From Candidatus Sulfotelmatobacter sp. (GTDB lineage Bacteria; Acidobacteriota; Terriglobia; Terriglobales; Acidobacteriaceae): a DNA stretch of 64,000 nt. The notes beneath the pieces were generated by a model, which saw nothing but the letters and a program-made list of their open reading frames with translations, was not told where the DNA came from and made no database searches. Location: positions 62,001 to 126,000 of the forward strand of contig JADGNQ010000004.1 of assembly GCA_017883385.1 (NCBI GenBank). The letters run 5' to 3'. Shown in pieces: positions 1 to 64,000 of the stretch (positions within the stretch are counted from its first letter, which is position 1; every line of letters begins with the position of its first letter). The position numbers and the translations under genes were made by a program.

Positions 1-1069
1 GAGCATCGAGCTCTTGCAGCAGCTCTTTCTGGCGCTTGTTCAGTTTGCTGGGGACCTGCACTCGGACTTCAACGTACAGGTCGCCCTTGCCATGTCCGTT
101 CAGCACGGGCACGCCTTTGTTGCGGATGCGGAACGTGGTACCGGGCTGCGTGCCATCGGGAATCTTCAGGGTGTGCTCGCCTTCCATGGTCGGCACGCGG
201 ATCTCGGCGCCCATGGCCGCCTGGGGCACGGAGATCGGCACTACACAGTGCAAGTCGTTACCTTCGCGGGCGAAGAACGGATGTTCCTTCACGTGCAGCA
301 CAACATATAAATCTCCCGCCGGGCCGCCGAACTGGCCGACTTCGCCTGCGCCCGAGAATCGAATTCTGGTTCCATCCTCCACTCCTGCGGGAACGTTGGC
401 GTCGACGGTGCGCTGGCGCAGTATGCGGCCTTCGCCTTTGCACTTCGCACACGGATCGGTGATGACACTGCCCGAGCCCTGGCAGGCGGGACAAGTGCGC
501 GCGATGCTGAAGAATCCCTGCTGGTAGCGGACTTGTCCGCGGCCAGCGCAGGAGCGGCATGTGGTCGGGCCTTTTCCTGGTGCGGCGCCGGAACCGCGGC
601 ACTCTTCGCAAGCCTCGTGGCGTCGAACCGTTACGCGAGTTTCTTTGCCGAAGAAAGCTTCTTCGAATTCAAGCGTCAGGTCTTCGCGAAGATCGGCGCC
701 ACGCTGAACCCGGCTGCGACGCCGGCCTCCGCCGCTGCCGCCGAACACGTCACCAAAACCGAAGAACTCACCGAAGATGTCGCTGAAGTCCTGGAACACG
801 GTGGGATCGAAGCCTGCCGCCTGCCCGGAACTGCCGCCGAGTCCGGCGTGGCCGTAGCGGTCGTACACGGCGCGCTTGTCTGTGTCCGCGAGTACGGCGT
901 ACGCTTCGCTGACCTCTTTGAATTTGTCTTCCGCGTCGGGATTGTTGGGATTGCGGTCAGGGTGGAACTGCAGCGCGAGCTTGCGATAGGCGCTCTTGAG
1001 CTCCTGTTCCGTCACCGTGCGGGCCACGCCCAGCACCTCGTAGTAATCGCGTTTTGCGTTCGTGGTCAG
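1..1069 (-). CDS. dnaJ: DnaJ co-chaperone (Hsp40), 3'-truncated by window edge
   Basis: J-domain co-chaperone that delivers unfolded proteins to DnaK and stimulates its ATPase in the cytoplasm. Translation shows the J domain (YYEVLGV, then FHPDRNP with the HPD triad), a Gly/Phe linker, four zinc-finger repeats (CEECRGSG, CRSCAGRG, CPACQGSG, CAKCKGEG) and the C-terminal substrate-binding barrel. About 356 codons are visible, so only some 20 residues are missing beyond base 1. It follows grpE with 76 bases between. The frame is open up to a TAG near 1138 but holds no ATG, GTG or TTG before the J domain. A CTG at 1069-1067, preceded by GAAAGG at good spacing, is the best start. A tiny ATG ORF starting at 1092 ends in a TGA that overlaps this CTG. 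Confidence 0.96.
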   Translation of the reverse strand, partial: MTTNAKRDYYEVLGVARTVTEQELKSAYRKLALQFHPDRNPNNPDAEDKFKEVSEAYAVLADTDKRAVYDRYGHAGLGGSSGQAAGFDPTVFQDFSDIFGEFFGFGDVFGGSGGGRRRSRVQRGADLREDLTLEFEEAFFGKETRVTVRRHEACEECRGSGAAPGKGPTTCRSCAGRGQVRYQQGFFSIARTCPACQGSGSVITDPCAKCKGEGRILRQRTVDANVPAGVEDGTRIRFSGAGEVGQFGGPAGDLYVVLHVKEHPFFAREGNDLHCVVPISVPQAAMGAEIRVPTMEGEHTLKIPDGTQPGTTFRIRNKGVPVLNGHGKGDLYVEVRVQVPSKLNKRQKELLQELDA

Positions 1070-1145
1070 GATAGACCTTTCTTCAGAAACATTATGTGGG
1101 GCAAACCGGGGCCGGTTGCTTGAACGTGTCGCGCAGTTCTAATCT

Positions 1146-1754
1146 TCAGGGATTCTTGGCGACCTTGACCATGGCTGGACGCAGCAGCCGGTCTTTGAGC
1201 TTGTAGCCGCGCTGCAATTCTTCGAGCACCTCATGGTCGGCAGCGTCCGAGGTTTCCACCATCTCGATTGCCTCATGAACATGCGGATCGAATGGCTCCC
1301 CCTTAGCAGGAATGGCTCGTACGCCGATCTTCGCAAGAGCATCCTGCAACTGCTTGTAGATGAGTTCCACACCGCTGCGAAAGTCGCCGGGATCGGACTT
1401 CACCTGGAGCGCTCGTTCGAAGCTGTCAATGACCGGGAGCAAGGATCTGATGGCGTCGGCCGCGGCGTAGTCGCGGAAGTCCTGCTGCTCTTTGGTGGCG
1501 CGGCGGCGGGCGTTTTCGAATTCGGCCTGCGCCCGCGCCAAGCGGTCAAGCAGGGAATCGCGTTCGGCCTTCAGCTTCTGCAATTCTGCTCCGGCACCGG
1601 CCTCCCCGGCCGCGGCTCCGCTGGAAGCAGTGTCCGAAGCGTTCTCATCGCCGTCCGCGGGAGGCAGTTCGTGCTCCAGATCGAGCCCGGCCATTTCTGT
1701 TTCCGATTTTCCGTTTGCTTTCTTCATAACTGCGTGTGCATTACTCCGACTCAT
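1146..1754 (-). CDS. grpE: GrpE nucleotide exchange factor
   Basis: Nucleotide exchange factor that releases ADP from DnaK. The 202-residue protein has an acidic, low-complexity N-terminus, a long helix (about 70-115, rich in K/E/R/Q, with LLPVIDSFERAL) and the C-terminal beta part with the family signature region FDPHVHEAIEMVE and LQRGYKLKDRLLRPAMVKV. The start at 1754 overlaps the end of hrcA by 14 bases, suggesting translational coupling. A second ATG at 1727 (MKKANGK) is possible and would remove the overlap. Order hrcA-grpE-dnaJ on the minus strand; dnaK is not in the window. Confidence 0.96.
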   Translation of the reverse strand: MSRSNAHAVMKKANGKSETEMAGLDLEHELPPADGDENASDTASSGAAAGEAGAGAELQKLKAERDSLLDRLARAQAEFENARRRATKEQQDFRDYAAADAIRSLLPVIDSFERALQVKSDPGDFRSGVELIYKQLQDALAKIGVRAIPAKGEPFDPHVHEAIEMVETSDAADHEVLEELQRGYKLKDRLLRPAMVKVAKNP

Positions 1755-2781
1755 TCAGGATCTTGTCAAACAAACGCGCGATATACGATACGGCGGTCAT
1801 GGTGTGCTGGTAATCCATGCGCATGGGACCGATCACGGCGAGCGAGCCCATGACTTCGTTTCCGGCGTGGGCCGGGGCACCGATCAAAACGAAATTCTGC
1901 ATGGAGGGCAATGTCTGGTCCAGTCCAATGACCACGCGCACCGCTTCCTGCTTTACGTCGAGGTAAGCGCCGAGAAGCTGGATGACTTTTTCCTTCTCCT
2001 CCAGCGTTTTCAGCATGTCCTGCAAGCGTTGGCGGTCCTGCTCACCGGCCACTAAGTTGGCCGCGCCTTCGACGAAGACCACATGCGATCCCTGCTCGGC
2101 CGCCAGAGCGCCCTGCTTGTAGAGTTGCTCGATGGAGTTCATGAGGCGGTCGTACTCGCTGCGCTCCTGCTCCAGGCGGCGGGCGAGTTCCGAGCGCATC
2201 GACTCCATGGTCCAGCCACGGAAATTCTCGTTGATGTAGCGCGCCGCCAGATCCAGGTCGGACTGCGGCAGATCGAGCCGCAGCACGCGGTCGCGCACCA
2301 GGCCGGAACGCGTGACGAGCACCGCCAATACCCTCTGGTCGCCGAGGCGAGAGAAGTAGACATGCTCAAGCGCGTTCTTCGGACCGCTGGTCGCCACGGT
2401 CACGCCCACGTTCTGCGAAATCAGCGACAGAACGTGCGAGGTGCGTTCCATGAATTCCTGCACATCGGTAATGCCGGCCAGCGAGTCGGAGATCATGGAC
2501 TCTTCTTGCGGAGCCAGGCGCGCGGTGCCGGAAATCTGCTCGACGTAGTACCGGTAAGCCTCGGTCGTGGGCACGCGGCCAGCGGAAGCGTGGGGCTGCT
2601 CGAGAAATCCGGCGTCCGACAAGTCGGCCATGACGTTGCGGATGGACGCAGGGCTCAGCCCTTCGCGGTTCGAGCGCGCGAGCGTGCGCGATCCGACCGG
2701 CTCGCCCGTGGAGATATAGGTCTCCACGATGGCGGTCAGGATTTCGCGTTCGCGATTCCCGATATTGGGGTCAGTAGGCAT
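1741..2781 (-). CDS. hrcA: Heat-inducible transcription repressor HrcA
   Basis: Repressor of class I heat-shock genes, which in other bacteria binds CIRCE operators and is kept active by GroEL. The 346-residue protein has an N-terminal winged helix (REREILTAIVETYISTGEPVGSRTL, then LSPASIRNVMADL) and a GAF-like dimerisation core; the family motif HASAGRVPTTEAYRYYV is present. First gene of the hrcA-grpE-dnaJ operon. I looked for a CIRCE repeat (TTAGCACTC-N9-GAGTGCTAA) in the 300 bases upstream and did not see one; only a weak TTAGCTC occurs at about 2797. Confidence 0.97.
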   Translation of the reverse strand: MPTDPNIGNREREILTAIVETYISTGEPVGSRTLARSNREGLSPASIRNVMADLSDAGFLEQPHASAGRVPTTEAYRYYVEQISGTARLAPQEESMISDSLAGITDVQEFMERTSHVLSLISQNVGVTVATSGPKNALEHVYFSRLGDQRVLAVLVTRSGLVRDRVLRLDLPQSDLDLAARYINENFRGWTMESMRSELARRLEQERSEYDRLMNSIEQLYKQGALAAEQGSHVVFVEGAANLVAGEQDRQRLQDMLKTLEEKEKVIQLLGAYLDVKQEAVRVVIGLDQTLPSMQNFVLIGAPAHAGNEVMGSLAVIGPMRMDYQHTMTAVSYIARLFDKILNESE

Positions 2782-3087
2782 GTGACTGTGTATCAGTTAG
2801 CTCAAGCCGAGAGGCAGTGGCCGGGGGGGAGACACTGCTCCCAATTCATTCTACCTAACTATCTTAGATGCAGAAGGTTGGCTTTTGGAGCAAAGTTGGG
2901 GTGGGGAATTCCAGGAACGGGGCAGTTCAGCAAGGGTCAGCCTCTAACGGCGAAAGCTTTTGACCGCAGAGAACGCAAAGGAATACGGTTGCCTGCTCTT
3001 CTTCGCGTCCTTCGCGGCCTTTCTTCGCGTTCTTTGCGGTTAAGGGCTTTTGATGTTCGCTTCGCGGGTATCATGGAGCGACCATCA
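2782..3087. other. Intergenic region between divergent hrcA and flavin oxidase
   Basis: No convincing gene. It must hold the hrcA promoter (minus) and that of the flavin oxidase (plus). The right half contains the family C inverted repeat at 2962-3041. No CIRCE operator is visible. Apparent coding continuity on the plus strand from hrcA into the oxidase is an antisense shadow. Confidence 0.5.
2962..3041. repeat. Dispersed inverted repeat, family C (variant)
   Basis: Imperfect palindrome: left arm ACCGCAGAGAACGCAAAGG, right arm reading CTTCGCGTTCTTTGCGGT, so the arms are near reverse complements. The wording (CCTTCGCGG, TTCTTTGCGGTT) resembles the other family C hairpins at 4304, 5742 and 37703, all built from CCTTCGTG / TTTGTGGTT-like words. 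Confidence 0.6.
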
Positions 3088-4305
3088 ATGAAATCCAAAC
3101 CTCACATCGCGGTGATTGGAGCCGGAGCCTTCGGCGGGTGGACAGCGCTGCATCTTCTGGAGCACGGGGCGCGCGTTACGCTGCTCGATGCTTGGGGCCC
3201 GGGAAATTCGCGGGCGTCTTCGGGCGGCGAGACTCGGGTCATGCGCGGTACCTACGGACCCGATCAACCTTACACGGAGATGGCCGCCCGCGCCCTCAAG
3301 CTCTGGGCCAAGTATGAACGCCGATGGAAGCGGCAGTTTCTGCACCGCACCGGCGTTCTGTGGATGGCTTCCGGGCTCGACGACGCTTTCGAAAGTGGAT
3401 CGGTAAAAGCGCTGCGCGCCGCGAAGATCAAGTTTCAGGAACTGTCATCCGCGCAGCTGAAGAAGCGCTGGCCGCAGATTAACTTTGATGGCATCGAGTG
3501 GGGCATCTTCGAGCCGGAGTGCGGATATCTGGATGCGCGCGCGAGTTGCGCGGCGGTCGTGGATGCGTTCGTAGCAGCGGGAGGCAAGTACCGGCAACTC
3601 GCAGCCCTGCCGGATTGGCTGGAGATGGAAAATACTCATGTGGGGACAGCCGCCTCGGCTGTCCGGTCGAGCGAAGCTCGACAGCCCCAGGACGATCTGC
3701 AGAACGCGCGTCTGGGAAATATCTCTCTTTCTGATGGCTCACGACTCAAAGCTCATATCTACGTCTTTGCTTGCGGGCCGTGGCTGGGCAAACTGTTCCC
3801 CCGCGCGGTCGGCGAACTGGTGAGCGCCACCAAGCAGGACGTCTTTTTCTTTGGAACTCCCTCAGGAGATTCACGATTCAGTGATGGGATGCTTCCCGTG
3901 TGGGCGGATCACCGGGGACGTTTTCGCTACGGCATTCCCGGCAGCGATCGCCGCGGATTCAAGATCGCCGACGACACGCGTGGGCCCGCCTTCGATCCGA
4001 CGGACGGCGAGCGCGTCGTCAGTGAGGAAACTCTGAGAGACATCCGCGAGTATGTCGCCTTCCGCTTCCCTGCCCTGAAGAACGCGCCGCTGGTGGAGAC
4101 TCGCGTCTGCCAGTACGAGCAGACCCCGGACAATCACTTCATCATCGACCGGCATCCGGAGAGTGAGAATATCTGGCTGCTAGGCGGAGGCTCAGGGCAC
4201 GGGTTTAAGCATGGGCCAGCAATCGGGGAGATGATGGCGGAGTTGGTGCTCAACGAACGCGAACCCGAACCAATCTTCCGCCTCGCGCGATTCAAGAACT
4301 CGTAA
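3088..4305 (+). CDS. FAD-dependent oxidase, monomeric sarcosine oxidase / N-methyl amino acid oxidase family
   Basis: DAO-superfamily flavin oxidase, probably oxidising an N-methyl or similar amino compound to imine plus H2O2. Evidence: N-terminal dinucleotide fold (VIGAGAFGGWTALHLLE), the family motif SSGGETRVMRGTYG, and near the C-terminus CQYEQTPDNHFIID. The Cys there matches the residue that carries covalent 8-alpha-S-cysteinyl FAD in monomeric sarcosine oxidase. The start at 3088 gives 405 residues (family about 390) and has GGAG upstream; an ATG at 3073 is also possible. Residues about 184-199 are encoded by a copy of dispersed repeat family A inserted in frame (3637-3684). The stop TAA overlaps the first bases of the hairpin at 4304. 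Substrate unknown. Confidence 0.88.
   Translation: MKSKPHIAVIGAGAFGGWTALHLLEHGARVTLLDAWGPGNSRASSGGETRVMRGTYGPDQPYTEMAARALKLWAKYERRWKRQFLHRTGVLWMASGLDDAFESGSVKALRAAKIKFQELSSAQLKKRWPQINFDGIEWGIFEPECGYLDARASCAAVVDAFVAAGGKYRQLAALPDWLEMENTHVGTAASAVRSSEARQPQDDLQNARLGNISLSDGSRLKAHIYVFACGPWLGKLFPRAVGELVSATKQDVFFFGTPSGDSRFSDGMLPVWADHRGRFRYGIPGSDRRGFKIADDTRGPAFDPTDGERVVSEETLRDIREYVAFRFPALKNAPLVETRVCQYEQTPDNHFIIDRHPESENIWLLGGGSGHGFKHGPAIGEMMAELVLNEREPEPIFRLARFKNS
3637..3684 (-). repeat. Dispersed palindromic repeat, family A, copy 1 (inside a gene)
   Basis: CATGTGGGGACAGCCG followed by the complementary CGGCTGTCC, then a second hairpin GTCGAGC-GAA-GCTCGAC. Same two-hairpin layout as the copies at 18103, 21973 and 42421, but in the opposite orientation. 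It lies in frame within the flavin oxidase gene. Confidence 0.8.
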
Positions 4306-4365
4306 CCACAGAGGACACAGGGGACACGGAGCAATTCCTCTGTGTCCCCTGTGTCCTCTGTGGTT
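4304..4365. repeat. Long hairpin, family C, between convergent genes
   Basis: About 28-base arms: AACCACAGAGGACACAGG and onward, with a CAATT loop and the reverse complement ending CCTCTGTGGTT; one mismatch. It begins inside the TAA stop of the flavin oxidase and ends 9 bases before the mrp stop, so it is well placed to terminate transcription from both sides. There is no strong T run, so this role is inferred. Confidence 0.7.
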
Positions 4366-4373
4366 GAAAGCTC

Positions 4374-5231
4374 TTACTGAATCTGAATCACGCTGGCCGG
4401 CGCCGCTGCCTTGACCTCATCTACACGCTTCACGACGTTCCGCGCGAACTCGTAGATAGATTTGGCATGTGGTGAATTCTCGCCTTCCAGCACGACTGGC
4501 GTTCCACCGTCGCCCGACTTGCGCACTTCCGGATCGAGCGCAATATTCCCCAGGAACGACACTCCAAACTGCGCCGCCATTTTTTCAGCACCGCCCCGCG
4601 AGAAGATGTCCACTTCGTGCTGGCAGTGCGGGCAGGTGAAATAGCTCATGTTCTCGACCACGCCGACGATATCGACTTTCATCTGGCGGAACATTTCGAT
4701 GGCCTTGCGCGCGTCCTGCAGCGAAACGTCCGACGGAGTCGAAACCACCACCGCGCCCGTCAGCGGCACGGTCTGCACCAGCGAGAGCGCGATGTCGCCC
4801 GTGCCCGGCGGCAGATCGACGATGAGATAGTCGAGTTGTCCCCACTCGACGAGGCCCAGAAACTGGCGCACGATCTGGTGCAGCATCGGTCCGCGCCAGA
4901 TGATGGGCTTGTCGCCGGGATTGAGGAATCCCACAGAAATTACCTTCAGGCCAAACGCCTGGATCGGCTCAATGCGGTTCTCGCCGACCATGCGCGGCTG
5001 GTCGCTGACTCCCAACATAAGGGGAACATTGGGACCGTACACATCGGCATCGAGCAAGCCAACCTTGTGGCCCATTTTCGTCAGCGCGACAGCCAGGTTC
5101 ACCGACAGCGTGGTCTTGCCGACGCCGCCCTTTCCCGAACCGACGGCGATGATGGCGTCCACGCCCGGCAGCGGCTGCGGCCCCTGCGGCGTTGGACCTT
5201 GTCCATGCTGATGCGGCATATGTGCGTTCAA
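4374..5231 (-). CDS. mrp: Mrp/NBP35-family iron-sulfur cluster carrier ATPase
   Basis: P-loop ATPase of the Mrp/ApbC family that carries and transfers Fe-S clusters in the cytoplasm. Deviant Walker A VGSGKGGVGKTTLSVNLA at about 31-48, switch region LLDADVYGPNVPLMLG, and the CPHC motif (FTCPHCQHEVDIF) that bridges a cluster between subunits. The 285-residue form lacks an N-terminal MIP18/DUF59 domain and has instead a short His/Pro/Gly-rich start (MPHQHGQGPTPQGPQP). The listed start is TTG at 5231 with GGAG upstream; an ATG four codons later is the alternative. It stands alone, convergent with the flavin oxidase. Confidence 0.94.
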   Translation of the reverse strand: MNAHMPHQHGQGPTPQGPQPLPGVDAIIAVGSGKGGVGKTTLSVNLAVALTKMGHKVGLLDADVYGPNVPLMLGVSDQPRMVGENRIEPIQAFGLKVISVGFLNPGDKPIIWRGPMLHQIVRQFLGLVEWGQLDYLIVDLPPGTGDIALSLVQTVPLTGAVVVSTPSDVSLQDARKAIEMFRQMKVDIVGVVENMSYFTCPHCQHEVDIFSRGGAEKMAAQFGVSFLGNIALDPEVRKSGDGGTPVVLEGENSPHAKSIYEFARNVVKRVDEVKAAAPASVIQIQ

Positions 5232-5340
5232 AGAATCACACTCCAGATAAGAATTGCTAGATTGATGATGAGGCAGAACCCCAGAGGTTGATTATACAAG
5301 CGAGATTGATGTCGGGAGACTTGGGGTCTGGCCAGACTAA

Positions 5341-5385
5341 GCCCACGAGGGTGCCCCGTCCAAGCTCCGCGTGGGCGGGGCTTTT
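5341..5385. repeat. GC-rich inverted repeat
   Basis: GCCCACG at 5341 pairs with CGTGGGC at 5370; an alternative pairing GCCCCG with CGGGGC is followed by TTTT. It could act as a terminator on the plus strand, but no plus-strand gene precedes it. More likely another dispersed intergenic palindrome. Confidence 0.4.
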
Positions 5386-5741
5386 AGACCCTCTGCTGTA
5401 TTGTCTCCCGTCCTTTTTCCACACCCACAATCTGCTTCTTGTGACGAACAACCTTTACCGAGAAAACGGTAGCGCGCAGAATTGGGAATATGCGCGCAGG
5501 TACTTTCCTAAGAGTTTGCCCCGGCCATCGGATCTGGCTCCTTCGAATGCGGAGCTAACTCTTTATTTCGCAATATTTTACGTACAAGTCCTTGCGGCTC
5601 AGGATTTTACGCGGATGCAGCCATACCAGAAGGCCGCAAGTCAAAGGAAACAAAGATTTTAGATGCCACGATATCAAGAAACATCCAGATCCACGCTGGG
5701 CGGCGGGGAAAGGCCGACGATGGAAACCCCACGAACGAATC

Positions 5742-5772
5742 CCTTCGTGATCCTTCGTGTCCTTTGTGGTTG
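5742..5772. repeat. Family C half-element
   Basis: CCTTCGTGATCCTTCGTG then TCCTTTGTGGTT: the same words as the right arm of the perfect hairpin at 37754-37784. The matching left arm is absent or decayed (a CCACGAACGAA lies just upstream), so this looks like a degenerate copy. Confidence 0.5.
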
Positions 5773-5810
5773 AGGTCTTTCGCTCTCCACGGATGCGAGG
5801 CATAGATTAC

Positions 5811-5826
5811 AACATCATTCGATGTT
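5811..5826. promoter_or_regulatory. Candidate vapBC operator palindrome
   Basis: AACATC-ATTC-GATGTT, a perfect 6-base inverted repeat, 23 bases before the vapB ATG. VapB/VapBC complexes usually autoregulate through a palindrome at this place; the assignment rests on position and symmetry only. The ribosome binding site GCGAGGAA follows at 5836. Confidence 0.5.
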
Positions 5827-5849
5827 ATTATTGATGCGAGGAATTTTCG

Positions 5850-6047
5850 ATGAGAACCACGGTTGCGCTGGATGACGATCTCGTACGCACCGCCCAGGAG
5901 TTCACCGGGGTGGCGGAAAAAACGGCCTTGCTTCGGGAAGCTCTCAAGGCTCTCATCGAGCGGGAAAGCGCCCGCAGATTGGCCTCCCTGGGAGGCACGA
6001 TGCCGCAATTGAGGAATATTCCGCGGCGCCGGTTGGGAAAGAATTGA
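5850..6047 (+). CDS. vapB: VapB-type antitoxin
   Basis: Small antitoxin of the type II VapBC system. The 65-residue protein starts with the ribbon-helix-helix style strand MRTTVALDDDLVRTAQEF, then a helix (KTALLREALKALIERE) and a basic, Pro/Arg-rich C-terminus that would wrap and block the toxin. GAGGAA lies 7 bases before the ATG. Its TGA overlaps the TTG start of vapC (TTGA), typical of a coupled toxin-antitoxin pair. Expected roles: DNA-binding autorepressor and VapC inhibitor. Confidence 0.88.
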   Translation: MRTTVALDDDLVRTAQEFTGVAEKTALLREALKALIERESARRLASLGGTMPQLRNIPRRRLGKN

Positions 6048-6412
6048 TCCTCGCAGACACGTCTGTTTGGATCGACCATCTGCGCTCGGGCAACAAAGAA
6101 ATGCGCCGACATCTTGACCAGGGCCAGATCGCCATCCATCCCTTCATCATCGCGGAACTGGCCTTGGGATCGCTCAAGGACCGCACGCCGACACTTGCTC
6201 TGCTCGACCTTTTGCCGCAGGTGCGTGTGGCACGGACAAACGAACTGCGGCTGATGATTGAGGTTCGCAGTTTGTACAGCCTGGGCATCGGTCTGACTGA
6301 CGCGCATCTGATCGCGTCCGTATTTATCGATGCGCCCACGCTTCTGTGGACCAGAGACAAGCGACTCCGCCAGGTCGCCGAAAATCTCGGCATCCACGCG
6401 AGGTTGCCGTGA
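6044..6412 (+). CDS. vapC: VapC-type PIN-domain RNase toxin
   Basis: PIN-domain Mg2+-dependent endoribonuclease; VapC toxins usually cut tRNA or rRNA. The 122-residue protein keeps the expected acidic residues: D5 (LADTSVWIDH), E38 (IIAELALG), D86 (GLTDAHLIA) and D105 (TRDKRLRQVA). All four are present, so the toxin is probably active. The TTG start at 6044 overlaps the vapB stop. The pair stands alone between mrp and cydAB with no sign of a mobile element. Confidence 0.9.
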   Translation: MILADTSVWIDHLRSGNKEMRRHLDQGQIAIHPFIIAELALGSLKDRTPTLALLDLLPQVRVARTNELRLMIEVRSLYSLGIGLTDAHLIASVFIDAPTLLWTRDKRLRQVAENLGIHARLP

Positions 6413-6460
6413 GAAACACGAATGCCAGCGGAATTTTCGGAGATAGCGTGATCCGCACGG

Positions 6461-6557
6461 TTGTCATTCTGAGCGAAGCGAAGAACCTATGCAGCTTGGT
6501 GGAAGCCAGAAGAGTGCATCGGTCCTTCGCGGCAAAGAACGCCGCTCAGGATGACAA
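6461..6557. repeat. Dispersed inverted repeat, family F
   Basis: TTGTCATTCTGAGCG at the left end and CGCTCAGGATGACAA at the right end are near reverse complements, with GAAGCGAAGAACC and TTCGCGGCAAAG in between. Intergenic palindromes with this wording are common in several bacterial phyla. It lies between vapC and the end of cydB and could also act as a terminator. Confidence 0.65.
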
Positions 6558-6606
6558 CTCCAATCGAGCGCAAACAACTTTCCACGCTCCTCCAGGAATC
6601 GTTCCC

Positions 6607-7659
6607 TCAGTACCCCTCGCCTTCCAACCGAACTTTGCCTTTGAACATGCGGAACAGGAGGGTGAAGTAGCCGAGCGCGAGAATCATCCCGAGAATCCAC
6701 CAGGTGAGGCCGACGGTCAGGCCGTGCTGCCCGGCGGCGGTGTTGTAGATGGTCAGGTTACGGGCGGGGTCGGTGCTGGCTGGCAGGACCACGGGATAAA
6801 GCGCGAACGCCGCTCCTACCAGCATGCCCACGATGTAGAAGGCAGAAGCGACGAAGGCAAGCTTCTCCTTTTTCGGGTCCGGGCCCTTGCGGATCGCAGA
6901 GATCATCACCGCGAGACTGCCGTACACGACGGCGGGAATCAGATATCCAATAACGTGCTGCCTGTAGTTGTCGAGCACGGTCGGACGGATGTAGATGGTC
7001 GCGACCAATCCGGCGACGGTCAGGAGCACTTGAAACGGCCAGGCCCACAGGGCTACGGTGCGCGCACGGCGGTTCAAGTCGCCTTCAGTTTTCACGGCAA
7101 TGTACAAGGAGCCGTGCGTGGTCAGTGTGACCAGCGCGATCACGCCCGTGAGGACCGTGTACCAGTCGAGGATGCCGTTGTTCTGGCCGACGCGAAAGTT
7201 GGTCCAGAGCGGTTCGAAGAAGTAGTGATCCTCTGCCAGAGGAACGCCGCGGACGACATTTCCCAGAGCTGCGCCGAAGAAGACGGTGAGCAGCGCGCTG
7301 GAGACGCAGAAGACGACATCGAAGAATCCCTGCCAGACGGGGTTCTGCATGTGCGCGCGGAGTTCGATGCCGATGCCGCGCAGCATCAACAGCCAGAGAA
7401 CAATCATCAGCGGCAGATAGAAGCCGCTGAAGCTGGAGGCGTAGAGCAGGGGGAAGGCGAAGTAGAGCGTCCCTCCGGCGGCGAGCAGCCAGACTTCGTT
7501 ACCGTCCCATACTGGGCCGATGGCGCGCATGATTTTGCGGCGCTCATCGGGCGTGCGGGCGGCACCGAGGTAGATCACGCCGGCGCCGAGGTCGAAGCCG
7601 TCGAGCACCACGTAAGCGGCCACCATGACCGCAACGATCATGAACCAGAGTGTTGCCAT
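6607..7659 (-). CDS. cydB: Cytochrome bd ubiquinol oxidase subunit II
   Basis: Subunit II of the bd-type quinol oxidase, an integral membrane partner of CydA in the O2-reducing complex. The 350-residue protein begins with a helix containing the family motif VVLDGFDLGAG, then PVWDGNEVWLLAAGG and about eight membrane segments, including the C-terminal one (GLTVGLTWWILGMILALGYFTLLF). It follows cydA on the same strand after 93 bases, so the two form an operon. No small cydX-like ORF was recognised after it. Confidence 0.95.
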   Translation of the reverse strand: MATLWFMIVAVMVAAYVVLDGFDLGAGVIYLGAARTPDERRKIMRAIGPVWDGNEVWLLAAGGTLYFAFPLLYASSFSGFYLPLMIVLWLLMLRGIGIELRAHMQNPVWQGFFDVVFCVSSALLTVFFGAALGNVVRGVPLAEDHYFFEPLWTNFRVGQNNGILDWYTVLTGVIALVTLTTHGSLYIAVKTEGDLNRRARTVALWAWPFQVLLTVAGLVATIYIRPTVLDNYRQHVIGYLIPAVVYGSLAVMISAIRKGPDPKKEKLAFVASAFYIVGMLVGAAFALYPVVLPASTDPARNLTIYNTAAGQHGLTVGLTWWILGMILALGYFTLLFRMFKGKVRLEGEGY

Positions 7660-7752
7660 TGTGATCCTCGCTTCGGGCGTGGCCCTCAGGGGCTAAAGCC
7701 CTTATCACGGATGGCGCTTATCGCAGCGCTGAAAGCGCTGCGCCACCCAAAA

Positions 7753-9090
7753 TCAGTGGCCCGATCCCGTGTCAGCTTCAGGCCCTTGTTCGATCTCGCG
7801 GCGCACTAAGAACAGGAACAGAATTCCCAGCACGGTGTACATTCCCATGAAGCCCAGCAGCGTAAACATGCCATTCCCCGCTGAGACCGTCTTGGAGTAG
7901 CCGTCAGCGGTGCGCATGAGGCCGTAAACCAGCCAGGGCTGGCGACCCAGTTCTGCGACCATCCATCCGGCGGTATTGGCGATGTAGGGGAATGGCAGGG
8001 AGAGCAGCAGAATCCACAGCATCCAGCGGCTCGAGAACAACTTCCCGCGCCACAACAGGAACGCTGCCACGACCGCGATGGCGATGAACAGCGTGCCTAG
8101 TCCCACCATGATGTGATAGCTGAAGTAGAGCAGTGCAATGTTCGACGGCCACTGATCTTCGGGGAAAGCATCCAGGCCCTTCACCTCAGCCTTCCACGCG
8201 CGGTAGGTCAGAAAACTGAGGGCGTCGGGAACCACCAGCGGATTGTCGATCTTCTTTTGTTCCACATTGGGCTGGCCGACCAGCACCAGCGGCGCTCCCG
8301 GTTGGCTGGCAAATAAGGCTTCCATAGCAGCGAGCGTCACCGGCTGATTCTGGGCAATCAGGCGGCCCTGTCCGTCGCCGGTGGGAAACAACTGCAGAAC
8401 GCTGAAGATCAGGCCCGCGATGACTCCTACGCGCAGGAAGATGCGGCCGTGCTCTTCGAATTTGCCCCACAGCAGATAAAACGCGCCTACGGAGGCCATC
8501 ACAAACGCTCCCGTGATCACGGCGCCGCTCATGTTGTGAGCGTATTGCCACCACGCCCAGGGATTCAGCACCAAGTCCCAGAAACTCGTGAGCTGCAGCG
8601 ATCCGTCGGCGGCCTTGGCGTAGCCCACGGGATGTTGCATCCAAGCGTCGGTCGCTACGATGAAGAATCCTGAGAGCCACGATCCCAGGAACACCGCGAC
8701 CGCCGACCACCAGTGGCCACGCGGGCCGAGCCGCTTCTCTCCGTACAAGAACAGGCCCAGGAAGGCGGACTCTAGGAAGAAGGCGAACATGCCTTCCATC
8801 GCCAGAGTCTGGCCGATCACGCCTCCGGCAAAGCGCGAGAAGTGCGACCAGTTCGTGCCGAACTGAAATTCCATGGGGATTCCGGTGACCACGCCCAGCA
8901 CGAAGTTGATGCCGAAGATCCTAGCCCAGAAGCGCGCGGCCTGGTGATAGGTCTCATCATTTCGGCGAAGCGCGAGACTCTTAAGCACCACGATGAGTGG
9001 TGCCAAGCCCATCGTGAGCTGCGGAAAGAGATAGTGAAAAGTGATCGTAAAAGCGAAGTGAAGGCGATGTACCAGGAGGGCGCTGTCCAT
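7753..9090 (-). CDS. cydA: Cytochrome bd ubiquinol oxidase subunit I
   Basis: Catalytic subunit carrying hemes b558, b595 and d; it oxidises quinol and reduces O2 to water without pumping protons. H19 (TITFHYLFPQLTMG) is the high-spin heme ligand, the glutamates in MEGMFAFFLESAFLGLFLYG line the proton path, H in WQYAHNMSGA and M in AGWMVAELGRQPW are the b558 ligands. At 445 residues with the compact GRQPW region it belongs to the short Q-loop class. First gene of cydAB. High O2 affinity suggests use under microaerobic conditions. Confidence 0.96.
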   Translation of the reverse strand: MDSALLVHRLHFAFTITFHYLFPQLTMGLAPLIVVLKSLALRRNDETYHQAARFWARIFGINFVLGVVTGIPMEFQFGTNWSHFSRFAGGVIGQTLAMEGMFAFFLESAFLGLFLYGEKRLGPRGHWWSAVAVFLGSWLSGFFIVATDAWMQHPVGYAKAADGSLQLTSFWDLVLNPWAWWQYAHNMSGAVITGAFVMASVGAFYLLWGKFEEHGRIFLRVGVIAGLIFSVLQLFPTGDGQGRLIAQNQPVTLAAMEALFASQPGAPLVLVGQPNVEQKKIDNPLVVPDALSFLTYRAWKAEVKGLDAFPEDQWPSNIALLYFSYHIMVGLGTLFIAIAVVAAFLLWRGKLFSSRWMLWILLLSLPFPYIANTAGWMVAELGRQPWLVYGLMRTADGYSKTVSAGNGMFTLLGFMGMYTVLGILFLFLVRREIEQGPEADTGSGH

Positions 9091-9166
9091 AAGAAATCTT
9101 TCGGCACTTCAGTGACCCGGTTCTTCCCGAAGAACGTGGTTGCTGGTAGTTCAAGAGCGCGGGGAC

Positions 9167-9664
9167 TCAGCGCGCCTTGCGGCGTCTTTCCAGTTCGGAA
9201 CGCCGAATTTCACGCCGCCTGCCGGCGTCGTCATAACGGCGCCGCTGCTCGTCGGTTTCGGGAATCACCGGGGCGACCTTCAGGGGTTTGCCTTGGCCAT
9301 CGACGGCCACGAACGTCAGGTGTGCGGAGGCGACGTGTTGTGCGGTGTCGGCAATGTAGTTCTCGACGAAGACTTTCACGCCAACCTCCATGGATGAGCT
9401 GAAGACGCGGTTCACCGACGAGCGGAGGATGACCAGGTCCCCCACTCGCACCGGCACCAGAAAGTCGATGTGATCAACGGAAGCGGTGATGACGTAGTTG
9501 CGGGAGTGGCGGTGAGCGGCCATGGCGCCCGCCAGATCAATCCAGTGCATCAACCGGCCACCGAGCAAGGCGGCGAGCGGGTTGGCGTCGTTGGGCAGAA
9601 CGATCTCGGCCATCTCGGATTGTGAATCCCGGACCGGGCGGGGGGGTAGCGCGTCGTCTTTCAT
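9167..9664 (-). CDS. Acyl-CoA thioesterase, hotdog fold (YciA/BACH-like)
   Basis: Hotdog-fold thioesterase hydrolysing acyl-CoA to free acid and CoA in the cytoplasm. The 165-residue protein shows the family pattern: NPLAALLGGRLMHWIDLAGAM (catalytic Asp region), VITASVDHIDFLVPVRVGD and SAHLTFVAVDGQGKP. The tail is highly basic (RRREIRRSELERRRKAR). It may be co-transcribed from upstream genes; cydA starts 77 bases downstream on the same strand. Substrate chain length cannot be judged from the sequence. Confidence 0.88.
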   Translation of the reverse strand: MKDDALPPRPVRDSQSEMAEIVLPNDANPLAALLGGRLMHWIDLAGAMAAHRHSRNYVITASVDHIDFLVPVRVGDLVILRSSVNRVFSSSMEVGVKVFVENYIADTAQHVASAHLTFVAVDGQGKPLKVAPVIPETDEQRRRYDDAGRRREIRRSELERRRKAR

Positions 9665-9707
9665 GGTTGCCTTCCCTTCGTCAGGCTGCAGTTGCCAGGG
9701 CTATTTC

Positions 9708-10163
9708 TCAAGCTTTCTTTTTCAAGTACGACTCCAGAAAGCATTCCGCCATCTTCTGGACCCGCGCATCGTCGTGCCGCCGCAACCAGGTGGCCAGCGA
9801 CAGGTCAAATTCCAAGTCTCCGTGTTCGACGGGCAGATGATTTCGTTCGCAGACGTAACGCAGGCGCAGGATGCGGGCTGGAACAACACTGGCACGCCCA
9901 CCTTCGCCGCTCTTGCCAGCCACAGGCGACGCGACCACCGCAAATCTCACTGCATCCCAAGCCCGTTCCTGAGGCGCCCAGTTGCAGGAATCAGCGTAGC
10001 CCAGATTGCAAAAGGCCTCGAGAATGTGCTGCTGCGGAATTTCGCCCTCGTGACCGGGAGCGGTGCAGTGGCCGCGCCATCCGCAACCCAAGGGAAGCCT
10101 CGCGGGATGAGGCCACGTACCGTTCTCCAGCTTTTCCACCGGCATGAAGTAGGGGCAGGTCAA
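9708..10163 (-). CDS. Conserved-looking protein of unknown function with five cysteines
   Basis: Not recognised as a named family. The 151-residue soluble protein has cysteines spaced as a possible metal or Fe-S site: C3 (MTCPYF), LPLGCGWRGHCTAPGH, then LEAFCNLGYADSCNWAP. The second half is a mixed alpha/beta stretch (RYVCERNHLPVEHGDLEFDL) ending in a helix with KKK. It lies 43 bases upstream of the thioesterase gene on the same strand, so the two may be co-transcribed. No signal peptide or membrane segment. Confidence 0.7.
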   Translation of the reverse strand: MTCPYFMPVEKLENGTWPHPARLPLGCGWRGHCTAPGHEGEIPQQHILEAFCNLGYADSCNWAPQERAWDAVRFAVVASPVAGKSGEGGRASVVPARILRLRYVCERNHLPVEHGDLEFDLSLATWLRRHDDARVQKMAECFLESYLKKKA

Positions 10164-10300
10164 TTGGTTATTCTCGGATCGTTATTCTCGGACCAGCAAT
10201 TGTCGGGACTCGCCATTGTAATCACTCGCGGAGGGTCTGACCAGTTTCCGGCAGCGAGTTTGTAGTAACCTCGTCTACGTGACCGCTCGCAACTAATTCT

Positions 10301-10609
10301 ATGGACCGCATCGCTGCTCTCAACGAGATCCTGACGGAACATCCCAAAGACTCATTCGCGCGTTACGGACTCGCCATGGAGTACTCCAAGCAAGGGGACT
10401 TCGACCGGGCGCTGGCAGAATTCTCGATTCTGCTGGAGAACGATCCCGCATACACGGCTGGATATTTTATGGCAGCGCAGACGCTGGTGCGGGCGGAAAG
10501 GGTCGACGACGCCAAGAAGATGCTCAACGACGGCATCGCGTCGGCGCGGCGCACGGGGAATTTGCATGCGCAATCAGAAATGGAAGCCCTGCTGACGGAA
10601 TTGGGATAG
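10301..10609 (+). CDS. Small tetratricopeptide-repeat protein
   Basis: A 102-residue protein made of about two and a half TPR units: SFARYGLAMEYSKQGDFDRALAEF, YTAGYFMAAQTLVRAERVDDAKKML and a short capping helix. Soluble, no signal peptide; presumably a protein-interaction module. No clear Shine-Dalgarno precedes the ATG at 10301. Divergent from the five-cysteine gene and convergent with the SDR gene. Confidence 0.78.
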   Translation: MDRIAALNEILTEHPKDSFARYGLAMEYSKQGDFDRALAEFSILLENDPAYTAGYFMAAQTLVRAERVDDAKKMLNDGIASARRTGNLHAQSEMEALLTELG

Positions 10610-10634
10610 TTAAAAATCCCGGCGTAGGTGCGAG

Positions 10635-11417
10635 TTATCCAGCCATCCTTCCCATCGCCCACTCCACTACGGCGGGGAAGAGTTGATAGATCTTTATCGG
10701 CACATGCATCGTCCACGGGACAACGACTTCCTGCTTCTGCTTCAAGTATCCGCGTAGACTAGCGCGGGCGACCCGCTCGGCGCTGACGCCGCGCACCGAA
10801 CCCGGGCGCACTCTTTTCAGTTCCCTGCCCTGAACGGCATTCTCGCCGAAAGCGGTACGCACGTAACCGGGACACACGGTGAGCACGTGAATGCCGTCCT
10901 TTTTCAGTTCGACTCCTGCCGCCTTGCCGATGGCATTGAGCGCGAACTTGGTCGCGCTATAGGCGGCGTGGAAGGGCAGGGGAAGGTGTCCGGCGACGCT
11001 GGAGATGTTGATGATCGTGCCCGAGCCCTGCTGGCGCATCACCGGGATCACGGCTTGCATGGCCGAGACTGCGCCGAAGAAGTTGGTGGCGAACATGTCG
11101 TGACAAGCAGACATTTCCATTTGCGAAACCGAATCCAGCAGGCCGTGTCCTGCGTTGTTGATCCAGACGTCGACGCGTTTGAAATGATGCAGGGTCAGGG
11201 CGAGGACGCGGTCGACCTCCTCGGAGTTGCGTACGTCGCAGGATAGGGCGACGGTGCGATCGGGAAAACCGACCCGTGCGCGTGCAGCCTCGGCCCTGGT
11301 GGCATCGCGCGACAGCATCACCACGCTCGCCCCTGCCTGCGCAAACACTTTGGTAAGCGCCTCGCCGATGCCCATCGAGGCTCCCGTGACTACGACCACT
11401 TGGCCTGCGAGTTCCAT
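10635..11417 (-). CDS. Short-chain dehydrogenase/reductase
   Basis: Classical SDR using NAD(P)H, cytoplasmic or membrane-associated. Cofactor motif TGASMGIGEA, NNAGHG, active-site Ser in INISSVAGHL and the catalytic YSATK. The C-terminal part (after residue 200) has a basic stretch and a hydrophobic end (WTMHVPIKIYQLFPAVVEWAMG), as in SDRs that act on lipophilic substrates near membranes. The start is taken at ATG 11417 (MELAGQ, 260 aa); an in-frame TTG at 11447 adds ten residues. Substrate unknown. Confidence 0.88.
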   Translation of the reverse strand: MELAGQVVVVTGASMGIGEALTKVFAQAGASVVMLSRDATRAEAARARVGFPDRTVALSCDVRNSEEVDRVLALTLHHFKRVDVWINNAGHGLLDSVSQMEMSACHDMFATNFFGAVSAMQAVIPVMRQQGSGTIINISSVAGHLPLPFHAAYSATKFALNAIGKAAGVELKKDGIHVLTVCPGYVRTAFGENAVQGRELKRVRPGSVRGVSAERVARASLRGYLKQKQEVVVPWTMHVPIKIYQLFPAVVEWAMGRMAG

Positions 11418-11522
11418 GCTGGCGTTGTATTCCCCGCGAAGGGACAAGTCAAGATGCGCGCCGGAACGGTGTCGTACAATCGGGAATCTCGCGTGGTTGC
11501 ACGCTCACGAATTGGAGATTTC

Positions 11523-12128
11523 GTGGCACTTCTTCCCTTGTTTCCGCTTGACGTCGTGCTGCTTCCTGGCACTCCGCTGCCCCTTCACATTTTCGAGCCG
11601 CGATACAAGGAGATGATCGGGGAGTGCCGCACCACGAACGCGCCCTTCGGCGTGGTACGCGCACTGGAAGAGGGGATTGCCGAGATTGGGTACACGGCGG
11701 AGATCGTGACCGTCACGAAAGAGTATTCCGACGGGCGTCTCGATCTGATCGCGGAAGGCCGGCAGCGTTTTGAGGTGCTTGAACTCAACCAGGAGCGTTC
11801 GTTCCTGCGCGCGGAAGTATTGCTCGTTCCCGACGAACCCGGCGTTCCGACAGCGGAGGAACGCGCACGAGCAATTCAAGTCCACCGCGATATTCTGTCT
11901 CTGGCCGGCGCTGCGCAGGACATTTCCGAAACCGATGAGGGAGCGCTCTCGTTTCACATCGCGGGCTCGTTGCCGCTCGATCTCGACTTCAAGCAGATAC
12001 TGCTAGCGATGCGTTCGGAGAGCCAGCGAATCCCTGCGCTTGCGGCGTATCTGGAAGGCGTTCTCCCGAATCTGCGGCGCGCAGCGCGGGCGCGCGAGAA
12101 GGCTGGGGGCAACGGACATGCGCACTGA
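11523..12128 (+). CDS. LON peptidase substrate-binding (Lon N-terminal) domain protein
   Basis: Stand-alone Lon-N/PUA-like domain without AAA or protease parts. The sequence LLPLFPLDVVLLPGTPLPLHIFEPRYKEMI is the typical family opening, followed by FGVV, GRLDLIAEGRQRFEVLE and a helical C-terminus. The GTG at 11523 is chosen because GGAG lies 6 bases upstream and it gives the normal family start; the frame is open back to 11400. At 201 residues it matches the size of such proteins. Function likely in substrate recognition or protein quality control, but not established. Confidence 0.85.
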   Translation: MALLPLFPLDVVLLPGTPLPLHIFEPRYKEMIGECRTTNAPFGVVRALEEGIAEIGYTAEIVTVTKEYSDGRLDLIAEGRQRFEVLELNQERSFLRAEVLLVPDEPGVPTAEERARAIQVHRDILSLAGAAQDISETDEGALSFHIAGSLPLDLDFKQILLAMRSESQRIPALAAYLEGVLPNLRRAARAREKAGGNGHAH

Positions 12129-12154
12129 AAATCGTGCGAGACGCTGGACGGACG

Positions 12155-13606
12155 CTACTTCTGCTTTAACTTCTCTACAAGTTTAAGGAACTCCGGGTCC
12201 GTCTTCAGAGCCTGAAGCTTGTCGTTCGATTCGATCACTGCGGCATCGGTCAGACCTCGCCGTATGGCCTCTTGCAGGTCTCTGATCGCCAACTTTCTGT
12301 TGCCTGCAGCCGCATGAGCTTCGGCGAGCAGAAGCATCGGCCACGGCTCGTCCCGCACTTGGCTCATGAGGTCGAAGCACGCTTCCGCCCTCTCGAAATG
12401 GCGAGACTCGAGTTCCTGCTGTCCGCGCTCGATTCCTGCCACCCAGAGCCCGTCGAGAGCGCGCCTGGCAACCAGTCGCTTCGTGTCGTTCCTGGAATGC
12501 TCCGCCTGGTCACGCAGACGGCGCATGTCGTGGAGGATGTCATTGCCGAGGGTAATCGTGTCGTCGGCTGTGCCGTTTACGTAGGTTTGTATCTTGGTTG
12601 AAACTTCGGTTTCCAGTGCAGATTGGTCTGCAATCTGCTCGTTCTCATTCTTCAAGGCGGCCCTAAGAGCTGGAGACTTCTTCAGCACCGCCAGCTTCTT
12701 TTCAGATTCCGTCACGTCTCTGAGGCCGGTGAAATCAGAAACCAACGAATGGTAAGCGTTGAGCTGCGCAATTGCATCGTTCTTCTTCTCTGCATCGTCT
12801 GCTTCGGCTTGCATCCTGCTCCGCAATCGATCGATGAAAGCCGCATCTGGCGGCCGATCCCCGGCCTGCATCGCTCTCAACATCAACCATTCAACTGCAT
12901 CCTCCATTACTGGGGCGGGCGCCCACTGGTGCGGCCCGGAAAACACACGCACCCGGTAGGGCAAGCCTCTATCTTCCCGTTCACGCCGGATCGTCATGAC
13001 CTCGGACCAATTGAAATCCTGATTTCCGACTGCGAAGAAGTAAAGCAATTTATCCCTTGCCTCGCCCCAGTTCGTGGGATACCCGGCACCGTGCGCAATG
13101 ACACCGGCGACTTGGCACTGGTGACAACTCAGCGCCATCGCGCCGGCCACCCGGGCGCCGCCCGAGAATCCACTGACGTAAGTGAGACGCCCATCCAGCG
13201 CAAAGCGCAGGTGCGTGTCGAGCCAGATTGCATTCACGCTTCTGGACTGATCGGGCCCGAAATTTCGCGAATTGTTCGAGCCGACAATCACGAAACCGTA
13301 TTTTTCGGCAACGTCTTTGTAGAGTTCAAGTGGACGACGGCCGCGGCCCCCGGGGTCGAAGAAGTAAATGATCGGCCAATGTTTTGCCAGAGTGTAGTTT
13401 GAAGGCAAGTACAAGGCATAGCTCTGTGTGGGGTCTCCCTCGCATACCACATCCCCGATTTGTCCAACTGAAGGCAGAGATCCTTCAGCCGTCTGACTGA
13501 CAGTTGGACCGACCGCGAGGCAAATCAGGCATACCTGAGCAATAAGGTGCGCATCTACGCCACGCCGCCAGATCGCAAACGTTCTGATGACTCTCCGCCT
13601 CCACAA
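12155..13606 (-). CDS. Exported alpha/beta-hydrolase (esterase-like) with helical C-terminal region
   Basis: N-terminal hydrophobic segment (HLIAQVCLICLAVGPTVSQ) suggests export. The hydrolase part has the oxyanion strand WPIIYFFDPGGRGR, the nucleophile elbow VSGFSGGARVAG (GxSxG with Ser) and a C-terminal His candidate in VFSGPHQWAP, resembling PHB-depolymerase/esterase folds. After about residue 245 the protein is all helical and charged, with TPR-like units near the end (HFERAEACFDLM, AAAGNRKLAIRDLQEAI). The listed start is TTG 13606; no ATG lies near and no Shine-Dalgarno is visible, so the start is uncertain. Divergent from the AAA gene. Confidence 0.72.
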   Translation of the reverse strand: MWRRRVIRTFAIWRRGVDAHLIAQVCLICLAVGPTVSQTAEGSLPSVGQIGDVVCEGDPTQSYALYLPSNYTLAKHWPIIYFFDPGGRGRRPLELYKDVAEKYGFVIVGSNNSRNFGPDQSRSVNAIWLDTHLRFALDGRLTYVSGFSGGARVAGAMALSCHQCQVAGVIAHGAGYPTNWGEARDKLLYFFAVGNQDFNWSEVMTIRREREDRGLPYRVRVFSGPHQWAPAPVMEDAVEWLMLRAMQAGDRPPDAAFIDRLRSRMQAEADDAEKKNDAIAQLNAYHSLVSDFTGLRDVTESEKKLAVLKKSPALRAALKNENEQIADQSALETEVSTKIQTYVNGTADDTITLGNDILHDMRRLRDQAEHSRNDTKRLVARRALDGLWVAGIERGQQELESRHFERAEACFDLMSQVRDEPWPMLLLAEAHAAAGNRKLAIRDLQEAIRRGLTDAAVIESNDKLQALKTDPEFLKLVEKLKQK

Positions 13607-13683
13607 GGGCGTGGCAAGCCCAAAGGCTAGGGCCGCGACCGGGGGTATAATCAGTCCATTGTAGTTCTGTGGGGGTTCCTTTC

Positions 13684-15180
13684 ATGAGTCTTCCGCGCAC
13701 ACTGGGTAAACTGCGCAGCAGCGTTTTCTCTGAGGAGCGTCTGCGTACGCGCCGCGTTAAGGACGAACTGCGCGAGAACCTCATCACCCGACTGCGTGAG
13801 AACGGTGACGCCGCGGTGTTTCCCGGCATTGTGGGCTACGACGACACGGTGGTACCACAGATCATCAATGCTATTCTTTCGCGGCACAATTTCATCCTGC
13901 TGGGACTGCGCGGGCAGGCCAAAAGCCGCATCCTGCGGGCGCTGACGACGCTACTCGATCCGCAGATGCCCTATCTTGCCGGATGCGAGGTTCACGACAA
14001 TCCCTACACGCCGATCTGCCGGCGTTGCCGCGAGGAGGTCGCGCGGCTGGGGGATGAATCTCCCATCGCTTATCTTTCGCCTGAGGCGCGATACGTGGAG
14101 AAGTTGGCCACGCCCGACGTAACTATCGCGGATCTGATCGGCGACATCGATCCTATCAAGGCGGCGCGCGGCGGGCACGAACTGTCGAGCGAATTGACGG
14201 TTCACTACGGACTGCTCCCCCGCGCTAATCGCGGCATTTTCGCCATCAACGAACTGCCGGATCTGGCGGGAAAGATTCAGGTGGGATTGTTCAACATCAT
14301 GCAGGAAGGCGACGTGCAGATTAAGGGATATCCCATCCGGCTGCCGCTCGATGTTGCGCTGGTGTTCAGCGCGAATCCGGAAGACTATACGGCGCGCGGA
14401 AAGATCATCACGCCGCTGAAGGATCGTATTGGCTCGGAGATTCGCACGCACTATCCGGCGACCGTCGAGGAAGGAATTGCGATCACGGCGCAGGAGGCAT
14501 GGACGCAGCGCAACGGGCATCCGATGCACCTGCCGAACTACGTGCAGGAGGTCATCGAACGCGTGGCGTTCGCGGCACGCGAGGACAAGAAGATCGACAA
14601 GCGTTCAGGCGTGAGCCAGCGGCTGCCCATCTCGGCGATGGAAAACGTGATTTCGAATGCCGAGCGGCGCGCGATTCGCAACGACGAGAAGGTAGTCGTG
14701 CCCCGCATCAGCGACGTGTACGCGGCGCTCCCGGCGATTACCGGCAAGCTTGAACTGGAGTACGAAGGCGAGATGAAGGGCGCCGACCATGTGGGGCGCG
14801 AGTTGATCCGCGCCGCGATCGCCAAGACGTACGACGAGTATTACACCGGCGCGAACGTGCAGCAGATCGTGCAGTGGTTTGACCTGGGCGGAGAGATTCA
14901 GTTGTCGGACTCCGTTCCTGCGGTGGAAGCGCTCGAGAACCTGAAGGATATTCAGGGGTTGGTCGATAAGCTCGGACCGCTGGGAGTATCGCAGAAGGAG
15001 AGTGCCGAGCAGCAGGTATCGGCTGCGGAGTTCATCCTCGAAGGGCTGCATGCGCACAAGCGTATCGGGCGCAGCGAGGAACGCGTGTTCAAGGCGGGAG
15101 AGAAAAAGCCGGAGGCTGTGCGAGAGAAAGCAATCGAGCCGGACGAGCGGCCGTACCGGCAGAGACGGCAGTTCAACTGA
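13684..15180 (+). CDS. Magnesium-chelatase-like AAA+ ATPase
   Basis: AAA+ protein of the ChlI/BchI/MoxR clade, 498 residues. ChlI-like features include the substrate hairpin region and FSANPEDYTARGKIITPLKDRI (sensor/arginine finger area). The nucleotide motifs are unusual: Walker A reads GLRGQAKSR (Ala where the last Gly is normal) and Walker B GIFAINELPDL (Asn instead of Asp before Glu). A C101/H104/C112/C115 cluster (CEVHDNPYTPICRRC) could bind metal. The ATG at 13684 is preceded by GGGGG; a GTG at 13669 is in frame. It precedes a VWA-domain gene by 89 bases; together they resemble a two-subunit chelatase or MoxR-VWA chaperone pair. Confidence 0.88.
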   Translation: MSLPRTLGKLRSSVFSEERLRTRRVKDELRENLITRLRENGDAAVFPGIVGYDDTVVPQIINAILSRHNFILLGLRGQAKSRILRALTTLLDPQMPYLAGCEVHDNPYTPICRRCREEVARLGDESPIAYLSPEARYVEKLATPDVTIADLIGDIDPIKAARGGHELSSELTVHYGLLPRANRGIFAINELPDLAGKIQVGLFNIMQEGDVQIKGYPIRLPLDVALVFSANPEDYTARGKIITPLKDRIGSEIRTHYPATVEEGIAITAQEAWTQRNGHPMHLPNYVQEVIERVAFAAREDKKIDKRSGVSQRLPISAMENVISNAERRAIRNDEKVVVPRISDVYAALPAITGKLELEYEGEMKGADHVGRELIRAAIAKTYDEYYTGANVQQIVQWFDLGGEIQLSDSVPAVEALENLKDIQGLVDKLGPLGVSQKESAEQQVSAAEFILEGLHAHKRIGRSEERVFKAGEKKPEAVREKAIEPDERPYRQRRQFN

Positions 15181-15183
15181 GCT

Positions 15184-15262
15184 TCGAGCTTTGAGCTCCG
15201 AGCTAGAACCAGAATAGCATTGCATCAGGGTTTGCTCGCGACTCGAAGCTCATAGCTCATAA
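15184..15262. repeat. AGCT-rich short repeats, family G
   Basis: CTTCGAGCTTTGAGCTCCGAGCT followed after a spacer by CGAAGCTCATAGCTCATAACTG: short direct and inverted copies of GAGCT words between the AAA and VWA genes. A similar run (CAGCTTTCAGCTCTC...) lies between accC and accB at 52588. Confidence 0.5.
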
Positions 15263-15269
15263 CTGCATT

Positions 15270-16505
15270 ATGAAACGCATTCGCTATTCCAAATACGTTC
15301 CTGACCCGGCCAGCGAAATGAGCATGGAGGATCTGCTCAGCGCGCTTTCGGATTACCTCCTGCAGAGCGGGTTCCAGGATTCCATGTGGTACGAACTGCC
15401 TGAAGGAGAGCAAACTCTCGACGAACTGCGACGCGCGATCGAGCAGGCCCTGATGAATGGCGAGATGTTCGACGAGAACCTGCGCGAACAGATCGAGCAG
15501 ATGCAGATGGACGGGCAACTCGATGAATTGATCGAGAAGCTCATCGAGCGCATGCAGCAGGAAGATTACATTTCCATCGACGAGCCGCATGACCCCGCGC
15601 GGCAGTCCAGCGCTGGTGGGCAGACCGGCGAGGCACAACAGGCGAAGTTTGAAATCACCGACAAGAGTCTCGACTTTCTCGGCTTCAAATCGCTGCGCAA
15701 CCTGCTTGGATCTCTGGGTAAATCGAGCTTTGGACGGCATGACACGCGCGATCTCGCGACCGGCATCGAGACCAGCGGGTCTTCGAAGACCTACGAGTTC
15801 GGCGACACGTTGAACCTCGACATCACGGCCACGCTCTCCAGCGCGATCCAGCGGGAAGGACTGAACCTGCCGCTCAACATCGAGTATTCGGACCTGCAGG
15901 TGCACCAGTGCGAATATCAATCGTCATGCGCGACGGTGCTGATGCTGGATTGCTCGCACTCGATGATTCTCTATGGCGAGGACCGGTTCACTCCGGCAAA
16001 GAAAGTCGCGATGGCGCTGTCGCACTTGATCCGCACGCAGTATCCGGGCGACTCGCTTTCGCTGGTGCTGTTTCACGATTCGGCCGAAGAGGTTCCGCTG
16101 TCACAACTCGCGCGGGTGAAGGTGGGGCCTTACTACACCAACACGCGCGAGGGACTGCGGCTGGCGCAGAGAATCCTGCAGCGGCAAAGAAAAGACATGA
16201 AGCAGATCGTGATGATCACCGACGGTAAGCCTTCGGCATTGACGCTGGAGGATGGGCGCATCTACAAGAATGCGTTTGGGCTCGATCCGCTGGTGGTGAG
16301 CCAGACGCTCGAAGAAGTCTCGAAGTGTAAGCGCGCCGGGGTGCTGATCAACACGTTCATGCTGGCGTCCGACTATGGGTTGGTGCAGTTCGTGCAGAAG
16401 GTTACGGAGATGTGCCGAGGAAAAGCCTACTTCACTACGCCGTACACGCTAGGGCAGTATCTGCTGATGGACTACATGTCGCGGAAGACGAAAACTATCC
16501 ACTAA
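15270..16505 (+). CDS. VWA-domain protein, partner of the AAA+ ATPase
   Basis: 411-residue protein. Residues 1-110 are acidic and helical ([23 protein letters not shown]), then a linker, then a von Willebrand A domain with a complete MIDAS metal site: D227-C-S229-H-S231 (LMLDCSHSM), a Thr region and D in MITDGKPS. In chelatases and MoxR systems the VWA subunit binds the AAA ring and the client. Context (immediately after the AAA gene) supports a two-protein machine. Client unknown; no porphyrin or metal-insertion genes are nearby. Confidence 0.87.
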
Positions 16506-16513
16506 CCCCGCCT

Positions 16514-16590
16514 CACGTAGCGGCGGACGCCTTCGTCCGCTCCGCGAGGTGAAGCGAACAGCCCCGGACGAATGCGTCCGGGGCTACGTG
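16514..16590. repeat. Dispersed palindromic repeat, family B, copy 1
   Basis: CACGTAGC at the left end and GCTACGTG at the right end are complementary. Inside are two hairpins, GCGGACG-CCTT-CGTCCGC and GCCCCGGACG-AATG-CGTCCGGGGC. It follows the stop of the VWA gene by 8 bases and could serve as its terminator. Second copy at 51098-51236. Confidence 0.7.
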
Positions 16591-16645
16591 TTTCAACTGC
16601 GCCTCCCCACATTCACATTAACTGATAATCTTTTCTAGATAAGCC

Positions 16646-18088
16646 ATGGCGAATTGCATTCAATGCGGACGCAAGCTTCCCGGTTTGACTTTCGGGAAGA
16701 AGATTTGCCAGTGGTGTGTGCAGCACGAAGCTGCGCAGCGCGGCGACGAGGGGGAAGACGCGAAGCAGATCGTCATGCCCGCGCCCTGGGTACGCCGTGA
16801 AGCAAGCATTACCCTGACGCACGTGCTGTTTGGCGCCAGTCTGGCGGTGTTTCTCGCGATGGTGCTGGCCAGCGGTTCGGCGGCAGATTTTCCGGGAAAA
16901 ACTCTTGTACACTTCGGCGCGAACTTCGGGCCGTTGACGCTGTCAGGCGATTGGTGGCGGCTCTTAACCTACATGTTCCTTCACGGCGGCCTGATGCACA
17001 TCGCCTTTAACATGTGGTGCCTCTGGGATCTGGGCGCGCTTTGCGAGTCGCTTTACGGACGTTGGACTTTTGGCGCAATATACCTGCTCACCGGCATTGC
17101 CGGCGGCGTAGCCAGTGTGGGGTGGAATCCGAGCGTGCTCAGCGTGGGCGCATCGGGTGCGATCTTTGGACTCGCTGGTGCCCTGATCGCATCGTTCTAC
17201 CTGGGCGAATTCTCACTGCCTGGCATCGCGATCCGAGGAACACTGAGAAGTCTCGTCTTCTTCGTCGGGTTTAACGTTCTCTTCGGGAGCTTGTTTCCGG
17301 GTATCGACAACGCCTGCCACGCCGGTGGACTAGTCAGCGGACTGATCCTCGGGGCCCTGGTTGCTCGTGTGGCGCCGGGGCACGACAAGCCGCTGCGACG
17401 GGTCGGCGTTCTGCTCTTCATGGTCTTGATCGTGGGAGGCAGCGCGCTGGGAGTACAACGGTGGCGGGGCCCGTCGATGCAGTTTGGGCGATCGTTAACG
17501 GACGCTGAGAGAAACGTCGATCGAATGATCAGCGAGCTTCAAAAGAAGGTACAGCAGAATCCGCAGGATGCGTCGGCACATTACGCGCTCGCGCACGCCT
17601 ACTTCAGCAAGGGACAATTCCCCGAAGGCGAGAGTGAGTTGAAGCGCGTGTTAGATCTGCAACCGCAGAACACAAGAGCCCGAATGGAGTTGGGGGCTAC
17701 CTATCTAAGACAAGAGCAAGCGAAAGAGGCGCAGGGGGAATTTGCAAAGGTGGTGGTACAGGAGCCGGACAATGGCGCTGCCCATGCCGGGCTGGGAGTG
17801 GCGCTCGCGGAGCAGCAAGATCATGCGGGTGCGATCGACGAATACAAAGCCGCATTGCGTCTTGAACCACAGGCTAGCGGCGTCTACTACAGAATGGGCG
17901 TTTCCCAGGCCGAACTGAAGCAGTACGACGACGCGATTGCTTCTTATCTGAAAGAGCGGGAGCAGACCGGCGATGATCCGGACTTGGAGAATGCTCTGGC
18001 GGATGCATATCAGGCGAAAGGCATGACGCAACAGGCGCAAGAGGCACGAAACAAGGTGGCGCAGTTAAGAGGCCAGAGCACAGATTGA
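16646..18088 (+). CDS. Zinc-ribbon / rhomboid protease / TPR fusion protein
   Basis: Rhomboid-family intramembrane serine protease with extra domains, 480 residues. Residues 4-24 form a zinc ribbon (C4, C7, C21, C24: CIQCG ... CQWC). Six or seven membrane segments follow, with the rhomboid motifs HGGLMHIAFNMW (H113, H118, N122), catalytic S170 in GASGAIFG and H225 in CHAGG. From about 290 on there are four or five TPR units (ASAHYALAHAYFSKGQFPEGESEL, AAHAGLGVALAEQQDHAGAIDEY and others). The catalytic dyad is intact. Zinc ribbon and TPR ends probably recruit or regulate partners; substrates unknown. Confidence 0.92.
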   Translation: MANCIQCGRKLPGLTFGKKICQWCVQHEAAQRGDEGEDAKQIVMPAPWVRREASITLTHVLFGASLAVFLAMVLASGSAADFPGKTLVHFGANFGPLTLSGDWWRLLTYMFLHGGLMHIAFNMWCLWDLGALCESLYGRWTFGAIYLLTGIAGGVASVGWNPSVLSVGASGAIFGLAGALIASFYLGEFSLPGIAIRGTLRSLVFFVGFNVLFGSLFPGIDNACHAGGLVSGLILGALVARVAPGHDKPLRRVGVLLFMVLIVGGSALGVQRWRGPSMQFGRSLTDAERNVDRMISELQKKVQQNPQDASAHYALAHAYFSKGQFPEGESELKRVLDLQPQNTRARMELGATYLRQEQAKEAQGEFAKVVVQEPDNGAAHAGLGVALAEQQDHAGAIDEYKAALRLEPQASGVYYRMGVSQAELKQYDDAIASYLKEREQTGDDPDLENALADAYQAKGMTQQAQEARNKVAQLRGQSTD

Positions 18089-18102
18089 CGTTCACTGACA
18101 AC

Positions 18103-18150
18103 CCGCCGAGCTGCGCTCGGCGGACAGCCGGGGGCGGCTGTCCCCACATG
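18103..18150 (+). repeat. Dispersed palindromic repeat, family A, copy 2
   Basis: CCGCCGAG-CTG-CGCTCGGCGG hairpin followed directly by GACAGCCG-GGG-GCGGCTGTC and CCCACATG. It lies in the 70-base gap between the convergent rhomboid and amine-oxidase genes, where it may serve as terminator. Confidence 0.8.
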
Positions 18151-18158
18151 GGCTCTTC

Positions 18159-20117
18159 TCAGCTTTTCGTAATCTCCCCCACCGCACGGTAAGCCTGATT
18201 GATCGCTTCATCTGTGTAGGCATAGGCGCCGGCGTCGGAGTTGGCGATGGCGATGCGGCCGTGGGGCTTGCGCGCGACTTCGCACGGGGTCTCGCCACCT
18301 TCGAGCCAGAACGAATCGAACAGCGAGTTGTACTCGTAGGCGTAGCCGTGGGGCCAGCGATTGACAGTGATCGCGGCGATGTCACGCGCCGGCTCGAAGC
18401 CGCCCGGGCCCAGCGTGCGGGCTAGCTGCTCGCGAATCTTGCGCTCCATGGTTTCGAACGTTGTGCTGAACAGTTCCATACGGCCCATGCTGTGTTGGTC
18501 GCGCGCGGGACGTCCGGGATGGCAGGGTGTTCTCACCATGTGGACGACGATGGGTTGCTCCGGCTTGCGCGGACATTCGTAGCCGCCGATGCTCACGGGT
18601 AAGTCGAGATTTACATACGAATGGTACATGCCCGGGGCGTACACGGAATTCGCGCCCAGTTTCTGGAACGACGTCCAGTTGCGGATGGCAACGTTGGTGT
18701 AGAGCAAAGGAACTTTCTGCGCCGAGGCCAGCGCTTCCTTCTGCTTGTCAGGCAGTTCTTCGCAAATATAGGGAATCACGACGTGCCAGCAGGCGAGGAT
18801 TGAGTGCTTTGCCTTGGCGGTGTAGACCTTGCCGCCGCGAGCGTAGCTGATCTCCACTTCCTTCGCGCTGCCGGAGTCCCCAAGGTGCTTCACGCGCACG
18901 ACCGTGCTGTTCAGGCGAATGCGCACGGGCGAAGTGGAGTCGTCGAGTTTGCCGTAGTTCGCCTTGGCCAGGACAACGTCGGAGACGGAGTTGCCGGGGA
19001 CGGCGTCGGGAATCAGTTTGCGGACCAGTAGGCGCGCGATCGTGGCATTGCCGTCGGGAAAGTGGAAGAAGTATTTCTCGGCTTCTTCATTGGGAATGGC
19101 GTCGCGGTTCATTCCCTTGCCGGGCTTGTCGTCCAACTTCAGGCCATCGAAGCCGGGCAGGTCGAATCCCCAGGCATCCTGCGCTGAAACCGCATCGATG
19201 CCCACGCCGAACAGCGGGTGTGGCATGGTCTGATACATCTTGACGATGTCATCGTGAACGCCGGCGACATCTTTCAGGAAGCTGCCATAACTGATGCGGG
19301 CGAGCTTTGCTTTCTTCTGGTCTGAAGTCAGCCCGGGAAAATAGTCTTTGGGTTCCTGATAGAGGCGCTGCAGGTCGCGCTTGGCCTGGTCGGCGAGGGG
19401 AGCGTCGGCGAGGAACTGCTTCAGCAACTCCGGTGATTCGGCGGCAGCGTCTTCGCTCTCGGTTCCACCTCGAGGGCTGGGGTTGACCACAAGCTTGTCG
19501 GCTCCGAATGTTTCTTTGTCGAAGAAAATCTTGGGGCGCAGGCCAAGCGAATGGTAGAGAGTCTTGTCGACATACTTGGAATAGGAAGGAACGTCGATGC
19601 CCAACTCTTCAATCACGCCTTTGGCGACGGCGCTGTAGGGAGCGGGGCTCTCGATCGAGAAGGTGCCGCCGAAACCCAGGCGGAACACGTCGTTTACCCG
19701 GAATTCGTTGCGCTTGGCGTGACCGCCGAAATCGTCATGGTTGTCGAGAATGAGGATGCGTGCCTTTGCGCCCGCCGCCTTGCGGTAGAAGTGGGCGGCC
19801 GCGAGGCCACTGATGCCGCCACCGACGATGATCAGATCATAGGTTTCGCCGGTGTCTTCGGGCTTGCCAACCGAATCCCAGAACGTGCCGTCGCGGAGGC
19901 TGTGGGCGGCGTCGAACGAACCGGGATGGCTGCCACGCAGGCCGGTAAGCGCGGGCGGGTAGTAGCTGGGGGATTTCTCTGGGGCTGCAGGATCATCGGC
20001 AGCGAAAAGATCCCACGGCATCATGGCTGCGCCCGCTGTCACCGCGATGCCGTTGAGGAAGTCGCGGCGTGTGATCTTGCGATGCATTCCCAGTTGCCGG
20101 TCCTGTGAATCGTGCAC
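18159..20117 (-). CDS. Tat-exported FAD/NAD(P)-binding amine oxidase-like protein (spermidine dehydrogenase-like)
   Basis: 652-residue flavoprotein with a twin-arginine signal (KITRRDFLNGIAVTAGA, Arg 17-18), so exported folded. The dinucleotide-binding start YDLIIVGGGISGLAAAHF (GGGISG at 99-104) is followed by LDNHDDFGGHAKRNEF, as in the spermidine dehydrogenase group of flavin amine oxidases. The GTG start at 20117 has GGAGGAG immediately upstream; an ATG ten codons later still keeps the Tat motif. It lies 19 bases after the CDGSH gene on the same strand, so the two are probably co-transcribed. Substrate not proven; polyamine oxidation is a family-based guess. Confidence 0.83.
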   Translation of the reverse strand: MHDSQDRQLGMHRKITRRDFLNGIAVTAGAAMMPWDLFAADDPAAPEKSPSYYPPALTGLRGSHPGSFDAAHSLRDGTFWDSVGKPEDTGETYDLIIVGGGISGLAAAHFYRKAAGAKARILILDNHDDFGGHAKRNEFRVNDVFRLGFGGTFSIESPAPYSAVAKGVIEELGIDVPSYSKYVDKTLYHSLGLRPKIFFDKETFGADKLVVNPSPRGGTESEDAAAESPELLKQFLADAPLADQAKRDLQRLYQEPKDYFPGLTSDQKKAKLARISYGSFLKDVAGVHDDIVKMYQTMPHPLFGVGIDAVSAQDAWGFDLPGFDGLKLDDKPGKGMNRDAIPNEEAEKYFFHFPDGNATIARLLVRKLIPDAVPGNSVSDVVLAKANYGKLDDSTSPVRIRLNSTVVRVKHLGDSGSAKEVEISYARGGKVYTAKAKHSILACWHVVIPYICEELPDKQKEALASAQKVPLLYTNVAIRNWTSFQKLGANSVYAPGMYHSYVNLDLPVSIGGYECPRKPEQPIVVHMVRTPCHPGRPARDQHSMGRMELFSTTFETMERKIREQLARTLGPGGFEPARDIAAITVNRWPHGYAYEYNSLFDSFWLEGGETPCEVARKPHGRIAIANSDAGAYAYTDEAINQAYRAVGEITKS

Positions 20118-20136
20118 GATCTCCTCCGCGGATGGA

Positions 20137-20373
20137 CTACGAACCGCCTTCGGCCTTCTTCACGGCCAACTCTGCGCCCTGGAATCCGATGCGGCTGTGC
20201 GTGCCGTCGCAGAAGGGCTTGTTGACGGATCCGCCGCAGCGGCAGAGCGAGAATGCCGTTTTGCCGGTGAGGTCGAATGGGGTGCCGTTGACATCGACCA
20301 ATTCGACGGAGCCTTCGGGAGCCTCGACCCGGAACGGGCCATTGGGTCTAACCGTAATCTTTACCTGTGCCAT
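20137..20373 (-). CDS. CDGSH-type iron-sulfur protein
   Basis: 78-residue protein with the CDGSH signature CRCGGSVNKPFCDGTH, whose three Cys and one His bind a labile [2Fe-2S] cluster. The N-terminal half (VKITVRPNGPFRVEAPEG, VELVDVNG) matches the usual beta region. No signal peptide, so cytoplasmic. The ATG at 20373 is preceded by GGAGG at 8 bases; a TTG five codons earlier is in frame but less likely. First gene of a pair with the Tat flavoprotein, suggesting an electron-transfer or cluster-related link, which is an inference. Confidence 0.93.
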   Translation of the reverse strand: MAQVKITVRPNGPFRVEAPEGSVELVDVNGTPFDLTGKTAFSLCRCGGSVNKPFCDGTHSRIGFQGAELAVKKAEGGS

Positions 20374-20690
20374 GAATCGATCCTCCAACCTTACGGGTTT
20401 CTAGTAAGGCTAAAAGATATCATTAAGCGGGGTTGCGTGTCGCGGGGTCGCAGCGGCATGGAAGAAGCTGGCCGCAGCGGCTAAAGAGGTTGCGGAAAAA
20501 GTCGCATTCCGCGTGGGCAGCGCCTGAAGGCGTGATTGACTCGCCAGCATTTACGCTATGCCTGAAGGCATAGCCTGATACGAATCGTGCGTTTTTCAGC
20601 AGCGTCTAAAGGCGCAAGCAGAGAACATCGGTTACGGCACGACTGAAGTCGGGCCCTTCCCATTCTTCCTCACTCCCATGCTTCCTCGTG
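20374..20690. other. Intergenic region with small palindromes (family H)
   Basis: No gene seen. It contains three related hairpins: GCGCCTGAAGGCG at about 20520, a perfect CTATGCC-TGAA-GGCATAG at 20556-20573, and GCGTCTAAAGGCGC near 20605. All share the form N-GCC-TGAA-GGC or a close variant. They lie downstream of the glycosyltransferase-CDGSH gap; the CDGSH promoter should also be here. Confidence 0.5.
20556..20573. repeat. Perfect hairpin CTATGCC-TGAA-GGCATAG
   Basis: Seven-base arms with a TGAA loop, one of three similar hairpins in this intergenic region. Purpose unknown; may be an intergenic repeat family. Confidence 0.55.
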
Positions 20691-21824
20691 TTACGCGGCG
20701 GCGGAACGGACGGAGACCAGGCTGCGATAGAGTTCCAGATAATCCTCGATCATGCGCTTGGTGGTAAAGCGCTCGCGGGCGCGGGTGTAGGCAAGCTCGG
20801 CATAGGCGCGGCACATCGTTCGGTCGGAGTTGAGCAGGCGAATGCTTTCCGCGAGGCTGGCGGCATCGTTGGTGCGGAAGTAGAGAGCCGCATCGCCCCA
20901 GATCTCGCGGTGGCTCGGGATGTCGTTGGCCACGATGGCGCAGCGTGAAAATGCAGCTTCGAGTGCGGCCATCCCCAAGGGCTCGTAACGTGCGGTGGCG
21001 GCATAAATCGAGGCACGGCTGTAGAGTGCGCGAAGTTGTGCCTCGGTCTGCGCGCCGCGAATTGCAACGGAAGTCTGGTTGGTTGTGACTTTAACGTCAG
21101 CACGGATCGGAATGCGGGGCACGGGTACGGTCTGTTCGGCGCCCACAATGCATACCGGGAGGGGATGCGTGTGCTGGGTGAGGAGAGACACCTGCTTGCT
21201 GGCGTCGACCAACCGGCCCACGGCCAGCACGCAATCATCTTTGCTGACGTAGGGATTGAAGAAAATTGGATTGCGTCCTGGGTAGATGACTTCATCACGC
21301 TGCGGCCGGGCGTAGCAGGTGCGGACCCGGTCGAGCATCCACGAGGACGGGGCCACCAGGGCGTCGGCCCCGGCAATGCCGCGGAGAATCATGTCACGAT
21401 ACCACTTCAGCGGACGGCGTTCGGACGCAGCCGAAGGCCGAGGTGGGCGATCCTGCACGGCCTCCGTCCAGGTGATCATGTCGCCATGCGCCATCACGAC
21501 GCGAGGAACGTCCACGGGCAGGTTGCCGTAACAGAACTGATTGAGGTGAAGAACGTCGGGCCGGAGTTCCTGAACCAGCGCGGTGAGGAATGCCGACGAT
21601 TCGGGTAGGTCTTCCTCAGCTTCCTGCATCCATTCCAGGCGAAACGCAGTCGGGCGGTAGTCGAGGCCATGCAGGTGGTCCATCCACGTCGTCTGTTCAG
21701 GGAGCGGGATTTCGCCGAAGCTGACGAGCGTGACGCGCACGCCACGTGTGACCAGACCCGTAACCAGCTCGCGGGTGTAGGTCCACGATCCCGAGAGCGT
21801 GTCGGCGGTAACCAGGACGTGCAC
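20691..21824 (-). CDS. Glycosyltransferase family 4 protein
   Basis: GT-B fold retaining glycosyltransferase, 377 residues, cytoplasmic. N-terminal acceptor domain starts HVLVTADTLSGSWTYTREL; the donor domain has VLAVGRLVDASKQ and the GT4 signature EPLGMAALEAAFSRCAIVANDIPSHREI, with the paired glutamates that hold the nucleotide-sugar. Chosen start is GTG 21824 with GGAGG close upstream; an ATG at 21878 has no Shine-Dalgarno. Neighbours give no pathway hint. Probable role in cell-surface polysaccharide or glycolipid synthesis. Confidence 0.88.
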   Translation of the reverse strand: MHVLVTADTLSGSWTYTRELVTGLVTRGVRVTLVSFGEIPLPEQTTWMDHLHGLDYRPTAFRLEWMQEAEEDLPESSAFLTALVQELRPDVLHLNQFCYGNLPVDVPRVVMAHGDMITWTEAVQDRPPRPSAASERRPLKWYRDMILRGIAGADALVAPSSWMLDRVRTCYARPQRDEVIYPGRNPIFFNPYVSKDDCVLAVGRLVDASKQVSLLTQHTHPLPVCIVGAEQTVPVPRIPIRADVKVTTNQTSVAIRGAQTEAQLRALYSRASIYAATARYEPLGMAALEAAFSRCAIVANDIPSHREIWGDAALYFRTNDAASLAESIRLLNSDRTMCRAYAELAYTRARERFTTKRMIEDYLELYRSLVSVRSAAA

Positions 21825-21972
21825 AGAACCTCCGGGCGGCGGATACCGTGTGGGACACGGGATTCCGGCGGCGACCATTCTAGTGGGAATCAGCGCTAAC
21901 GGGAAGTTATTTCAGAGTGGGTGCGCAAGAATTTGCACAGTCGGAATCGCGACGCTGCGATTGTGTTGCTTT

Positions 21973-22024
21973 GCCCGCCGTGCTTCGCCCAGGCGGGACA
22001 GCCGCCTTCGGCTGTCCCCACATG
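21973..22024 (+). repeat. Dispersed palindromic repeat, family A, copy 3
   Basis: GCCCGCC-...-GGCGGG hairpin (with a TGCTTCGCCCA loop) directly followed by GACAGCCG-CCTTC-GGCTGTCCCCACATG. Same layout as copies 2 and 4. It lies just past the 3' end of the TonB-type receptor gene. Confidence 0.78.
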
Positions 22025-22053
22025 TCTTTCTTCCATGCCGTCTTTGCACGCGC

Positions 22054-25000
22054 CTAGAAGTTGAACTTCAGCGCTAGCTGAATCAACCGCGGGTCCTGGG
22101 CCGCGAGAATGTGATTGAAGGTTGGCGAACTGATGTCGCTGTCGGGCAACCGGAAATTCGTGTGGTTCAGGAGATTGAAAAACTCGGCGCGGAATTGGAA
22201 CTCTTTGCCCTCGGTCACCCGAATGGTCTTGAAAGCTGAGAAATCCCAATTGCCATAGCCCGGCCCTTGGGCAATGTTGCGGCCCGCAGTGCCGAATTGC
22301 TGCACGGGAGAATTCGGGTCGGGGGCAATCTGTTGGAATGCGGCGGCGTTAAGCCACGCTTCGGTAGTGCGCGGTCCCGAATTCGGATTTTGCCCGGTAA
22401 CCAGGTTCGGGCGATTGGCGGAGAAGCCCGTGATTTCCGGCGCTCCTCCCTGCTGGGAGACATCATTGGAATCGAATACAGTGAAGGGAGTGCCGCTCAT
22501 CACGGTCACGATTCCGTTCAGTTGCCAGCCGCCCAGGGCCTGCTGATACCAGCCGTGAGGCTGCCTCCAGAACGGGAGGCTCCACTGGTAGCTCAGCACC
22601 AGGCGGTGACGGGCATCGAACAGAGAACGGCCGCGCTCCGCTGCGAGGTTGAATGGATCCTGCGCGAGATCATTTTCACCCGCCACTGGCTTGGAGGCGG
22701 AGCCGGTCATGTTGAATGACGACGCATCATCCAGAGTCTTGGAAAATGTGTACGAAACCAGGAAGGAAATTCCGTGGCTGAAGCGCTTGCGCAGGCTCGC
22801 CTCTAGAGCGTTGTAAGACGAATTCGCGATGCCAGCGATAAGACCGGTTGAGGAGTAAGTACAGGGCGGAGAGTTCACATCCAGCGTGCAGCCGGAATAG
22901 AGGCGCCGCTGATCGGCATTGCCCGAGGTCGAGAGCGGCAGGCCGGTGGTTAAGTCGATGCCCGGGACGTAGATCGCCGGATTGCCCTCGATGAAGCGCG
23001 GGAGCTTTGTGCCCTTGGTACCTACATACCCGACTTCAAGCAGGAGGTCGGAGCCGAAGGACCTTTGGACGTTCATGTCCCAATCCTGCGAGTAAGGCAG
23101 AGGCAGGTTCGGAGTGAGCGTCAAGTTGGTCAGGGGTTTGGCGAATGAGTTCAACGGCGGAGGGTTGCCGTTGTAGGGATCGGCAAAATTAAGACCTGCG
23201 GGACCAAGGCTGATCTGTTGGGTCTGCAGGTATGGAGGCGCGCTGATCGGCGATTGTAGCGGCCCGCCCTGGCCCGTGTAGTACGGTTCGTAAAAGATTC
23301 CGTAAGCGGAGGTCACCAACCACTTTGCGGCTCCCGTTGGGTCCCAAGCGACACCGAAGCGCGGTGCGAAACCTTTCTTGAACGTCGGGATCAGGCCCCC
23401 CGGAACGCCGGGGTCACCGGGATAAAGCAATCCTGCAGGCGCATCGGGCTTGACCGTCGACTGCCTCCCGGGAATGAAAAGCGTCTGCCGGTTGTGGATC
23501 TCCGTGTAAGGGAACGGCAGTTCGTACCGCAAGCCAACGTTCAAGGTCAGACGGGAGTTTACTTTGTACGTATCCTGCGCATAGCCGTTTAGCGAGTTAC
23601 CCCTGATTCCGCGTGAGAAATCACCTCGGCCCTGGAGGAAGAAAACAGGCTGTCCGACCAGGAACGCGGCGAAACCGTCTCCAAGAATCGGAAAATTTGG
23701 GATGAACACAAAGAAGCCGTTGGTCGCGATCCCCTGCAGCACATTGACATTCAGGTGCTCGTAGCCGCCACCGAATTTGAGTTCGTGCCGCCCGTGAACC
23801 CAGCTCAATGACCCAGAATAGTCGTAGGCGTTTTCATAAGTGTCGCGCGGTCCCGTGATTGGATCGCCGACCGTGGTGTAACCATTCACCTGGAGGAACG
23901 GAGGGCCCGTCGCTACGTCGAGACTAGGGGAGTATTGAAAACCCAGGCTGGCGGGAGAGGTGTGATTCTGGTGCTCATCAAAAAGGAACTTGTTTCGCAA
24001 GTACGAGAACCGGAAGACACCGATCGTGGTGGGAGAGAACGTGTGTGTCTCCTGGGCCACGAAGTTCTGAGCGCGATGATTTTCTCCGACGGGAAAACCG
24101 GGCACGCTTGCGCCGGACGTGGAGAGAGGATCGAACCGCGTGCCATTGCTGAACATGTAGCGGAAGTTCAAAGTGTCGTTGGCGGAGAGATAGTGGTCCA
24201 GACGCAACCCGAACTGATCGGTATTGTCACGCAGAGTCTGAGTAGAGGTGAACACGTTGGTGCCGCTGTTGGGCTCTGGAAACAGGCCTAAGAGCCCCTG
24301 CGACAGCGGATCGATGAATGGCAACTGGTTGTTGAGGATGGGCGCTGGAGGTTGTCCCGGCGGGACTTGGACAAATAGGTTGTAAAGCTGATGGCCTGGA
24401 GTTGGGTTGCTGCACACCCCGTTGCTGTCAAACGTTTCCCCCTTCGTCGCATCGCACAACTGGCTGAAGTCGCCCCCGCGTTCCGCGAGCGAGGGAACCG
24501 TGCTGCCCTGAGTCTCACCTTGCCGGTTGCGAAAGCCCTCGTAGAATCCAAAGACGAACGTCTTATCTTTGCGAATGGGCCCGCCGAAGGTCCCGCCGAA
24601 TTGATTCTGCTTCAGTGGCTCGGTTGTCGTAGCAAAGTAGTTGGTGGCGTCGAAGGCGTCATTGCGCACGAATTCCCAGAGCGCGCCGTGGATCTTGTTG
24701 GTCCCGGAGCGGGTGATGATATTCGTAGTCGAGCCCAGCGTGTTGCCGAACTCAGCATTGGCGTTGTGGGTGAGAATCCTGAACTCGTCAATAGCGTCTA
24801 CGGGCGGCTTGAGAACGAAACCACCGTCCACGCCGTTGAAATTGTTGGCTCCGTCGATCAGGAAGTTGTTGGACTCGGGCCGCTGGCCATTGACAGCGTA
24901 AGCTTGACCGTCCCGCAGAGACCCGCCTGCTTCCGACAGACCGGGAGTGAGAGGCACGACCCCGGGCTGTAGCAGGCCGAGCTGCGTAAAGTTACGCCCA

Positions 25001-25443
25001 TTCAGGGGCAGGTCAAGAACTTCGCGCTCGGAAACCGTCTTGCCCAGACTGGTCACCGTGCCTTGAATGAGTTGAGCGTCGGCCTGCACGTCGACATGCT
25101 GGGTCTCGGCGCCCACGGCGAGATGAACAGGGATGGACGCCGTCTCGTTTACGTCGAGCGTAATGCCTTGCTGGATGTAGGTCTGGAAACCCTTGACCTC
25201 AACCTGCAGGCGGTAGTGCCCGACTGGCAGTTCTAACACGACATAGCTACCCGAGCGATCTGTGATTGCGGTGCGGGTCAGACCTGTTTCCGTTTGCTTG
25301 GCGCTCACGGACGCGCCCTGCACAGCGGCGCCGGTGGGATCGACCACGGTTCCGCGAATGCTTCCTGTGATTTGCTGGGCAGCGGCGCTCAAGCCCAAGA
25401 ACATGGTAAGGACGGCACAGATCAGGTTTCTGACAGTAGTCAT
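22054..25443 (-). CDS. TonB-dependent receptor-like outer-membrane protein with carboxypeptidase-regulatory domain
   Basis: 1129-residue outer-membrane protein of the large type abundant in Acidobacteriota. Signal peptide (NLICAVLTMFLGLSAAAQ), then a carboxypeptidase-regulatory Ig-like domain at about 25-105 (IRGTVVDPTGAAVQGASVS, GSYVVLELPVGHYRL), a plug region (LDLPLNGRNFTQLGLLQPGV) and a long beta barrel ending in LALKFNF with a C-terminal Phe. The ATG at 25443 has GGGGAAA upstream; the frame extends to 25590 but without a signal peptide. Probably imports oligosaccharides or similar polymers. Its stop lies 30 bases from repeat A copy 3. Confidence 0.93.
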   Translation of the reverse strand: MTTVRNLICAVLTMFLGLSAAAQQITGSIRGTVVDPTGAAVQGASVSAKQTETGLTRTAITDRSGSYVVLELPVGHYRLQVEVKGFQTYIQQGITLDVNETASIPVHLAVGAETQHVDVQADAQLIQGTVTSLGKTVSEREVLDLPLNGRNFTQLGLLQPGVVPLTPGLSEAGGSLRDGQAYAVNGQRPESNNFLIDGANNFNGVDGGFVLKPPVDAIDEFRILTHNANAEFGNTLGSTTNIITRSGTNKIHGALWEFVRNDAFDATNYFATTTEPLKQNQFGGTFGGPIRKDKTFVFGFYEGFRNRQGETQGSTVPSLAERGGDFSQLCDATKGETFDSNGVCSNPTPGHQLYNLFVQVPPGQPPAPILNNQLPFIDPLSQGLLGLFPEPNSGTNVFTSTQTLRDNTDQFGLRLDHYLSANDTLNFRYMFSNGTRFDPLSTSGASVPGFPVGENHRAQNFVAQETHTFSPTTIGVFRFSYLRNKFLFDEHQNHTSPASLGFQYSPSLDVATGPPFLQVNGYTTVGDPITGPRDTYENAYDYSGSLSWVHGRHELKFGGGYEHLNVNVLQGIATNGFFVFIPNFPILGDGFAAFLVGQPVFFLQGRGDFSRGIRGNSLNGYAQDTYKVNSRLTLNVGLRYELPFPYTEIHNRQTLFIPGRQSTVKPDAPAGLLYPGDPGVPGGLIPTFKKGFAPRFGVAWDPTGAAKWLVTSAYGIFYEPYYTGQGGPLQSPISAPPYLQTQQISLGPAGLNFADPYNGNPPPLNSFAKPLTNLTLTPNLPLPYSQDWDMNVQRSFGSDLLLEVGYVGTKGTKLPRFIEGNPAIYVPGIDLTTGLPLSTSGNADQRRLYSGCTLDVNSPPCTYSSTGLIAGIANSSYNALEASLRKRFSHGISFLVSYTFSKTLDDASSFNMTGSASKPVAGENDLAQDPFNLAAERGRSLFDARHRLVLSYQWSLPFWRQPHGWYQQALGGWQLNGIVTVMSGTPFTVFDSNDVSQQGGAPEITGFSANRPNLVTGQNPNSGPRTTEAWLNAAAFQQIAPDPNSPVQQFGTAGRNIAQGPGYGNWDFSAFKTIRVTEGKEFQFRAEFFNLLNHTNFRLPDSDISSPTFNHILAAQDPRLIQLALKFNF

Positions 25444-25622
25444 ATGTTTCCCCGTTTTTCGCGTCACAGACACACGAATGCGCCAACACGCGGCCAAGTC
25501 GTGCGCGAGATACACACAGATTGTTAGAGGACCCCAGTCCACAGAACGAACGAGCAGCGAAACGGTAACGGACCGTGCAGACGCGCACAATAGCGCAAAA
25601 ATACTACGCGAGCACGGACGAG

Positions 25623-26108
25623 TCAGTTCACCTGCAGGAGAACTCTCAGTTCCCGGGCTAGGTTGTCGATGGCGCGGATCTTCTCGGCCGCGGGAACGGG
25701 GACATCGGGTACAGACATGGCCAATTCACAGGAAAGCAACATGGCGGTCAGGGTCTCGCGCATTTCGCTGTGCATCTGCTCCACGACAGCACGGCGGGCG
25801 GCGGACTCTTCGCGTTTACGGCGGTGCAGAGCCGAGCGCACTTCGCGCACCAGGCGCTCCATCGCCGTGACGGCGAAGTTGATGTAGACCGGGTATGCGG
25901 TGCCCAGATGTTCGACCATCTGATCGCTTTCCTCGGGCTCGGTTTCGAGCAGGAATTGGTCGATGACCGCAGCGGAGTAGGTTTGCTGGCGCAGGCGGGT
26001 CGAGGCCTCCTGCAGGTTTTGGGCCCAGTGCGTTTCCAGGCTAGTGGCGGCTTGCAAGGAGTCGGCGCACTGTTGGCCGCGAGCTGAAGGTGTAATGAGT
26101 AGGATCAT
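25623..26108 (-). CDS. Degenerate receiver/HisKA-like signalling protein
   Basis: 161-residue cytoplasmic protein. The first part resembles a decayed receiver domain: an Asp at position 50 (YSAAVIDQFLLE) and PVYINFAV where the conserved Thr/Lys region would be. The second part is a helical hairpin like a histidine-kinase dimerisation domain: EQMHSEMRETLTAMLLSCELA aligns with the H-box (HELRTPLTAI), but Ser114 takes the place of the phospho-His and the His sits one residue earlier. No ATPase domain. Same strand as, and 130 bases downstream of, an NtrC regulator and its kinase, so likely a modifier of that system. Confidence 0.65.
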   Translation of the reverse strand: MILLITPSARGQQCADSLQAATSLETHWAQNLQEASTRLRQQTYSAAVIDQFLLETEPEESDQMVEHLGTAYPVYINFAVTAMERLVREVRSALHRRKREESAARRAVVEQMHSEMRETLTAMLLSCELAMSVPDVPVPAAEKIRAIDNLARELRVLLQVN

Positions 26109-26237
26109 GCCATTTCAAATAGCACGTTTGCCGCCACCGCACTGCGCGCTGAAAATACGGCGCTTAGCAATGGCGGCAGCACCGCCGCTTCCCGTTGCGG
26201 AACGCACGCCACACCCCGCCAGTTCAAAATCGGACGC

Positions 26238-27662
26238 TCAAGATTGGTACTGGTGAGCGGCGTAGTCTTTGAGTTTGCGGTAAAGGGTCGTTTTCCCTAT
26301 GCCTAACAGCCGGGCGGCCTGCAGTTTGTCGCCGTTGAGTTCGGTGATCGCACTCAGGATCGTTTGCTTCTCGAGTTCTGCCATGGGAATGATTTTCGCG
26401 CGCCCATTCCCGTTTCCATTCGAAGACTCTGGGACTGGTAGATTGGCGATCTCTCGCGGCAAATCCGTGGTGTGGATCAGTGGACCGCTGGTAAAGGCGT
26501 ACGTACGCTCAAGGCAGTTCTCCAGTTCGCGAACGTTGCCGGGCCAGTCATAAGCGAGCATCGCCTTGAGGGCCTCGTCGCTGAGCATTTTCTCCTGCCC
26601 GGAGGTTCGCACCATGCGCTCCATGAAATGAGCGATCAACAGCAGAATGTCTTGCCGGCGCTCGCGCAGCGCGGGAATGCGCAGGCTGAGTACATTGAGA
26701 CGGAAGTAGAGATCGCGGCGAAACTCGCCTTGAGTGACGGCTTGTTCCAGATCGCGGTTGGTAGCGGCCAGGATGCGCACATTGATCGGCACGCGGCGCG
26801 TGCTGCCTACGGGCCGAATCTCCTTTTCCTGGATAGCTCGCAGCATTTTGGCCTGCAGATCAACAGGAAGTTCGCCGACCTCATCGAGAAAGACGGTTCC
26901 ACCTTCGGCCATGGCCAAGAGTCCATCCTTGGACTGGTTCGCGCCGGTGAACGCACCTTTCACGTAGCCGAACAACTCGCTCTCGATCAAAGTGGGCACG
27001 AGAGAGCCGCAGTCGACCGGGATGAAGGGCTTATCGCGGAAGGGGCCTGAATAGTGAATGGAGCGAGCCACCATTTCCTTCCCGGTACCGCTCTCGCCCA
27101 GGATCAATACCGGGTGCACGCTGTTGGCGGCCTTAGCGATGATGCGGTAAAGCTTTTCCATCTCCGGGGCGCGGCCGACGATGCCGCCGAATCCCTGCTT
27201 GGACTTCACTTTCTCGCGCAGCAGGCGGTTTTCCGACTTCAGCTTCAGGTGGCTACCAACACGCTCCAGCAGCAGCTTCAGTTCGTCGACGCTGAACGGT
27301 TTCGTCACGTAGTCGTAGGCGCCATTCTTCATGGCCTGCACCGCCGACTGCACGGTACCGTACCCTGTTACGACGACGACAATGGATTCGGGACGGCGAT
27401 CCTTGATGCGGCGGAGCGCGTCCAGGCCGCCGGCGCCGGGCAGGCGCAGATCGAGCAGGACGGCGTCGAAGGCCCGCGTGTCGAGCAGCCGGTACGCGTG
27501 TTCGGCGGAGTCGGCGACATGGGCCGTGAACCCCTGCGACTGTGCGACTTCTCGGCAAGCCTCGCGGATTGATCGTTCATCGTCCACGATCAAAAGGTTA
27601 AGAAAATTGGCTGGTTGAATTTGCGGTGTGGTGGTGATCGGACTCATTGCGGCTGACGTCAT
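26238..27662 (-). CDS. NtrC-family sigma-54-dependent response regulator
   Basis: Enhancer-binding activator of sigma-54 RNA polymerase, 474 residues. Receiver domain with phospho-acceptor D71 (AVLLDLRLPG); AAA+ domain with Walker A GESGTGKE, the sigma-54 contact loop GAFTGA and Walker B GTVFLDEVGELP; C-terminal Fis-type helix-turn-helix (KLQAARLLGIGKTTLYRKLK). Its ATG overlaps the TGA of the histidine kinase gene (ATGA), so the two are translationally coupled. Targets unknown. Confidence 0.95.
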   Translation of the reverse strand: MTSAAMSPITTTPQIQPANFLNLLIVDDERSIREACREVAQSQGFTAHVADSAEHAYRLLDTRAFDAVLLDLRLPGAGGLDALRRIKDRRPESIVVVVTGYGTVQSAVQAMKNGAYDYVTKPFSVDELKLLLERVGSHLKLKSENRLLREKVKSKQGFGGIVGRAPEMEKLYRIIAKAANSVHPVLILGESGTGKEMVARSIHYSGPFRDKPFIPVDCGSLVPTLIESELFGYVKGAFTGANQSKDGLLAMAEGGTVFLDEVGELPVDLQAKMLRAIQEKEIRPVGSTRRVPINVRILAATNRDLEQAVTQGEFRRDLYFRLNVLSLRIPALRERRQDILLLIAHFMERMVRTSGQEKMLSDEALKAMLAYDWPGNVRELENCLERTYAFTSGPLIHTTDLPREIANLPVPESSNGNGNGRAKIIPMAELEKQTILSAITELNGDKLQAARLLGIGKTTLYRKLKDYAAHQYQS

Positions 27663-28879
27663 GGCGTTTTATTCCTTTTCTCTTTCTCTTGCTGGAAGTC
27701 CCCCTCGTTCTTTTCTGGTTCACTGGCATGCTGGGAATTCAGAGCCTCGTCGGGAACAAGTGGCAGAAGCACGGTCACGCGCGTTCCACAGGCCGGTGCG
27801 CTGTCGACGTGGATCAAGCCGCCGTTGCTGGTAACGATGTCGTGGACGGTAGCCAGTCCGAGCCCGGTGCCCTTGCCACCGGCTTTGGTGGTGAAGAACG
27901 CTTCGAACAAACGAGCGCGGGTGGCGGCATCCATTCCGCTGCCGTTGTCTCCCACCACGAAAAGCGCACAGGGGAGCAAGGCCGTACTGCTCGCCCCAAA
28001 CCGAGGCTCGGTGAGAACCTGCACCTTGCAGTTGCTGGTTTCGACGGTAACCTGGCCGCCGCCGGGCATTGCGTCGCGCGCGTTGAGCACGAGGTTGAGG
28101 AGAATCTGCTGTGCCTGGGTCGGATCCATCCTGATCAATCCCAGAGTCGGATCGAGGCGGAAGTTCAGCTCAATATTTTCCCCGATGAGCCGAACCAGCA
28201 GGTTCCGCATGCCTTCGGCGATCTCGTTGAGGGAAAGCAGGCGCGGTTCACAATTCGTGGGCCGGGCGACGGAGAGCAACTGCCGCACCAGCCCGGTGGC
28301 TTGCAGGCCGGCGTTGCGAATCTCTTCGACATACTTACGGACGCGATGGCCAGGCTCCAGACTAGCCATGAGCAGGTCGCAGTACAGCAGCACTCCGGTC
28401 AGAAGATTGTTGAAGTCGTGGGCCACGCCACCCGCGAGACGACCCACGGCCTCAAGCCTCTCGGCCTGGCGAAGGCGCTGCTCGACTTCCCGGTTCTCCG
28501 GAGGATTCTCAGCCACGGCAAGAACATAATCGGGCTCGCCGTTCATCCCGCGCACGCGCCATGCGCTCCATCGCATTGGGTGGCTGTTCGAGGCGGTCGG
28601 AATGGAGTCAATCTGAAAGCTGTCGCGCTCTCCCTCGAACAGTTCGCCCAGGAGTCGTTCGCCTTCGGCGTGATTCTGCGGACAAATGAGATCTGCGAGA
28701 AGGACCGATCGGGTTTGATTCAGTTTGTTCCCGAGCATCTGAGCCATCGCCGGGTTCAGCGCGGTGATGGTTCCCTGGCGCTGACATTGCGCCAGGCCGA
28801 GGGGTGCGTTCCTGAAAAGAGGACGCAGTTCCGGATTCGAATCCTGCGTCGTCCAAGCGAATTCAGGGGCAGCGCTCAT
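27659..28879 (-). CDS. PAS-domain sensor histidine kinase
   Basis: 406-residue soluble kinase with no membrane segment. PAS-like sensor at about 15-125 (FRNAPLGLAQCQRQGTITALN), phospho-accepting H154 in GGVAHDFNNLLTG, then an HATPase domain with N-box LNLVLNARDAM, G1 VGDNGSGMD and G2 GKGTGLGLATVHDI. All catalytic boxes are intact. The C-terminus is a charged tail. Stop overlaps the start of the response regulator. A palindrome at 28946 lies upstream and may be its control site. Confidence 0.93.
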   Translation of the reverse strand: MSAAPEFAWTTQDSNPELRPLFRNAPLGLAQCQRQGTITALNPAMAQMLGNKLNQTRSVLLADLICPQNHAEGERLLGELFEGERDSFQIDSIPTASNSHPMRWSAWRVRGMNGEPDYVLAVAENPPENREVEQRLRQAERLEAVGRLAGGVAHDFNNLLTGVLLYCDLLMASLEPGHRVRKYVEEIRNAGLQATGLVRQLLSVARPTNCEPRLLSLNEIAEGMRNLLVRLIGENIELNFRLDPTLGLIRMDPTQAQQILLNLVLNARDAMPGGGQVTVETSNCKVQVLTEPRFGASSTALLPCALFVVGDNGSGMDAATRARLFEAFFTTKAGGKGTGLGLATVHDIVTSNGGLIHVDSAPACGTRVTVLLPLVPDEALNSQHASEPEKNEGDFQQEKEKRNKTP

Positions 28880-28945
28880 ATACCTACTCTGCGCGGGATA
28901 ATTCCCGGAAGGAACCTGTTATCCCGCAGCCCGAGACCCTTGGTT

Positions 28946-28960
28946 TTCCCAAAATGGGAA
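28946..28960. promoter_or_regulatory. Perfect palindrome upstream of the histidine kinase gene
   Basis: TTCCCA-AAA-TGGGAA, a perfect 6-base inverted repeat 67 bases before the kinase ATG, in the 220-base gap to the lipoprotein gene. Size and position fit an operator; the binding protein is unknown. I found no well-spaced sigma-54 promoter near it. Confidence 0.4.
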
Positions 28961-29099
28961 TTTGCAACGGGTTGCGTCCGCGTTCCATCCCGTTTCGAAC
29001 CCACTATAGGGAACAGCTCCTGTGCCTGCTAAGGGCAGATGTCACTAAAACGGGAAATCTTTCTGTGGAAAACTCGAGCAGAACCTTGCCGGAAGGGGG

Positions 29100-29753
29100 T
29101 TAGCGACTCGGCGACGGCTGTTGGCCGGTGACATAGACGGGTTGGGCGAGGCGGAAGGTGAGGCGGCGACCTTGTTCCAGAGTAAGTACGCTGAGCGAAG
29201 CATCGCCGGTGGGAGCGTTCCCCCGGGCGAACAAGCTGGATGTTTGAACGGGCAGATCCTTCCCTGCAACATCAATAGAATCGAGGGTCAAACGGACGTA
29301 GCCGTGGTTGTGTTTGACCCTGGAGGCACGGGCAGATTCCACGCGGCCTGCGACGCTGGCGCCACGCGGGACCAGCGCATTCCCCTCCACCATAACCGGT
29401 TCGTCCACGACCGCTTCGAAAGTACCACTGCCACCCGGATTGTCGGCGGATATGGGGTTCTTCAACCGGACAGTCAACAGCGTGCCGGCGGGCAGACTCT
29501 GAGAATCACGGAAGGGGAGACCGATTTCGGGCTTCGGCCCATTGTCTCGCGCGAGCGAGGACGCACTCGGACTGGGGCCGCTGGTTGCGCTCCCGTCACC
29601 ATGAAAAGGAACCTGATGCTGGTCCGATGGAGCAGCGTCGGCATCACTTTGCAACCCGGCGGGACGGGAACACCCCGCCACCAAGAGGAGGGAAAACAGC
29701 ACCGGCCAAGTCGTCAGCCTGCGCGGCCCGCGGAACCGGCTCATCAACAGCAT
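29100..29753 (-). CDS. Putative lipoprotein of unknown function
   Basis: 217 residues. Basic N-terminus, hydrophobic stretch and a lipobox LLVAGC near residue 28 indicate a lipid-anchored envelope protein. After a Ser/Pro/Asp-rich linker the core is beta-rich: GTLLTVRLKNPISADN, ALVPRGASVAGRVESA and RRLTFRLAQPVYV. The phrases LPAGTLLTVRL and LVPRGASVAGRV resemble TrbI/VirB10-type beta barrels seen in other acidobacterial envelope proteins, but the match is weak. Exact function not known. Confidence 0.72.
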   Translation of the reverse strand: MLLMSRFRGPRRLTTWPVLFSLLLVAGCSRPAGLQSDADAAPSDQHQVPFHGDGSATSGPSPSASSLARDNGPKPEIGLPFRDSQSLPAGTLLTVRLKNPISADNPGGSGTFEAVVDEPVMVEGNALVPRGASVAGRVESARASRVKHNHGYVRLTLDSIDVAGKDLPVQTSSLFARGNAPTGDASLSVLTLEQGRRLTFRLAQPVYVTGQQPSPSR

Positions 29754-30039
29754 CCTCCCCCCGCTCTCTAGGACAAGGAAGTGGCAACCCGAATACCAGA
29801 CACAGTCTCATGAAATCAATCACTTGGGGATGGCACTTTCGGGGAGGCCGTGTAGATTCTGCACGAGTAACCGAATGGAAGCATTGCCGGGCCGAAGGTG
29901 TGCGAACGGGCTGACCAGGTTCATCACCGCTGGTTCGGAGAGCAAAACGTGGCTGAACTCCACGCCGAAACAAAACAAATCGCGGAGAGCGTGTTGTCAT
30001 CGCTCTCCGCGAAAGGTTGTTGAGACTGCTGCGGTCCGA

Positions 30040-31833
30040 TTACTTCTTCTTGGGAGCCGCCTTCTTCGTGGTTGCAGGAGCCGCCTTTTTGACCGGCGTT
30101 CTGCCGCCGATCAGAGTCAGCGAATCTTCCGCGTTGAACGGGAACTGGCGCTGGGAGACTTGGCCAGTCGTGCTCAAGGTGACGTCCACCCTGCGATTGC
30201 TCGCCATCCGGATGATCACAATGTTCTTGAGCACCCTCTGCCGCTCTTCTGTGCTCAGCTCGGGGTTATTCGCTACCGCGTCCTTCACCTCGTCATCGGT
30301 CAGGTTGCTTCCCTTGCCGAACGCCTTGGTCTCGATGCTGGCCTCGGGAACGCCCTGTTCAATCAGGAAGCTCTTGGTGCGGTTGACGCGGCGCTCTGAG
30401 AGTGCCTGATTGTACTCAACGGAGCCACGCATATCAGCGTGGCCTCCCAGAATCAAGTGCGCGTCCGGTTTGCTTTCGAGATACTTTTTGAAGTCGGCAG
30501 CCAGCGAGATCAACGTCTTCTGTTGGCTGGCCAGCAGACCACGTTTGAGATCCGCGGGCCTGGGCTGGTCGACCACAAAGTAAATGCTGTGCAACGCGAG
30601 CCGGGCTTCCAGTCGTACGACCTCTGGATTGACCGGCGGTGGCGGCGGATTTTCAACGGTGACCTGGGCCGTGGCCTGTCCCGTCAGACCGCGCGAGTCG
30701 GTGCAGGTTGCGGTGACCGTTACTGGGCCAGCCGGAACTCCGGTGGTGCTCAGAGTGCCGTTGCTGCCACTGCCGGAAACCGTACCAGCGGTGGAGGTCC
30801 AGCTAGCAACGGAAACGGGAACGCTATCCGGACTCGTGCACGAGGCCGTCAGGTTGGAGCTTGCGCCAATCACGACGTTCGTTGGGCTGGCCGACAACGA
30901 CATGGTCGGCGGATTCTTCGGCGGCAGCGGCTTGATCGTATAGTTCGCCGAGCAACTCGCTTCGTTGTTCTTCTTGGCCTTGGCGTCGGTCACGTGCGCG
31001 GTGATCGTATAGCTGCCCGGAGCCGCGTTGGTGGTGTCGATGGCGGCAGTGGTGTCTTTTCCGGTCACCGTTCCACCGTTGCCGCTCCAGCTATAGCCGA
31101 CAGTGTGTTTGGGATTGAAATTGCTGGCAGCGACCGTGGCTGTGAGCGGTTCGCCTACCATCACTTCAGAGGGTTGTACCGAGCAGGCGGCAGTCGGAGA
31201 AACTGGTTCGGCGCCACCCCAGCTGAACACTATGCCCGAGCGCAGTCTCACCCCCTCAAATGCGGGACGCTGCAGGGAGGGAAACTGCGCATTCGCAAGC
31301 GAGGCGTAGTTATGGTGTCCGAAAACGTAGTCCGCCTCAAACAGGCGGAAACTGACCGTCTTGGTAATGGGCAGATCCATTCCACCGCCGACGACCGCGC
31401 CGATGCCGTTGGTGCCGGTATTCACGCCGTTCACGGAGAGCCAGTTGCCGCCCCCGAGAGCGTGCAGGAAAAAATTGACATCGTCGGTCCGCCAGATGAA
31501 GCGCGGACCAATGGAGGCGGTGGTTGCAGAGTTGCCGCTTCCCGAGCTGTATCCAAAGTCGGCTTCCAGACCCCAATGCGGATCGAAATTGTAGGTCAGC
31601 GCTGTGCCGAATCCCCTCACCATGTCGGGGACTTTGTACGCAGTCGGGTTGTTGGGGTCGCCAAGGGGAATGGTGGCGCCGGGATGCAGGTACTGATACC
31701 CGGCAAACACATCCCACTTTGGGGTGGCATCGCTCTGTGCAACAGCAGAGCCTGAAATCAATACGAATGCGAGAAGTACGAACAGGCCGGCGACGAGCGG
31801 GCGGCTTACGCGTGTGGGGCAACCAACTATCAT
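30040..31833 (-). CDS. OmpA-family outer-membrane protein with Ig-like domains
   Basis: 597 residues. Signal peptide (GLFVLLAFVLISGSAVAQ), then an eight-strand beta-barrel region at about 35-215 (WDVFAGYQYLHPG to GIVFSWG), two Ig/PKD-like domains (SYTITAHVTDAKAKKNN, TVTATCTDSRGLTGQA), a Pro linker and an OmpA C-terminal peptidoglycan-binding domain (LILGGHADMRGSVEYN, LSERRVNRTKSFL, NRRVDVTL). It ends in an unusual Lys/Ala tail (KKAAPKKK). The ATG at 31833 has GGAGGATTCC upstream. It probably links the outer membrane to peptidoglycan. Confidence 0.92.
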   Translation of the reverse strand: MIVGCPTRVSRPLVAGLFVLLAFVLISGSAVAQSDATPKWDVFAGYQYLHPGATIPLGDPNNPTAYKVPDMVRGFGTALTYNFDPHWGLEADFGYSSGSGNSATTASIGPRFIWRTDDVNFFLHALGGGNWLSVNGVNTGTNGIGAVVGGGMDLPITKTVSFRLFEADYVFGHHNYASLANAQFPSLQRPAFEGVRLRSGIVFSWGGAEPVSPTAACSVQPSEVMVGEPLTATVAASNFNPKHTVGYSWSGNGGTVTGKDTTAAIDTTNAAPGSYTITAHVTDAKAKKNNEASCSANYTIKPLPPKNPPTMSLSASPTNVVIGASSNLTASCTSPDSVPVSVASWTSTAGTVSGSGSNGTLSTTGVPAGPVTVTATCTDSRGLTGQATAQVTVENPPPPPVNPEVVRLEARLALHSIYFVVDQPRPADLKRGLLASQQKTLISLAADFKKYLESKPDAHLILGGHADMRGSVEYNQALSERRVNRTKSFLIEQGVPEASIETKAFGKGSNLTDDEVKDAVANNPELSTEERQRVLKNIVIIRMASNRRVDVTLSTTGQVSQRQFPFNAEDSLTLIGGRTPVKKAAPATTKKAAPKKK

Positions 31834-32192
31834 GGAATCCTCCAAATGTGCATCGTTCACCGGCTGCCGATGCAACCAAGCTCTGATAGGGAAAATTGTG
31901 GCAGCCGGACGGATGATGAGACCTAACCCTGGGAACTAAGAATTCTACCGCACCCGAAGCTTAAAGCAAAGGCGTAGACTTGAAGAATTGCCAACATAGG
32001 CAACCACGCCGGCTTGTCTCAAATTGACATTTCCGACAGGCCGAGAAAACGTGCTGTCGGCCGCCCGCCAATCCAGACCTTGCCGGGTTGGAAGCTGCCC
32101 GCGTATCGTGGGGCATTCGGTCAGCATGAGGGTTGGCCTCGGAAAGGCTCTCTGGCCGGACGAAGGGAACGAACCAAGCTAGAACAGACAAG
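31834..32192. other. Divergent promoter region (OmpA protein / second NtrC regulator)
   Basis: No gene. A sigma-70-like promoter for the OmpA gene is visible at 31942-31969 on the minus strand. On the plus strand TTGACA occurs at about 32023 without a good -10. GACAGG ... CTGTC forms a loose inverted repeat near 32035. No sigma-54 motif with correct spacing was found. Confidence 0.45.
31942..31969 (-). promoter_or_regulatory. Candidate sigma-70 promoter of the OmpA-family gene
   Basis: Reading the minus strand: TTGCTT, 16 bases, TAGAAT (five of six matches to the -10 consensus). It lies about 110 bases before the ATG at 31833. The -35 match is weak. Confidence 0.35.
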
Positions 32193-33602
32193 ATGAGTCA
32201 CGAAAAAGTCTTGATAGTCGAGGACGAGGAAAACGAACGCTCCGGCCTAGCCGAACTGGTGTCATCGTGGGGCTTCCGTGCAGAGACGGCCCGTGACGGT
32301 TTGGAAGGGCTAGAGAAGGCAACACAATGGTCCCCATCGATCGTGATCACCGATCTCAAGATGCCACGTATGGGCGGCCTCGAACTGCTGGGACGTCTTG
32401 CCGAGCAAGACCACACCATCGCCGTCATCCTGGTCACCGCCCAGGGAACGATCGACAGCGCGGTGCAGGCCATGCGCATGGGAGCCTACGACTACGTCAC
32501 CAAGCCCATCGACACCAACCGCTTGCGGACCATACTCGGGAACGCGTCTGCCCTGCTGGGAACACGCGCGGAACTTGAGGCTACCCGGCGCCGGCTGCGC
32601 GATGTGGGATCTCTGGGCCGGCTCAGTGGGGCGTCGCGCAAGATGCAGGAAATCTTCCGGCTCATCGAGATGGTCGCGCCCAGTACTGCGTCCGTGCTGA
32701 TTACCGGAGCCAGCGGTACGGGAAAAGAGCTGGTGGCGCGCACCATCCATGAACTCAGCCCGAGGAAGGACCGGCCATTTGTCGCCATCAACTGCGCCGC
32801 CATTCCAGAAACGCTGATGGAAAGCGAAATCTTCGGCCACGAAAAAGGCGCATTCACGGGTGCAATGGAACGCCGCACTGGCTGCTTCGAACTCGCGGAA
32901 GGGGGAACGCTGCTGCTGGATGAAATTGGCGAGATGCCGGTCGGAACGCAGGCCAAACTGCTCCGCGTGCTGGAAGATCACAAATTGCGGCGTCTAGGCA
33001 GCAAAGTCGAAACTTCCGTGGACGTGCGCGTGCTCGCGGCCACCAACAAAGTTCCCGACGAGGCCGTGTCCCGGGGTGAGTTGCGCAGCGATCTGTACTA
33101 CCGCCTCAACGTGTTCAACATCCACATGCCGCCGCTGCGCGAGCATAAAGAGGACATTCCGAGCCTGGTGCAACTGTTGCTGGCCGAAATGAGCAGCAAG
33201 CACTCGCGCAAAGTCGCCGCGGTGAGTGAGGCAGTTCTGAATCAGTTCAACAATTATTCGTGGCCGGGAAACGTGCGTGAGTTGCGGAATACGATCGAGC
33301 GGGCGGTCATCGTCTGTGACGCTGGAGTGATCGAGACCAAGCATCTGCCTCCGGGATTTGGACAGGCCCCGCTGCGCACTGCCGCCAACGATCCCGATGC
33401 GGTCCGCCTGGGTGTGGGGACAACGGTAGAAGAGGCCGAGAAGATGCTAATTCTGAAAACGCTGGAGGCGACCAGCAACAACAAGACGCGAGCCGCGGAG
33501 ATTCTCGGCATCAGCTTGAAAACCCTGCATAACAAGTTGAAGGAGTACGGCAGTGCGGCCGCCGATGGAGCTGCCGGCAAAGAGGAAGCTCCGGTGAGTT
33601 AG
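32193..33602 (+). CDS. NtrC-family sigma-54-dependent response regulator (second system)
   Basis: 469 residues. Receiver with D54 (VITDLKMPRMGG), AAA+ domain with GASGTGKE, GAFTGA and GTLLLDEIGEMP, and a Fis-type helix-turn-helix at the end (NNKTRAAEILGISLKTLHNKLKEYG). All key residues are present. The ATG at 32193 begins the normal MSHEKVLIVEDE start. A membrane-bound histidine kinase gene follows within 50 bases, so they form an operon. It is a distant paralogue of the regulator at 26238. Confidence 0.95.
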   Translation: MSHEKVLIVEDEENERSGLAELVSSWGFRAETARDGLEGLEKATQWSPSIVITDLKMPRMGGLELLGRLAEQDHTIAVILVTAQGTIDSAVQAMRMGAYDYVTKPIDTNRLRTILGNASALLGTRAELEATRRRLRDVGSLGRLSGASRKMQEIFRLIEMVAPSTASVLITGASGTGKELVARTIHELSPRKDRPFVAINCAAIPETLMESEIFGHEKGAFTGAMERRTGCFELAEGGTLLLDEIGEMPVGTQAKLLRVLEDHKLRRLGSKVETSVDVRVLAATNKVPDEAVSRGELRSDLYYRLNVFNIHMPPLREHKEDIPSLVQLLLAEMSSKHSRKVAAVSEAVLNQFNNYSWPGNVRELRNTIERAVIVCDAGVIETKHLPPGFGQAPLRTAANDPDAVRLGVGTTVEEAEKMLILKTLEATSNNKTRAAEILGISLKTLHNKLKEYGSAAADGAAGKEEAPVS

Positions 33603-33653
33603 CCAGGCCAGGCTTGCTTGTCGGTTTTTGACAAGCGACTGGCCACTGCTCTT

Positions 33654-35543
33654 ATGCTGCGCCGAAAAACTATCATCGTCCTGACGATCACCTTCATGGT
33701 GACGTTGATGGTATCGGCATTCTCCTATCTGTATATCTCCCAGATTCTCCGGCTGCGTATCGACAACGCGCACGAAACCGCCAAGCAACTGGCCCACCAA
33801 CTGGCCTACGCTGCGGAAAACGACGTACCAGATTTCAGCAGCACCAACGTCGACACCAATGACCCAGTCGCGGTCCGGCGTGCCCTCGTGGAGTACCTGC
33901 AGACCGACATTGATCTAAACAACATGCTGCAGTACGCGCGGGGGAGTTGGGCCTTCCTGATGGATGCGACCATCATTGGGCCTGACGGCAAGGCTCTGCT
34001 CCACACCGATGCCTCGATGGTCGGTAAAGTCGTTCCCGCGCGGCCCGACTTCCAGCAAGTCCTCAGTTCCCGGTTCCGGGAACAGATCCGCCTGGTTTAC
34101 GGGCCTCCTGAGGTGTACGACGTCAGCTATGTCCTCCGGCTGAACGGCGAACCGTTCGGCAGCGTCCGCATTGGAGTCTCCCCTGTCTTCATGAAGCGAG
34201 AGATCAATGTAAAGCTGACGCAGGCGCTGTACTCTTCGATCGCGTTGATTTTCGCCTCGTTGATTCTTTCTGCTGGCATCTCCAATCTGGCGTTCGGACC
34301 GTTGAAAGAAATCAACCGCAACCTCGATAGCATGGCCGCGGGCGATCCCGACGAACTCGCCAGCGAGCCAGGCGGTCACGACGAATACGGCCTCGTGACC
34401 CTGAAGATTGCCAGCCTGGGCCGGCAAATTCGTGACAGCAAGGAGATCTTTTCGGCCCTCAAAGACAACGTAGACCAACTCATGGCCAAATTGCAGGATG
34501 GCCTGATGCTGTTTGCCCGCGATTCGCGAGTGGTGCTGGTGAGCGCGTCGGTGGAGGCCTTTCTCGACCGCCCTCGTGGGGACCTGCTCGGACGGACGGT
34601 GCAGGAAGTATTTGACCGGCACTCCGTCCTCGGAACAGCTCTGCTCGACGCTTTCGAACGCCGGCGTCCCATGTCGGAGCGCGAGTTTGAGGCCGCAGGT
34701 GGAAAACACGTTCAGATTTCCCTCGATTTCGTACAGGAGAAGAACTCGCAGATCGGCGCACTCCTGATCATGCGTGACACCGAGTCGGTCCGTCGCATTG
34801 GCGACGAGATTGAGATGTCGCGCCGCCTCTCCGCCAGCGGACGCCTCACCCGGGGGGTGGCCCACGAGGTAAAGAATCCCATCAACGCCATTGTTCTTCA
34901 CCTGCAATTGCTGCGGAACAAGCTGGCCCACCAGGAACCGGATACGCGGCGTCACATGGACATCATCGACAGCGAAATCCGCCGTCTGGATCGTGTGGTG
35001 CAGACGCTCGTTGATTTCACCCGTCCTCGCGATCTTCATCTAGAAGAAGTCGATCTGCGCCGCCTGATGGAAGACGTCGCGCAACTCGCCGCTCCCGACG
35101 CCGAGCAACATGGCGTCACGATCGATCGCCACATGCCGGAGCTGCGGTTGCCGATTAAGGTCGACGTTGATCTGATGAAACAAGCGATTCTCAACGTCGT
35201 ACTCAATGGAGTGCAGGCCATGCCCCAGGGTGGACTGCTCACCATATCCGCTCACCGCGAGGGCCAGGCGGTTGTCGCCGAGGTTCGCGATCAGGGTGGC
35301 GGAATCCCTCAAGACATGCACGACAAGATCTTTGAGCTTTATTTCACCACGAAAAAAGAGGGCAGCGGCATTGGCCTGGCGCAGACCTATCAGATTCTGC
35401 AATGGCACTACGGCTCCGTGGATTTTGAATCGACCGAGGGGGCGGGAACTATTTTTCGTTTCCATATTCCGCTGGCTGGACCGGCAACGATCGTAGCCGG
35501 TCGCGAGCACACCGCCGACGCAGCGGCATCGCAACGGAATTGA
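33654..35543 (+). CDS. Membrane-bound sensor histidine kinase
   Basis: About 629 residues from ATG 33654; an in-frame TTG at 33618 would add 12. Topology: membrane helix (TIIVLTITFMVTLMVSAFSYLYI), an extracytoplasmic sensor of about 150 residues, second helix (SSIALIFASLILSAGI), HAMP (GPLKEINRNLDSMAAGD), PAS-like domain, HisKA with phospho-His in GVAHEVKNPINAI, and HATPase with NVVLNGVQAM, DQGGGIP and GSGIGLAQTYQI. All boxes are intact. Partner of the NtrC regulator just upstream. Ligand unknown; the sensor resembles Cache-type folds. Confidence 0.93.
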   Translation: MLRRKTIIVLTITFMVTLMVSAFSYLYISQILRLRIDNAHETAKQLAHQLAYAAENDVPDFSSTNVDTNDPVAVRRALVEYLQTDIDLNNMLQYARGSWAFLMDATIIGPDGKALLHTDASMVGKVVPARPDFQQVLSSRFREQIRLVYGPPEVYDVSYVLRLNGEPFGSVRIGVSPVFMKREINVKLTQALYSSIALIFASLILSAGISNLAFGPLKEINRNLDSMAAGDPDELASEPGGHDEYGLVTLKIASLGRQIRDSKEIFSALKDNVDQLMAKLQDGLMLFARDSRVVLVSASVEAFLDRPRGDLLGRTVQEVFDRHSVLGTALLDAFERRRPMSEREFEAAGGKHVQISLDFVQEKNSQIGALLIMRDTESVRRIGDEIEMSRRLSASGRLTRGVAHEVKNPINAIVLHLQLLRNKLAHQEPDTRRHMDIIDSEIRRLDRVVQTLVDFTRPRDLHLEEVDLRRLMEDVAQLAAPDAEQHGVTIDRHMPELRLPIKVDVDLMKQAILNVVLNGVQAMPQGGLLTISAHREGQAVVAEVRDQGGGIPQDMHDKIFELYFTTKKEGSGIGLAQTYQILQWHYGSVDFESTEGAGTIFRFHIPLAGPATIVAGREHTADAAASQRN

Positions 35544-35627
35544 CTGACCAGCGGTCTACTGTGGAATGAATCGCGGGATAAATCTTAACGCGGCAGTCAC
35601 CGCACTCCACAGCGCAAAGGCGTAAAA

Positions 35628-36356
35628 TTGGGTTTTTGGCGTCGCGTAGCTTGGGATCCGGGTATGACTCTGGCCATTATTCTCCTTGTCAGTATTTCTT
35701 GCGCAGCATCGCCGCCAGAGAACGCGGTAGCTGTGCACCAGTCCACGCAGCAACCGGTTCCAGGGGACCGGCCAGCAAGTGCGAAGGGGACGCAAGATCA
35801 CGGAGCGGCGGCACCAGGGCAGGATTCATCGACTGCCCCCAAGCCAACTCCTAGCACCACCGCTCCGGCGCAGATCTCTTCAAGTCAGAACCACCCTGCA
35901 GCTCACAAGCGCCGGCGCCACAAGAGAAAAGTGATCGCATCGAACTGCATCAGCTCTCCCGCAGCGGGTGTGGGTTCAGCCACGGCTGGTTCTGCGACAT
36001 CGGGTTCCGCACCGCAGGACGCTGCTAGCCCTGCGAAGAACTGTCCTCCGTCGAAGGTGATTGTGCGTCAGGGAGGAACTGCAGAACCTAGCATTCAACT
36101 GGCCGGGGGTGCGGCCGGCGACCAGGCAGCCCAGCAGCGACACACGGCCAATCAAATGCTGGGAGCGACGGAAGCGAACCTCAAAACAATCGCTGGACGT
36201 CAGCTCACGGCCAACCAGCAGGACATCGTCAATCAAGTCCGCCAGTTCATGGAGCAGTCGAAGAGCGCGGTTGCGGCTGGAGACCCCGAACGCGGCCGCA
36301 CTCTGGCGTGGAAGGCTCAACTGCTTTCCGAGGAACTGGTAAATCCGCAGAAGTAG
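35628..36356 (+). CDS. Exported Ala/Ser/Pro-rich protein of unknown function
   Basis: 242 residues. A hydrophobic segment (MTLAIILLVSISCAAS) suggests export and, possibly, lipidation at the Cys, though the lipobox is poor. A long low-complexity linker follows (Pro, Ser, Thr, Ala, with a basic block HKRRRHKRK), then a helical domain (RHTANQMLGATEANLKTIAGR, QDIVNQVRQFMEQSKSAVAAGD, AWKAQLLSEEL). The listed start is TTG 35628; ATG 35664 would begin at the signal segment and may be the true start. It follows the kinase gene by 84 bases on the same strand. Confidence 0.65.
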   Translation: MGFWRRVAWDPGMTLAIILLVSISCAASPPENAVAVHQSTQQPVPGDRPASAKGTQDHGAAAPGQDSSTAPKPTPSTTAPAQISSSQNHPAAHKRRRHKRKVIASNCISSPAAGVGSATAGSATSGSAPQDAASPAKNCPPSKVIVRQGGTAEPSIQLAGGAAGDQAAQQRHTANQMLGATEANLKTIAGRQLTANQQDIVNQVRQFMEQSKSAVAAGDPERGRTLAWKAQLLSEELVNPQK

Positions 36357-36419
36357 CCACGGTTTTCCGGCCTCTGCCGAAACATCGCGCTCAAGAAAAG
36401 AACCTGGCCGACCCGAACC

Positions 36420-37583
36420 TCATTTTCCTTTGGCTCGCGCGCTGTTCACTTTCGTCAGGAGATCCTGCGACATCGCCTGCAGGGGACCGGAAATCTTCAC
36501 CGCCTCAGTGAGCACGTCGCGGGCCTCGGTCAGCTTGTTCATCTTGCCGTAAGCGAAACCCAGACCGTACAGCGCCCGTGCATACTGCTGATCATCCTGT
36601 CCCTTGACCAGGGCCGCTGCGGCCTTGAGTTCGGGAATAGCGGCAGTGGATTTCTCCTGCTTCAGATAGACCCACCCGATCGTGTTGTGGGCCGCTCCGG
36701 CTGAGAGCTTACGCGACTTGTCCGCATCAGGAGCATCCGCCTTCGCCACTTCGATGGTCTTCTGCGCATAGGTAATCGCCTTGGCTGCACTGCCCGGCTT
36801 GGTATCGTCTCCGTAGAAACTGGCGAGCAGCAGCAGCGCAGTCAAGGAGTTGGGATTAGCCGCCAAAATCTTTTCCCCGAACGATACCAGGCGCGCCTGA
36901 TCGTTCAACTGGCCCGGGCCCAGCGTGTACATAGCGTAGTTGGATACCTGGTCCTGAAATTTTGTGTCGGGAAAAGCCGCGGTGAATCTTTCAATGTCAG
37001 CCATGCGACTCTTCGGATCATTCTCGGTGGTGATGACATTGAAGCCGGACGTCTCCATAAAATCACAGTTGTTCTGCGTAGCCGTCTTGTCCTCGTTGAC
37101 CTGGCGGGCAAAATCCTCATCGCTCACGCCCTCCGGCTTGGGCTGCTTGCCGATCGAGTGGCAAACCTCGCCACCTTTTGCGGCGTAATCCATCAGCTTG
37201 GAATTGTTCTTGGCTTGTAGCGCCATGCTCGCCTGCGACACGAGGATATCGAGGTTACGAGGAGATCCGACCAGCGCCTTGTCGCCGTAGTCGAGCGCCT
37301 TTGCCAGGTCGCCGCTCGCCTGGTAGGCCTGTGCAATCTGCCAGTTTCCGTAGGCTACGGCGGCGGGGTTCGCCGAGAACTTCTGCACGAAATCCTCATA
37401 CATGGCCAACTTCTTCTGCGGATCCTGCTCGCTGCTGATGGCCTGGAGCGCGTGATCCTCCTCCGTGCCTGCGGCGATCGTGATGTGATCGATCTGGGCG
37501 TTTGCCTCGATGGTGGGAAACGCAAGAGAGAAAGAAAAGAGGATGACAACCAGCAATAGAAATGAACCGCTGCAGCGTCGCAT
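36420..37583 (-). CDS. Exported tetratricopeptide-repeat protein
   Basis: 387 residues with a signal peptide (FLLLVVILFSFSLAFPTIEANA) and TPR-type helices through most of the length (AYGNWQIAQAYQASGDLAKALDYGDKAL, NSLTALLLLASFYGDD, AAHNTIGWVYLKQEKSTAAIPELKAA, ARALYGLGFAYGKMNKLTEARDVL). The ATG at 37583 is preceded by GGAGG at 6 bases; a longer TTG start lacks this. Two Cys (EVCHSIG, NNCDF) could form a disulfide in the periplasm. Function unknown; TPRs suggest scaffolding. Confidence 0.82.
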   Translation of the reverse strand: MRRCSGSFLLLVVILFSFSLAFPTIEANAQIDHITIAAGTEEDHALQAISSEQDPQKKLAMYEDFVQKFSANPAAVAYGNWQIAQAYQASGDLAKALDYGDKALVGSPRNLDILVSQASMALQAKNNSKLMDYAAKGGEVCHSIGKQPKPEGVSDEDFARQVNEDKTATQNNCDFMETSGFNVITTENDPKSRMADIERFTAAFPDTKFQDQVSNYAMYTLGPGQLNDQARLVSFGEKILAANPNSLTALLLLASFYGDDTKPGSAAKAITYAQKTIEVAKADAPDADKSRKLSAGAAHNTIGWVYLKQEKSTAAIPELKAAAALVKGQDDQQYARALYGLGFAYGKMNKLTEARDVLTEAVKISGPLQAMSQDLLTKVNSARAKGK

Positions 37584-37702
37584 AGCCTGCCTCCGGTAAC
37601 GCCAAAATAGGACTTCGGTTTCGAGCAGGCGAATCGTAGCGCCGAACGCGCCCTGACGCAAGGGCGGAGATCACTTCGTGTTCGAAAACGACAAAGGCCT
37701 TC

Positions 37703-37784
37703 ACCACGAAGGACACGAAGTAGCACGAAGGAAACCTGCGCGATATCTTGGGATTCCTTCGTGCTACTTCGTGTCCTTCGTGGT
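37703..37784. repeat. Perfect 31-base inverted repeat, family C
   Basis: Left arm 37703-37733 (ACCACGAAGGACACGAAGT...), right arm 37754-37784 its exact reverse complement, with a 20-base loop. It sits between the divergent TPR and MFS genes, 48 bases before the MFS start. It is the most complete member of the family also seen at 2962, 4304 and 5742. Confidence 0.85.
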
Positions 37785-37831
37785 TCATGGATTCTGCGCA
37801 TCCACGCCTCTCCTCGGCTAAAGTAGTAAAG

Positions 37832-39082
37832 ATGCGTGAGAGTTTCGGCCAGCGTCCGTTGCGTTTCGTTTTCGCGGCCAACGTGATTTCCATGTTGGGC
37901 AGCGGGATGAATTCGGCCGCCGTGGCCTGGTACATCCTGCAGGCCACGCACTCCGAAATGGCCCTGGGGACGTTTGCGGTCCTGCAAACGATTCCGGCGA
38001 TGCTGATGCTTCCCTTCACCGGCGTCATCATTGACCGCGAAGATCGCCGGCGCCTGGTCATGTGGCTCGACGCGCTCCGAGCCGTGATCATCGTGATCGT
38101 GGCCATCCTCGCATTTCGGCATCGCGTGCAGGTCTGGCAACTCTACCTGATGAACACGCTGGTCGCCGCCGGCTTTTGGATGTTCTGGCCGACCATCACC
38201 GCGCTCGTCCAGGAACTCACACCTGAGGGCCAGTTCGTGCAATCCAATACCTTCCTGCTCGCAGGCGTGCAGGGCGGATGGCTCATTGCAGGCTCGTTCG
38301 TCGGCTTCATGTACAACCACATCGGCCTCGGAGGCGTGCTGCTCATCGACGTTTCGACCTACGTGGTCTCGTTCCTCTGCTACTTCGCCGTGCGCAAAGG
38401 ACGTCACGTCGTGCTGCGCCCGGAGGAGTTGCGGGCCGATCTTCTCGCTGCGGAGAGTCAACTGGAGCGCTTCTGGCGCGAGACGAAAGAGGGCTTGCAC
38501 TTCCTGCGCGATCATCGGCCGGTGGTGCTGCTGGGAATCAGCTGGGCCCTGTTTCTGGGGGCGATGATCACCGGGGTAGTGGTCACTCCATCGCTGAGCG
38601 AGCGTGTCTTTCACGCGGGAGCCGTCGGCTACGGCTGGCTCAATGCGGGATGGGGTACGGGAGCATTCGTCAGCGCTTTGTACGCACCGCAGGCGATTGC
38701 CTTTCTGGGTGGACGCCGTGCAGTCGCGTTCTCCATGGCGTTGCTCTCGGTGTGTGTGGTCTGCGCGCCGATCTCGCAGTTTCTGGTGTTGGCCATGGGA
38801 CTTTATTTCGTCATGGGGTCGGCGCGGGGCGTTGGCGGCATAGCCATGAATACAAGTTTGATGGAGATGGTCCCCAATCATTTGATGGGACGGGTGCAGA
38901 ATGCATTCTATTTTGCCGGAACGTTTCTGCAGCTTGTGCTCGCCATTTGCGTAGGCGCAGTCGCGCACAAGGTGAGCCTGGTGGCGGCGTTCGCGATCCT
39001 GGCTTGTGTGTACGGCCTGTCGTTCGTGGCGGCGAGCTGGCCGGTGGGTGCCGCGGTTCCAGCGGAAGTCGCCGCGGAGTGA
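37832..39082 (+). CDS. MFS transporter (EntS/MFS_3-type exporter)
   Basis: 416-residue major facilitator with 12 predicted membrane segments. N-terminal half: LRFVFAANVISMLGSGMNSAAVAWYIL, then the A-motif-like loop GVIIDREDRRRLVMW; C-terminal half from about 215 after a long cytoplasmic loop. The pattern matches drug or siderophore exporters of the MFS_3 group. The start at 37832 (MRESFGQRP) leaves out an upstream stretch that overlaps the hairpin repeat. Substrate unknown; no siderophore genes nearby. Confidence 0.87.
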   Translation: MRESFGQRPLRFVFAANVISMLGSGMNSAAVAWYILQATHSEMALGTFAVLQTIPAMLMLPFTGVIIDREDRRRLVMWLDALRAVIIVIVAILAFRHRVQVWQLYLMNTLVAAGFWMFWPTITALVQELTPEGQFVQSNTFLLAGVQGGWLIAGSFVGFMYNHIGLGGVLLIDVSTYVVSFLCYFAVRKGRHVVLRPEELRADLLAAESQLERFWRETKEGLHFLRDHRPVVLLGISWALFLGAMITGVVVTPSLSERVFHAGAVGYGWLNAGWGTGAFVSALYAPQAIAFLGGRRAVAFSMALLSVCVVCAPISQFLVLAMGLYFVMGSARGVGGIAMNTSLMEMVPNHLMGRVQNAFYFAGTFLQLVLAICVGAVAHKVSLVAAFAILACVYGLSFVAASWPVGAAVPAEVAAE

Positions 39083-39160
39083 GCAAATCGGGTGCGGGTG
39101 CCGATGACGACCAGCGCAATTGCCTGAACCTGTTATTCTTTCCAATCCTAAGGAGCAACC

Positions 39161-39931
39161 ATGTCTTCAGACTTGCAGGGCCGTACTGCCGTGGTCTTCG
39201 GAGTCGCCAACAAGCGCTCCATCGCGTGGTCCATCGCCCAGGGACTGCACGCCGCCGGCATGAAGCTCGCCATTACCTACCAGAACGAGCGCCTGGAGCA
39301 GGAAGCGAAGGATCTCATCCTCTCGATGCCCGGCGCGGAAGCCTACATGTGCGACGTTTCCAAGGACGAAGAAATCGCCACCCTCTTTGCCACGCTGAAG
39401 GAACGCCATGGCAAGCTGCACACCCTGGTGCATTCCGTCGCCTATGCTCCGGCTGACGAAATGAAGGGAGACTTCGTCAATACGACGCGCGAAGGCTTTC
39501 GCATTGCCATGGATGTCAGCGTGTACTCGCTGGTCGCCGTCGCGCGTGCTGCCGCCCCGCTTATGTCGGACGGCGGCTCCATGATAACCATGACTTACTA
39601 TGCGTCGGAGAAAGTCGTGCCCCGCTACAACGTGATGGCTGTCGCCAAGGCGGGACTGGAATGCACGGTGCGCTATCTCGCCTACGAACTGGGGAAGGAA
39701 AGGATTCGGGTGAACGCGATTTCTGCCGGGCCGATCAAGACTCTGGCCGCACGCGGCATCGCCGGCTTCGGCGACATGCTCAAGGAACACGAGGAGCGCG
39801 CCCCGCTGGGCCGCCGCGTGGAAATCACAGAAGTCGGATCGACCGGAGTATTCCTCGCGTCGGATGCCAGCAGCGGCATCACCGGCGAGGTGATCTACGT
39901 CGACTGTGGATATAACATCATGGGGTTTTAG
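39161..39931 (+). CDS. fabI: Enoyl-[acyl-carrier-protein] reductase (NADH)
   Basis: Catalyses the last reductive step of each fatty-acid elongation cycle, reducing trans-2-enoyl-ACP with NADH. 256 residues with the FabI pattern: cofactor motif GVANKRSIAWSIAQGL, HSVAYAP, and the catalytic Y146/Y156/K163 (TYYASEKVVPRYNVMAVAKAG), numbered as in E. coli FabI. AAGGAG lies 5 bases before the ATG. Cytoplasmic. It stands alone between an MFS gene and a peptidase gene on the same strand. Confidence 0.97.
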   Translation: MSSDLQGRTAVVFGVANKRSIAWSIAQGLHAAGMKLAITYQNERLEQEAKDLILSMPGAEAYMCDVSKDEEIATLFATLKERHGKLHTLVHSVAYAPADEMKGDFVNTTREGFRIAMDVSVYSLVAVARAAAPLMSDGGSMITMTYYASEKVVPRYNVMAVAKAGLECTVRYLAYELGKERIRVNAISAGPIKTLAARGIAGFGDMLKEHEERAPLGRRVEITEVGSTGVFLASDASSGITGEVIYVDCGYNIMGF

Positions 39932-39950
39932 CTCGCGTCTCACTCACCAA

Positions 39951-41930
39951 ATGAAACTACAAAGCAGATGTTTGCGGACGCCTCTTACGCTCGTCATTTC
40001 GCTTCTTTGCGCTTCCCTTCCCGCCTGGGCTCAGGCAGTTGCTGCGTCTCGCGCGGCTAGCGTCATCGATTCCATGCCGCACGCGAAAACGATCGATCAG
40101 GCTTCGATCTCTCCCGACGGAACCCAAGTCGCATACATCGTCGGCGGTGAACTGGCGATAATTCCAGTGGGCGGCGGAACTCCTCGTCCGATCGCGGTGG
40201 AAGGCAAGCTCGCATTACGCGAAGTGTCGTGGGCACCTGATTCAAAGCAGATCGTATTCATCGCTGATTTGGCCGGTGATGTTCCAGCCGCCCAAGTGTG
40301 GACGGCAGCCGTCGACGGCAGCGCACCCGTGAAACGAGCTGACGGGAAGGGCTATGCCTCAGTCCCCAGCTTTTCTCCAGACGGTTCAAAGCTGGCTCTC
40401 CTCTTCATCGAAGGAATGCCGAGAGTGGCCGGACCACTGCAGCCCATGACGCCGCTTGCGGGCGTCATCTCCGAGACCGCTTACGAGCAGCGCCTCACCA
40501 CCATCGACTTGGCGACCAACACTCTGGCGCAAGTCACGCCGGCCGACGTTTATGTTTACGAATACGACTGGACGCCCGACAGTCAGGGCTGGGTGGCAAC
40601 GGTGGCGCATGGCTCCGGCGACGCGAACTGGTACATTGCGAAGCTCTATGGCATCAACACGCACTCCGGCGCGATGCGCGAGATCTATGCTCCGAAATGG
40701 CAGATCGCGGAGCCGCACATTTCGCCCGATGGCAAGTACGTGGCGTTTATCGAAGGGCTGATGAGCGACGAGGGCGTCACCGGAGGCGATATCTTCGTTA
40801 TTCCAGTTGCTGGCGGATCCGCCCGAAACGTAACTCCCAACATCAAGAGTTCTCCGTCGTCGCTGACCTGGAGCGGCCCGGACCGAATTACGTTCGCCCA
40901 GAATGTAGACGGAGAATCGGGATTCGCCAGCGTGAGCGCTCTCGGCGGTGACGTGCGAAAGCTTTGGTCGGGCGAAGAATTCATTGGTACGAACCCCTCG
41001 CCCAGCGCTTCGTTCTCCAACGACGGGAACATTACTGCAGTCGTGCTTCAGTCGGCGAGCAAACCGCCTGAAGTTTGGGGCGGCCCGATTGGCGACTGGA
41101 AACAGTTAACTACGGTGAATGCCGAGGCCAAGCCCGCCTGGGGCGAGATGCACAACTTCCATTGGACAAACGGAAACACAAAGCTCGAAGGCTGGCTCAT
41201 GTTGCCGAAAGACTACGCTCCCGGCAAAACGTATCCGCTCATCGTGAGCGTGCATGGCGGTCCGTCGGCAACGTGCGCTTCGCATTGGGACCCCAAGAAC
41301 ATGGGCGCTACATCGGCCATGGGCTACTTCGTGTTCTGTCCTAATCCCCGCGGCAGTTACGGCCAGGGCGAAGCCTTCACGCGCGGCAATATCAAAGACT
41401 TCGGCGGCGGCGATTTTCGCGACATCATGGCTGGGGTAGATGCCATCGCCAAGCAGTATCCCATTGACCTCCATCGCCTCGGCATCCGCGGACACAGCTA
41501 CGGCGGTTACATGACGATGTGGGCGGAAACACAGACACACCGCTTCGCCGCGGCCGTGGCGGGCGCGGGGATCTCAGACTGGCTCAGCTATTACGGAGTC
41601 AACGATATCGACGAGTGGATGATCCCGTTTTTCGGGGCGTCGGTGTATGACGATCCCGCGGTGTATGCCAAGAGCGATCCCATGCACTTCGTAAAAGCGG
41701 TGAAGACGCCCACGCTGATCCTGGTAGGCGACCGCGACGGCGAAGTTCCGATGGAACAGTCTGTGGAGTGGTGGCACGCTCTGACCACGATGAAGGTTCC
41801 GACGCAGCTCGTTGTCTATTCCGATGAGGGGCACATATTCATCAGGCCCGCCGACGCTCGCGACTACTTCGTGAGAACGCTGGAGTGGTTCGACGAGTGG
41901 TTCGGGAAGGCCGCGCCGCAAAAACGATGA
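39951..41930 (+). CDS. Exported S9-family prolyl oligopeptidase / dipeptidyl peptidase
   Basis: 659 residues with a signal peptide (LTLVISLLCASLPAWAQA). Residues 60-400 form a WD40-like beta-propeller (TIDQASISPDGTQVAYIV, YASVPSFSPDGSKLALLF, EPHISPDGKYVAFIEG). The C-terminal alpha/beta-hydrolase domain has the triad: Ser in GHSYGGYMTMW, Asp in LVGDRDGEVP, His in SDEGHIF. This is the S9C acylaminoacyl-peptidase / DPP-like arrangement. All three residues are intact. Probable periplasmic peptide degradation. It follows fabI by 19 bases but is functionally unrelated. Confidence 0.93.
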   Translation: MKLQSRCLRTPLTLVISLLCASLPAWAQAVAASRAASVIDSMPHAKTIDQASISPDGTQVAYIVGGELAIIPVGGGTPRPIAVEGKLALREVSWAPDSKQIVFIADLAGDVPAAQVWTAAVDGSAPVKRADGKGYASVPSFSPDGSKLALLFIEGMPRVAGPLQPMTPLAGVISETAYEQRLTTIDLATNTLAQVTPADVYVYEYDWTPDSQGWVATVAHGSGDANWYIAKLYGINTHSGAMREIYAPKWQIAEPHISPDGKYVAFIEGLMSDEGVTGGDIFVIPVAGGSARNVTPNIKSSPSSLTWSGPDRITFAQNVDGESGFASVSALGGDVRKLWSGEEFIGTNPSPSASFSNDGNITAVVLQSASKPPEVWGGPIGDWKQLTTVNAEAKPAWGEMHNFHWTNGNTKLEGWLMLPKDYAPGKTYPLIVSVHGGPSATCASHWDPKNMGATSAMGYFVFCPNPRGSYGQGEAFTRGNIKDFGGGDFRDIMAGVDAIAKQYPIDLHRLGIRGHSYGGYMTMWAETQTHRFAAAVAGAGISDWLSYYGVNDIDEWMIPFFGASVYDDPAVYAKSDPMHFVKAVKTPTLILVGDRDGEVPMEQSVEWWHALTTMKVPTQLVVYSDEGHIFIRPADARDYFVRTLEWFDEWFGKAAPQKR

Positions 41931-41941
41931 TCAAGCCGGTT

Positions 41942-42385
41942 TTAACCAACAACTGAGATTCGCCGGCCGTTCTCGCCGGCACGCTCCAGGGCAATCTCCA
42001 CGTCGCGCTCGCGCAGCAGGCGCGGGAATTTCTCCCCCCACTCAATCAGCAGAATGCTGTTGTCGGAACGCAGATCGTCCAACCCGAGCGTCTCCAACTC
42101 TCGCGGCGTGTCGATGCGGTAAAGATCGATGTGGAAGAGATTGGCGCGCGGTCCTCGATACTCATGCACCAGCGTGAAGGTGGGACTGGTGACGTCTTCC
42201 TCGGCGGCCGCTTCAAAGGCAGCAGCGATTCCTTTGACCAGGGTAGTTTTGCCTGCTCCGAGATCGCCGCGCAGCAGCACAAGTTTGGGCGGCGCGAGGA
42301 GAGAAGCCAGAGTGCTGCCGAAGGCGACGGTCTCTTCAGGCGAATGCGTGGTGACTTCACGCGCGACACTTGTTTCGTTCTGCAC
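41942..42385 (-). CDS. tsaE: tRNA threonylcarbamoyladenosine biosynthesis ATPase TsaE
   Basis: P-loop protein required, with TsaB, TsaC and TsaD, for the t6A37 modification of ANN-decoding tRNAs. Walker A LLRGDLGAGKTTLVKG, then PTFTLVHEYRG and the family motif LFHIDLYRID, and LLIEWGEKFP. Start taken at GTG 42385 (147 residues, family size about 150); the frame continues upstream only through dispersed repeat A copy 4 (MWGQPPPAV...), which is not likely coding. A TATACT lies 6 bases before the GTG, so the mRNA may be leaderless. tsaB and tsaD are not here. Confidence 0.94.
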   Translation of the reverse strand: MQNETSVAREVTTHSPEETVAFGSTLASLLAPPKLVLLRGDLGAGKTTLVKGIAAAFEAAAEEDVTSPTFTLVHEYRGPRANLFHIDLYRIDTPRELETLGLDDLRSDNSILLIEWGEKFPRLLRERDVEIALERAGENGRRISVVG

Positions 42386-42402
42386 ACGACCAGTATAGCG
42401 GG
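42386..42402 (-). promoter_or_regulatory. Possible -10 element directly before tsaE
   Basis: Minus strand reads GCTATACTGGTCGT then GTG. TATACT is a good -10 match and would place the transcription start at or next to the GTG codon. The -35 region (GGCACT at 17 bases) is poor. No Shine-Dalgarno is present, which fits a leaderless mRNA. Confidence 0.35.
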
Positions 42403-42420
42403 GGCCGGCGTCGCAGTGCC

Positions 42421-42466
42421 GTCGAGCTTCGCTCGACTCGACAGCCGGGGGCGGCTGTCCCCACAT
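42421..42466 (+). repeat. Dispersed palindromic repeat, family A, copy 4
   Basis: GTCGAGC-TTC-GCTCGAC hairpin, then TC and GACAGCCG-GGG-GCGGCTGTCCCCACAT. It lies between tsaE and the PilZ-like gene, 14 bases before the latter's stop. Its first hairpin has the same words as copy 1 inside the flavin oxidase. Confidence 0.8.
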
Positions 42467-42480
42467 CTAGGTCTCGGGCG

Positions 42481-42867
42481 TCAGTGCGTGGTAAACGCGC
42501 TCGACTTCAGGCCTAGCGAACTCCGGTCCACCACGTGATCGAGAGAGGTGCGCAGGCGGCGATGGTCGTCGTCCTCAATGGCCACAAAGCGGAAGGCTTG
42601 CAGCACGCCCTCTGCCGTCTTCTGCATGGGGCTGAGAACTTCGGCCATGGCATGCACCGGGCCGGCCTGCGTCTGAAACGCGACTTCCACAAAGTCGCCT
42701 TGTCCCAGGCACTGAGCCAGGCGCAGCAAGCCGCCGGTCACGGAAATGGTTGTGAGTTTTGCTTTGGTGCGACGGCCGTCTTCGAGTCGGATCGCAGCCA
42801 GGACGGAATCTCCTAGCTGGACCCGGGCCGCGCGCCGCGAAGGGTGCGGTTGGGGGAAGTGGGTCAT
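42481..42867 (-). CDS. PilZ-domain-like protein
   Basis: About 128 residues from ATG 42867; the frame is open to 42963 with another ATG there. The start has the PilZ-type pattern: an Arg-rich entry PSRRAARVQLGDSV followed by a beta strand and TISVTGGLLRL, corresponding to RxxxR and (D/N)xSxxG, though Val replaces the usual third residue. The rest is beta-rich (GQGDFVEVAFQTQAG) with an acidic region EDDDHRRL. Possible c-di-GMP or related binding, uncertain because the motif is not perfect. Located upstream of tsaE on the same strand. Confidence 0.6.
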   Translation of the reverse strand: MTHFPQPHPSRRAARVQLGDSVLAAIRLEDGRRTKAKLTTISVTGGLLRLAQCLGQGDFVEVAFQTQAGPVHAMAEVLSPMQKTAEGVLQAFRFVAIEDDDHRRLRTSLDHVVDRSSLGLKSSAFTTH

Positions 42868-43127
42868 ATAAGCCAACTGAACTATCGCACCATCCCCTGT
42901 TGCGTAATAGATTACTGAAGCCCCTCGTCCGGATTCCGCACTGCAAGCCTGAACTGAAGGCATCCAGCCTTGCGTTATGAGGCGGTTAGCGGATGTTTAC
43001 TGATTGATTAATGTCCCATAGGACAATCTGGAGCGCCGCTCACGACCGATTTCCGGTTGTTCCGAAGACCGCCCGATTTAGTATGTTTGGCTGGATCCGG
43101 GTCTGCCTGGATTCCGGGAGGAGCATC

Positions 43128-44261
43128 ATGTCCCGCATTGTGCCTCTAGTTCTTCTCGCCACACTGTTCGCCGCGACCTTGTTCGCCGCCTCGCTGTCCG
43201 ACGGCCAGGCGGATCCTGCGCCAGGGCGAGCCCCGCTGCGTGTCGGCATCGTCGGCCTGGTGCACGGGCACGTTCATGGATTCTTGCAGCAGTCGCTCCA
43301 CAGCCCGGAGATTGCGATCGTGGGAGTTACTGAGCCGGACAAACAGCTCCTGGCGCAAAGTGCGGCACGATACGGCTTCGGTCCCGGCTTGCTGTTTACC
43401 GATCTGGAAGACATGATCGCGAAGGCGCATCCGCAGGCCGTGCTGGTTTACACCAATACGTATGACCACAGGCATGTCGTGGAGATCTGCGCCCGGCACG
43501 GCGTTCACGTGATGATGGAAAAGCCGCTTGCCGTCAGCCTTGACGATGCGCTTGCCATTGAGAAGGCCGCGCACGACGCCAAGATTCACGTACTGGTGAA
43601 CTACGAGACGTCCTGGTATCGCAGCAATCGCGCGGCCTACGATCTAGTGCATGAAGGAGCTCTCGGCGAAGTTCGCAAGGTGGTGATTCACGACGGCCAC
43701 AACGGACCAAAAGAGATTAATGTCGAGCCGGAGTTCCTCGCCTGGCTCACCGATCCCAAACTCAACGGCGGCGGTGCCCTGTTCGACTTCGGCTGCTATG
43801 GCGCCGACTTGATGACGTGGCTGATGGACGGCCAGCGTCCGCAAACCGTTACGGCTGTCACCCAGCAGATCAAGCCGGAAATCTATGCCCGAGTCGATGA
43901 CGAGGCGACAATTATCCTGATGTATCCGAAAGCCCAGGCCATTGTGCAGGCCTCGTGGAACTGGCCCTTCGGCCGCAAAGATATGGAAGTGTACGGCCAG
44001 ACTGGATACGCCATCACGGTTCAGGGAAATGACATTCGGGTGCGCCGTGGTGGAGAGAATACCCGCGAAGAACAGGTAGCGGCTAAACCCGTGCCCGCAC
44101 CGTACGACAATTCGCTGTCATATCTAAGAGCGGTGATCCTCGATGGAGCCAAGGAAGATGGATTGTCATCGCTCGAAACCAACGTGACAGTGACGGAGAT
44201 CCTCGACGCGGCACGGCGTTCAGCGTCGACCGGTAAGACGATCCGGCTAAGCCCACGCTAA
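43128..44261 (+). CDS. Exported Gfo/Idh/MocA-family oxidoreductase
   Basis: 377 residues. Signal peptide (LVLLATLFAATLFAASLSDGQA) then a Rossmann fold (RVGIVGLVHGHVHGFL, with GLVHGH in place of GxGxxG), the family motif MMEKPLAVSLDDALAIEKAA and the second alpha/beta domain with GGGALFDFGCYGADLMTW. The EKP lysine is kept. GGGAGGAG lies 4 bases upstream of the ATG. Periplasmic NAD(P)-dependent members of this family act on sugars or glycosides, as in sugar-processing operons; the substrate here is unknown. No partner genes nearby. Confidence 0.86.
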   Translation: MSRIVPLVLLATLFAATLFAASLSDGQADPAPGRAPLRVGIVGLVHGHVHGFLQQSLHSPEIAIVGVTEPDKQLLAQSAARYGFGPGLLFTDLEDMIAKAHPQAVLVYTNTYDHRHVVEICARHGVHVMMEKPLAVSLDDALAIEKAAHDAKIHVLVNYETSWYRSNRAAYDLVHEGALGEVRKVVIHDGHNGPKEINVEPEFLAWLTDPKLNGGGALFDFGCYGADLMTWLMDGQRPQTVTAVTQQIKPEIYARVDDEATIILMYPKAQAIVQASWNWPFGRKDMEVYGQTGYAITVQGNDIRVRRGGENTREEQVAAKPVPAPYDNSLSYLRAVILDGAKEDGLSSLETNVTVTEILDAARRSASTGKTIRLSPR

Positions 44262-44262
44262 T

Positions 44263-44349
44263 CGTAGAGACGTTGCTTGCAACGTCTCTCTCTGACCACA
44301 AGCGGCTTCGGTTGCGCCGGCGGAGACGTAGCAAGCTACGTCTCTACGA
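44263..44349. repeat. Dispersed inverted repeat, family D
   Basis: CGTAGAGACGT-TGCTTGCA-ACGTCTCTC at the left and GGAGACGT-AGCAAGCT-ACGTCTCTACG at the right. Outer ends are complementary (CGTAGAGACGT / ACGTCTCTACG) and each half is itself a palindrome. It lies between the convergent Gfo/Idh/MocA and nnr genes and may terminate both. Confidence 0.7.
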
Positions 44350-44367
44350 ACGGGTTTCGTCGTGTAC

Positions 44368-45936
44368 TCAGCCGTCCCAGCGCACAAACTTCTCTCGCGC
44401 CGTTCTCTGGGCGCGCCAGAAGGCCTCCGGCAATCCCCGCAGCAGGTCGGTGGCAACCATGGAATGTTCACCAACACTTTCGCGCATCACGTCGCCCGCG
44501 AGCCCATGCAAGTGCACGGCAGCAAGAACGGCCAGCAGCGTGTCGTTTGGATTCTGCGCGACTATGGCCGCAACCATGCCGGTCAGAATGTCGCCGGTAC
44601 CGCCGGTGGACATTCCGGGATTCCCGGTCGTGTTGGCCCAGGCTTCACCATCCGGCTGAACGACGAGCGTCCGGTGCCCCTTGAGCACGACAATGAGTTC
44701 ATGCTCGTGCGCGAACTTGCGCGCGACGCCCAGCCGGTCCTTTTGAACGTCGGCGGTGGAACAACCCGCCAGTCGCGCCATTTCGCCCGGGTGCGGAGTG
44801 ATAACCAGCAGTCGTCCCTTTCCGCTCAACTCGTTGGTGTGGCCCTCGAACGCATTCAAACCGTCGGCATCGAGAACAACCGGAACCTCGCTCTTGCCTA
44901 CCAGCGCTCGCACCAATTCCGAAGTTACCGGAAAGCGCGAGATCCCCGGACCGATCGCAAGCACGCTCTTCCCTTTCGCCAGCGCATCCAGTCGCTCGCC
45001 TGCAACCGCCGCAATTGTTCCCGCCTCGGTTTCCGGCAGCGGTTCCGTCATCAATTCCGGATGAAAGCCCGCCACTGTAGGAAGCACAGACTTAGGCGTG
45101 GCCACGGTCGCAAGGCCAGCGCCGGCCCGCAGCGCCGACATCCCCGCCATCGCGACGGAGCCCGCTTTGCCCACCGATCCCCCAACCACCAATACGTGTC
45201 CGTAGTTGCCCTTGTTCGATTCCACTGTGCGCTGCTCGATCAGCGGCGCGAAATCGAGCGCAGTAATCACGTTCAGATGCAGCGACGAAACGATCGCCTC
45301 CTCCGGCGATCCGATGCCCGCCACGTAAGTAGATCCAGCCGTGAACAGGCTGAAAACGTGCGCCGGACGCGCCGCCGTAAACGTGACGATCGAATCCGCT
45401 CGCGCGATGACTCCCTTCTGCGGTCCCATCGCGTCCGCATCGGCGCCGGAGGGAATGTCGACAGCGATGACCGGGGCCTGGCCCGCATTCATGATGGCGA
45501 TGGCATCGGCATAGAGCCCTCTCACGGGCGGCGTGAATCCCGTGCCCAGAAGCGCATCGAGATACAAATCCGCGGGCAGTGCGAGCCGCACGCGGTCGCT
45601 CCTCAAGTCTTCGCGGGAGGTCACCACGATTGCGGCCGCGGGCAACTTCCCGAACATGGTCGCAGCATCGACCTTCAGTTCAGCCGGATTCGCCAGCAGG
45701 ATGACCTGAACCGTCTTGCCCTTCTGATGCAAGCGCCGCGCCGCTACAAAACCATCTCCGCCGTTGTTGCCCTTGCCGCAGAAGATCACGACGCGCCGCA
45801 CTGCGCCGTGATGCGTGAGCACATACTCCGCCACTGCCGCCCCGGCGTTTTCCATCAGAGTCAGAGAGGGGACGCCGAAACGCTCGCTGGTGGCGCTGTC
45901 GATGGCGCGCATTTCTGCCGCAGTGACGATTTTCAT
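44368..45936 (-). CDS. nnr: Bifunctional NAD(P)H-hydrate epimerase / ADP-dependent NAD(P)H-hydrate dehydratase
   Basis: Repairs hydrated NADH and NADPH. 522 residues: N-terminal YjeF_N epimerase domain (about 1-215; FCGKGNNGGDGFVAARRL, DALLGTGFTPPVRG, DIPSGADADAMGP) and C-terminal ribokinase-like dehydratase domain (about 230-515; VVGGSVGKAGSVAMAG, AIGPGISRFP, VLDADGLNAFEG, ITPHPGEMARLAG, GNPGMSTGGTGDILTGM). Both active regions are intact. The gene for a K+ channel ends 16 bases upstream of its ATG, so the two are probably co-transcribed. Confidence 0.95.
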   Translation of the reverse strand: MKIVTAAEMRAIDSATSERFGVPSLTLMENAGAAVAEYVLTHHGAVRRVVIFCGKGNNGGDGFVAARRLHQKGKTVQVILLANPAELKVDAATMFGKLPAAAIVVTSREDLRSDRVRLALPADLYLDALLGTGFTPPVRGLYADAIAIMNAGQAPVIAVDIPSGADADAMGPQKGVIARADSIVTFTAARPAHVFSLFTAGSTYVAGIGSPEEAIVSSLHLNVITALDFAPLIEQRTVESNKGNYGHVLVVGGSVGKAGSVAMAGMSALRAGAGLATVATPKSVLPTVAGFHPELMTEPLPETEAGTIAAVAGERLDALAKGKSVLAIGPGISRFPVTSELVRALVGKSEVPVVLDADGLNAFEGHTNELSGKGRLLVITPHPGEMARLAGCSTADVQKDRLGVARKFAHEHELIVVLKGHRTLVVQPDGEAWANTTGNPGMSTGGTGDILTGMVAAIVAQNPNDTLLAVLAAVHLHGLAGDVMRESVGEHSMVATDLLRGLPEAFWRAQRTAREKFVRWDG

Positions 45937-45952
45937 GGCGCGGTCACAAGAT

Positions 45953-46954
45953 TCATGATGGAGAGGAAGCTGTTTGCTCGAGTTGCCGGAGTTGCGCAGG
46001 TTCGCCCATGGCGATCAGGTAGTCGTCGGGCTCGATGCGCTCATCGGGCGCGGGATTGAAGCGCATGCCCTCATGCCGCTTGATGGCCAGCACAATCACG
46101 CCGCGTTCCTGCCGGATGCGCGAGCTCTCAATCGTCTTGCCGGCAAACGCTGAGTCCGGGGTTATATGAATCTGACCGATCTCCAGATCGATGCCGAGAT
46201 GCGTGGTCGCGGTATCGAGAAAGCTGACCACGTGCGGACGCAGAAGCGATTGTGCGATGCGCTGGCCCGCGAACGAATACGGCGACACTACAGCATCGGC
46301 ACCGGCCGTGAGCAGATGCTTTTCAGCTCCGTCTTCGCTGGCGCGCGCAATGATTTTCAGCTTTGGATTCAGTCCACGCGCGGTCAGCACGATGTAGAGA
46401 TTGGTGGCGTCGGTGGTGGTCGCGGCGATCAACCCCCGGGCCCGCTCGATCTGCGCCTGGCGCAGGATCGACTCCTGCGTGGAGTCTCCTGCCACGACCA
46501 GCCAGTTCTCCGCCGCGTAGCGCTGCCGCTTGGTCTCGGCATTCTCGATGATCACGAAGGGCACCGGCTTGCGCGCCAACTCACGCGCCACGCTGCGGCC
46601 CACGCGTCCCATGCCGCAGATAATGTAGTGGCCGTCGAGACGCCCGATCTCGCGATCCATACGCCGCCTTCCGAAGAAGCTTTGCAGCTCGAATTCTAGC
46701 AAAGCCTCGCTCAGCACCCCGACTCCTAACGCCAAGAGCGACACGCCCGCCAGAATGACAAACACATTGAAGACGCGCCCCGCGTGCGAGAGGGGATGCA
46801 CTTCCTGGTAGCCGATGGTGGTCAGCGTCGTCACCACCATGTAGAAGCCATCGAACCACGGCCAGCCCTCAATGTAGTGATAGCCGGCGGTTCCCACGGC
46901 CATGACGAGGAGAAGCAGCGCGCCGATGGCTCGGAGATTGCGGATAGCTTTCAT
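45953..46954 (-). CDS. Potassium channel protein with RCK (TrkA-N/C) domains
   Basis: 333 residues. Two membrane helices (LRAIGALLLLVMAVGTAGYHYI; NVFVILAGVSLLALGVGVL) flank a pore with the filter TTLTTIGYQEV, close to the K+ consensus TVGYG but ending in Gln. A cytoplasmic TrkA-N domain follows (YIICGMGRVGRSVAREL, VVAGDSTQESILRQAQI) and a TrkA-C domain (SAFAGKTIESSRIRQERGVIV). Architecture is that of MthK/Kch ligand-gated K+ channels. Co-oriented with nnr. Ion selectivity is inferred, given the altered filter. Confidence 0.91.
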   Translation of the reverse strand: MKAIRNLRAIGALLLLVMAVGTAGYHYIEGWPWFDGFYMVVTTLTTIGYQEVHPLSHAGRVFNVFVILAGVSLLALGVGVLSEALLEFELQSFFGRRRMDREIGRLDGHYIICGMGRVGRSVARELARKPVPFVIIENAETKRQRYAAENWLVVAGDSTQESILRQAQIERARGLIAATTTDATNLYIVLTARGLNPKLKIIARASEDGAEKHLLTAGADAVVSPYSFAGQRIAQSLLRPHVVSFLDTATTHLGIDLEIGQIHITPDSAFAGKTIESSRIRQERGVIVLAIKRHEGMRFNPAPDERIEPDDYLIAMGEPAQLRQLEQTASSPS

Positions 46955-46958
46955 GACG

Positions 46959-47040
46959 GTTGTTAGTCGTTAGTCGTTGACTACCGTCGCAACATGATGC
47001 CGCTCTTGGCAACGACCAACGACTGACGACCAACGACTAT
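46959..47040. repeat. Dispersed repeat, family E, copy 1
   Basis: GTTGTTAGTCGTTAGTCGTTG on the left and CAACGACCAACGACTGACGACCAACGAC on the right form a long imperfect inverted repeat built from the word GTCGTTGGTC / GTCGTTAGTC. A second copy is at 50312-50391. Intergenic between the channel gene and the APC permease terminator. Confidence 0.7.
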
Positions 47041-47075
47041 AAAACAAAAAGGCCCTCCGCGCAGTGCGGAGGGCC
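47041..47075 (-). terminator. Rho-independent terminator of the APC permease gene
   Basis: Minus strand: perfect 10-base stem GGCCCTCCGC / GCGGAGGGCC with a five-base loop, followed by TTTTTGTTTT. It begins 18 bases after the stop of the gene at 47094. Confidence 0.88.
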
Positions 47076-47093
47076 TCAGAATCAATGCCGCGA

Positions 47094-48698
47094 TTACGCT
47101 TCCGGAGTTCTGCCCGCAGCCAGCGCCTGCACGCGGCTATGCTTCACACTGTAGGTGAAGTACACCACCAGTCCGATGGCGAGCCAGGCAAACAGCCGGA
47201 TCCAATTCCACATTCCGAGCTTGTACATCATGTAACTGTTCGAGACCACGCCGAGGATCGGAATCAGCGGCACCCATGGCGTCCGGAACGGCCGCGGCTG
47301 GCTGGGATTGGTGTACCGCAACACCATCACAGAAATCGACACAATCACAAAGGCGAGAAGCGTGCCGATGTTGACCATCCTTCCGATGTCGTCAATCGGA
47401 GTCAGGCTGCCGACAATCGCCGCCAGCAAGCCCACCAGAATCGTGTTCTTCCACGGAGTGCGGAACTTAGGATGGACAGCGGCGAAAAACTTCTTGGGCA
47501 AAAGGCCGTCATTGGCCATCGAGTAGAGCACTCGCGTCTGGCCAAGCAACATCACCAGCATCACGCTCGTAAGGCCGGCCAGAGCGCCCAGCGTAATGAT
47601 GTGCGACGCTGTGGTGAGTCCTCGGTCCAGAAATGCACGCGCAACTGGCGCCTCGATGTTGATCTGTTGCCAATGCACCATCCCAGTCAGTACGCCAGCC
47701 ACGGCGATGTACAAGACCGTACAAATCGCCAGTGAAGCGATCATTCCAATAGGCAGGTCGCGCTGCGGATTCTTGGCCTCTTGCGCGGTGGTCGAGACCG
47801 CGTCGAATCCAATGTAGGCGAAGAATATGTAGGCAGCACCTGCTCCGATTCCAGCGAAGCCGTGAGGCGCGTATGAGTGCCAGTCCGTACCCCAGTTGCC
47901 GCTATTGATGTAGCGCGAGCCCAGAGCGATGACGAAGAGCACGACCGCCACCTTGATGGTCACGATGGTCGCGTTGAACCGCGCGCTCTCCTTGATCCCG
48001 ACGACCAGAATCGCGGTGATCACCAGCGCGATGATAAAGGCGGGAAGGTTAAAGCCGACTTCCATGCCAAACAGGTGGGGAGCGCCCAGAAGATCGTGCG
48101 CCCGCTGCAGCAATTCGGGAGACGCCCCGCTCGTAAGAGCACTGACTTTGTCGAGAAACGCCTGCGTACCCGGAACAAGCGAAGAGTCCGAAGTCAGTGC
48201 CATCTGACGGGCAACAATATTCTCGGCGGTCTTCAGCGCGGTCCAGTGGTCGTAGGCCAGCCACAGCGGCATCTTAATGTGAAAGATATTAAGTAGCTCG
48301 ATGAAGTGGTTCGACCAGCCGGAAGAAACGGTGCTGGCGCCCATGGCATATTCCAGCGTGAGGTCCCAGCCGATAATCCAAGCCAGCAACTCGCCCAGCG
48401 TGGCGTAAGCGTAAGTGTAGGCGCTGCCCGCCAGCGGAATCATCGCCGCGAACTCGGCGTAACAGAGGCCGGCAAACGCGCATCCCAGCCCGGATAAAAC
48501 GAACGACAGCGTGAGTCCGGGACCGGCGTACTGCGCGCCGAGTCCTACCATCACGAAAATGCCGGCGCCGATGATCGCGCCCACGCCAAGGGCGGTGAGC
48601 TGAAAGACTCCCAGCGTGCGTTTAAGGCTGTGTTCGCCTGTCTCGCGCGCCTCTTCCATCAGCAGGTTCAGCGGCTTGGTTGCCAGCAGGTTTGCCAT
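47094..48698 (-). CDS. APC-superfamily amino acid permease (CAT-like)
   Basis: 534-residue transporter with 12-14 membrane segments. First segment QLTALGVGAIIGAGIFVMVG carries the APC substrate-binding GxG motif; others include LCYAEFAAMIPLAGSAYTYAYATLGELLAWIIGWDL. An unusually long extracellular loop (about 150-215, ending at GMEVGFNLP) separates segments 4 and 5, as in cationic amino acid transporters. A second permease gene of the same superfamily ends 22 bases upstream, so they may be one operon. A strong terminator follows. Substrate not determined. Confidence 0.9.
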   Translation of the reverse strand: MANLLATKPLNLLMEEARETGEHSLKRTLGVFQLTALGVGAIIGAGIFVMVGLGAQYAGPGLTLSFVLSGLGCAFAGLCYAEFAAMIPLAGSAYTYAYATLGELLAWIIGWDLTLEYAMGASTVSSGWSNHFIELLNIFHIKMPLWLAYDHWTALKTAENIVARQMALTSDSSLVPGTQAFLDKVSALTSGASPELLQRAHDLLGAPHLFGMEVGFNLPAFIIALVITAILVVGIKESARFNATIVTIKVAVVLFVIALGSRYINSGNWGTDWHSYAPHGFAGIGAGAAYIFFAYIGFDAVSTTAQEAKNPQRDLPIGMIASLAICTVLYIAVAGVLTGMVHWQQINIEAPVARAFLDRGLTTASHIITLGALAGLTSVMLVMLLGQTRVLYSMANDGLLPKKFFAAVHPKFRTPWKNTILVGLLAAIVGSLTPIDDIGRMVNIGTLLAFVIVSISVMVLRYTNPSQPRPFRTPWVPLIPILGVVSNSYMMYKLGMWNWIRLFAWLAIGLVVYFTYSVKHSRVQALAAGRTPEA

Positions 48699-48720
48699 CC
48701 GATTGGTATCTCCTTAGAGG

Positions 48721-50217
48721 TTACGCGGACACGTCGCGCGAATTGTGGCGCGCTTTCCGCGACCACGCATAGTAAACCGGAATTCCCAACAGCACCACAA
48801 TCAGCCCCGGCCACGTAAACTGCGGTTTGTAGCGCAATAGTACGACATCGATAAACAAGGCCATCACAATATAAATGATCGGCAGCACCGGATAGCCCAC
48901 AGCCCGGTACGGCCGCTCGGCATCCGGATGCGTTCGCCGCAGCACGAACAAGCCGACAATCGTCAGAATGTAGAACACGAGCACGGCAAAAATTATGTAG
49001 TCGAGAAGTTGCCCGTAGCTGCCGGAAACGCAGAGCAGGCATGCCCACACCATCTGCACCATCAGCGAAACCGCCGGCGTTTTGTACGTAGGATGCAACT
49101 TCGCCACGTTGCGGAAGAACAGTCCATCTTTCGCCATGGCGTAGTAAACGCGCGCCCCGGAAAGAATCAGCCCGTTGGCGCAGCCAAAGCCTGAAATCAT
49201 GATGGCGGCGGCCATGAGCAGGCCGCCGGCGGAACCGAACATCTGCGTCATGACCGCGGTGCCGACGCGGTCTTCGGCAGCATGCTTGATTCCGCGCGCA
49301 AGAATCGTGATACCGCCGTCGGCTCCATCCAGCGGCAGTGCGCTCAAGTAAATAAAGTTGCAGGCAATATAGAGCGCGATCACTACGCCCGTGCCCAGCG
49401 CCAGTGACAGCGGCAGATTGCGGCTGGGATTCTTTACTTCCCCGGCAGTGAAGGTCACGTTATTCCACGCATCGGCAGAGAAGAGTGACCCGACCTGGGC
49501 CACTGCGAGAATGGTCAGCGTACCCACCATGACGATTGGCCCGCCGACGCCGACCTGCACCGCATGCTGCGCGCCGAGTCCGGCGTTGTGCCAGAAGTTT
49601 GCGCCGAAATTCGCGGCCAGCGCCGTGGCGTTGCGTCCAAGCGCGAACCCGAATACCGCCAATCCCAGCAGCGCAGAAACTTTAGCGACGGTGAAAATGT
49701 TCTGAATCACCGCGCCCGTTTTGACCCCGAAGATATTCACCACCGACAGGAAAATCACCAGCAGGATCGCCATCAGATTCTGGGTGTTGATGCCCACATC
49801 CATGTTGCCCAGCACCATGGGGCCCACGTGAAGAGGCGGGACTTTCCAGATATGCAGAATCCAATGGGTAGAAGAAATCGACGGCACAAACACGCCCAGA
49901 AACTTGCCAAACGCCACGCCCACGGCGGCAATGGTTCCGGTCTGAATTACCAGGAATAGCGTCCAGCCATAGAGGAATCCCCACAACGGCCCCAGTGCCT
50001 CGCGAAGGTAGACGTACTGCCCACCGGCCCGCGGCATCATCGCCGCCAACTCGCCATAACTGAGCGCGGCTACGATCGTCATGAATCCGGCAACGGCCCA
50101 GGCGCCGATCAGCAGCGCGGGAGAATCCACTTCGCGGCCAATCTCCGCCGACACAATAAAGATGCCGGAGCCGATCATCGACCCCATGACCAGCATGGTG
50201 GCGCTGGTCAGGCCCAA
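48721..50217 (-). CDS. APC-superfamily amino acid permease
   Basis: 498 residues from TTG 50217; membrane segments from ATMLVMGSMIGSGIFIVSAEI onward (MIGSGIF is the APC binding motif), SYGELAAMMPRAGGQYVYLREALG and about ten more. The frame continues upstream with typical pre-segment residues (SHQDKELVKGLG) as far as a CTG at 50298 that has GGAGG four bases before it, giving 525 residues; the listed TTG is only the first conventional start codon. It probably imports an amino acid, substrate unknown. Paralogue of the next gene downstream. Confidence 0.9.
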   Translation of the reverse strand: MGLTSATMLVMGSMIGSGIFIVSAEIGREVDSPALLIGAWAVAGFMTIVAALSYGELAAMMPRAGGQYVYLREALGPLWGFLYGWTLFLVIQTGTIAAVGVAFGKFLGVFVPSISSTHWILHIWKVPPLHVGPMVLGNMDVGINTQNLMAILLVIFLSVVNIFGVKTGAVIQNIFTVAKVSALLGLAVFGFALGRNATALAANFGANFWHNAGLGAQHAVQVGVGGPIVMVGTLTILAVAQVGSLFSADAWNNVTFTAGEVKNPSRNLPLSLALGTGVVIALYIACNFIYLSALPLDGADGGITILARGIKHAAEDRVGTAVMTQMFGSAGGLLMAAAIMISGFGCANGLILSGARVYYAMAKDGLFFRNVAKLHPTYKTPAVSLMVQMVWACLLCVSGSYGQLLDYIIFAVLVFYILTIVGLFVLRRTHPDAERPYRAVGYPVLPIIYIVMALFIDVVLLRYKPQFTWPGLIVVLLGIPVYYAWSRKARHNSRDVSA

Positions 50218-50311
50218 CCCCTTGACCAGTTCCTTATCCTGATGACTGTGAATGTCCCAGTCGCTGCCGGCGGTAGGCTGCGTTGTCGGTGTGCTCAGGA
50301 AGCCTCCGAAA

Positions 50312-50391
50312 AGTCGTTGGTCGTTCGTCCTTAGTCGTTAGCCGGCTGATCAGGTCTTTGGCTAACGACCAAGGACCAGCGACCAACGACG
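50312..50391. repeat. Dispersed repeat, family E, copy 2
   Basis: AAGTCGTTGGTCGTTCGTCC and TTAGTCGTTAGCC on the left, GGCTAACGACCAAGGACC and GCGACCAACGAC on the right: a long imperfect hairpin sharing words with copy 1 at 46959. It lies between thiE and the APC permease gene. Confidence 0.7.
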
Positions 50392-50398
50392 ATTTACC

Positions 50399-51040
50399 TT
50401 ACCTCAAGATGCGGAAAAATTCCTCTGCTGATTTGCGGGGTTCCCGTGACAAGTCCGATATCACCGCAACGGAATCCGCTCCGGCCTGAATCACGGAGAC
50501 GGCATTCGCCCGGGTAATACCTCCAATCGCCACCAGCGGCTTGCGTGTGAGTTCACGCGCCCGGCGCACTCCTTCGAGGCCCACCACGGGATCGGGCTTG
50601 TCTTTGCTGGAGGTCGCAAACACGGGTCCGATGGCAAGATAGTCGGCGGATGTTCGATCGGCCTCGCGCAGTTGCTCCGGGTTGTGCGTGGATACTCCCA
50701 GCCATCGATCCGGCCCGATGATCTTGCGAATCGCCTCCGGAGACAGATCCTCCTGCCCAACGTGAACGCCATCGAACTCGGCGGCCAGGCACAAGTCAGC
50801 GCGGTCATTCATGATCAACCGCACTGAATCGCCAAGATGCTTCTTCAGTTCCCGCGCCTGCTCCAGCATCACCCGCACATTCCCGCTCTTGTTGCGGTAC
50901 TGGAGTAGCGTGCACCCGCCCGCGGCCAGCGCTTCGGCGAAAGCAAGCAGGTCCGGCGTGGCCGCCAGAGATGCTGAATCGACAATGCAGTAGAGGCAAG
51001 GAAGGTGAAGCGTCTTCGAATGAGGGAGAGTTTGAATCAC
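50399..51040 (-). CDS. thiE: Thiamine-phosphate synthase
   Basis: Joins HMP-PP and HET-P to make thiamine monophosphate. TIM-barrel with the family pattern: CIVDSASL, GGCTLLQYRNKSG, LIMNDRADLCLAAEFDGVHVGQEDL, WLGVSTHNPEQL, YLAIGPVFATSSK and VAIGGITRANA. Taken from GTG 51040, giving 213 residues, the normal size. The frame extends to an ATG at 51190, but that part lies in dispersed repeat B copy 2 plus a hydrophobic stretch and is unlikely to be coding, so the start is not certain. No other thi genes in the window. Confidence 0.9.
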   Translation of the reverse strand: MIQTLPHSKTLHLPCLYCIVDSASLAATPDLLAFAEALAAGGCTLLQYRNKSGNVRVMLEQARELKKHLGDSVRLIMNDRADLCLAAEFDGVHVGQEDLSPEAIRKIIGPDRWLGVSTHNPEQLREADRTSADYLAIGPVFATSSKDKPDPVVGLEGVRRARELTRKPLVAIGGITRANAVSVIQAGADSVAVISDLSREPRKSAEEFFRILR

Positions 51041-51097
51041 GTTTCCTGATACCAGAGAAAGCAGCCAGCCCAGCACGACGCCAAGGACCAGACCGCC

Positions 51098-51236
51098 CAC
51101 GTAGCCCCGGACGCATTCGACCGGGCGCTTTTCGAGACGATGCCGGCGCTTTAAGATACTTCCAAAACGCCCTTGCCGCCACGAGGCCATGGACGCGGAG
51201 TTTCGCCAGGCGGACGAATGCGTCCGCCGCTACGTC
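51098..51236. repeat. Dispersed palindromic repeat, family B, copy 2
   Basis: CACGTAGCCCCGGACGCATTCG at the left and GGCGGACG-AATG-CGTCCGCC-GCTACGTC at the right, the same ends as copy 1 (16514). Between them are about 80 unrelated bases. The right end contains the accC stop codon (ACGTAG read on the minus strand). Confidence 0.7.
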
Positions 51237-52585
51237 TTGCCGTTCTTTGCCAAAAATCTCTCGATAAACCCCGTATCAATCTTCCCCGCCCGGAAGTCTT
51301 CGTCTGCCAAGATTTTCCGGTGCAGCGGGATCGTCGTATACACGCCCTCAACAATAAACATCTCCAGCGCACGCGCCATGCGCGAGACCGCTTCGCCGCG
51401 GTCCTTGCCGCGCACAATGAGCTTGGCAATCAGAGAATCGTAGTACGGCGGAATCACACCCTCGGCATAGGCGGCGGTGTCGACTCGCACACCAGTCCCG
51501 CCGGGCGGATGAAACGCGGTGATCTTCCCGGCCGACGGAGTGAATTTTTCGGGATGCTCCGCGTTGATGCGGCACTCAATGGAATGGCCGCGGTGCACAA
51601 TCGGTCCCTGCAAGACATCGCGCATGTGCGCCCCGGCGGCAATCATGATCTGGCTCTTGACCAGGTCGACATCCGTGACCATCTCCGTGACCGGATGCTC
51701 CACTTGAATGCGGGTGTTCATCTCGATGAAGTGCAGGCGGCGGTCCTGGTCCATCAGAAATTCAATTGTGCCCGCGTTCGTGTACCCGATCGCCGCCAAT
51801 GACTTGCACAGGACCGCGCCGATCTGGTCCCGCAACTCGGGCGTCACCTGCGTGGAAGGCGACTCCTCCAGCAGCTTCTGGTGACGGCGCTGGATGGAAC
51901 ACTCGCGCTCGCCCAGGCTCACCACGTTGCCGTGCTCGTCGGCCAGCACCTGAAACTCAATGTGCCGCGGATGCTCGACGTACTTCTCCATATAAAGATC
52001 GCCATTGCCGAAGGCCCCCGCCGCCTCCGCCTGCGCCGCCTTGAACAGGCCCGGGAGTTCCTCTTCGTTGCGGACGATGCGCATGCCGCGTCCGCCGCCT
52101 CCGGCCGACGCTTTCACGATCACCGGGAAGCCCACCTGCTTCGCCCACTCGACTGCCTCGCCATCCGACGCGATGATTCCATCCGACCCAGGCAAGATTG
52201 GCACGCCTGCCTGCTTCATGGCCGCGCGGGCCTTTTCCTTCTCGCCCATCAAGCGAGTCACTTCGGGCCGCGGGCCAATGAACTTGATTCCGCTGGTTTC
52301 GCACACTTCGGCGAAGTTGGCGTTTTCCGCCAGCAGCCCGTAGCCGGGATGCACCGCTTCCACGTTGGCAATCTCCGCCGCGCTAATTACCGCGGGAATG
52401 TTCAAGTAGCTGAGCGCCAGTTGTGGCGGCCCGATGCAGATGGCCTCGTCAGCAAAACGCACAGGCAACGAGTTGCGGTCGGCCTCGCTGTAAATGGCGA
52501 CCGTGCGGATGCCCAGTTCCTTGCACGCGCAAATCACGCGCAGCGCAATTTCTCCGCGATTGGCAATCAGGATCTTCTTGAACAT
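51230..52585 (-). CDS. accC: Acetyl-CoA carboxylase, biotin carboxylase subunit
   Basis: ATP-dependent carboxylation of biotin on AccB, first step of fatty-acid synthesis. 451 residues: N-terminal [20 protein letters not shown], the ATP-grasp Gly-rich loop [26 protein letters not shown], the catalytic region [17 protein letters not shown] and the C-terminal domain. Third gene of the M24 peptidase-accB-accC operon. Its last codons and TAG lie in repeat B copy 2, so the C-terminus (LAKNGKT) may have been reshaped by the repeat. Confidence 0.97.
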
Positions 52586-52587
52586 GA

Positions 52588-52625
52588 AATTCAGCTTTCA
52601 GCTCTCGGCTGTCAGCTCTCAGCTA
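52588..52625. repeat. Short AGCT repeats, family G, between accB and accC
   Basis: TTCAGCTTTCAGCTCTC, GGCTGTCAGCTCTCAGC: direct repeats of the word CAGCTCT / CAGCTTT in the 133-base gap. Similar to the run at 15184. Confidence 0.55.
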
Positions 52626-52718
52626 ACACTCTTTCACGGCGTTGGGCGTTGGAAACGGTCCCGCTGGAGGAAACAACAAAGAGCGCGTCTCGGCGCGCCT
52701 CAACAGGAAATCCAGGAT

Positions 52719-53213
52719 TCACTTCTTCGGCCTTATCACGAACAGATCCTGGCCGTATTCAATGGGCTGGCCGTTGGCCGCGAGCTTCTTGACAATCTCC
52801 CCGGCGACGTCCGACTCAATCTCGTTCAGCAGTTTCATCGCCTCAACGATGCAGAGCACTTGCCCCACTTCCACCGTGTCTCCGGCTTTCACGAACGGGG
52901 GAGACCCCGGCGAGGGTGACTCGTAGAACGTCCCCACAATGGGCGACTTCACCATGTGGAGCCCCTCCTCAGGAACGGGCTCTGCGGGCGTGGCCGCTGC
53001 CGGCGGAGAAACCACGGGCATACCACCCACTTCGGGCGCGGGCCCCGGAGCCGGTGGCACGGCAAAGAAGCGCGGCTCACCGTGCGTATGGACGATGGTA
53101 TGCTCCCCGGCGCGCTTGATCCGCACTTTGACATCGCCGCGCTCCAGCTCAAACTCGGCAATGTCCTTTTCGATTAAGAACTCGATCAGCTCTTTCAGCT
53201 CTTTTTGATTCAT
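52719..53213 (-). CDS. accB: Acetyl-CoA carboxylase biotin carboxyl carrier protein
   Basis: Carries biotin between AccC and the carboxyltransferase. 164 residues: helical N-terminus (ELKELIEFLIEKDIAEFEL), Pro/Ala linker at about 50-85 and the biotinyl domain (VKSPIVGTFYESPSPGSPPFVKAGD, EAMKLLNEIESD) with the modified K127. No Shine-Dalgarno is seen before the ATG; instead the leader consists of four 12-base tandem repeats (53215-53262). Second gene after the M24 peptidase. Confidence 0.97.
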   Translation of the reverse strand: MNQKELKELIEFLIEKDIAEFELERGDVKVRIKRAGEHTIVHTHGEPRFFAVPPAPGPAPEVGGMPVVSPPAAATPAEPVPEEGLHMVKSPIVGTFYESPSPGSPPFVKAGDTVEVGQVLCIVEAMKLLNEIESDVAGEIVKKLAANGQPIEYGQDLFVIRPKK

Positions 53214-53214
53214 T

Positions 53215-53262
53215 CTGATGTTCGAACTGACGTACGAACCGACGTACGAAATGACGTCCGGT
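53215..53262. repeat. Four 12-base tandem repeats in the accB leader
   Basis: Plus strand units: CTGATGTTCGAA, CTGACGTACGAA, CCGACGTACGAA, ATGACGTCCGGT. They start two bases before the accB ATG and contain the palindrome CGTACG or ACGT. Could be binding sites for a regulator or for a translational control, or simply a slipped leader. Confidence 0.75.
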
Positions 53263-53354
53263 GGGACCGCTTGCCATCCTCGCTGCGCACCCGATTGGGG
53301 GGGCGCGAAGAAGCCGGGCGTGGATCCTGCCCGGCTGAAAAGTAGCCAAGAAGA

Positions 53355-54443
53355 CTAGACCGCTAGAAAATCCTTGCTCGTCGGCGTCAACACCTCACAA
53401 CCTCCGGCCGTGACCGCCACCATGTCCTCGATCCTCACGCCCCATTTGCCGGGGAAGTATACTCCCGGCTCGATCGTGATGACCATCCCGGGCTGCAGAA
53501 TCTCGCGCTGCCCGTCCGCGACTCTGGGGCTTTCGTGAATCTCGAGCCCCACACCATGCCCGGTCGAGTGAGTGAAATAGCGCCCTAACCCGGCCTTCCG
53601 CAATACCTCACGAGCTGCCGCGTCGATCTCACCCACGGCAATACCGGGCCGCACAGCGTCGGTCGCGGCCTGCTGCGCCTCCCGCACCGCCTCGTAGGCC
53701 CGGCGCGCGTCCTCCGGAACTGCCCCCACCCAAACAGTGCGGGTCTGATCTGAACAATAACCTGAAAGTATAACACCGAAGTCGCAGACTACGAATCCAC
53801 CCGGGCCAATCGGCCGTTCGGAGGCGCGCCCGTGGGGCAGCGCCGACCTCGCTCCCGAAGCAATGATGGTGGGAAAAGACATTTCCTCAACTCCGGCACA
53901 GCGGGCTGCATACTCCATTTCCGCCGCCACCTCGGCCTCCTTCACTCCGGGATGCAGGACCTGAAGTGCCCGGTCGAATAACTTTGCTCCCAGGGTCACC
54001 GCGGCGCGGATTCGTACCAGTTCTTCGTCGTCCTTGATCATCCGGTCGCGCTCGACCAGGGGGGGCGCATCCTTAAGCCGGACGCCGGAAGGCCGCAGCT
54101 TGGTCAGACGCTTCTTGTCCGCGAGAGTAAAGTGCTCGGCCTCGATGCCGATCGTCCAGGCCCGCGCCCGTTTGCGACGCTGCCCCCAAAATTCTCCCAG
54201 GGCCTGCAGCACCGACTTGCGCGCTATCACGACCTTCGCAGCCTTCACTTCATCATGCGCCTGGGTATCGTAGCGAACGTCAGTAAAGAAGGTGCTGCTG
54301 GAGTCTTCCATAAGCAGAAACCCGGCACTTCCGGTAAACCCGCAGAGGTATCGGATGTTGGGAAGATGGCTGATCAGCAGGGCATCAAACCGCGTGGTGG
54401 AAAGATGCTCCCGCAATTTCTTCTGGCGCGCCTGGAAATCCAT
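53355..54443 (-). CDS. Xaa-Pro aminopeptidase-like M24 metallopeptidase
   Basis: Removes N-terminal residues next to proline; cytoplasmic. 362 residues from ATG 54443. N-terminal creatinase-like domain (ISHLPNIRYLCGFTGSAGFLL), then the pita-bread fold with the metal ligands: D in VCDFGVILSGYCSDQTRTVWVG (two Asp), H in HSTGHGVGLEIHE, E in ITIEPGVYFPG and E in VRIEDMVAV. All five ligands are present. M24 peptidase followed by accB and accC is a gene order seen in several bacteria, probably one operon. Confidence 0.93.
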   Translation of the reverse strand: MDFQARQKKLREHLSTTRFDALLISHLPNIRYLCGFTGSAGFLLMEDSSSTFFTDVRYDTQAHDEVKAAKVVIARKSVLQALGEFWGQRRKRARAWTIGIEAEHFTLADKKRLTKLRPSGVRLKDAPPLVERDRMIKDDEELVRIRAAVTLGAKLFDRALQVLHPGVKEAEVAAEMEYAARCAGVEEMSFPTIIASGARSALPHGRASERPIGPGGFVVCDFGVILSGYCSDQTRTVWVGAVPEDARRAYEAVREAQQAATDAVRPGIAVGEIDAAAREVLRKAGLGRYFTHSTGHGVGLEIHESPRVADGQREILQPGMVITIEPGVYFPGKWGVRIEDMVAVTAGGCEVLTPTSKDFLAV

Positions 54444-54536
54444 TGGGGTGAGTGTAACAAGAAGTACCGCGTATCGAGTACCGAGGGACACTGGAATTCG
54501 ATCGAGACTCGCGACTCGGTACCGGCTTCAAACGCG

Positions 54537-54574
54537 AAACCGCCGCCCTGACAGGTTCTTCAGGCCGGCGGTTT
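54537..54574 (-). terminator. Possible terminator hairpin downstream of pilQ
   Basis: AAACCGCCGCCCTGA pairs with TCAGGCCGGCGGTTT around the loop CAGGTTCT; one mismatch. It lies 34 bases past the pilQ stop. There is no long T run, so it may be a stem that only aids termination. Confidence 0.55.
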
Positions 54575-54607
54575 CAATCTTCTAACTCGCTGCTATGTCT
54601 GACGCTG

Positions 54608-56692
54608 TTACGTCTGAATGATTCGCGGCGTGATGAAGAAAATCAGTTCCTGGTTCGACGTGTTCACCTGCGTGTGCTTGAACAGGTTGCCCAGGTACGG
54701 AATGTTGCCCAGCAACGGCACCTGCGTGATGTTGATCGAGTTCTGCGTCTGAATGACGCCGCCGATCACCACCGTGCCGCCGTCGGTCACCAGTACTTGC
54801 GTAGTAGCCTGCTGGGTAATCAGTTCTGGGTTGCCCTGCACTTCCTGACCGAAGTTCGGAGTGGTGTTTTCCACGTCCACGTTCAGGAAGATGGTGTTTT
54901 CCGACGTGATCTGCGGAGTCACCGTCAACCGCAGGAAAGCGTCGACGTAGGTCACGGTCGGAGGACCGCCCAACTGCGCCTGCGTCACGATCGGCACGCG
55001 CACGCCCTGCTTCACGAAGGCCTGGATGTTGTTCTGGGTGACGACCCGCGGACGAGACAGCACTTTCAACAGGCCGCGCGACTCCGCCAGCGACAGAATC
55101 GCATCGATACGGACGTTGTTGCTGGCGTTGATGAAGCTCAAGCCGCTTGACGGACTGGTGACTCCCAGATTCGAGAACAGCGGAATCGAGGATCCCGTGG
55201 TGCTGCCGCCTGACCCGGGCACAGTGACGTAGCCCGGAGTAAGCCCGCCGACGGTGGTCGGCGACGAACCGGCCGCCTGGTTTCCGCCGATAGCGCTGTG
55301 GCCATTGCCCCAGCCAAAGCCGAGCTGGGTGCCGATGTCCCGCGCAAACTGGCGGGTAGCGGCGACCACTCGAGCTTCAATTTCGACTTCCTGCGTCTTG
55401 CGGTCCAGCTGCGTCAGCAGGCGGTCGATGGTCGGAATCGTTTTCGGAATGTCGTTGATGATAACCGCGTTGGTGCGGTTATCGGCCACCACATCTCCGC
55501 GCTGCGAGAGGAATTTCTTTACCGTAACAATGACGTCTTGTGCCTTGGCATAGCTAAGGAAGCGGGTCACCGAGACCTTCTCGACGGCCAGCGCTTCGGA
55601 TTCGATCTGGGCCCGGCGGGAATCGGCTTCGTGCTTCAGAGTGTCCACGGTCGCGATGCGCAGGACGTTGCCTTCCAGCTCGCGCGCCAGTTCGTTGTTC
55701 TTGAGCACGATGTCGAGCGCCTGATCCCACGGCACATCATCGAGCACCACGGTCAGCGTGCCGTGCACATTAGGATCGAGCACTACGTTCAGGCCGCTGA
55801 TTTCGTGAATGAGGCGGAAGAAATCCTTCAGGTCGACGTCTTTCAAGTTCACCGAGATCGGTTCGCCCGTGTACTTCGGTCCGGTCACAGCAGACTGTTG
55901 CCCGGCTTGAGCTTTTTGCTCCGCGGCCAGATTCACTGCGGGCGTGATGGTTGGGGCAGGATTCTGAGCCTGCGCCGCATTCACACTCACCGGAAGCAAT
56001 TGCGCCGCAGTCTTGTCGGAGAACCGCAACGCGGCCTCCTGGGCGCGAACCGTAGGCTCGGCCGCCGCGTCGTTCTTCTTCGCGTCGTTGTTCGTGGCTT
56101 GATAAGAAGGCTCGACGAACACAAAGTCTGTGGGCGCAGCCGAATCCGCAGTCGGCTTCGTCGCCGGCGTGGATTGTGCCTTCGGCGCGGACCTGGCGTC
56201 GATTACGCGTGGCGCGAAGGGCGACATTGGCTTGCCAGCAGGAACCGGCGAGCTCGCGGCCACCGTCTTTGACTCCGTAACGGGAGCGGCCTTGGCCGTA
56301 GAATTCGCATGCAGGGTCAGCACCAGCTTGCCCGCAGGGCCCGGCGTCAGGTCATAGGTGCAGGCCTGGTCGAGGTCGACGACGATGCGCGTGGTCGGAG
56401 GCGTCTGGCCATCCGTGCCAATGCGCACGCCCTTGACCCCTGCCTTGCCTACCGCGATGTGGCGCTGCCCAGTCGCCATAACGGTCGACGGCAGATCCAC
56501 CACCACGCGGGCGGGCGAGTCCAGAGTGCTGAGCTTCGGCGTAATTACCCCGCTGGAGCTCATCTCGACCCGGATATCGTCCGTGCCCCGGACTACGTTG
56601 ACTCGATCGAGCTGGCTCGGCGTCTGGGCGGCCGCAGCCCCCACCACCAAAATCAGCAACGATACGAACATTGTCAGTTGTTGCTTTCGCAT
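54608..56692 (-). CDS. pilQ: Type IV pilus secretin PilQ
   Basis: Outer-membrane secretin ring through which the pilus leaves. 694 residues: signal peptide (LTMFVSLLILVVGAAAAQ), AMIN domain (about 25-125; ARVVVDLPSTV, GKLVLTLHA), an Ala/Pro/Thr linker, STN/secretin N domains (ISVNLKDVDLKDFFRLIHEISGLNVV, VTRFLSYAKAQDVIVTVKKFL, AVIINDIPKTIPTIDRLL) and the secretin core (VLSRPRVVTQNNIQAFVKQGVRVP, VTDGGTVVIGGVIQ). Last gene of pilMNOPQ, 88 bases after pilP. The AMIN domain is closely similar to that of the neighbouring pilP. Confidence 0.96.
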   Translation of the reverse strand: MRKQQLTMFVSLLILVVGAAAAQTPSQLDRVNVVRGTDDIRVEMSSSGVITPKLSTLDSPARVVVDLPSTVMATGQRHIAVGKAGVKGVRIGTDGQTPPTTRIVVDLDQACTYDLTPGPAGKLVLTLHANSTAKAAPVTESKTVAASSPVPAGKPMSPFAPRVIDARSAPKAQSTPATKPTADSAAPTDFVFVEPSYQATNNDAKKNDAAAEPTVRAQEAALRFSDKTAAQLLPVSVNAAQAQNPAPTITPAVNLAAEQKAQAGQQSAVTGPKYTGEPISVNLKDVDLKDFFRLIHEISGLNVVLDPNVHGTLTVVLDDVPWDQALDIVLKNNELARELEGNVLRIATVDTLKHEADSRRAQIESEALAVEKVSVTRFLSYAKAQDVIVTVKKFLSQRGDVVADNRTNAVIINDIPKTIPTIDRLLTQLDRKTQEVEIEARVVAATRQFARDIGTQLGFGWGNGHSAIGGNQAAGSSPTTVGGLTPGYVTVPGSGGSTTGSSIPLFSNLGVTSPSSGLSFINASNNVRIDAILSLAESRGLLKVLSRPRVVTQNNIQAFVKQGVRVPIVTQAQLGGPPTVTYVDAFLRLTVTPQITSENTIFLNVDVENTTPNFGQEVQGNPELITQQATTQVLVTDGGTVVIGGVIQTQNSINITQVPLLGNIPYLGNLFKHTQVNTSNQELIFFITPRIIQT

Positions 56693-56780
56693 TTCGCCTC
56701 TCCCCACCCGCGGGCCTGGCCCGCGTGTCCTTCTTCAAACTTGATATCGGCGTTCCGGTTTCCGGGTTGCGCCGTCCTGC

Positions 56781-58034
56781 TTAAACCGCCGGCGTGAAGA
56801 TTCTCTTTACCACTTCCCGCGTGAACGATTTGCCCAGTTTGTCCTGTATCGTCTCCTGGAACACCACCGAATCACCCGTGATCCGCACCACGTAGCCGTT
56901 AAATACCGGGTCGTTTTCCCGCAGAAAGTACGCCTTGTTCAGGTTGTTGGTGACGACCGCAATAAATCCGCTCTCGGACTTCACCACTCCCCGCAGATTG
57001 ATGTTGCCGATCTCCAGGCACTTCTTCCCGGTCGAACAGCCCGAACCGTTCTGCTGCACGACCGGGCTGAAGAACGGATCGCGTTTCCCGCTCATCGCCC
57101 ATTTCTTGTCTTCTGGCTTGGGCTGCTTGGAGTTCTCACCGATCTTGCTCACTTCGGCTGCGGGCGCGCTCTTGGCCGCCACGATCGCAGGCTTGGTCTC
57201 TTTCGTTTCTTTCGTTTCTTTGGCCGCTACCTGCTTCTCCGTCGCCGGCTTCGCGGCAGTCTTCGCTGTGACCGCAGGCGTACTGACTGCAGTCTTCGCC
57301 GCCACCGTCTTCGGTTGCGCCGCGGATACGGCGGGCTTCAGTGCGGTCGGCTTCAATGTAGCTGCCTTCACCGGAGCTGGATTACTCTTTGCCACCGCTG
57401 GGGCCTCGCCCTGGGTATGCAGAGTCAGGACCAGCTTGCCGTCCACGCCCGGAGTCAACTCATAGGCCAAGGCCTTCTCCAGGTCGACCACGATGCTGGT
57501 CGTTGGAGGAGTCTTGCCATCCATGCCGATGCGCACGCCCTTAACCCCGGCGTTGCCCACAGGAATCTTGCTTTGTGCGCTGCCAATGACCGTCTCCGGC
57601 AGTTCCACGACCACCCGGGCCGGCGAATTCAGTTTGCTCACCCTTGGCGTGACCGCCTGGCTCGAGCTGATCTCGATCTGGACGCTGTCCGAACTCTGGA
57701 CCACGTTCACTTTCTGGAGCTGGTTGTGCGGACCGGAAACCGACGCTGCCTTCGGCGCGGGAGCTGGCGCAGCCGAGGCCGGCTTGGCCCCCGGAATTGC
57801 CGCTGGCTTCACCGCGGGAGCCGGAGCTCCCGGTGCCGGCTTGGCTGTCCGCGGCACTCCCGCCGCTTCCAGAGCCGCGTTGGTATCGTTGGCCTGCTTC
57901 TGCTGCAGCGATTTTGCAATGCTGCGCGCGTTGTCGATGGCGTCCGTGTTCTGTGCCACAGCCTTCGTGGCCGCAAACCCGCTCACCATCAGTGCCATTG
58001 CCAGAATGCCTGTCGTCGTCAGCTTCATAGCCAT
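56781..58034 (-). CDS. pilP: Type IV pilus assembly protein PilP with AMIN domain
   Basis: 417 residues, much longer than ordinary PilP lipoproteins (about 175). Signal peptide, Ala/Pro linker, AMIN domain (about 120-215; ARVVVELPETV, GKLVLTLHTQ), a Lys/Ala/Thr linker rich in KETKETKET, and the PilP-like C-terminal domain (GKRDPFFSPVV, INLRGVVKSESGFIAVVTNN, FLRENDPVFNGYVVRI). It links the inner-membrane PilNO complex to the secretin. Starts 2 bases after the pilO stop. Cys in CSTGKKCLE may form a disulfide. Confidence 0.92.
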   Translation of the reverse strand: MAMKLTTTGILAMALMVSGFAATKAVAQNTDAIDNARSIAKSLQQKQANDTNAALEAAGVPRTAKPAPGAPAPAVKPAAIPGAKPASAAPAPAPKAASVSGPHNQLQKVNVVQSSDSVQIEISSSQAVTPRVSKLNSPARVVVELPETVIGSAQSKIPVGNAGVKGVRIGMDGKTPPTTSIVVDLEKALAYELTPGVDGKLVLTLHTQGEAPAVAKSNPAPVKAATLKPTALKPAVSAAQPKTVAAKTAVSTPAVTAKTAAKPATEKQVAAKETKETKETKPAIVAAKSAPAAEVSKIGENSKQPKPEDKKWAMSGKRDPFFSPVVQQNGSGCSTGKKCLEIGNINLRGVVKSESGFIAVVTNNLNKAYFLRENDPVFNGYVVRITGDSVVFQETIQDKLGKSFTREVVKRIFTPAV

Positions 58035-58036
58035 CC

Positions 58037-58681
58037 CTACTTCGCGGCCGGCGTTCCGGGTTTAGACCCGGCGCCAGCTCCTGAAGGTTGCAAATCGTGA
58101 CTGAAGTATGTGGTCGCCGTGAAAGACGCCACTACACTCTCGTTGGGCGCGTACTGGTACGTGTGCTTGATCTTCGCGCCCCCTGGAATCCGCGTCGTCG
58201 ACACCAGCAGTCCGCTGATATTGACAATCCGCTCCAGCTTGCTCACACGGTCGAAAAAGTTCACCGCCGAGTAATAGGGCCCGTCCAGCTCGAGGTCGAA
58301 GGGCACTTCCGTGTAGTACTGCTGCGACTTCGTATCTTTGGCCTTGTAGCGCCGCAGTTCCACGCCCGCCTTCTGCGCTTCTCCGTCCAGCATGGTGATG
58401 AACTGATCCACCAGCTTTTCATCGGGCACGATGCGCTGCTCGATTTCCAGCTGTTGTTTCAGTTCCGCCAGCTGCTGCTCGATCTGCTTCAGCTTGGGCC
58501 GGTAGGACTCGAGTTCGTTGTTTTCCCGAATCTTGTCTTCGAGGGCGTGCTGCGCCGAGGTGTTCTTCTCGTTCTGAGTCTTGAACACCGTGAAGTACAG
58601 GGCCGCCGTTACCAAGGCACCCCCGACGATCACCGCTCCCCACTGCTTGATGCCTGACAGTTCGTTAAAATTCATCGCCAT
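58037..58681 (-). CDS. pilO: Type IV pilus assembly protein PilO
   Basis: Inner-membrane alignment-complex protein, 214 residues: short cytoplasmic part, one membrane helix (WGAVIVGGALVTAALYFTVF), a coiled coil (about 38-80; DKIRENNELESYRPKLKQIEQQLAELKQQLEIEQ) and a periplasmic ferredoxin-like domain. Pairs with PilN. It is 10 bases after pilN and 2 bases before pilP. Confidence 0.94.
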   Translation of the reverse strand: MAMNFNELSGIKQWGAVIVGGALVTAALYFTVFKTQNEKNTSAQHALEDKIRENNELESYRPKLKQIEQQLAELKQQLEIEQRIVPDEKLVDQFITMLDGEAQKAGVELRRYKAKDTKSQQYYTEVPFDLELDGPYYSAVNFFDRVSKLERIVNISGLLVSTTRIPGGAKIKHTYQYAPNESVVASFTATTYFSHDLQPSGAGAGSKPGTPAAK

Positions 58682-58691
58682 AGGTCTGCCT

Positions 58692-59282
58692 CTACGACTT
58701 TCCCTTCTCGCAGTTCAAGGTGAACTGGAACGCCTGCATGTCTTTGATCTGCTCGTCCTGATACGTTTCGTCGATCTCGACGTTTCTGAAGTACCCGGTC
58801 TTCTGCAGGTTCGCAATCAGGTTGGCCACGGCATCCGTACTGAGCGCCGTCCCTTCCAGTTTCACCATCGGCCCGGTGTCATCCATCTTGCTCAGCCACA
58901 CCGCCTCGGTGTTGTTGACCGTCTCGCCCAGCATGGCCAGCAGGTTCACTGGGCCGGTCTGGTTCGAGCGCAGTCCATCGATCACGTCCACGCGCCGCTT
59001 GTAGTTGTCGGCCTGGGTCTGGCGCTCCAGGAAGTGCGCCTTCACGTCCGCCAGTTCACGGTTATGCTGTTCCGCCGTTTTCATCTGGGTTGCGATCGCC
59101 TTGGACTGGTGATCCAGCCGGGACCAGTAGCCCAGATTGAACAACCCGACCAGCACCAGCACCACCAGGATCTTCAGCTTGGGCGAACCCATATCGCCCA
59201 TTTCCATCGATGGCATCGACGGACCGCCGCCGCCCCGTTTGTTTTTGCCCTTGGAATTTTCGAGCAGGTTGATTTTGATCAT
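58692..59282 (-). CDS. pilN: Type IV pilus assembly protein PilN
   Basis: 196-residue inner-membrane protein. The N-terminal MIKINLLENS is the PilM-binding motif, followed by a Lys/Gly-rich spacer, a membrane helix (LKILVVLVLVGLFNLGYW), a coiled coil (QSKAIATQMKTAEQHNRELADVKAHFLER) and a periplasmic ferredoxin-like domain. Its ATG overlaps the pilM stop by four bases (ATGA). Confidence 0.95.
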   Translation of the reverse strand: MIKINLLENSKGKNKRGGGGPSMPSMEMGDMGSPKLKILVVLVLVGLFNLGYWSRLDHQSKAIATQMKTAEQHNRELADVKAHFLERQTQADNYKRRVDVIDGLRSNQTGPVNLLAMLGETVNNTEAVWLSKMDDTGPMVKLEGTALSTDAVANLIANLQKTGYFRNVEIDETYQDEQIKDMQAFQFTLNCEKGKS

Positions 59283-60334
59283 AGGGATTCAAAGCTCCTC
59301 AGGGCCAGGCCTACCGCCACTGCCATCTGGCCGGGGTTCTGCTCTACCAGTTCCGCTCCGTGTCCGTCTAACGGCGGCGTCACCCGCTGGAACGGATTCA
59401 ACAACTCCACCGGCATGGAGAACTCCTGCCGCAACGCTTCCACCAGGCCCGGCACCTTTGACGAACCGCCCGCCAGGTAGATCTTCTCGATGTGCTCGCC
59501 GGCCGCGCTGGCCCGGAAGAAATCGAACGTCTTCTGAATTTCCAGCACGATGATCTCGGTGACCTGTTGCAGGATCGGCTGTTTCGCGTCCTCGCTCACC
59601 GTGCCCACCTTGTTGCCCAGCTTCAGCGATTCGGCATCGTCAAAGCTCAGGTCCAGTTCTTTCTGCAGTGAATCGGTGTACTGATGCCCGCCCACGCTCA
59701 CATCGCGCGGGAACAGCGGCGTCGTACCCTTCACGATGTTGATGTTCATCACGCTGGCGCCCAGGTTCAAGAGCGCCACCACCTGGCCCGGCGCCGGCTG
59801 GTAGTTGTACTCGTAGCAGTTCTGCAGAGCCAGCGCGTCTATGTCGACGATAGCCGGGGTGCGTCCTGACATCGAGAGTACGTTGGTGTAGTTCAGAATC
59901 TTGTCCTTCTTCACCGCGACCAGCAGGACGTCCATCTGCGGACTGCCCACTTCGTCCGAGAGAATCTGGTAGTCCAGACTCACATCGGCCAGATCGAAGG
60001 GAATGTGCTGCGCCGCTTCCTTCTCGATGGTCTCGGCCAGTTCCTGGTCGCTCATCGAGGGCAGCGAGATCTTTTTCACGATCACCGAGTGCCCGCTCAC
60101 CGCGGTGGCCACAGCCTTGGTCTTGATTTGGTTGTCGAGGAACAGCTTCGAAATCGCGCTCGAAACCGTGCCCGAGTCCACGATCATCGAATCGACCACG
60201 ATGTCAGAGGACAGTGGTTCCAGCCCCAGGTGTACCACTTCAACCTGGCCACCCTTCTTTTTGAGCTCGACTGCCTTGATGCTCGAGGAGCCTACATCCA
60301 GGCCAACAATGGACTTCGATCCGATTCCAAACAT
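59279..60334 (-). CDS. pilM: Type IV pilus assembly ATPase-like protein PilM
   Basis: Actin-like cytoplasmic protein that binds PilN. 351 residues: SIVGLDVGSSSIKAVELKK (phosphate-1 loop), ALLNLGASVMNINIV (phosphate-2), IYLAGGSSKVPGLVEAL (adenosine region), matching the FtsA/PilM fold. It precedes pilNOPQ and follows a small DNA-binding gene by 49 bases. Confidence 0.95.
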   Translation of the reverse strand: MFGIGSKSIVGLDVGSSSIKAVELKKKGGQVEVVHLGLEPLSSDIVVDSMIVDSGTVSSAISKLFLDNQIKTKAVATAVSGHSVIVKKISLPSMSDQELAETIEKEAAQHIPFDLADVSLDYQILSDEVGSPQMDVLLVAVKKDKILNYTNVLSMSGRTPAIVDIDALALQNCYEYNYQPAPGQVVALLNLGASVMNINIVKGTTPLFPRDVSVGGHQYTDSLQKELDLSFDDAESLKLGNKVGTVSEDAKQPILQQVTEIIVLEIQKTFDFFRASAAGEHIEKIYLAGGSSKVPGLVEALRQEFSMPVELLNPFQRVTPPLDGHGAELVEQNPGQMAVAVGLALRSFESL

Positions 60335-60383
60335 GTGCCCACCTTTTTGTGTGGCGCGGGCACTTTTGCCCGCGACGTTTTTC

Positions 60384-60620
60384 CTAAACTTGTCCGGCAG
60401 CTTTTCCCGCTGCCTTCGGTTTGCGTTTCGCCTGCGGTTCCATCTCGCTCGACTTCTCTTCCATCCACTGGTCCAGCCGCGATTTCTTGAAGCGCCAGCG
60501 GTTGCCCAGCTTGAACGCGGGAATTTTCTGCTCGCCGACGTATTTGTAAAGCGTGTCTGGACTCACGCCCAGATACTGCGACGCCTGGCGAATGTTCATG
60601 ACTTCCCGCGAGTCGGCCAT
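60384..60620 (-). CDS. Small helix-turn-helix (excisionase/BldC-like) protein leading the pil operon
   Basis: 78 residues with the MerR/excisionase-type winged helix: VMNIRQASQYLGVSPDTLYKYVGEQKIPAFKLGNRWRF. The C-terminal tail is basic (EPQAKRKPKAAGKAA). The ATG at 60620 has AAAGGAAAT just upstream; an ORF to 60707 includes a basic Arg-rich lead that is probably not translated. It is 49 bases before pilM, so likely co-transcribed and a candidate regulator of pilus genes; this is inferred from position. Confidence 0.85.
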   Translation of the reverse strand: MADSREVMNIRQASQYLGVSPDTLYKYVGEQKIPAFKLGNRWRFKKSRLDQWMEEKSSEMEPQAKRKPKAAGKAAGQV

Positions 60621-61023
60621 ATTTCCTTTACCCCTCCCACCAGTTCCGCCCCGCTCCGACTTCTTCCGGACTCGCGGGCTTTGCTTGGGAGACTGCCTTG
60701 CCCTCAATTACAAGTCCGAGGGCTTTCGGTGTCCCGAGCATATAACAGCCCTGAAAAACCCCGCCTCGAAGCGTATCTCCGTGTTTCCTTGGGTTTTATG
60801 CCCGTTTTCTGGAATTAGCAGCAATATCGCCGTGGGGGGCAATCTATATAGTGTGGTAGCAGTACGTATGGATACAATTAGCGGTGGTGGTCATGCAAAT
60901 AGCACACGGTCACCCTTAGAACGGTAACTGAAGTACTAGGCACGGTACGGAGGTACTACATCGTCCGGCGAAGATGTTGGATTCGCTGGCCTTAGCTTTC
61001 GGGTTGAAAAGCCACGCTTCTGA
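60621..61023. other. Intergenic region upstream of the pil operon
   Basis: No gene seen. The minus strand reads ACACTATATAGATTG around 60845-60860, a possible -10 for the HTH-pilMNOPQ operon, but no -35 with correct spacing was found. The words GAAGTACTAGGCACGG and ACGGAGGTACTAC repeat a GTACT motif near 60930-60960; importance unclear. Confidence 0.4.
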
Positions 61024-61815
61024 TTACTGAACGTCTGAAACCTTGCCGTTCACAAACGTCACCTTCACGTCCTTGTAGACGTAAATCTGTTTGGCACCGA
61101 GATTGAAAATCTTCTCCGGTTTACCCAATGCAGCTTGCGCTTGGTCGGTCGTCATCCCCATCTGAACAGTTTGCGGCTCCGCCTGCGGTTGTTCCTGGGC
61201 GGCAGGTTGGTCCTGACGTCCCTGCTGCTGCCCGCCCTGCCCCTGCTGGTCATCGCTGACGATGGAGAATACCTGCCCAATGGTGTCTTCAATCTCCGGC
61301 ACGCCAGCTTTCTCCAGATATCCTTTGGCAAATTGAAATACAACTTCACCCTTCATCGAAGTTGGCGGATTGACCTCATTGCAGGAATCGCAGGCCACGA
61401 CTGTGAACGAGACCTTCGCCTTCTCAACGTTGACTTCGATCTTCGTCGGATACACCTTGTCTCCCTTTTGAAAATACTTGGAGACTGACTTCACCATGGC
61501 TGCGCACATTCCGGCCGAAGGGTGCAGGCTGTTGTCTTGAAATTTCGCCGGACACAAAGCCAGAGCCTTCCACGGAACGCTGAGCACTCCGCCTTTCTGA
61601 ATAACCAGCAAAGTACCCGGATCCACCACGGCGACTCCGCTGGAATCCGATCCCATCTTGACCAGCTTGTACTGCGCCATAAGCTGCTCCTGCAGGGAAA
61701 CGGGAGCCGCAGTTTGCCCGCCCGCTGCAAGAGCCGAAAAGAATACCGCCGCAAGCACAATGTTGAGCGGCATGGCGAGTTTCTGGCGCACACTGCGATT
61801 CCTGTCTGCTCTCAT
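61024..61815 (-). CDS. Secreted protein with CDSC motif and BamE-like C-terminus (paralogue 2)
   Basis: 263 residues, signal peptide (PLNIVLAAVFFSALAAGGQT). Central part: SLQEQLMAQYKLVKMGSDSSGVAVVDPGTLL, then VYPTKIEVNV and the motif VACDSCNEVNPP, perhaps a redox or metal site. A Gln/Gly/Pro-rich linker (about 185-215) leads to a SmpA/BamE-like domain (MTTDQAQAALGKPEKIFNL, YVYKDVKVTFVNGKVSDVQ). It lies 15 bases after a paralogue with the same layout; they are tandem duplicates. Function unknown. Confidence 0.75.
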   Translation of the reverse strand: MRADRNRSVRQKLAMPLNIVLAAVFFSALAAGGQTAAPVSLQEQLMAQYKLVKMGSDSSGVAVVDPGTLLVIQKGGVLSVPWKALALCPAKFQDNSLHPSAGMCAAMVKSVSKYFQKGDKVYPTKIEVNVEKAKVSFTVVACDSCNEVNPPTSMKGEVVFQFAKGYLEKAGVPEIEDTIGQVFSIVSDDQQGQGGQQQGRQDQPAAQEQPQAEPQTVQMGMTTDQAQAALGKPEKIFNLGAKQIYVYKDVKVTFVNGKVSDVQ

Positions 61816-61830
61816 GCCGGTACCTTCAGC

Positions 61831-62673
61831 TCACTGAACATCAGAAACCTTCCCGCTTACAAATGTGACCTTGAGATCCTTGTAGACCCAGATCTGTTTC
61901 GTGCCCAGGTTGACGATCTTGTCGGGTTTTCCGAGCGCAGTCTGTACCTGGTCGGTGGTCTGTCCCTTCTCAATCGTCTGCGGTTCGGCCTGTTGCTGCG
62001 GTTGTGCGGCCTGCTGATCCTGGCCTCCCTGCGCACCTTGGCCGCCCTGCTGTCCCTCTTGCTGTCCTCCCTGATCTTGCTGGGAGTCTTCGCTGATGGA
62101 GAGGAGTTGCCCGATCGTGTCCTCGACGTCACCTACGGCAGCCTTCGCCAACGAGCCTTTGGGGAATTGGAAAACCACTTGCGCCTTGTTGTACGTCGGC
62201 GGGTCCGTCTTGTTGCAGGTATCACACGCAACGATGCCCATCGTCACCGTGTCTTTGTCCAGGCTGACATCGATCTTGGTCGGGTACACCTTGTCGCCCT
62301 TCGCGAACAGTTTCGTCGTTTGCCCCTGCGACTGGGTCTGGGAAAAATGTCCAAGAAGCGCTTTCTTTCCCGAAACCACCAAGCCGCTGGGGGGGTGCAC
62401 CGTACCGCCCTCATACTTGTTCGTGAGCGCGCTTTTGTCCGAATAAGGCACCCCCAGCATGCCGCCCTTCTGAACCGCGAGCAGAGTCCCCTCTTCAATT
62501 ACCGAATATCCGCTCGTATCGGATCCCATCTTCACTGCCTTGTACTGGGCCGCGAGCTGCTCCTGCAGAGAGACTGGCGCGGCGCCTTGTGCGCCGGCGT
62601 GCGACACCATGAACATCGTGGCGCACATGATGACAACGATCGCAGGAATCACTTTTTCAAACTTCTGCCCCAT
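61831..62673 (-). CDS. Secreted protein with CDTC motif and BamE-like C-terminus (paralogue 1)
   Basis: 280 residues, signal peptide (IPAIVVIMCATMFMVSHAGAQ). Same order of parts as its neighbour: SLQEQLAAQYKAVKMGSDTSGYSVIEEGTLL, VYPTKIDVSL, VACDTCNKTDPPT, a Gln/Gly-rich linker and a C-terminal domain (QTTDQVQTALGKPDKIVNL, IWVYKDLKVTFVSGKVSDVQ). The two proteins are about half identical by eye. A Gly/Gln stretch makes the linker longer here. Located between the paralogue and a Tyr/Gly-rich gene. Function unknown; all three may be exported together. Confidence 0.75.
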   Translation of the reverse strand: MGQKFEKVIPAIVVIMCATMFMVSHAGAQGAAPVSLQEQLAAQYKAVKMGSDTSGYSVIEEGTLLAVQKGGMLGVPYSDKSALTNKYEGGTVHPPSGLVVSGKKALLGHFSQTQSQGQTTKLFAKGDKVYPTKIDVSLDKDTVTMGIVACDTCNKTDPPTYNKAQVVFQFPKGSLAKAAVGDVEDTIGQLLSISEDSQQDQGGQQEGQQGGQGAQGGQDQQAAQPQQQAEPQTIEKGQTTDQVQTALGKPDKIVNLGTKQIWVYKDLKVTFVSGKVSDVQ

Positions 62674-62842
62674 GGCTGGAATTCTCCTCTCAAAATCTGC
62701 CTGTGCCGCTGGATCACATCAGGTGTGGCGCAATCTGTTACAGGATTCTGACTCGCAACTAAGAACAGGGGAGCGCCACCCGTTCCGGTGACGCCCCTCT
62801 GCCAATTTGCAGGACTGCTCGATGCGGATCGTCCGGCAGACT

Positions 62843-64000
62843 CTACTGCGAGCCGCCGCCCGATGAGCCCGCCTCTTGCTTAACGTCCGTTTCAGTCTGG
62901 TCGGCAGCCTTCTCCTGGTCTTCCAGGGTCTTGGCTGCGGTCTTGTCCGCCTGAGGTTCGGGAACGTCTCCCGCCACCGTGGAGGTATCGGGAGCCTTCG
63001 GTAGACCGCCGGTTCCCTGCTTCTTGGCCAGTTCGCTCATGCCGGCCGTGAGCTGTTCCTGGAAGTGATTGTGCATCTCCTGGAGATCGTCGACCGAGAC
63101 TGCCACTTCTTTGCCCGCTGCGCAGTCCGACTTCTTGCTGGCAGCAACACTGACGTTCACATTGTTGTCGCCATCCGGCGTGTCGGTAAGCCGGGTGATG
63201 ACGTCGCCCGCGGTGAGGGCGCATTCTTCGCCATCGGCCACGACGCTGAGGTCCGAGTCGACGACGAAGGTCCGCCGCGCCGGATCAAGGGCTGGCGGTC
63301 GCTCGTTGCTGTTGCTATTGCTGGCTGCCGCAGGTTGTGCCGAGGCAGAGCCTTGCTTGCCGGAGTCTGCTTGTTCCGCCGCAAGTTGAGCTTTTACTTC
63401 TTCAGCGATGGCCTGCTTAACTTCAGGACTCAGCGCGACCTGCCCCGAAGCGGCCGGTGCGCCAGGCGCGGCGCTCGCCTGCAGTTGATCGGATGCTGCG
63501 GCATCGTTGGACGCATTGGCTTCCGCTTGCGCCTCATACGCCGTTCGCAGACTCGCTGCAACCAGGTAGTCCGTCAGCCAGAATGCCGCTGAAGGATACA
63601 CCGGGTATGGCGCGAAATAGCCGCCGTAGTACCCGTACCAGGGCGATCCGCCCCAGCCCCATCCGTAATAGACCGGCGCCGGCCATGGATTGTAGGCCCA
63701 TCCGTAATACGCCGGGTGATACCAGTATGGGTGGTAGTAGCCATAGTAGGGGCGGCCCCCGTAGTAGTAGCCGCGATAGACGCCGGTCCGGTAGGCGCCG
63801 TGATAGTAGTACGTCCGCGAATAATAACTGCGACCGCCGCGTGTGACATAGGCACGCTGCACGTAGCCTCCGCGCCTGCCCATCGTCACTACCCGCGCTC
63901 CGTTGTGGGTCGCCACAATCCTCCGCCCACCGTGCATGTTGTGCTCAATGTGCATGCCGTTCCGGTTCACCGAGCGAATCTGTCCGTTCGGACGGATGTG
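62843..64000 (-). CDS. Tyr/Gly-rich protein of unknown function, 5' end beyond the window
   Basis: The frame is open to base 64000, so the start lies outside; at least 385 residues are visible. The visible beginning has Gly/Asn/Arg-rich phrases (IRPNGQIRSVNRNGMHIEHN, HGGRRIVATHNGARVVTMG), followed by a Tyr/Trp/Gly-rich stretch with YYYHGAYRTGVYRGYYYGG and PYYGYYHPYWYHPAYYGW. After a hydrophobic patch (AAFWLTDYLVAASLRTAYEA) the rest is Ala/Asp/Gln-rich and soluble, with a segment ALDPARRTFVVDSDLSVV and DGEECALTAGDVITRL. Probably cell-surface; no family recognised. Confidence 0.65.
   Translation of the reverse strand, partial: HIRPNGQIRSVNRNGMHIEHNMHGGRRIVATHNGARVVTMGRRGGYVQRAYVTRGGRSYYSRTYYYHGAYRTGVYRGYYYGGRPYYGYYHPYWYHPAYYGWAYNPWPAPVYYGWGWGGSPWYGYYGGYFAPYPVYPSAAFWLTDYLVAASLRTAYEAQAEANASNDAAASDQLQASAAPGAPAASGQVALSPEVKQAIAEEVKAQLAAEQADSGKQGSASAQPAAASNSNSNERPPALDPARRTFVVDSDLSVVADGEECALTAGDVITRLTDTPDGDNNVNVSVAASKKSDCAAGKEVAVSVDDLQEMHNHFQEQLTAGMSELAKKQGTGGLPKAPDTSTVAGDVPEPQADKTAAKTLEDQEKAADQTETDVKQEAGSSGGGSQ

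Follow-up and report, generated by a model that had tools for sequence, protein, structure and literature searches.

In-frame copies of a probable RAYT-spread, GTRG-tagged REP in an amine oxidase gene and in other protein loops of Candidatus Sulfotelmatobacter

The analysed stretch of Candidatus Sulfotelmatobacter sp. DNA (contig JADGNQ010000004.1, positions 62,001 to 126,000; 64,000 nucleotides) is referred to here as the window. An FAD-dependent amine oxidase gene in the window contained a palindromic element, called REP below, and three further copies were found at other positions. The features were as follows.

3088..4305, plus strand: insert-bearing gene of an FAD-dependent amine oxidase (DAO family, monomeric sarcosine oxidase fold, 405 aa)
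3631..3702, plus strand: codons 182-205, low-confidence segment with AlphaFold pLDDT under 50
3637..3690, plus strand: REP copy, in frame in the oxidase, residues about 184-201
3640..3643, plus strand: GTGG tag directly 5' of hairpin 1, a GTRG-type REP head
3644..3664, plus strand: hairpin 1 with a 9-bp stem and a 3-base loop, GGACAGCCG-CCT-CGGCTGTCC
3666..3682, plus strand: hairpin 2 with a 7-bp stem and a GAA loop, GTCGAGC-GAA-GCTCGAC
18103..18150, minus strand: REP copy between two convergent genes
21973..22024, minus strand: REP copy between genes
42421..42467, minus strand: REP copy at the 5' end of ORF 41942-42466, overlapping the ORF as listed

The oxidase protein was assigned to the DAO family by Pfam with a score above the cut-off, and its fold was that of monomeric sarcosine oxidase. 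All NCBIfam oxidase models scored below their own cut-offs. The REP copy from 3637 read CATGTGGGGACAGCCGCCTCGGCTGTCCGGTCGAGCGAAGCTCGACAGCCCC. The reading frame was uninterrupted across it, and residues 184-199 were HVGTAASAVRSSEARQ, in agreement with the first-pass annotation, which had described an element of about 16 residues lying in frame within a sarcosine-oxidase-like gene. Each half of the oxidase REP had a single match in the window at three or fewer mismatches. None of 100 shuffles gave a match, so neither half is expected by chance.

The copies at 18103, 21973 and 42421 had also been listed in that annotation, as intergenic. All three are real and begin on the minus strand at 18148, 22022 and 42465; the intergenic placement held for the first two, and the copy at 42421 overlaps the 5' end of an ORF as listed. 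The 70-base gap between the convergent genes (18089-18158) was almost wholly occupied by the REP. In ORF 41942-42466 (minus strand), which we take to be tsaE-like, the first ATG fell within the REP copy, and automatic start calls may thus add REP-encoded residues. A long inverted repeat, terminator-like by position, was observed after the oxidase stop codon at 4305-4364. A search of 3001-4400 against Rfam gave 12 matches, all under the gathering scores and none on the REP; these lay mostly on the separate inverted repeat at 4293-4376 and were taken as chance.

At 405 aa, the oxidase exceeded its close homologue at locus L095 (379 aa) by 26 residues. The REP core, about 16 residues, accounts for only part of this difference. 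In an alignment of 30 loci, source gene included, the segment was absent from 28 of the 29 relatives aligned across the site. The sole carrier was G002, the closest homologue among those found. Among 80 named loci, the motif lay within the oxidase gene only in L201, from the same record as G002; in L210 it was present outside the oxidase gene. Numerous homologues from the genus aligned as two pieces with a break at residues about 180 and 202, and the flanks on either side of the insert matched homologues along their whole length. Presence of the segment in G002 would also fit residues that are ancestral and were lost elsewhere, with a coincidental likeness to the repeat. This origin, under which homologues should carry the same residues, was rejected and is given a negligible probability: 28 of the 29 aligned relatives lack the segment, and the DNA matches a repeat of 125 copies that was found in nine other genes too. 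The G002 oxidase (locus L092) had an unrelated run of extra short repeated residues (DQPEI-like) directly before the REP, seen in G002 only among the 30 aligned loci.

The AlphaFold model of the oxidase, built on a 45-sequence alignment, had a mean pLDDT of 88.1. Residues 182-205 were the sole segment with pLDDT below 50, in line with the extra loop that the first-pass annotation had proposed to look for. The oxidase insert is predicted by this model to be a disordered loop.

The strict search pattern gave 125 copies in the source genome and 0 with a reversed control. The source genome is a 6.8-Mb draft of 446 contigs, 96.96% complete and 2.86% contaminated. Of these strict copies, 99 were examined, and degenerate copies were left out of the counts. 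The conservation of the tag and hairpin 1 among them was largely imposed by the search pattern itself. Conservation dropped off past hairpin 2. A perfect hairpin 2 stem of at least 6 bp was found in 59 of 99 copies, with 16 arm types; the corresponding figures were 7 of 97 for control stretches lying downstream and 2.2% for shuffles. The sequence of hairpin 2 differed among copies and its pairing was often kept. The apex GCGAAGC, as at 3666-3682 in the window, was found in 25 of the 99 copies. GCGAAGC forms an unusually stable DNA mini-hairpin, and this stability would suit a single-stranded DNA form of the REP. Element cores were free of stops in all six frames in 80 of 98 cases, whereas the share among shuffles was 32% (dinucleotide) and 23% (simple); under a wider element definition with a few more flanking bases, 54 of 99 copies were open in six frames. 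With stops absent from every frame of most copies, read-through of the REP would be possible in either orientation.

The named relatives were Candidatus Sulfotelmatobacter, Acidobacteriaceae and other Acidobacteria MAGs. Within the genus, 34 of 37 genomes had the strict pattern, with 1 to 151 copies each; it was found in 0 of 24 other relatives. Among 299 genomes drawn evenly from the class, five had the pattern; four belong to the genus, and the fifth, which does not, had a single copy. The element had the anatomy and the copy number of a REP. A GTGG (majority) or GTAG (minority) tag stood ahead of the 9-bp stem, copy number was high (125 strict copies), and most copies lay between genes (10 of 99 were counted within genes). 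GT(A/G)G is the REP head given by Nunvar 2010 (PMC2817692), GTGG is a described variant of the GTAG tag (Di Nocera 2013, PMC3733652), and one RAYT system still cleaved substrates with GTGG for GTAG, at altered or less efficient sites (PMC8266576).

Five PF01797 loci were found in the source genome, and NF047646 (REP-associated tyrosine transposase, RAYT) scored above its curated cut-off at the same five loci among the matches listed. The ORF at L123 (NF047646 score 84.5, cut-off 80) sat tightly between two REP copies, one GTGG-tagged and one GTAG-tagged. In the stretches examined, no such REP adjoined the remaining four RAYT loci. A RAYT gene tightly flanked by REPs was also found at locus L309 of G004, and the same arrangement, judged by coordinates, was found on contig 28 of G026. 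The REP is thus linked by position to a RAYT gene in three genomes. The GT(A/G)G head, the palindrome and a RAYT gene between two REPs are shared with described RAYT units and REPINs (PMC2817692, PMC3116915), and 8 of 10 close pairs in source-genome loci were inverted (+-), like REPINs (PMC3116915). Nunvar 2010 described the RAYT gene between two inverted REPs (PMC2817692), whereas the nearest flanking REPs in all three units here had the same orientation, which is a variant arrangement. Across genomes, RAYT matches and REP copies were not strictly coupled. G003 had at least 8 RAYT matches and 0 strict copies; for G008, which had 3 strict copies, the matches listed included no RAYT of any score; and G028 (46 strict copies) and G034 (13) had no above-cut-off RAYT among the matches listed. 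For Solibacter, another Acidobacterium, a transposase class described as atypical and associated with hairpins in high copy number has been reported (PMC6006769).

The element could instead be a MITE or a Rickettsia-type palindromic element, unrelated to RAYT, with terminal repeats and a transposase elsewhere. Like the Rickettsia elements, it is a mobile-type palindrome that lies in frame in conserved genes and adds a peptide (PMC2229807, PMC10969869), and some copies appeared by eye to share common motifs further out. However, conservation was weak in the flanks and faded outside the two hairpins. By-eye inspection of the oxidase site showed no clear target-site duplication, and none was established. 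The GTRG tag and the REP-flanked RAYT fit REPs. The Rickettsia elements are 105-146 bp or about 150 bp long (PMC2229807, PMC10969869), whereas the core here is about 50 bp, tagged, RAYT-linked and in Acidobacteriota. The REP acts like a Rickettsia palindromic element but, given its size and host, is not classed as one, and we regard the MITE or Rickettsia-type explanation as improbable. Mobility of the REP and its spread by the RAYT are inferred from sequence. The oxidase segment is very probably a copy of a genus-level GTRG-tagged REP that was spread by a REP-associated tyrosine transposase.

In the source genome, 10 of the 99 examined copies were in frame within protein genes. A codon-usage rule trained on this genome placed 9 of 99 copies in frame within coding sequence, in the genes of the oxidase, HypF, Tgt, RNase R, a DCC1-like protein, AlaRS, an agmatine-deiminase-like protein (below the NCBIfam cut-off and above that of Pfam), LipB and LpxB. 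The tenth, the molybdopterin oxidoreductase gene of L004, failed the codon-usage rule and was added by its Pfam span. In L018 the frame is open over a long distance but its codon usage is weak, and this copy was excluded from the count. The suggestion in the earlier annotation that repeats may be adding protein segments in this genome was supported by nine further in-frame insertions. No gene-breaking copy was found among the 99 copies by a codon-usage-type rule; the lone frame-breaking candidate, L059, was located between two ORFs. In G023, which has 74 copies overall, 3 of the 31 copies examined were in frame, in SelD, an agmatine-deiminase-like protein (at the same site as in the source genome) and a molybdopterin oxidoreductase. 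In the N-terminal part of the molybdopterin oxidoreductases of L004 (source genome) and L338 (G023), GQPxAAVPT followed a YPMRR stretch in both, and this may be another reused site.

The draft state of the assembly raises the possibility that repeats misjoined contigs of the 446-contig MAG, or that the genes are dead. Yet both flanks belonged to the same gene, in frame, in every case, orthologous inserts were present in independently assembled genomes, and the oxidase flanks aligned throughout with homologues. The insert-bearing alaS, tgt, lpxB, lipB and rnr genes were the sole full-length matches in the source genome, which argues against pseudogenes. An assembly artefact was rejected on the in-frame same-gene flanks and the orthologous inserts, and error or gene death is very improbable as an explanation.

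REPs within genes, in frame, have been reported in several species, with flexible linkers or loops suggested to tolerate them and with REPs at roughly the same recB site in two Xanthomonas (PMC3733652). The REPs described there share with the present ones a GTRG-type tag and palindrome, an association with RAYT, in-frame REPs or dimers in ORFs, tRNA synthetases among the targets and the suggested loop tolerance. Unlike them, the present REPs occur in another phylum, have a GTGG majority tag and a second, variable hairpin, and occupy matching loops in several genes across the genus. Coding copies made up 10 of 99 examined here, compared with 14 of 1,067 16-mers overlapping genes in P. fluorescens SBW25 (PMC3116915). 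In-frame intragenic REPs and Rickettsia elements are already published.

Across related species, the content of the same loops varied among REPs pointing either way, paired REPs and other fillers. In 20 LpxB sequences of the genus (partial L195 left out), one loop had a recognisable REP in 13, a decayed-looking one in 2 and no insert in 5, and the REPs were in plus, minus or both orientations. None of four outgroup sequences had an insert. The LpxB tree required at least four changes between insert and no insert, and 11 of its 20 inner branches were weak; no order or direction of changes is claimed. For alaS and tgt, 12 loci each, chosen from more matches, were aligned. REPs were at one linker of Tgt in 4 of the 12 loci, with other fillers in the remaining loci, and AlaRS had REPs in 2 of 12 loci and REP-like remnants in a further 2. 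LipB had REPs in at least 4 of the 25 compared; in several of the rest, a different repeat-like string was read. Clear REPs in RNase R were found in 2 of 17 genus loci (source genome and G002), within a highly variable linker.

Other repeats were noticed in these genes and in the window. A second, different palindrome of the GCGAGAAATGGGGCACCC family lay in frame in the same AlaRS gene (L077:4256, plus strand); this family gave 11 motif matches on 91 stretches, some counted on both strands. At AlaRS residues about 412-477 (L077), the alignments of many relatives broke at a second long lineage-specific linker with no recognised REP. A third repeat, of TGTCATTCTGAGCGAAGCGAAGAACCT type, lay at 6462-6488 (plus strand) in the window. 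The LipB loop in L151-L153, L156, L160, L162, L163 and L165 read LSSRAEEND-like strings, which may be the translation of the TGTCATTCTGAGCGAAGCGAAGAACCT-type repeat.

Retention of the coding copies as DNA was investigated in orthologues picked for a recognisable REP (near-exact 13-mer), so that decayed copies were omitted and agreement is subject to survivorship. Between the source genome and G002, 48 of 50 bases of the oxidase REP were identical, and third codon positions in the flanks agreed at 196 of 350. Four genes were compared between two species (oxidase, AlaRS, LipB with G017, and AguA-like). Agreement at their fourfold sites was 38 of 42 within the REP, compared with 432 of 834 for the flanks (Fisher p 2.5e-7). 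For LpxB from 8 species, the corresponding values were 269 of 321 and 2480 of 5204. The LpxB test used 8 of the 9 sequences with a minus-strand REP (L194 left out), the Tgt test used plus copies only, and the LipB test used the G017 pair only. The LipB copy of G015 was omitted for its interrupted hairpin 1 and matched at 35 of 56 aligned columns. Beyond the recognition 13-mer, where only LpxB was tested, third positions agreed at 179 of 224, compared with 5705 of 10836 in the flanks. Third-position identity of the REP was reached by 0 of 333 windows in LpxB and by 0 of 321 in the oxidase. Outside the oxidase, the best pairwise match of REP 49-mers was 47 of 49 (LpxB against G002). Since fourfold agreement in the REP exceeds that in the flanks, coding copies seem to be constrained, refreshed or re-inserted as DNA.

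The 5' arm of hairpin 2 in LpxB was GCGGAGC in 6 of 8 species, and a CGGAGC arm was found in 2 of the 59 well-paired copies of the source genome. Because this arm is shared in LpxB and rare in the genome, one old insertion is favoured and wholesale replacement by common copies is disfavoured. The most variable codon of the LpxB REP (G, R, M) sat on the hairpin 1 loop, which is also a variable site among copies genome-wide.

The high agreement at fourfold sites, together with a paired change in the hairpin 2 stem of G019 LpxB, might indicate that coding REPs are selected for a nucleic-acid role in the gene (mRNA hairpin, translation pause or DNA site), beyond mere tolerance. However, the genes were compared because their REP was recognisable, and decayed and insert-free orthologues exist. 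Some ordinary windows were as conserved as the REP in AlaRS (33 of 891), Tgt (13 of 354), LipB (10 of 203) and AguA (3 of 312), and the Tgt minus copies were identical at only 37 of 54 aligned columns. Such a role is rather unlikely on present evidence. A literature search, mainly of titles and the starts of abstracts, gave no paper on in-frame REPs in the genus or on their nucleotide retention. The parts of PMC3733652 on intragenic REPs do not report retention of REP DNA at degenerate sites. Genus-wide loop reuse and nucleotide-level retention thus appear new against this literature, in which no report was found.

Under the preferred reading, that the segments are RAYT-spread REP copies, the RAYT, an HUH/Y1-type single-strand DNA enzyme, would place REP copies around the genome. 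Copies landing in codons would survive only where their length keeps the frame and the protein loop is permissive, and frame-breaking copies would be purged by selection. The REP peptide in the oxidase is probably near neutral. After insertion the copy would stay a REP. Its hairpin DNA would be preserved through constraint, renewed from other copies or restored when a REP inserts again into the same loop. A more tentative proposal, which we hold to be possible rather than probable, is that coding REPs are dual-coding, the same 50 bases being maintained in two roles, one as a protein loop and the other as a living REP in the form of hairpin DNA or RNA.

For annotation, REP-encoded residues in alaS, lpxB, lipB and tgt of such genomes are to be treated as insertions, not domains. 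If dual coding is true, essential enzymes (LpxB and AlaRS, for example) would have loops whose amino acids are set by the constraint on the element, not by protein selection, and a recurrent traffic of REPs would go on remodelling the same loops. The genus offers a natural replicate series, in which one mobile repeat family occurs in many species and core-enzyme loops are found with, without and with decayed inserts. With this series one could test if mobile palindromes contribute to the evolution of proteins, if coding copies remain active REPs, and in what way proteins are shaped by a domesticated transposase.
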